In this document: one piece after another, positions 1 to 27,500 of the stretch
Numbering within the stretch: the first letter of the stretch is position 1
Layout: each line of letters starts with the position of its first letter
Source: Neocallimastix lanati (nom. inval.)
Lineage: Eukaryota; Neocallimastigomycota; Neocallimastigomycetes; Neocallimastigales; Neocallimastigaceae
Direction of reading: 5' to 3'
Assembly (NCBI GenBank): GCA_016946835.1
Contig: JACVTC010000015.1
Location: 797,501 to 825,000, forward strand
DNA: 27,500 bases
Position numbers and translations under genes: made by a program
The notes under the pieces: model-generated
Seen by the model: the letters and a program-made list of their open reading frames with translations, nothing else
What the model was told of the DNA's origin: nothing
The model's database searches: none

Positions 1-72
1 AATTAAAAAAAAAAAATTTTTTTAACGGTCTTTCTTTGATATAACTTTTTAGCTTTAGAATCTACTAAATCT

Positions 73-1617
73 TTATTTCGTTAAACTTATACTTTTTTTT
101 TTATTTTTATTTAAATCTGCTCCATGTTTCTTCAAGCATTCTACTAAACTTTTATTTCCATGTTTACATGCAATAAATAATACTTTTTCACCATATTCAC
201 TTTCTTTATTTATATCTGCTCCATGTTCCACCAAATATTCTACTAAATCTTTATTTCCACTTTTACATGCATAAAATAATGGTGTTTCACCATTCCAATT
301 TTCTTTATTTATACTTGCACCTTGTTTTACCAAGTATTCTACTAAATCTTTATTTCCACTTTCACACGCATAAAATAATGGTATTTCTTTAAATATATTA
401 TCTTTATTTATATCTACTCCATGTCCCACCAAGTATTCTACTAAATTTTTGTTTCCACTTTTACATACAATAAATAATACTGTTTCACCATTCCAATTTT
501 CTTTATTTATATCTGCTCCATGTTCCACCAAGTATTCTACTAAATTTTGGTTTCCATTATTATATACAATAAATAATACTGTTTCATTATTACAGTTTTC
601 TTTATTTATATTTGCTCCATGTTCCACCAAGAATTCTACTAAATCTTTATTTTCATTTCTACATGCAATAAATAATACTGTTTCACCATTCCAATTTTCT
701 TTATTTATATCTGCTCCATGTTTCACTAAGTATTCCACTAAATCTTTATTTCCACTTCTACATGCAATAAATAATAATGTTTCACCATATCTATTTTCTT
801 TATTTATATCTGCTCCATGTTCCACCAAGTATTCTACTAAATTTTGGTTTCCATTATTATATACAATAAATAATACTGTTTCATTATTACAGTTTTCTTT
901 ATTTATATTTGCTCCATGTTCCACCAAGAATTCTACTAAATCTTTATTTTCATTTCTACATGCAATAAATAATACTGTTTCACCATATTTATTTTCTTTA
1001 TTTATATCTGCTCCATGTTCCACCAAGTATTCTACTAAATTTTGGTTTCCACTTTTACATACAATAAATAATGGTGTTTCATAATTCCAATTTTCTTTAT
1101 TTATATCTGCACCATGTTTTACCAAATATTCTACTAAATCTTTATTTCCACTTTCACATGCATAAAATAATGGTACTTCTTTAAACATATTATCTTTATT
1201 TATATCTACTCTATGTTCTACTAAATAATATATTAAATTTTTATTCATATTTTCAACTTTATAAGTCTTCCCATAACTAAGATTATAATAAAAATTACCT
1301 TCTTTTTCATAATCTATTATTATTTTATATTTATATTCAGAGATTTCCTTATTTAAATTTTTTGAAGAAATAAAAGCTTTATTTTTATACAGAAAAAGTA
1401 ACCATTTAATAAAGTCATTATCATAAACCTTTAAATTATCAAAAATAATTTTTAATAATTCCATTTCATTCTTCTCAATTAATAATTTTATTAAGGAAGA
1501 AGATATATATAAATCACGGGGATTATCGTTTATTAGACTTTTTAATCTTTTGGGTATAAGTTTATTTTCATTATATATTTCCAATAATATACCTTTCTTA
1601 TTTAAACTGTTGGTCAT
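73..1617 (-). CDS. Ankyrin-repeat protein, 514 aa
   Basis: The reading frame is complete, from ATG at 1617 to TAA at 73-75. Residues 1 to about 125 are a helical, lysine-rich region without clear repeats. From there to the C-terminus run about 12 units of 33 residues with the ankyrin pattern (GNKDLVEYLVKHGADINKEN, then a variable loop, ETPLFxACxS), so this is an ankyrin solenoid expected to bind other proteins. No signal peptide or membrane segment is seen, so a cytosolic or nuclear location is likely. The units are unusually alike, and units 3-4 are repeated exactly as units 6-7. The start is supported by an A-rich leader just upstream on the coding strand and by the loss of coding character before it. 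Codon use is very AT-rich, unlike the SH3 gene at 9625-16383. Large families of such proteins occur in anaerobic fungi, but the specific role is unknown. Confidence 0.9.
   Translation of the reverse strand: MTNSLNKKGILLEIYNENKLIPKRLKSLINDNPRDLYISSSLIKLLIEKNEMELLKIIFDNLKVYDNDFIKWLLFLYKNKAFISSKNLNKEISEYKYKIIIDYEKEGNFYYNLSYGKTYKVENMNKNLIYYLVEHRVDINKDNMFKEVPLFYACESGNKDLVEYLVKHGADINKENWNYETPLFIVCKSGNQNLVEYLVEHGADINKENKYGETVLFIACRNENKDLVEFLVEHGANINKENCNNETVLFIVYNNGNQNLVEYLVEHGADINKENRYGETLLFIACRSGNKDLVEYLVKHGADINKENWNGETVLFIACRNENKDLVEFLVEHGANINKENCNNETVLFIVYNNGNQNLVEYLVEHGADINKENWNGETVLFIVCKSGNKNLVEYLVGHGVDINKDNIFKEIPLFYACESGNKDLVEYLVKQGASINKENWNGETPLFYACKSGNKDLVEYLVEHGADINKESEYGEKVLFIACKHGNKSLVECLKKHGADLNKNKKKSISLTK
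496..986 (-). repeat. Internal duplication of three ankyrin units (period 297 bp)
   Basis: Bases 496-689 are identical to 793-986, a 194-nt match offset by 297 bp, which is exactly three 99-bp ankyrin units. The reading frame is preserved. This is a recent in-frame tandem duplication, most simply explained by unequal exchange between repeats. Confidence 0.9.
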
Positions 1618-2079
1618 GTTTATTTTATTTCCTTTTTTTTTTTTTTTTTTTTGGTTTTACTAATAATTTTTTTGAAAATTAATTATTCTCATAATAAATA
1701 AAAATATGTATAAATAATAATTATAGATATATTTTATATATTTTAATTAATTATATATATCAAATAAAATTAAAAATTTAAAAGAAAAAAAAATAAAATA
1801 AAAATAAAACAAAAAAATAAAAAAAAAAAATAATAAAATGATAAAATGATAACTTTTTACAGAGACGATTAAAAAAAAAAATGGAAATAAAATAAAAAAA
1901 AAAATTTTTTTTTTCATTATTAAAAAAATTAAATAAATTAAAAATTTAATTTCATATTAAATTTTGTTAAATGACAATAATTAATATTTTCTATAAAATT
2001 GAACCAATTAGAATTAATTTATCTTTAGTTCCATAAATAAAATGAAATAAAATGAATTTAAAAAAGATGCTCTTCATTA

Positions 2080-2133
<54 letters not shown>

Positions 2134-2878
2134 ATAATAAAAATAAAAATAAAAATAAAAATAAAATAAGCAAGAACTTCATTTTAAAATAAAATTGTTG
2201 TATTATATTAAAATAGATTTTTATAATTTTATTGATCAGACATAAAAAACAAAAATTTTTATATATTATATTTTTTAAATTCAACTTATTAATGCTCAAT
2301 AATGTACAAAAGATTGTTTTAATAAAAAGTTTATTTAGTATAAAATTTAATACAAAATTTAATTAATCATTTAAAATTATAAATTTAATTAACACTAAAA
2401 TTAAAATTTTTCTTTTGTCAACTATACTATTTTATCTATTAAAATACATCTTTTTTTTTTTTTTTATAAATATAACTTCCTTTTCATTATATTTATAAAA
2501 CTAGATATTACAAATTTATAAAACCTTTTTTTTTTTTTTTATTTTTATTAAAAAAATTCTTCCTTCAAAAAAAATCCTTTTTTTTTTTTTTTTTCTTTTT
2601 TTTTTTTTTTTTATATAAAATAATTTTTTAATTATTACTATATTAATATTAATGTATTTTTTTTTTCTGTTGTCGTTTTTTTTAATGAATTTCTTTTTAT
2701 TTAGAAAGACTTTTTTTTTTTTTTTATTATAAAAAGATTAAATTTAATTTAATTTAATTTAATATTTTGATTTAATTAACTATGGAATCAAAATTTTATA
2801 ATATAATAACTATAATTACATGCATTTCCTACGAAAATTTAATTTTTCTTTTTTTTTTTAATTTTGATGAAAGGAATT
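1618..2878. other. AT-rich spacer without a gene
   Basis: Only A/T-rich low-complexity sequence is seen: A and T homopolymers of 10-50 bases, AAAAT and TTTAA short repeats, and no reading frame with protein-like composition. A 102-codon frame on the minus strand at 1991-2299 exists only because the 50-base A run reads as polyphenylalanine; I do not regard it as a gene. The part next to 1618 must hold the promoter of the ankyrin gene, but no specific element stands out. Confidence 0.7.
2082..2131 (+). repeat. A50 homopolymer followed by ATA/AAAAT repeats
   Basis: There are fifty consecutive A residues, then ATAATAATA and several AAAAT units up to about 2167. An AATAAA hexamer lies about 45 bases upstream at 2035-2041. 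It could be the fossil poly(A) tail of a plus-strand retrocopy, but no recognisable body precedes it, so simple homopolymer expansion is equally likely. Confidence 0.6.
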
Positions 2879-2966
2879 TTAAGATACAAAATTATGATCT
2901 TCATTGGTTGCGCTAGCCCTGCTGGCCTGTCTTACTGTTTCTTCAGCATTAATACTCTTGGTAGTA
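2879..2966 (-). CDS. Possible 3' end of an interrupted gene (about 29 codons)
   Basis: Read on the minus strand, about 29 codons end at a TAA at 2879-2881. The peptide includes KSINAEETVRQASRASATNE and ends HNFVS. Composition and GC content are far above the flanking AT sequence and look like coding DNA. It abuts the poly(A) end of the LINE at 2971, so it may be the last part of a host gene that the LINE entered. I found no matching upstream part beyond the LINE 5' end (above 7200), and the product is not recognised. It could instead be older element debris. Confidence 0.35.
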
Positions 2967-3216
2967 GTAGTTTTTTTTTTTTTTTTTTTAGACTAGGAAT
3001 AAACTTTATTTAATAATATTATTTTTTTTTTTAAAAAATACATGAAGTTTAAATACATGAAATTTTTTTTTTTTTTTTATATTAATATTAAAAAACTACG
3101 TTATGAGATTCGAGGACGAAATGGCCTCTAACTCTTTCCATTCATCGAAGATAACTTCCATGTGGATGAAAATTATCATTCGAATCTGTATCAGAATTTC
3201 TTCTTTGCCTTATCGT

Positions 3217-3235
3217 TACGACGTCGACGCTCTTG
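3217..3235 (-). repeat. 19-nt GC-rich block shared by both LINE copies (copy 1)
   Basis: TACGACGTCGACGCTCTTG is identical to 8341-8359 and lies at the end of the coding region in both LINE copies. It is strikingly CpG-rich for this DNA. It could encode conserved C-terminal residues (two frames possible, one arginine-rich) or be a 3' RNA recognition element. Confidence 0.75.
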
Positions 3236-3601
3236 ACAACGGTATAGGTCTAACACTATACAAATCGATCATGGTGTAAAAATCACCAATCACAATAGGC
3301 ATAACGTTAGTAAGGAATTCCGCAAGCCCCACAAAATATGAAATCGGGAAAGAAGACTCGTTCGAAGGTGATTGAAAAATATTATTAATATATCGCCTTC
3401 TTTCCCCCGAGCCGATCTTTAAGATTTCAAATACTGCATTTCCGCCAAGAAGGAGACACAGCACGTAAAAATTGATATTATCATCAAAATCTTCCTCTTT
3501 ATCATCAGGAATGTTCAATGATTTCTCATTGAACAATTAGAGAAAAATTAATAAAAATTTCATCAACAAAGGGAATGAAATGTTGCCTAAATTCTTCAAA
3601 T

Positions 3602-6056
3602 TTAGGACATAAAAGTATCCAGTGTGTTAAAATTAGGTATGCTGTTACTCTCACCACAACAAGGGCAGTATGTTGGGCAATTTTCTGATACTAGATTACT
3701 TCTAACATACGTTTTTACATCAAATTTGAATCCACATTTAATTCGTCCAATCCAAAAAAATCCAAGAGAAAATTGTGAATATTTAAGTGATAGACGTTGA
3801 ATAAATTTTTTAAAACCAAATTTAAATTTCTTGTATTTTGTAGATCTGATCGCAGGAGTGCTTAAATAATGAATATTTTCCCAGTAAAACTTCCTTATTT
3901 CTCCAGGAAGTTTATTATTGTGCTTGTGTACTGCTAAATTCCGTGCTTTTTTCGTCCATGAATAGTGAGAAAGTGTAGGTATATTTTTTTTGACTAAATG
4001 AGAAATAATACAAGAAGAATCTTTCCACTTTTTAAAGCATCGAATCATCGCCATAGCACAAAAACTAGCTATAGGAGGTATAGAAAGTTCCTTAGACATA
4101 TTGTAAATTGAAGTATTGGAGGTTTTATTTTTAAACCCGAAACTCCAGTACAAACCTCGATTAAAAGCAGTTTGAGCTTTTTCAGTATTCTTTTTATTTG
4201 AACCAAGTAAGGGAGCATAATAAAGAACTGAACTAAGGACAAAAGAAACTAGTATACGAGTTTTAAAGTAGAAAGGAACATTCCTATTGGTTAAAAATCT
4301 AAAGAAAGAGTTAACTGTATAATTAATTTTACTATTCATCTTAGCAATAATAGGTTTTAAATCCAACGATTCATTAAAAGGTATACCAAGATATGTATAT
4401 TGATTAGTGTTTGGTATATAGTTCATACCAAGTCTAAAAGTAGGATTTTCATAATGTCTTGAAGGTATAAAATTCTTTGGTTTAACAACTAGTGTAGCGC
4501 ATTTATTGATTCCAAAGGTCATTTCATTTTTAATACCCCAATCATGAGCAATATTCAAAAGGTTTTTAAGTGAAGATTTTGTAGGAGCTAATAATACAAT
4601 ATCATCAGCAAATAATCCACCACAACACTTTTTCTTTTCAGTAATCACACCATAACTTTTACATTTATCAAAAATATCATTGATAAATATATTGAATAAA
4701 ATAGGAGAGAGAGGACACCCTTGGCAAACACCATGGTGTATTGGAAATTCTTTTGAAAGTTTACCATTAAAGTTTGCACGAGCTTTCGAGGTAAGGTATA
4801 GATTAGTAATGAATTGAAGGCATTTACCACGAATACCAAGATAATTTAGTTTAGTAAGTATATTGTAAATTGGAACTGAATCATAAGCTTTTTTAAGGTC
4901 AAGAAAGGCAAGAAAGGTAAATTTATCCTTAAATTTTCTTCTTTGACAAATTTCACGAATGGATACAAATAAACTAATACATTCTTCTTTATTTCTAAAA
5001 CCAAACTGTTCTGGTCTAATTATTCCATTAGAAAAAGCATAGTCCGATATTCTTTTAGTGACAATTTTTGATAGAATTTTTAAACCTACATTGATGAGTG
5101 AAATACCACGATAATTATTACAATCTGAAAGATCCCCTTTTTTAGGAATAGAAACAATAGAAGCAGAGTTCCATTCATTAGGAAAGTCACCATCCCAAAT
5201 TTTATTAAAAAGTAATAACAGACACTTTGCACAATCGGAATAAGTAACCTCTTGATTAGAGTCATCCTGAGAAGAATTTCTACTCTCAGAATTAAAAAAT
5301 GCTTTAAAAAATTCTGTAGGTATACCATCAGGACCAGGTGCTTTGTTATTTTTCATTGAAAGAACAGTTGAATGAATTTCTGACATGGAAATAGGTTGAT
5401 TAATATCCCATGATTCCTGAGGAGTAGAAGAATTATTAAGTATTCTTTTCCAATAATTTTCATTAAGACTGTGACCAGTTATATCAGAAGCAAGTTCTTC
5501 ATAGTGTTCTGCAAAACGATTGAGTTGATCTTCTTGGGATACTAGAACATTACCTTCTTTATCTTTAATGTATACAGGTGATTGGGAAGGAGAGTAAGAA
5601 GGTTTAGAAATTTTCTTAAGTCCAGACCAACCACGCTGGGCATCATTTTTTAAGAAACATTCGCCGATGGAATGAATCAAATTTTTAAATCTAATATTCC
5701 TAATATTTCTTTTAATACTAATGATATAATCAGAAAGAACTCTATATTCTTTTGAGAGATCACAAAATTCTTGAAGATTTGACAAATCATTACGAAGTTT
5801 AAAATTTTTAATCCTTTTATAAAATAAATGTTTTTCATGTGATAATTTCTTAATATAAGCAGGACAATGGAACGCTGAACCCTGTAAATTTGTAGGAACT
5901 CTTGCTTGAATGTCATCGCCTATTTTATTTGCTGTGTCAAGAAGTTTTTTAACCATTGTATTAGAGTCTAGATTATCATTATGTTCAAATTCATCCAGTA
6001 AACATGTGAATTTATTATGAGAGAAGATTGCTTCAACGTTTATCCCTACAAATTCG
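3602..6056 (-). CDS. LINE reverse transcriptase domain, longest intact open segment
   Basis: This is the largest uninterrupted part of the LINE protein, about 815 codons. It reads through a linker into the reverse transcriptase, with finger motifs KAPGPDGIPTEFF and YRGISL, motif A FLDLKKAYDS (about 4875-4910), motif B GVCQGCPLSPILFN, catalytic motif C FADD (4601-4612), motif D GINKCATLVV and motif E YLGIPFN. A thumb and C-terminal region ending in the CPCCG half of a zinc knuckle follows. FADD in place of YADD is usual for many LINEs. In life this domain would copy element RNA at a nicked target site. The frame stays open to 6181, but upstream of about 6040 the true coding frame is another one (it carries SDHLPL), so an ATG at 6181 is not the real start. 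The clade cannot be fixed by eye. Confidence 0.92.
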
Positions 6057-6059
6057 ATT

Positions 6060-7193
6060 AGACCACTTAATTTGTTTATCCCGAGGGGGAGTAACAAAAC
6101 CATCAGGAGATATTTTTTTACAAGAAAGAATAAGTGGTAAATGGTCAGAGATGTCATTAAAAGAGTAGCATACAGAAGCAATATACAGATAATTTCTTAA
6201 TTTATCGTTCACTACTATAAAATCAATACAAGAATTCTTTCCACCATTAAACCAAGTAAATTGATGACCAACCATATCCATAACAAACCATTGAGGGGAA
6301 ATTCTAAGAATAAGATCTTTGAGTTGTTGCTTAGTCATGTTGAAATCACCAACAATAGCCGAAGGGTTATTCTGATGGTTCTTGAGCCAATTAGCAAAAT
6401 CAGTTTCCGCTTTTTCTCTAGTGTCTTTGTGTTTTTTTGCTAGGGATGTAAATGTTCCCTAAAGAACATCTGACACCCCAAAAAGAGAATATATTTACTG
6501 AGAGTATATATCTATATTCAAAATCATCATTAGTGAATTGGCAGGAGGAGTGCACACCTATATAAAGGCCCCTCATACCAGGGATTTTTTTTGTCCGCAC
6601 GTCTCAGTACTGTTCTATAATGATTAAGGAATGGATATGAGTTAGAAAAGGAGTTAAGGAATGAACTATTACCGACTTCTTGAAGACAAATACAAATAGG
6701 ATTAAAGATTGAATTAAAATTGATAAGTCCGTCACGTTTTTCAGAATTCCAACCATTTATGTTCCAGCTAATACAGAGGTTGAAATATTTAGTATTCGAG
6801 AAAGGGTTAGCATACAGGAGGCTTTCAGAGATGGGGATTGAGGGTTCAGAATAATACCTGGTTCTATTATGATTAACATTACTAAATGTGCGTATCCTTG
6901 AAGTAATCTTCCATTTTATTCTTTTAACAGGTAAGTGCTTAGTAATCAAATAAATAACCTTCAAATAATCAGTACAATTATTATAGTTAACTCTTAAGGA
7001 TGAAGTAGTTTTCCATATTAATATAGTGTTTTTTAACGATTCCATGAACAACTTCATTACAATTTGATATCTTTTTGCTTAAAAATTCCCATAGTCTACT
7101 TTCAGTCCAAGATTCAAGATCATGAATGAAAATTAAAACAAATTTATCATGGTCAGGACCATAAAGTCGCAGACCTCTTCGTATAGTTGACAT
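6060..7193 (-). pseudogene. LINE N-terminal region and APE-type endonuclease, spread over four frames
   Basis: Four consecutive frame segments make up this part: 7193 to about 7034, 7034 to about 6592, 6592 to about 6438, and 6438 to about 6041. Joined, they give an N-terminal region and an endonuclease/exonuclease/phosphatase-family domain. The metal- and DNA-binding motifs are visible: WNIN, LQE, GDFN, IDFIV and SDHLPL. In LINEs this enzyme nicks the target to prime reverse transcription. Each break is an apparent single-base excess in an A run of the coding strand. Confidence 0.82.
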
Positions 7194-7200
7194 AATAAAA

Positions 7201-7744
7201 TAAAAAAACTTATCTATATTAATAAAAGGTTAAGTGTAATATAAAAATAAAAAAATAAAATTAGTAAAAAATTAAAAAATTAAAAAAAAATAAAAATTTA
7301 TTGCTGTTGTCTTCTCTTTCGTGTATATTGTTTGCTAAAACTTGTTTGTTATTCTTTCTTTTTGTGTTGACTAGTTTTTAATTAATGATTTTCAATTATA
7401 AATTCCTGTTTTATGTAAAAATTTCTGTAAAATAATCATATATAATATAAAATTTAAATGTTAATGAAATAATAGTTGTGAAAAACTATAAAAAGATTCC
7501 CATCCGTTAAATAATGTCTCAAACACAAGCTTTGGAGTGAATCAATCTCCTACAATTCCATTTTACAATAGCTACATGAGAGTATAAATAATACTATAGA
7601 AAAAAACATATACAAAATAATGCTAAAGTAAAAAATACAATAGATTCATTACAATGATAATATGTAGAAACTACATGATATTATTAATTATACAACTCCA
7701 ATGTTACTACATATCCAGTTTAAGACATTATAGAACGTCAAGTT
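7201..7744. other. Spacer between LINE 5' end and decayed gene
   Basis: The first part is AT-rich low complexity that may include the LINE 5' UTR (7200-7330). The second part, about 7490-7740, is more complex in composition, but I could not read a convincing protein from it on either strand. It may be decayed coding sequence belonging to the fragment at 7745-8570. Confidence 0.45.
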
Positions 7745-7948
7745 CACTTTCTACAGTCCTCCAGTATTCCAGATTTCTCTCTTCGTACTAGAAGCCACTT
7801 TAGAAAGGATAACCATTGATTATCATCAGAATCACAGAAAGCTGTAATTTAGTACACCTGATATAGGTTATTCCTTTTCCATCAACCCTCCATGGACCTG
7901 GAAAAACAGTCCACTTCATTGGGGATTTTTCAATTAATTCTTCAAATT

Positions 7949-7957
7949 CATCTAAAT

Positions 7958-7963
<6 letters not shown>
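7949..7963. repeat. Target-site duplication, left copy (15 bp)
   Basis: CATCTAAATTATGAT directly precedes the T run of the truncated LINE and is identical to 8413-8427 at its other end. Confidence 0.9.
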
Positions 7964-8003
<40 letters not shown>

Positions 8004-8412
8004 CAGGGAAGAGAATACACTTCCAAAACTTTATTAAATTTTATTTTAAAAAATACATGTAGGTGAAAAGTACATTTGAAATTAAAAAATAAAAAATTAA
8101 AAAATAAAAAAAAATAAAAAAGCTCGAAAATACTATGTATTTCGGCAAGTTGTACTATACGGGATTTTTTCCCTTCCTATCAAATAAAAAAGAAATATAA
8201 CCTAGAAGTAACATCTTTAAAATAGATAGTGTGGTGTCCACTAAACTCTCCCCGGACTCATCATTTATTGAACCACTAGGGAGAGATTCATCCTTCGTAG
8301 CAATAGATGACGATCCTGTATTATCATTATGCCTTATCAGTACGACGTCGACGCTCTTGGATAAGTTTGGTATTTTGCAATACCTATCAAATAATAGCTC
8401 AAACGTCTGTTC
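7964..8412 (-). mobile_element. 5'-truncated LINE copy (about 450 bp)
   Basis: A 38-base T run (7963-8000) is the poly(A) tail of a minus-strand element. Beside it is a 3' UTR similar to that of the large LINE (AGAC, ACTTTATT, AAAAAATACATG). The rest encodes only the C-terminal end, including FELLFDRYCKIPNLSK, comparable with FYTMIDLYSVRPIPLSR in the large copy, and the shared 19-nt GC-rich block. The copy is bracketed by a perfect 15-bp target-site duplication. The copies differ substantially, so they are related members of one family rather than siblings. An apparent 86-codon frame starting at 8415 borrows its ATG from the target-site duplication and is not a gene. Confidence 0.88.
8341..8359 (-). 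repeat. 19-nt GC-rich block shared by both LINE copies (copy 2)
   Basis: It is identical to 3217-3235; similarity extends a few bases further (GCCTTATC precedes both on the plus strand). Confidence 0.75.
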
Positions 8413-8427
8413 CATCTAAATTATGAT
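8413..8427. repeat. Target-site duplication, right copy (15 bp)
   Basis: CATCTAAATTATGAT directly follows the truncated 5' end of the LINE copy and matches 7949-7963 exactly. Confidence 0.9.
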
Positions 8428-8574
8428 AAGAACCTCTTCTTTTTTAATGGCTTTATATAATTTCATTTTGAGTTTTTGCAAATTAAATATTTTCTGTGAG
8501 CCAAGATAGGTATTAGTTATCAGTTTTAGGTAATTTGTTACTACCAATAAGTTAAAAATAAAATAAAACTTTAT

Positions 8575-8652
8575 AGGACACTTTTAAAATAGATAATAAA
8601 AATATTATATAATTTTACACACTCTCTCTTTTTCTTTTTCTTTTTCTTTAAT

Positions 8653-8683
<31 letters not shown>

Positions 8684-9252
8684 TAAATTTTTTATTAATT
8701 TATATTTTATTGATATTATTTATTACTTTATTACATATATATTTTTAATTTATGTTTTAAATAAAAATAAAAATAAAAAAAAAAAAAAATTTCCTTTTTT
8801 TTTTTTTTTTTTTATTTAAAAAGTAAATATATATTATATTAATATTATATTAATGCGTTTTTCTTTTTTTTTTTTTTTTTTTGTTGTTGTTATTGATTTT
8901 TTTTTTTATATATGCGTTTAAAAAAAGATGATTAAAAAAAAAAAAAAAATTTTTTTTTTTTTTAAAAAATTTTTTCGCAATTCTTCTTCTTCAAAAAAGA
9001 ATTTTATATATATTTACATATATAAAACAGAAAAAAAAAAAAAAAAAAAGCCTTTTTATAAAATGACTTTTTTTTTTTTTTTTTTTTTTCTTTTTTGTTT
9101 TTTAATTTTTTTTTTACTTCTTTTTTATTTTTTAAAAATTTTTTTTTTCTTGATTTTATTTTTTCTCTTTTATTAAGAGTCAATATTAATAGATCTTCAA
9201 AAAAAAAAAATAAAAATATATTTTTCTTAACTCTTTTCTTACTTTTTTTTTT

Positions 9253-9285
<33 letters not shown>

Positions 9286-9624
9286 CTTCTTCTGCGTAAA
9301 ATTTAATTAATAAAAATATTATAAAAAAAAAATTTGTTTAACAGATTTAATTAAAAAAAAAAAAAAAAAGATAAATATATAAATATTATATTTAATACAC
9401 TAAATGATATACTTTTTAAACTAATTTTTTTAAAAAAATATATATAAAAAAAATATATAAAATATATTATTCAAATAATAATTAATTTCTGTTTTAATTT
9501 TGTCTTATTTTGTTTTACTTAACCCAATAATTTCTCTTTCTTTTTTTTTTTTTTTTTTTTACTACTCCTTTACATATTTTTTTTTATTTTTTATTTTATT
9601 TCTATTTAAAAATAAAAAAAAATT
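8575..9624. other. Homopolymer-rich spacer downstream of the SH3 gene
   Basis: The stretch is almost entirely runs of A or T (10-25 bases) with TA and AAAAT repeats. Short plus-strand frames here (8928-9310 and 9500-9784) translate to phenylalanine/lysine runs and are not genes. The part nearest 9624 is the 3' flank of the SH3 gene. Confidence 0.7.
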
Positions 9625-12600
9625 CTATTGTTTTGAAGAATGTTTATGTTGCTTTTTTAACTTATATTCCTTCTTTTTCTTGGCAAATTCCGTTAAATCT
9701 TGTTTAAACTTTTCTTCATCTTCAATTTCCTTTTTACCCGCTTCTTCTCTTGCTTGGAAAACACGAATTAATCTTGGTACATAACGACCATTCTTATTGG
9801 GTTCACGTTCTTCTCCTAAACAAATAACTGGGAATGTACCATCGACCTTAGTGGCAGTGTTAATACCATAGGCCCAACCATCCTCAAATACTTGTTTTAC
9901 TTCAACTAAATCTCCAAGGTTTAATTTGACTTCATCTGGAAGTTGTGGGGTATGTTCAAGAATGACTTCAAAAACCTTCTTTTCAAAAACCGGACCGCTC
10001 CAATCTTCAACACTGTAATTACTTCTAATACTGCTAGCGTTGGATGGTTTACGTACTAAACAACCTTCAGCCATTGCTTTTATTGATTGTTTAGATTCCT
10101 TTCTCTCTAAACTTTGTGGCATGGATTGTTTTCTTGATGTCTTTCTCTCTATACCTTGAGAAATGGATTGTTTTCTTGGTTGAGGTATATATTTAGTTTC
10201 TTCATTAATTTCATTCTCAAGTTTAGCAATTTCAGCAATAACAGCAGCCTTTAATTCAGCGGATAAACGTTTAGAACTAGAACGTTTTGGAAGTTGACGT
10301 TTACGGAAATTTCTTGCTTCTGTTGAAGACGTTGTTTCCATCATTCTATTATCTTCCATAGGTTGACTTTCATCTTCTTCTGTAATAGATGGTAAAGCTT
10401 CATATTCATATTCATATTCTTCTCCATCAATAGTACTGGTAGTATTGGTTGTAGGGATATAGGAAGTGGTATTATTAGTAGTAGTAGTGATAGGTGTTGT
10501 GTAAGAATTATGGGTATTAGAAATATCGGCATTATTGGTGTTAGTAGTTTTAATATCATTGGTATCAGTGGTGGTAGTGGTGGTAGTGGTATTGTTTTCA
10601 TTATTTAAGGACCGGATCCCTTCCGAAGGAGGGATCCTAAAGCGAAAATTTGGCTTTCCTTCAGTAGTTGATTCTTCAGAGACTTGTACCCCATTCTTGA
10701 AGACAGTCTTCTTTAAGGTCTTTTCCTTACCTTCTTCAATTTCATATTCTTCAACAACTTCTTCGGTTTCCATAGCATCATCTGGAATTTCACTGACTTC
10801 ATCAAATTCTTCATGAACTGGAACACCATTTCTGTAGGTAGTTCTCTTAACAGTCTTCTTTGGCTTTCCATCTTCTCCTTCTTCAATAAGGTATTCCTCT
10901 ACGATTTCTTCGCCATCCTTAGAAATTTCTCTGGTTTGACCTTCTGGAGCTTCACGGCTACCTAATAATTTAGTAATGTTGGTAACTTGACCTAAAAGGT
11001 TATCAAGATCAGCCTTACTGTCGTTATCCTTGGCATTTGGAAGAGCGTATTTGACAATGGTTTCAATGATGGATGGAGCTAACTTCATGTATGGGTTGTC
11101 ATTGTTTCCACCAGTAATACTGTTGGTAATCTTGTTGGCAACAGCATGGGTTACCATGTCACTAACGAATCCACGGTCATTGGATTGTGGAGCAGTAGCA
11201 TCTCTAGTTTGGTTTTCTGGAGCTTCACGGCTACCTAATAACTTGGTAATGTTGGTAACTTGACCTAAAAGGTTATCAAGATCAGCCTTACTGTCGTTAT
11301 CCTTGGCATTTGGAAGAGCATACTTGACAATAGTTTCAATGATGGATGGAGCTAACTTCATGTATGGGTTGTCATTGTTTCCACCAGTAATACTGTTGGT
11401 AATCTTGTTGGCAACAGCATGGGTTACCATGTCACTAACGAATCCACGGTCATTGGATTGTGGAGCAGTAGCATCTCTGGTTTGGTTTTCTGGAGCTTCA
11501 CGGCTACCTAATAACTTGGTAATGTTGGTAACTTGACCTAAAAGGTTATCAAGATCAGCCTTACTGTCGTTATCCTTGGCATTTGGAAGAGCGTACTTGA
11601 CAATAGTTTCAATGATGGATGGAGCTAACTTCATGTATGGGTTGTCATTGTTTCCACCAGTAATACTGTTGGTAATCTTGTTGGCAACAGCATGGGTTAC
11701 CATGTCACTAACGAATCCACGGTCATTGGATTGTGGAGCAGTAGCATCTCTAGTTTGGTTTTCTGGAGCTTCACGGCTACCTAATAACTTGGTAATGTTG
11801 GTAACTTGACCTAAAAGGTTATCAAGATCAGCCTTACTGTCGTTATCCTTGGCATTTGGAAGAGCGTACTTTACAATGGTTTCAATGACGCTTGGAGCTA
11901 ACTTCATGTATGGATTTGAGCCAATGTCTCTGGTAGTGCTTTGATCTTCAACACTAACTGGAACCTTTACTGGAACACCGTTTTGATAGATAGTCTTGTA
12001 GACAGTCTTCTTAAGGGTCTTTGGTGGTTGGTTCTTACCTTCTTCAATTTCGTATTCTTCAACAACTTCTTCAGTTTCCATGGCATCCTTTGGAATTTCA
12101 TCGACTTCATCATATTCTTCAGCGACTGGAACACCATTTCTGTAGGTAGTTCTCTTTACAGTCTTCTTTGGCTTACCATCTTCACCTTCTTCAATAATGT
12201 ATTCTTCAATAATTTCTTCTAAATCATCACCGGTGGTGGTTGGTGCCTTCTTGACGATTTTCTTGGTCTTTGTTTCAGTTTCTTCAACTGGAACCTTGAC
12301 TGGAACTCCATTCTTGTAAATGGTCTTGTAGATAGTCTTCTTAATGGTCTTCTTTGGCTTCTTGACACCATTTTCAATAACATATTCTTCAACAACTTCT
12401 TCAGTATCCTTACCATCCTTAACTGGGACATTTCTTTCATCAACTTCAACTGGAACTTGAACTGGAACTCCGTTCTTGTAGATAGTCTTGTAGATGGTCT
12501 TCTTAATGGTCTTCTTTGGCTTCTTGACACCATTTACGAGGACGTATTCTTCAACCTTTTCTTCTGGAAGTCCCTTCTTACCTGGAGTTAACTTCTTACC

Positions 12601-15600
12601 AGTGTATTTTGGAGACTTGATTAAAGTTTCTTCAGAATCTTCTTCTGGTGGAACAACATTACTTTGATCAACAAGAGCAGGATAGGCTTCGAGAACAATT
12701 TCTTCTGGTTCCTCTTCAACAACTTCTACTGGAACACCATTCTTATAAATAGTCTTGTAGGTAGTAACCTTCTTAATGGTCTTAAGCTTTGGTGACTTAA
12801 TATTTTCTTCTTCAAGGGTAGTGGTATCGTTTGGAGAGTAGGTCTTTTCGGTAGTAGATTGGTCTGGAAGATCTTCAGATTCGGTGACTTCTTCTACTGG
12901 AACACCATTCTTATAGGTAGTCTTGTAAGTAGTAACAAACTTCTTAACAGAGTGAATCTTTGGACTCTTGACGGTAGTTGGCTTAACAACTCTTTCTTCA
13001 GCAACACTTTCCTTAGTTGGTGGTTCAATGACGTTAGAAGTAACATATCTCTTTTCAATCTTATCATTGTTGGTAGGCTTGACACGAGTATCTCTTGGAA
13101 GGGAAGCAAGAACTTCTTCTGGAGTCTTACCTTCTGGAACTTCAATATTTTCAACAACTTCTTGTGGCTTACCATTCTTGTAGATAGTCTTGTAGACAGT
13201 AATGTACTTCTTAATGGTTTTTTGCTTTGGAGACTTGCTAGTTGGAACAACAATTTCTTCGGAAGAGAATTCCTTATATTCTTCTGGAAGTTCTTCTGGA
13301 GAGACATCCTTTGGATTAAGAGAGAATTCTTCGGTGACTGGAACTTCCTTACCATCCTTAGTAACATAAGTGGTAATTCTCTTCTTAAGACCCTTAAGCT
13401 TTGGTGACTTCATTGACTTTGAGGAGGTTTCAGAGGTTTCAGAGACTTCTTCATCAACTGGGACTTGAACTGGAACACCGTTTCTGTATATGGTCTTGTA
13501 AACGGTTCTCTTGACGGTCTTCTTTGGACCCTTGTTCTTAAGAAGGTATGTTTCAACTTGTTCCTTGGAGTCTGGGTTAATTTCAGTAACCTTGCTAATT
13601 AATTTCTTTAAGTCATTCTTCTTTTCATCTTCAGCCTTATCACCTAATGGAGTAGAGTGCTTTACAATAGTTTCAATGATCATTGGAACCATACCCATGT
13701 ATGGGTTAGTAGCTTCCTTGGTTTCAGCAACAACTGGACCATCAACTTCCTTAGTAACTGGAACTTGAACAGGAACACCATTTCTGTAAATGGTCTTGTA
13801 AGTAGTGATTGTCTTCTTGGTGGTCTTCTTTGGTTTCTTACTATCTTCTTCAATAATGTATTCTTCAACAATTTCTTCTGGAGATTCAGAACCAGTAGAA
13901 AGGTCCTTTGGAGAGGAGGAATCACCTTCTTCTACTGGAACTTGAACTGGAACACCATTTCTGTAGATGGTCTTGTAAACAGTTCTCTTAACAGTCTTCT
14001 TTGGACTCTTCTTACCATGTTCAACAATATATTCTTCAACAATTTCTTCATCGTTAGTCTTCTTACCTGGAACAACTGGGAGAACCTTTTCCTTATTGGA
14101 AATAGTATTGTAACTGTTGACCATTTCCTTAACAGTCTTTGGCTTTTCCTTTTCAGACTTCTTCTTAGAAGCAGCTAAAGCGGCACCAGCTGCAAGTGGA
14201 GCTGCTGCGGCCATGTATTTTGGATCAAAACTGTTCTTAGTAGTGGTAGTAGTGGTGGTCTTGGTGGTCTTACCACTAGTGGATGGTCCATATCTGTTTT
14301 CATAGGTAGTAGTTTCAGTACTTGGAGCATTGTTAGTAGTGTAAGTCTTAGTAGTAGAAGTAGTAAATGGTCTATCAGCAGCTGGGTAAATATATTTGGT
14401 AGTGGAAGTAATGTTCTTCTTTGGTGAAGTAGAAGATTGAACATTTTTAACATCCTTAATTGGACCAGCTGGACCATATCTAGTTTCATAGATAGTTTCA
14501 GTAGTTGGAGCATTATTAGTGTAATAAGTAGTCTTAGTAGTAGTCTTGGTAGTCTTCTTTGGATCCTTAGAGGCAGCAACAGCACCAGCAGTAGCACCAG
14601 CAGCTAAAACAGCTGGTAAAATACCAATATCGCCACTCTTGTTTTCGTTTATTGGAGAAGTATATTGGTCCTTTATAAGAGTATCCATGGATGGGCCAGA
14701 TTCAATAGTTGGTAAAGCACCACCGCTAATATCTTGTTCTCTTCCAATGTTAGAAGCAGTGTTAACCGGAGCAGCAGTGGCAGCCTTTGGACCATTACCA
14801 TATCTAGTGGTAGTGGTGGTTGTTGTAGTTGTAGATGGACCTGCTTGATTAGCGTTAACAACATCATATGGAAGTTGAGAACCATATACTGTCTTACTAT
14901 TTGTGGTAGTAGAACCACCATTTGGACCAACAGCAGCAGCAGTTGGAGCATCACCTGGACGACCAACATTACTCATTTCAGTAACGGTTTCATTGGATGG
15001 AGTCTTTCCAATAACATCATCAAGGTACTTGTTCTTGTATAAGAAAGCACCAGCACCACCAACAAGACCAAGAATTGGTAAAGTGTAATAAAGGACACTT
15101 CCTCCCTTACTGTTCTTGGAATCCCTGGCATTTTGATCAATAATTTCTGGGGCTTGATTGTTAACTGTATTGCCAACTGGAGCGGCGTTAACATTACCAT
15201 TATTATCAACATTAGCAACTGTGTTACCATTGTTATCAGTAATATTACCATTTGGATCAAGATTGGCAACGGTGTTTCCCTTGTTATCAACAATATTTCC
15301 ATTTTTATCAACATTAGCAATAGTGTTACCATTGCTATCAACAACCTTATTATCCTTAATAGTACTGTTGGAAAAATCAGTAGTAGTACCATCTGGAGCA
15401 GTAACAACACCTGGCTTTGGAGTACCTGAAACATTACCATTGTTGTTATTACCACTAACTGGAGCAACTGGAGCGACCTTACCATCATTTCCAACATTAG
15501 CAACAGTGTTACCATTGTTATCAACAATTTTACCATCACTTACAGTACCAACAGTGTTACCCTTAGAATCAGTAATCTTACCATCATTACCAACGGTTCC

Positions 15601-16383
15601 TACAGTGTTACCCTTACTATCAACAACCTTTCCATCCTTAATAGTACTATTGGAAAGATCAGTAGTAGTACCATCTGGAGCAGTAACAACACCTGGCTTT
15701 GGAGTACCTGAAACATTACCATTGTTGTTATTACCACTAACTGGAGCAACTGGAGCGACCTTACCATCATTTCCAACATTAGCAACAGTGTTACCATTGT
15801 TATCAACAATTTTACCATCACTTACAGTACCAACAGTGTTACCCTTAGAATCAGTAATCTTACCATCATTACCAACGGTTCCTACAGTGTTACCCTTACT
15901 ATCAACAACCTTACCATCCTTAATGGTACCGTCGGAAAGATCAGTAGATGTACCATCTGGAGCAGTGACAACACCTGGTTTTGGAGTTCCAGAAACATTG
16001 TCATTACCATTAGTCTTACCAGAATTAGAACCAATAATACTACCATTTGATCCAGTCTTACCAGCAGCAGCTCCAGCAGCTCCGGCTGCACCAGCATTAG
16101 CGGCAGTGTTTCCATGATTACCAGTGTTATCAGCTGGAACTACACCTTCATCAAAAATAAGACCTTCATCATCACTACTGCTTTCTTCGTCAAAGTTTTG
16201 AACGAGAGCTAAAGCAATATCATCTAAAAAGATTTTGTCTGGAAAAGCTAAAGTATTAGCATCCGTTGGATCTGTATTACCATCCGTTGGAACTGTATTA
16301 CCAATACTTAATGGTTTAGTAAGAACATAGATTGAACCTAAAACTAAAAGAATTAGGCAACTTAAGAGATTTAAAGAATACAT
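9625..16383 (-). CDS. Giant single-pass membrane protein with cytoplasmic SH3 domain, 2252 aa
   Basis: One uninterrupted frame from ATG 16383. Residues 1-21 are a signal peptide (MYSLNLLSCLILLVLGSIYV). An acidic segment, an Ala/Gly stretch and a repetitive ectodomain of DGKxxDxxGNTVxxV units (about 130-405) follow. One transmembrane helix (about 428-449, LYYTLPILGLVGGAGAFLY) is followed by basic residues, placing the rest in the cytoplasm. The tail has Thr-rich linkers with RYGP motifs (about 500-740), about 13 modules around YKTIYxNGVPVxVPV (about 798-1460 and 1830-1910), three and a half 91-residue repeats (1490-1816), an Asn/Thr-rich linker, RKxS-type sites (about 2065-2100), an SH3 domain (about 2138-2189, with ELxxGDLVEVxxxxEDGWAYG-like core and GTFPVICL end) and a basic tail. 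Signal, TM and SH3 in this order suggest a surface sensor or cortical scaffold. Codon use is much richer in C and G than the ankyrin gene, suggesting strong expression. No homologue can be named. Confidence 0.92.
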   Translation of the reverse strand: MYSLNLLSCLILLVLGSIYVLTKPLSIGNTVPTDGNTDPTDANTLAFPDKIFLDDIALALVQNFDEESSSDDEGLIFDEGVVPADNTGNHGNTAANAGAAGAAGAAAGKTGSNGSIIGSNSGKTNGNDNVSGTPKPGVVTAPDGTSTDLSDGTIKDGKVVDSKGNTVGTVGNDGKITDSKGNTVGTVSDGKIVDNNGNTVANVGNDGKVAPVAPVSGNNNNGNVSGTPKPGVVTAPDGTTTDLSNSTIKDGKVVDSKGNTVGTVGNDGKITDSKGNTVGTVSDGKIVDNNGNTVANVGNDGKVAPVAPVSGNNNNGNVSGTPKPGVVTAPDGTTTDFSNSTIKDNKVVDSNGNTIANVDKNGNIVDNKGNTVANLDPNGNITDNNGNTVANVDNNGNVNAAPVGNTVNNQAPEIIDQNARDSKNSKGGSVLYYTLPILGLVGGAGAFLYKNKYLDDVIGKTPSNETVTEMSNVGRPGDAPTAAAVGPNGGSTTTNSKTVYGSQLPYDVVNANQAGPSTTTTTTTTTRYGNGPKAATAAPVNTASNIGREQDISGGALPTIESGPSMDTLIKDQYTSPINENKSGDIGILPAVLAAGATAGAVAASKDPKKTTKTTTKTTYYTNNAPTTETIYETRYGPAGPIKDVKNVQSSTSPKKNITSTTKYIYPAADRPFTTSTTKTYTTNNAPSTETTTYENRYGPSTSGKTTKTTTTTTTKNSFDPKYMAAAAPLAAGAALAASKKKSEKEKPKTVKEMVNSYNTISNKEKVLPVVPGKKTNDEEIVEEYIVEHGKKSPKKTVKRTVYKTIYRNGVPVQVPVEEGDSSSPKDLSTGSESPEEIVEEYIIEEDSKKPKKTTKKTITTYKTIYRNGVPVQVPVTKEVDGPVVAETKEATNPYMGMVPMIIETIVKHSTPLGDKAEDEKKNDLKKLISKVTEINPDSKEQVETYLLKNKGPKKTVKRTVYKTIYRNGVPVQVPVDEEVSETSETSSKSMKSPKLKGLKKRITTYVTKDGKEVPVTEEFSLNPKDVSPEELPEEYKEFSSEEIVVPTSKSPKQKTIKKYITVYKTIYKNGKPQEVVENIEVPEGKTPEEVLASLPRDTRVKPTNNDKIEKRYVTSNVIEPPTKESVAEERVVKPTTVKSPKIHSVKKFVTTYKTTYKNGVPVEEVTESEDLPDQSTTEKTYSPNDTTTLEEENIKSPKLKTIKKVTTYKTIYKNGVPVEVVEEEPEEIVLEAYPALVDQSNVVPPEEDSEETLIKSPKYTGKKLTPGKKGLPEEKVEEYVLVNGVKKPKKTIKKTIYKTIYKNGVPVQVPVEVDERNVPVKDGKDTEEVVEEYVIENGVKKPKKTIKKTIYKTIYKNGVPVKVPVEETETKTKKIVKKAPTTTGDDLEEIIEEYIIEEGEDGKPKKTVKRTTYRNGVPVAEEYDEVDEIPKDAMETEEVVEEYEIEEGKNQPPKTLKKTVYKTIYQNGVPVKVPVSVEDQSTTRDIGSNPYMKLAPSVIETIVKYALPNAKDNDSKADLDNLLGQVTNITKLLGSREAPENQTRDATAPQSNDRGFVSDMVTHAVANKITNSITGGNNDNPYMKLAPSIIETIVKYALPNAKDNDSKADLDNLLGQVTNITKLLGSREAPENQTRDATAPQSNDRGFVSDMVTHAVANKITNSITGGNNDNPYMKLAPSIIETIVKYALPNAKDNDSKADLDNLLGQVTNITKLLGSREAPENQTRDATAPQSNDRGFVSDMVTHAVANKITNSITGGNNDNPYMKLAPSIIETIVKYALPNAKDNDSKADLDNLLGQVTNITKLLGSREAPEGQTREISKDGEEIVEEYLIEEGEDGKPKKTVKRTTYRNGVPVHEEFDEVSEIPDDAMETEEVVEEYEIEEGKEKTLKKTVFKNGVQVSEESTTEGKPNFRFRIPPSEGIRSLNNENNTTTTTTTTDTNDIKTTNTNNADISNTHNSYTTPITTTTNNTTSYIPTTNTTSTIDGEEYEYEYEALPSITEEDESQPMEDNRMMETTSSTEARNFRKRQLPKRSSSKRLSAELKAAVIAEIAKLENEINEETKYIPQPRKQSISQGIERKTSRKQSMPQSLERKESKQSIKAMAEGCLVRKPSNASSIRSNYSVEDWSGPVFEKKVFEVILEHTPQLPDEVKLNLGDLVEVKQVFEDGWAYGINTATKVDGTFPVICLGEEREPNKNGRYVPRLIRVFQAREEAGKKEIEDEEKFKQDLTEFAKKKKEYKLKKQHKHSSKQ
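9817..9972 (-). other. SH3 domain coding segment
   Basis: Residues about 2138-2189 read VILEHTPQLPDEVKLNLGD then LVEVKQVFEDGWAYG and end GTFPVICL. This matches the SH3 layout: an ALYDY-like strand (here LEHTPQ), the acidic RT loop (PDEVKL), GD before the n-Src loop, the conserved W of DGWAYG, and the G-x-FP-x-x-C/Y-L end. The binding-face tryptophan and proline are present, so ligand binding is likely retained. Proline-rich partners are expected from the family. Confidence 0.85.
10936..11916 (-). repeat. 273-bp tandem repeats (3 full copies plus a partial copy) in the SH3 gene
   Basis: The units start at 11916, 11643, 11370 and 11097, each beginning NPYMKLAPS. The first three span 91 residues with IETIVKYALPNAKDNDSKAD, NLLGQVTNITKLLG, and FVSDMVTHAVANKITNSITG. 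The fourth stops after about 54 residues. The copies are nearly identical at DNA level, indicating recent expansion or ongoing homogenisation. A single diverged relative (NPYMGMVPMIIETIVKH) lies near 13706-13510. Confidence 0.93.
11940..13990 (-). repeat. Degenerate YKTIYxNGVPV module array in the SH3 protein
   Basis: About ten to eleven diverged copies of a module lie here, with two to three more at 10680-10860. Each copy has an acidic EEIVEEYxIE part, a basic KKTxKK/R part and YKTIYxNGVPVxVPV. Several are preceded by S-P-K. Alternating acid and base suggests self-association or an extended polyampholyte; that is inference. Confidence 0.85.
15431..15994 (-). repeat. Two 282-bp tandem repeats encoding ectodomain units of 94 aa
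   Basis: The junction sequence recurs at 15431, 15713 and 15995, an exact 282-bp (94-residue) spacing. Each unit holds PKPGVVTAPDGT, then three sub-repeats of about 16 residues (DGKxxDxxGNTVxxV), then VAPVAPVSGNNNN. A third, diverged partial unit lies at about 15170-15430. The Gly-Asn-Thr-Val sub-repeats suggest short beta strands and turns. Confidence 0.92.
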
Positions 16384-18239
16384 AAGCGCAAAAGTTAAAT
16401 AAGTTTTAATAAATAATGTTTGTTATAATTATGCAAATGTAAAAAAAAATTCTTGGTATATATTTTTTAACTATATTTTCTTTATAATTAACGATAATAA
16501 TAGATATAAAACACAACCAATTATATAATGTACTTAATATTTATATTTCTGTTTGTATAAAAAAATTATTTGAATAAATATGTTGATAAATCTATTAATA
16601 CTGAATATTTATTTTGTTTATTTTCCTTTATTTTTATTTTATATTTATGTCTTCTATCTAGAATATATTATTTAAAAAAATAAAACGGCAATAAAAAAAT
16701 AATTAGTTAATATATCTTAATATAATATTTAAATTTAGTTTTAATATATATAATTTTCGGAATTTTTAAAAAATAAAAAAATGTTTTAAAAAATAAATAT
16801 ATTTATCTATTATAATTATTATTTTTAATATAAACTGACTAATTATCTATTCTCACAATTCATTTTTATAAACAATAAATATTTAAAACTTCTATTTTTT
16901 TCTCAAATATCCTTTCTCTAATATTTAAAACATTATTTATTTATTTATTTGTGCTTTAAAACTTTATTGTTATATCTAAAGTATATACTTTTAAATTTGG
17001 ATGACTTTTTAAAAAAAATAAATTGTACTATTTACTTCTTATTTACCTTATTAATTCTTTAAAATAATTATAAATTGTAAATATATTGATTTTAAAATAA
17101 AATATTTATTTATTTATAAACTTTTTTTCTATTAATTTATTCATACGTAGTAAATTACTATTATTTATCTGTTCGATTGAAATTCAAATTAAATTTTATT
17201 CATAATTTTTAAATTTATTCATAAATAATTATTGATGTATATCAATTATCTTTTGTTTTCTACAAAAATAAAAAAAATAAAATAATAATTACTTTTTTTT
17301 TAAGTTTAATACCCTTTGTTACTTCATTTTATATATAAACTGAATTTAACTTTATTGTAAATATAACAACTTTTTAAATATTTTCTTTTTCTTTTTATTT
17401 TTTTAAATAAATAATTAACTATATATTTATATATATATATTTTTTTTTTTTGGTTTTTATAACTGATATTAAAAAAAAATATATATAAATATATAATTTT
17501 AAATAAATAAATAAATAAAAAAAGAAACTTTTAAAAAAGCTTTTCTTTTTTAATTAAATAAGTAAAGAAGATGTAAAAAAAAAAAAAAAAAAAAATTAAT
17601 AATTAAATAATTAAGAAAAGATAGGTATTAAAAAGAAAAAAAAAAAGAAAAAAATTTTTTTGAACTTTGAGGAAAAAAAGGCTTTTATTTAAAAAAAAAA
17701 TATATATATTTGTACAACATTTCATTGGATTTACTTTATTGTAATAGTAATCAGAAATGAATTTAAAATCTTATTGGACAATAAATGTACATTAAAAATA
17801 AACTATTATAAGATATAAATTTAAATTTAAATAAATTGAAATTGTAAATATATATAACAATAATTAATAAAATTGTAGAATATCAATTCTTTATTTCATA
17901 AACTAAATAAAAAAAAAAAAAAAAATTAACTTTTTGTACATTTCAATGACATCAGCCAATGACTATGCATCAACAAAAAAAAAAGTTTATTACTTAATAA
18001 ATTAATTAATTTTTATATTTTTTAATATTAAAAATGATTAACTGTAAATATAAAATAAATGAATAAATAAAAATTATTTAATTTTTTTTTAATTTTTTTT
18101 TTTAAAAAAATTTATTAATAATTTATAAATTTATATAAAAAAAAGGGCTTTAACAAAAAAAAAATAATAATAATAAAAGAAAGGAATTTACTACAAAAAA
18201 AAAAAAAAATTAAAGTATCCAAGAAATAATTTAATATAA
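16384..18239. other. AT desert, part 1 (includes SH3 gene 5' flank)
   Basis: No reading frame with protein-like composition is seen. The sequence is A/T with scattered homopolymers (for example about 17578-17595) and TTTA or AATA short repeats. The bases just upstream of 16383 must include the promoter and 5' UTR of the SH3 gene, but no element can be singled out. Confidence 0.6.
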
Positions 18240-20310
18240 AGAAAAATAAATAAATAAATAAATAAATTTTACTCTTTTTTTTTATATTTTATTTATATTA
18301 ATAAATGAATAAAAATTTTTTAATTAAATTTATTCTATTTAAATACTATTATTATATTATTTAATACTATAGTATCAATTACTGTAATATAAAATGAATA
18401 TATTTTATTTAACATATAAACAATACCTTTTATATAATCTATTATCTATTAAATTATGTTTAATTGATTATCGATTAATTTTAATTTTTATTTAATAACT
18501 CTATATAATAATAATATATTAATTTAATATAATTGCAATTTTTAGATTTAAATTAAAAACGGTAGATTTCTATTTATTAAAGTTTGTGGCTCATAAATTA
18601 GTCAATTAGAATTTTATATATAATCAATATAAGATAAGATTAAATAAATGAATAAAATAAATAAATAAACTACTAACAAAATATAAAAATAAATACAAAG
18701 AGATACTCAACGCTATACTACCGATATTCCTAACTAATGATATGGTATAGTAATAATTGATATCAAATATAATATAATGAAATGCATTTTAATATGATAT
18801 GATATAATACAAAAGGTCAAAAATCATTTGACATTCCTTTTCAAGCTTAATGCATTTCTTTTTTATTATGGAGTTAAGGAAGGATTCTAACCTATTTATT
18901 AATATGTTTCCTTTTAGTAATTTAGTAATTAGTCCTGTGGTGAATGCCTCATTTTTTGTTATTTTAGTGCAATGACGGATTTTCTATACTATTAATATAC
19001 TCTTTATATTGTAAAAACAATTAGTAATAAATCAGTGTATATAATTTTTTATTATTTATATATAATAATAATATATTGAATAAATTATCAATAATATATT
19101 GTATTTATCTAATTACTAATATTTACTTTTTTTTAAAAAAAAAAAATTCATGTAAAAAATAAAATAAATATATTATATATATTACATTACTAAATAATAA
19201 ATTATAAATAATAATAATAAATAATAAATAATTGAATACTAATTTAATAATTAAGTAATAAATAAATGTACTATTATATATATTTAATGTTATATATACT
19301 TATTATATATATTTAATGTTATATATATTTATTATTATATATATTTAATATTATATATTAAATATTTAAAATTACATATTTTATATAATATTAATAATGT
19401 ACCCTATATCAAATTCGAAGTAATATATTAATCAGTTTATTTCTGCAGTTTATTGCATTATATACTTTCGTATATCAACATATAAATATTTAAATTAGCA
19501 ATTTTAATAATTTTTTTTTGTTTACATATTATATGATTTTCTTTTCTTTTTTATTTTAATGTATATTTAATATTAAATAATAAAATGTTTATTTATTTAA
19601 ATTCTTATTTAAGAAATAAGTTCATCCAATATATAAACTTTATTTTATAGTATTTCTTCACTTTTGCAATATATATATATAAAAAAAATGTTTTACTTTT
19701 CAAGTTTTTCAATCAATATAGAAATTAAATAGAATTAAATATTTATTCCGTATATCTTTTATTTATACAATAAATAGATAATATGGAGAATAAATAGAAT
19801 AAGTTGACTCTAATATATATATATAGAATATATTGTTATTGTATTGAATTCTATTGAATCCATAGTAAATAGGAAATCCTTCAATCCTTCAAATTCTGTA
19901 TAATGAATCTAAAGAATGTTAAGCAAAAAAAAAAAAATTTAATTTAATTTATTTAAATTAATTTATAGTTATATTTTTTAAGTTCATACAATATATTCCA
20001 TTCTATTTTTTATAGTTATATCAAGTTATCTCTATCTTTATTTATATTTAAATCTATGCGTTATTTCTCTATATATTTTTATTTTATATAGAGGTGTTGT
20101 ATATATGTTTATATGTTTAAAATAAATATTATAAGATGTTGCATGGATAATCTAGTTAAAAGACATATTTTTAATTATTTTATATGAACTACTACTATCT
20201 TATTTAAAGATGGACATGTCTATACAGTTAAAGAAATGTCTTATAACTTATTTTTATTACTATTTTAGATAGGTTTACATCGTTTTAGTTTATTATTGTA
20301 TTGTAATCTA
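18240..20310. other. AT desert, part 2
   Basis: No gene is recognised. Most of the stretch is TA/AATA low complexity, with a noticeably repetitive TATATATTTAATGT patch at 19275-19345. A more complex patch at about 18690-18990 (containing GGTCAAAAATCATTTGACA and CCTGTGGTGAATGCCTC) has no coding frame. It could be a non-coding RNA or regulatory DNA, or nothing. Confidence 0.5.
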
Positions 20311-20334
20311 GTATGACATAAATTTATGTCATAC
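20311..20334. repeat. Perfect 24-bp palindrome
   Basis: The half-site GTATGACATAAA is followed immediately by its exact reverse complement. It has no spacer and includes G/C pairs at mirrored positions, which is less expected by chance in AT-rich DNA. It could be a dimeric protein site or a cruciform-forming sequence; the function is unknown. Confidence 0.8.
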
Positions 20335-20350
20335 ATCATCGTATATCATG

Positions 20351-20456
20351 TATTTCATCATCATCATCATCATAATGACTATAATAATAATAATAATAAT
20401 AATGAATAATAATGAATAATAATTATAATAATTATAATAATAATAATATAAATAAT
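20351..20456 (+). repeat. Trinucleotide microsatellites (CAT)n and (ATA)n
   Basis: A short CAT run (about 20355-20373) is followed by ATA/AAT runs with TGA interruptions to about 20456. It is simple-sequence DNA. Confidence 0.8.
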
Positions 20457-20907
20457 AATTTATCTATGCTCTATTTATTCAATACATTAATAATATAAAA
20501 AATCAATATTTAAAGAGTTTGTTTAGAATAATAATAAGAAGTGTCATTGACAAATGTATTTAATTTGATTACTACTCTAATATTACTCAACCATATATTA
20601 AAATGTATTAAATATTTCTTTTTTTTATTTTTTTTTGTACAACTAATTTAAATTCATAGTCTTTTTTTTTTTTTTTTTTTATCTTTCTAATTATTTTATT
20701 GAATACTTCTACTACTACTATGGCTATTACTACTATTGAGACTCATTGGTACATCTTTATTCAATTATGCTTTAAAATTAAAAAAAAAAAAAAAAAAAAA
20801 ATAGAATATTAAATAATAGAAGTGATAGGATAATTGACTATTGATGATTTATTATCGATTATTAAGTATTGAATGAACATTAATTGTTGAAAGGTTGATT
20901 AAAATTA

Positions 20908-21174
20908 ATGTATACACATCAGATGTTAAAAAAAAAAAATATATATATATATACATTAATAATTAGCAATGCTCTATATTCCTTCAATGTTCACCATCTA
21001 TGCTTATTAATAGATGGCAAAAGTCTAAATTTCTTATATTACATTTATGGATGGCACATCCTTAAACACTTCTTTAAACAGGAATTTCACTCTAAAAGGA
21101 TTAGGTTACATTCTTTTTATTTAAAGGCAATAAAAGTAAAAACTTTAATAAATAATAAAATATATAAAAAATAA
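20908..21174 (+). CDS. Doubtful small ORF, 88 codons
   Basis: The frame from ATG 20908 to a stop at 21172-21174 is not pure low complexity: the middle (ISNALYSFNVHHLCLLIDGK and IYGWHILKHFFKQEFHSKRI) includes H, W, C, G and D. No family is recognised, there is no clear leader, and flanks are repeats. It may be a chance frame in a patch of more complex DNA, a remnant of a gene, or a small gene. I lean towards chance or remnant. Confidence 0.15.
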   Translation: MYTHQMLKKKNIYIYTLIISNALYSFNVHHLCLLIDGKSLNFLYYIYGWHILKHFFKQEFHSKRIRLHSFYLKAIKVKTLINNKIYKK

Positions 21175-22200
21175 AAAACATAAAAAACATAAAAAAAAAG
21201 GTGCGGATTGCCTAAAAAAAATTTTTTTAACTATTTGACAATGTACTAAATATGATAATTTATATATAATATATTGTTTTATATATTAAATATATATTAT
21301 ATTGTAATATTTAATATAATGAATATATATTATACATTATTACAAAATATATTATCAATTGAATATGACAATCCTTTTTTTAATTTTTTTTTTTAATTTT
21401 AATATTAATAAATAAAAAATTTTTTATATTTATATAAAAATAAATTTAAAAAAAAAATAAAAACTTTTTTATATTCTTTTTTTATATCTATAGTTACTTA
21501 TTAATATATACAGAATATATATAAAGATGTAAATTATAATATATAAAGTTTATTTTATAATATATTAAATTATATATTAATAAATCCATGAATTAAAAAT
21601 TATTAAATCCTTTTTAGGGGGTTACTCTTCATTTTCATTTTTTTTTTTATTAATATATATTTATCACTTATTTATTTATTTATTTATCATTTATTCATTT
21701 CTATTTAATATAAAATAAAAGTGATGTATACAACTATTAATAAATAAATAAATAAATCATCATTAGTAATAAATTATTAATCATTAGTAAATAAATGTAA
21801 GTAAATTAAATAAAGAAATAATAATAAAAATGTAAATGTATGTATTACATAATGCAAAAGATAAACACCATTTACATATTATATATGGAAGGATTGACAA
21901 CCAATAAATAATAATAAAATAAAATGATTAAAATGGGAAGAGTTTAAATTAAATACTATAGAAATAGAAATAGAAAGAAGTAAATAAATAATTAATTAAT
22001 AATTAAATAAATAATTAATTAATAATTAAATAATCAATTAATAAATAAATAAATAAAAGGAGGGACAGTTATAAAATTTAAAGGAATAATTAACATTAAA
22101 TCAACTAGATATACACTTTATTATTTGTTGAGCCATTCTGATGATTAAGCAAATATTACTCAATAATTATTCAATGGTTATTATTCAATTATTCCATAAT
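21175..22200. other. AT desert, part 3
   Basis: No gene is seen. TATA-rich tracts (21260-21360), AATAAATAAATAAATA microsatellites (about 21740 and 22035) and AATTAATTAATAATTAAAT repeats (about 21985-22030) are visible. Confidence 0.6.
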
Positions 22201-22213
22201 TCAACTATTTAAT

Positions 22214-22399
22214 TATTTATTAATAAATACTTCTATTATTTATTATTTATTAATAAATACTCTTATTTAATTATTTAATTATTTATTAATAAATACTCTT
22301 ATTTAATTATTTAATTATTTATTAATAAATACTCTTATTTAATTATTTAATTATTTATTAATAAATACTCTTATTTAATTATTATTTATTAATGAATAC
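22214..22399 (+). repeat. Palindrome-CTCTT tandem array A, period 36 bp
   Basis: Five exact copies of the palindrome TATTTATTAATAAATA start at 22214, 22244, 22280, 22316 and 22352. A variant (AATGAATA) follows near 22384. The spacing is 36 bp for the inner copies. Most copies are followed by CTCTT and then TAATTATTTAATTATT-like filler. Confidence 0.88.
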
Positions 22400-23218
22400 T
22401 CTTATTTAATTATTTAATTATTTAATTATTTAATTATTTATTATTTATTATTATTTATTAATCAATTACTATCCCAAAAAAATAAAATTAAAAATAAAAT
22501 AAAAAGAGTATAGAATATATCAAATAATTACTATATGTATCATCAATATTTTATTGTAAAATTGATAATTCTCAAATTTCCTAGAATATAGTAAAATAAA
22601 AGATAGCTAGATTATTTTTTTCTTAAACATTATCTAAAAAATAGTTTTAAATTCCATTCCTAATGATTAATGATACTATTTATTTTCATGGTCAGTAAGA
22701 ATGAATATAATGAAGAAAAGAATTATTAATCATAAATTGAAATGTTTTTATCGTTACATTTAAGCTCTATGTAACTTTAACTTTATAAGACACCCATCTC
22801 ATATATTTTAATTATTTCTATTATAAACAAAAAAATAAAAAAAAAAAAAAAAAAATAAAAAAAAAACTTTTTTTTTTTAGTCTATAATAATAATAATTAA
22901 AATAATAAAATAATGAATAAATGTATTTATTGTTTTTAACTAAGTTTAAGTGAAAAGTGACAATAAAAACTCACGATACTTTTAAAAAAGTAAAGATAAA
23001 AAATCATAAATAAATTTAAAGAGCATTTACTATTAGTACTATAAATATTTAAAATTTGTATTAAATAATATTAATAATAATAAAAAAGAATTCCTTTCTC
23101 CATTATTATGATAATAGCATACTGACATCAATAATTAATAATAATAATTAATAATAAATTATGACATTTATAATTTATTATAATTTACAATGTTTATATT
23201 TCTTTTTATATATATATT

Positions 23219-23280
23219 TTATTTATTATTTATTATTTATTATTTATTATTTATTATTTATTATTTATTATTTATTATTT
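23219..23280 (+). repeat. Heptamer microsatellite (TTTATTA)n
   Basis: About nine consecutive TTTATTA units. The same heptamer makes up the filler between palindromes in the neighbouring arrays, on the opposite strand at 25.3-25.7 kb. Confidence 0.9.
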
Positions 23281-23493
23281 AAAATTGTTTCATTTCTTTC
23301 TTTCGATTTAATATTTGTTTATTATTTATTATTTATTATTTATTAATAAATAATCTTTTTATTATTATTTATTATTCAATTATTTATTATTCAATTATTA
23401 TTTATTATTGCTATTATTATTCAACTATTTATTTATCCTCCATCTAATCCTAATAATACTAATAAAAACGGACTACTCGCCATCGACCGCAAA

Positions 23494-23518
23494 GAATAGA
23501 ATAATGTTTATTCTATTC
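23494..23518. repeat. Perfect hairpin: 11-bp stem, 3-base loop
   Basis: GAATAGAATAA, loop TGT, then the exact reverse complement TTATTCTATTC. It lies directly beside an unusually GC-rich stretch (23469-23490, containing CGGACTACTCGCCATCGACC). The pair could mark a small structured RNA or a protein site, but no known family fits. Confidence 0.7.
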
Positions 23519-23865
23519 AAAAATCATCAAAACTAAAAAACTTTAAATCTATTAAAATTAAATTAAGTCTTTAAAAAAAAAAAAAAAATTATCTATTTAT
23601 TCAATTATTTATTTATTTATTATTTATTTTATTTTTTATTAATAAATACTCTTTTTATTATTATTTATTATTCAATTATTTATTTTTATTTATTATTATT
23701 TATTATTCAATTATTTATTTATTATTTATTATTGTTTATTTTTAATAATTTAAGAATCATCCTTTTTTTTTTTTTTTCTTATTTACAATAAAGATATTAT
23801 CCTATTTATTATGGATGATAATTGAATAATTGATTATTCAACTATTTAATTATTTATTATTCAAC

Positions 23866-24090
23866 TATTTATTAATAAATACTCTTTTTATTATTTATTA
23901 ATAATAAATACTCTTTTTATTATTTATTATTTATTAATAAATACTCTTTTTATTATTATTTATTAATAAATACTCTTTTTTTTTATTATTTATTAATAAA
24001 TACTCTTTTTTTTTATTATTTATTAATAAATACTCTTTTTTTTTATTATTTATTATTTATTATTTATTATTTATTATTTATTAATAAATA
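23866..24090 (+). repeat. Palindrome-CTCTT tandem array B
   Basis: Exact TATTTATTAATAAATA copies start at 23866, 23928, 23957, 23987, 24017 and 24075, plus a variant near 23895. An isolated copy lies at 23337. The copies point the same way as array A, mostly followed by CTC and a T run; the period is close to 30 bp in the middle of the array. Confidence 0.88.
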
Positions 24091-24957
24091 TTCTTTTTTA
24101 TTATTTATATTAATTGTATTATTTAATATAAAATCTGTATATATTATTATTTTATCATAATATTTTAATATAAATATTAATTAAATAATAATATATATTA
24201 ATAATATGTTATAATATATTAATGTATATAATTTTAATTTATATTCAATTATGATTATTTACAAAAAAATTTTTTATTTTATTTATTATTAAATACATAA
24301 AATTTAATTTAAACATAATAAAAAAAATAAGCCTATTTTAATCTTTTGAAGTTTAATGCCACCAATTTTATAAAAATATACAGTATATTTTATTAATATA
24401 TGTGTATAATATATTGTAATTGATTGTATATAGTTTTTCATTTAGTTAGATAAAAATGTAAAAAAAAAAAAAAAGGAAAATAAAATTAATAATTACAACA
24501 AATTCATAAATTAATTAGAATATAGAGTAATATATAGTTAATATATTATCTAGAATAGTTTTTCTATTATGGTTAATGAAAAAAATTAATTATTTAAATC
24601 AATAGAAATATATATTCAAAGTATATTGTTTAATATATACATACATTTTATTGATGAAAAGGAAAATCTTCTAATTAAAAGTATTTAAATAGTAAAAATA
24701 AAGATAAGCAATTTAAACTATGAAAAAATCATAATTTAATAAGAATAAGGGTTAGAAATTGAATTAATCTTTATCTTTTTATTTTTTTTTTATTTTTTTT
24801 TTTTTCTATTTTATTTTTTTTTATTTTTTCTATTTTATTCTACCCTGTTTTATTAAAAAAAAAAAAAAATCAAAAAAAGAATGGCATGACCTAAAATTTT
24901 TTTTTTCTTTACATGTGTTAGTAAATTTAGTCAAAATTAGGAAATAAAATTAACTTT
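24091..24957. other. Spacer between forward and inverted palindrome arrays
   Basis: AT-rich DNA without a gene, with T-rich pyrimidine tracts at 24770-24840. It forms most of the centre between arrays B and C. Confidence 0.6.
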
Positions 24958-24961
24958 CTAT

Positions 24962-24996
<35 letters not shown>

Positions 24997-25009
24997 TCTA
25001 TTTATCTAT

Positions 25010-25072
<63 letters not shown>

Positions 25073-25095
25073 TCTATTTATTTATTTATTTATCT
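24958..25095 (+). repeat. (TTTA)n tetranucleotide microsatellite
   Basis: About 138 bp of TTTA units, with a few CTA interruptions (near 24998, 25006 and 25072). It is long enough to be length-polymorphic. Confidence 0.93.
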
Positions 25096-25330
25096 GTTAA
25101 GGAAATGATTAATTTTAATTCTTATCAATTTTTTTTTTAAATTTATTTTATTTTAAATGATTTGAATTAATAGAACAAAAAAAAAATTATTTTATTTTAT
25201 TTTAAACAAATGCTTAGATGAATTTCTCTATAGATGAAATAATTGAATAATTAAATAATTAAATAATAAATAATTAAATAATTGAATAATTAAATAATTA
25301 AATATTAAATAATTAAATATTAAAAAATAA

Positions 25331-25700
25331 AGAGTATTTATTAATAAATAATAAATAATAAATAATAAATAATAAATAATAAAAAGAATAAAAACGAGCA
25401 TTTATTAATAAATAATAAATAATAAATAATAAATAATAATAAAAAGAGTATTTATTAATAATAAATAATAAATAATAAATAATAAAATAAATAATAAATA
25501 ATAAAAAGAGTATTTATTAATAAATAATAAATAATTGAATAATAAAGAGTATTTATTAATAAATAATAAATAATTGAATAATAAAGAGTATTTATTAATA
25601 AATAAATAATAAATAATAAAAAAGAGTATTTATTAATAAATAATAAATAATAAATAATAAATAATAAATAATAAAAAAGAGTATTTATTAATAAATAATA
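25331..25700 (-). repeat. Palindrome array C, inverted orientation
   Basis: The same 16-bp palindrome occurs exactly at 25335, 25511, 25550, 25589, 25627 and 25682, with two variants near 25400 and 25450. Here it is preceded by AAGAG or AAAGAG, the reverse complement of the CTCTT tag in arrays A and B. Spacing is 38-39 bp at 25511-25627. The filler is AATAAAT heptamers, the complement of those at 23219-23280. Confidence 0.88.
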
Positions 25701-25969
25701 AATAATTAAATAATAAATAATTGAATAATAAATAATAAATAATTGAATAATAAATAATAAATAATTGAATAATTGAATAATAAATAATTAAATAATAAAT
25801 ATTAAATAATAAATATTAAATAATAATAAATATTAAATATTAAATAATAGTTAAGTAATAATATTTTAAATATTTACATATTTATTATTTAATAAATAAA
25901 TACTTTTATAATAATGATTTGACATATATAATAAGCTTTCGTTTAATAAAACAAAGCTTTTAAAAAGAA

Positions 25970-26001
25970 AAAAAGGAAGAAAGGAAGAAAGGAAGAAAGA
26001 G
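25970..26001 (+). repeat. Purine tract with (GGAAGAAA)n
   Basis: A polypurine stretch with three to four GGAAGAAA units follows AT-rich sequence. It is simple-sequence DNA. Confidence 0.75.
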
Positions 26002-27097
26002 AAAATGTTTTATATTTGTATTATATTTTATAGATATATTTATCTATTATATAATTTAATTAGATTTTATATATACTATAAACTCCATAAATAATAATGA
26101 TAAATGATAAATGATGATTTATTCACTTATTTATTCATTCATTAATTATAAAAATAAAAAACATATATATATATATATATATAATTCTATAGTCATAAAA
26201 TTAAAATAGAATAATATTCGGTGATAAATTATATAAAAAATATTATTAAAGTTTATATAACCTTCAGTAAGGATAAAAATAGAAAAAAATATTAATAATA
26301 ATAAAATGAAAACTTTGAAGGAATTGAAGGTGAAAAGGTAGGAAGAGAAAAGTCATTCATCTTCTTATAGCATAACCTAATGTAATAATAATTGCATACA
26401 TAGCCTATTGTAATTTGTTTTAATTTATATATATGTATATATAATGTATTTTTTAAAAAGTATAAAAATAAAAATATAAAAATAAAAATAAAAGCATATA
26501 TCGTATTTATTTATGTACATATATTATGGAATGATAAAAAAAAATTGGTAAAGTTTAAGGTATGCACAACAATAGAAAAAAAAAGTTTTTTTTTTAAACT
26601 TTATTATTTTAAAATAAAATGAAAAGTTCAATAAAATATAATAATAATAATAATAATATCCTTTTTAAAATACTTTTTTTTTTTATTATTAATTTTTATT
26701 AATATTTTTTAAAATAATTTTTTATTAATGGATTTCATAAGTAATTAAAAAAATAATAATAATAATAAATTTTGTAATGACTAATAATTAATTGGTTAAT
26801 AATAAATAAATTATTAATTAAATAATTAAATAATTTAATATTAATTATTAATAATAAAATAAATAAATAATTTTTAAAAAAAAATTAAAAGAAATGGATC
26901 ATCCATACATGATTATCTATACTCAGCAAGATTAAAGACTTTTTATATTGTTTTTTATTATTTTGTTTTTGTTATTTTTTATTTATTTATTTATTTTTTT
27001 TATTTATTTTTAAATTAAATAGATTATCACCTTGCCTTGTCTTTTTATTTTTAATTTTTTTTTTTATAACGATGATTCCCGTTCATAATTAAACACG

Positions 27098-27128
<31 letters not shown>

Positions 27129-27500
27129 GATACAATACATTCTTGTCTTTTTATTTTCTTTTTTATTTTCTTTTTTTTTTTTTTTTTTTTTTAATTAATA
27201 TATCTCTTTGTTATACTATTTTCTTTTTTAATAAACAAATTAAAATGAATAAATTTTAAATATATATATATTCCATAAATATGTTAATGCATATATACAT
27301 ACATATTTGAAGTAGAGTATAATAATAAACAATAATTATTATTCTCTAATTTTTATTAATATAAAAAAATAAATAAAAATATTAAAAATTAAACAAAAAA
27401 AAAAAAAATACTTTAAAAAAATAAAATATATACAAATTATTACTTTATTTTTATTTATTTTTTTCTCTCTCACTCTCCTTTAATATATAATTATGTTTAA
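26002..27500. other. AT desert, right end
   Basis: No gene is recognised. A (TA)n run lies at about 26164-26183, and long T runs at 27095-27115 and 27175-27192. Slightly more complex patches (26290-26405, 26890-26945, 27020-27100) have no open frame. The last 40 bases are a CTCTCTCACTCTCC pyrimidine tract before an ATG at about 27494, which could be the leader of a plus-strand gene beyond the window; too little is visible to call it. Confidence 0.45.

Follow-up and report, generated by a model that had tools for sequence, protein, structure and literature searches.

The stretch of DNA analysed here (the window) comprises 27,500 nucleotides of contig C57 (C57:797501-825000) in a genome assembly of 199.0 Mb and 762 contigs. 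The window has a GC content of 0.23, and dockerin-type matches (PF02013) number at least 150 in the genome and occur in none of 14 control genomes. Low GC and dockerin matches fit an anaerobic gut fungus near Neocallimastix, going by what the available excerpt of a published source gives for GC (PMC12341934). The features discussed below are as follows.

73..1617, minus strand: unbroken 514-codon ORF of ankyrin repeats
2972..7924, minus strand: LINE copy (non-LTR retrotransposon), with its 5′ end at 7924 and its 3′ poly(A) end at ~2972
3096..7193, minus strand: span of the single long family ORF, from three-frame translation, sister-copy comparison and the intact frame in copy L030
3157..3628, minus strand: four frame-changing insertions, at ~3628, 3530, 3245-3246 and 3157, from three-frame translation and alignment
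3989..3991, minus strand: an A run longer by 3 bases, leaving the frame unchanged; the extra bases are missing in all 29 other copies
4379..5149, minus strand: reverse transcriptase domain (PF00078, residues 345-601 of window ORF 3602-6181, E 3.2e-36)
4726..4734, minus strand: two private substitutions changing two arginines of the HRGVRQGCPLSP reverse transcriptase motif (codons 819 and 822); 29 of 29 other copies differ
6036..6997, minus strand: four frame-changing single-base insertions, at ~6997, 6592, 6438 and 6036, in none of the comparable copies of the first alignment
6140..6773, minus strand: APE-type endonuclease region (approximate), placed by translation position from PF03372 at residues 141-350 of the L030 protein (E 1.5e-5)
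7208..7850, minus strand: three single-base insertions in the 5′ UTR, at ~7850, 7231 and 7208, none of them present in the six upstream regions compared
7963..8405, minus strand: multicopy SINE-like element of ~405 bases plus a poly(A) tail, just upstream of the LINE
9625..16383, minus strand: 2252-codon ORF without a break, used as a control of local accuracy

LINEs insert by target-primed reverse transcription. The limits of this copy are supported by a 5′ junction at 7924 common to all six upstream regions fetched, by a match that ends at 2971 in 26 of 29 copies and by poly(A) at the 3′ end; no target-site duplication was seen by eye around 7924 and 2972. Copies of the family differ in their 5′ limits and number roughly 170-240 in the genome according to two site counts, one for a 35-base site (168 occurrences with ≤2 mismatches) and one for another site (238 with ≤1 mismatch). 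The intact sister copy L030 has one ORF of 1361 codons with endonuclease and reverse transcriptase domains; PF00078 matches it with an E value of 1.6e-37, and the AP-like endonuclease upstream of the reverse transcriptase exceeds its cut-off by a narrow margin (PF03372, 25.3 bits versus 24.5). The order in the family protein is endonuclease, reverse transcriptase and a C-terminal cysteine-rich motif. A 1366-codon open stretch is present in 36 of the 53 top-ranked places, two of these 36 having one stop inside. From its sequence, the window element looks like an ordinary, abundant APE-type LINE.

The family resembles LINE-1 (L1) in having an endonuclease followed by a reverse transcriptase in one protein, and in its poly(A) tail. 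Among sequences of solved structures, the nearest are LINE-1 ORF2 proteins (best E 3.2e-33), and chains named R2 or ‘reverse transcriptase-like protein’ score lower (E 1.8e-17 to 5.6e-16). It differs from the L1 clade in that no ORF1 was seen upstream of the family ORF in the 5′ region of five copies, where the longest closed ATG frame is 28 codons.

When aligned with 29 other copies and six upstream regions, the window copy shows 12 insertions, each of 1-3 bases, over the 5-kb LINE, and not a single deletion. Three insertions lie in the 5′ UTR; the ORF span contains one in-frame triplet and eight frame-changing insertions that break the family ORF. The initial annotation had reported six frame steps in the +1 sense, and all six are confirmed by translation and alignment: on the minus strand, starting at 7193, the homologous protein runs through frames 0-1-2-0-1-2-0, and each step corresponds to one extra base that occurs in none of the comparable copies (27-29 per site, since L010 and L011 cannot be compared, in whole or in part, 5′ of about 6600). 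That list was nevertheless incomplete. Two further frame changes lie near the 3′ end, at 3245-3246 (two bases) and 3157 (one base), and the ORF end placed at 3216 is an artefact of a missed break, the family frame ending at ~3096. The first break falls at ~6997 rather than at 7029-7034, a displacement of ~30 bases, while the others are found at the runs at 6592 and 6438 and at ~6036, 3628 and 3530. All inserted bases are A or T. The breaks had been described as lying mostly in A or T runs, which is only partly the case: the stop-to-stop frame contains 10 insertions, four of which extend runs of ≥5, the other six being at single bases or a dinucleotide. Two kinds of length difference were excluded from the insertion count, namely the long A runs of the 3′ UTR, whose length differs from copy to copy and is greater in the window copy, and a T-run difference at -60 in the 5′ UTR, where the reference L030 is shorter and the state is common to many copies.

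Copies with one base fewer at each site had been named in advance as refuting evidence, and the comparable sister copies are of this kind, which speaks against translational slippage. At the short-run break at 3530, a genome-wide count found one exact place with the extra base, the window itself, versus 238 in the family state (≤1 mismatch allowed for the family state, exact matching for the insertion state). In copies fetched later, three long-run sites recur: 7208 in L031 and L079, 6592 in L034 and L035, and 6438 in L032.

The frame of the window copy also carries 11 private substitutions, all of them nonsynonymous. One of these, at 4726, changes the second arginine of HRGVRQGCPLSP (HRGVRQG motif) to cysteine, and the active-site motifs are not quite all intact, as they had been taken to be. 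Reverse transcriptases in general have a conserved arginine at this position. The reported absence of other stop codons is weak evidence because there are only 11 private substitutions in the frame.

We compared small indels with private substitutions across copies, counting indels against L030 in the stop-to-stop frame, setting aside indels of >3 bases and dropping aligned pieces of <400 bases. Loci L002-L030 are the best tblastn hits, a set that favours an unbroken reverse transcriptase frame. Five loci (L032-L035 and L038) were picked for the odd length or low score of their 5′ match, L031 and L079 because they share contig C57 with the window, and L080 because it is near a contig start. 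A further 34 loci (L036, L037, L039-L058 and L081-L092) were taken regardless of frame from the first part of the 168- and 238-place lists; we refer to these as unselected. L054, which a contig end truncates, appears in two sets, the 34 and the contig-end copies, and L045, which is at a contig end without a small indel, is kept among the 34.

The 29 top-ranked loci have no small insertions, three deletions and 141 private substitutions in 118.9 kb. The 34 unselected loci have 13 insertions, five deletions and 160 private substitutions in 58.9 kb, falling to three insertions and three deletions in 52.5 kb when L051, L084 and L054 are left out; a small indel is absent from 26 of the 34. Six insertions and no deletions are found in the five copies of odd length or score. 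The window copy, by comparison, has 10 insertions, no deletions and 11 private substitutions in 4.1 kb. At the rate of the unselected copies 1.25 small indels would be expected in the frame (Poisson P 8e-7), a value that is overstated because the window copy was picked for being broken. The insertion-only sense of this copy is unexceptional when taken alone (10:0 versus 13:5 in the unselected copies, Fisher P 0.13).

Small indels do not follow substitutions. The Spearman correlation between indels/kb and private substitutions/kb is -0.08 (P 0.49) over 75 aligned pieces and -0.42 (P 0.014) over the 34 unselected loci. Several insertion-rich copies have few private substitutions (three insertions versus one substitution in L051, four versus two in L084, five versus five in L031 and 10 versus six in L079), and the most-substituted copies are nearly without small indels (18 substitutions and one indel in L038, 15 and none in L056). 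L044 has two insertions together with nine private substitutions in 2.2 kb. Pieces with ≥0.9 small indels/kb away from contig ends average 1.8 private substitutions/kb, and the rest 2.3. With 2.7 and 4.1 private substitutions per kb, respectively, the window copy and L044 are, by this measure, not young, and the other four indel-rich pieces would be young. Because indels are decoupled from substitutions across copies, age explains the insertions poorly, and age-dependent decay is disfavoured.

The two other C57 copies, L031 and L079, have 15 insertions and no deletions in 8.2 kb. Over the three C57 copies this amounts to 25 insertions and no deletions, with all 25 insertions A or T, four of them of two or three bases, and 10 in runs of ≥5. 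The clustering on C57 is weaker than it appears, because L031 and L079 are adjacent and represent approximately one extra region. These two copies have one insertion in common, at a two-base run, which could be a real inherited change. They lie head to tail (C57:1174150-1182780), with the poly(A) of one copy joined directly to a 5′-truncated second copy, an arrangement that could have arisen from template jumping in reverse transcription or from nested insertion. Closely spaced LINE copies on the same strand are also seen elsewhere, for example on C190, C79 and C319.

Copies near contig ends show a different pattern. L080 and L054 together have 23 insertions, 13 deletions and three private substitutions in 4.2 kb, most of these in L080 (C15:1020-3230), which has 20 insertions, 11 deletions and three private substitutions over its 2.2 kb, an appearance that suggests a poor consensus close to the edge of a contig. 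We take the mixed indels of L080 and L054 to be the error pattern of the assembly. L045 reaches a contig end yet is without a small indel. The C57 copies differ from the contig-end copies in the sense of their indels (25:0 versus 23:13, Fisher P 0.0004), as does the window copy alone (10:0, P 0.04). A second comparison comes from L093 (C56:161800-166000) and L094 (C556:11950-16116), which share a 4098-base BLAST match with no mismatch and two gaps; global alignment adds three mismatches and longer gaps, the latter at the far end. On this similarity, the 16-kb contig C556 is probably an unmerged assembly duplicate of a stretch of C56.

The neighbouring genes had been reported as unbroken, and the 2252- and 514-codon ORFs are indeed without breaks. 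At LINE context rates ∼14.3 insertions would be expected in the two ORFs together, and none is seen (P about 6e-7). Uniformly poor local sequence is disfavoured by these clean flanking ORFs. The 2252-codon ORF has beta-flower matches (PF21785 and PF21784) and an SH3 match that is weak and falls short of the Pfam threshold; C56 and C556 carry stretches 70-84% similar to this ORF. No second haplotype was found with a 3-kb stretch of a flanking ORF, which matches itself, an adjacent stretch at 71% and stretches at 70-84% on C56 and C556. The SINE-like element beside the LINE lies between the two units of a 14-base direct repeat (8419-8406 and 7962-7949). Compared with 15 other copies over 8405-8000, it shows four private substitutions and, as its only length change, T-run lengthening that is also present in one to four of the 15; no insertion at short runs was found over this interval, which is too short to decide the matter.

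Taken together, these comparisons make it likely, in our judgment, that the extra bases are residual long-read consensus errors confined to thinly supported repeat copies. Insertion-type errors would have persisted in a repeat copy to which few reads could be assigned unambiguously, and the unique flanks would have been corrected. We infer three steps here: the erroneous nature of the insertions, the long-read origin of the assembly and the role of thin repeat support in the contrast with the flanks. Apart from real substitutions, the arginine changes in the reverse transcriptase among them, the true copy may then have a mostly unbroken frame. The excerpt available of the account of a published N. 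lanati assembly, which may differ from the one analysed, describes 62x PacBio coverage, reads of 7.8 kb on average, MECAT assembly and ARROW polishing (PMC8561657); with a mean read length of 7.8 kb, few anchored reads would span a 5-kb LINE. Both the pair L080 and L054 and the C56/C556 match point to consensus error as a source of indels unaccompanied by substitutions. Assembly error should produce indels without a matching excess of substitutions, as is observed both here and in the two copies near contig ends. It would also be expected to affect neighbouring unique sequence, which it does not (∼14 breaks expected in the flanking ORFs), and such errors must therefore be confined to repeats. 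Of the causes put forward in the initial annotation, insertion-type assembly error is thus the best supported, through the comparison of copies rather than through reads.

Several observations stand against this reading. Small indels are absent from 26 of 34 unselected copies that are equally repetitive, which repeat-confined error would explain only if read support varied from place to place. The contig-end copy L045 is clean, and L044 bears insertions yet is not young. The C57 copies are insertion-only and A/T-only, in contrast to the mixed pattern at contig ends; the adjacent SINE has gained length in long runs only; and L031 and L079 have an insertion in common. Repeat-confined error with few anchored reads reconciles most of the evidence, and we believe that the frame breaks, as distinct from the LINE itself, are probably not a real feature of this locus.

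We give appreciably less credence to the insertions being real, in which case some regional LINE copies, including all three examined on C57, would gain A/T-only insertions with no corresponding substitutions, either because reverse transcription is error-prone or through insertion-biased slippage. Reverse-transcription error and regional slippage, considered jointly, are a minority possibility, and each by itself is unlikely. In the first case, a poor copying event, with a slipping reverse transcriptase or a damaged RNA template, would have added A or T at many sites. Such an event fits the confinement of insertions to the LINE and the clean flanks, the independence from age, the insertion-only sense and the insertion-richness of both of the adjacent head-to-tail copies L031 and L079. 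However, 26 of the 34 unselected copies, presumably made by the same reverse transcriptase family, are without a small indel, so that the events would have to be rare, and the insertion-richness of all three C57 copies (with L031 and L079 as about one region) is not predicted. The idea of an insertion-prone reverse transcriptase is accordingly disfavoured in its general form, and what survives of it is a rare bad copying event.

We regard as equally doubtful a gain of bases after insertion, through local A/T slippage with a strong insertion bias, while selection keeps the flanking genes in frame. The 25:0 ratio in the C57 copies, the A/T-only composition and the 10 of 25 insertions in runs of ≥5 are consistent with slippage, as is the richness of the intergenic DNA here in long A and T runs, and selection would explain the clean genes. 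Against it, insertions are decoupled from substitutions, more-substituted copies on other contigs are mostly without insertions, and a region-specific mutation process would be required.

Ordinary neutral decay of an old copy is very improbable. The nonsynonymous nature of all 11 private substitutions is compatible with a dead copy (chance ∼0.05 that none would be synonymous, at a computed neutral fraction of 0.24), and the 10:0 sense does not differ significantly from that of the unselected copies (P 0.13), but the indels per private substitution in those copies predict 1.2 indels where 10 are seen (P 8e-7, in a copy ascertained as broken). It was sound to argue that under neutral decay insertions, deletions and stops would occur together, and the comparison with sister copies strengthens this argument. 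Programmed +1 ribosomal frameshifting in translation shares the sense of the frame changes as first reported, but the frame of the sister copies is continuous and needs no shift, most top-ranked places have the 1366-codon open stretch and the shift sites are not conserved (no extra bases in the 27-29 comparable copies, 238 to 1 at 3530), and we reject +1 translational slippage for the family and consider it to have next to no chance of explaining this copy.

If the extra bases are errors, frameshifts in one repeat copy of such an assembly are no basis for calling that copy dead or recoded unless reads are consulted, and a rapid check from within the assembly is offered by sister copies and by contig ends. 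Should the insertions instead be real, the family would be a neutral recorder of A/T-run gain in an extremely AT-rich genome, and the long A and T runs of intergenic DNA could be fed by the same process.

Finally, over 30 bases the SINE-like element matches the 3′ end of the LINE coding sequence at 93%, and it also shares the GTCTAAAA end. This similarity suggests that the SINE-like element may be mobilised by this LINE family.
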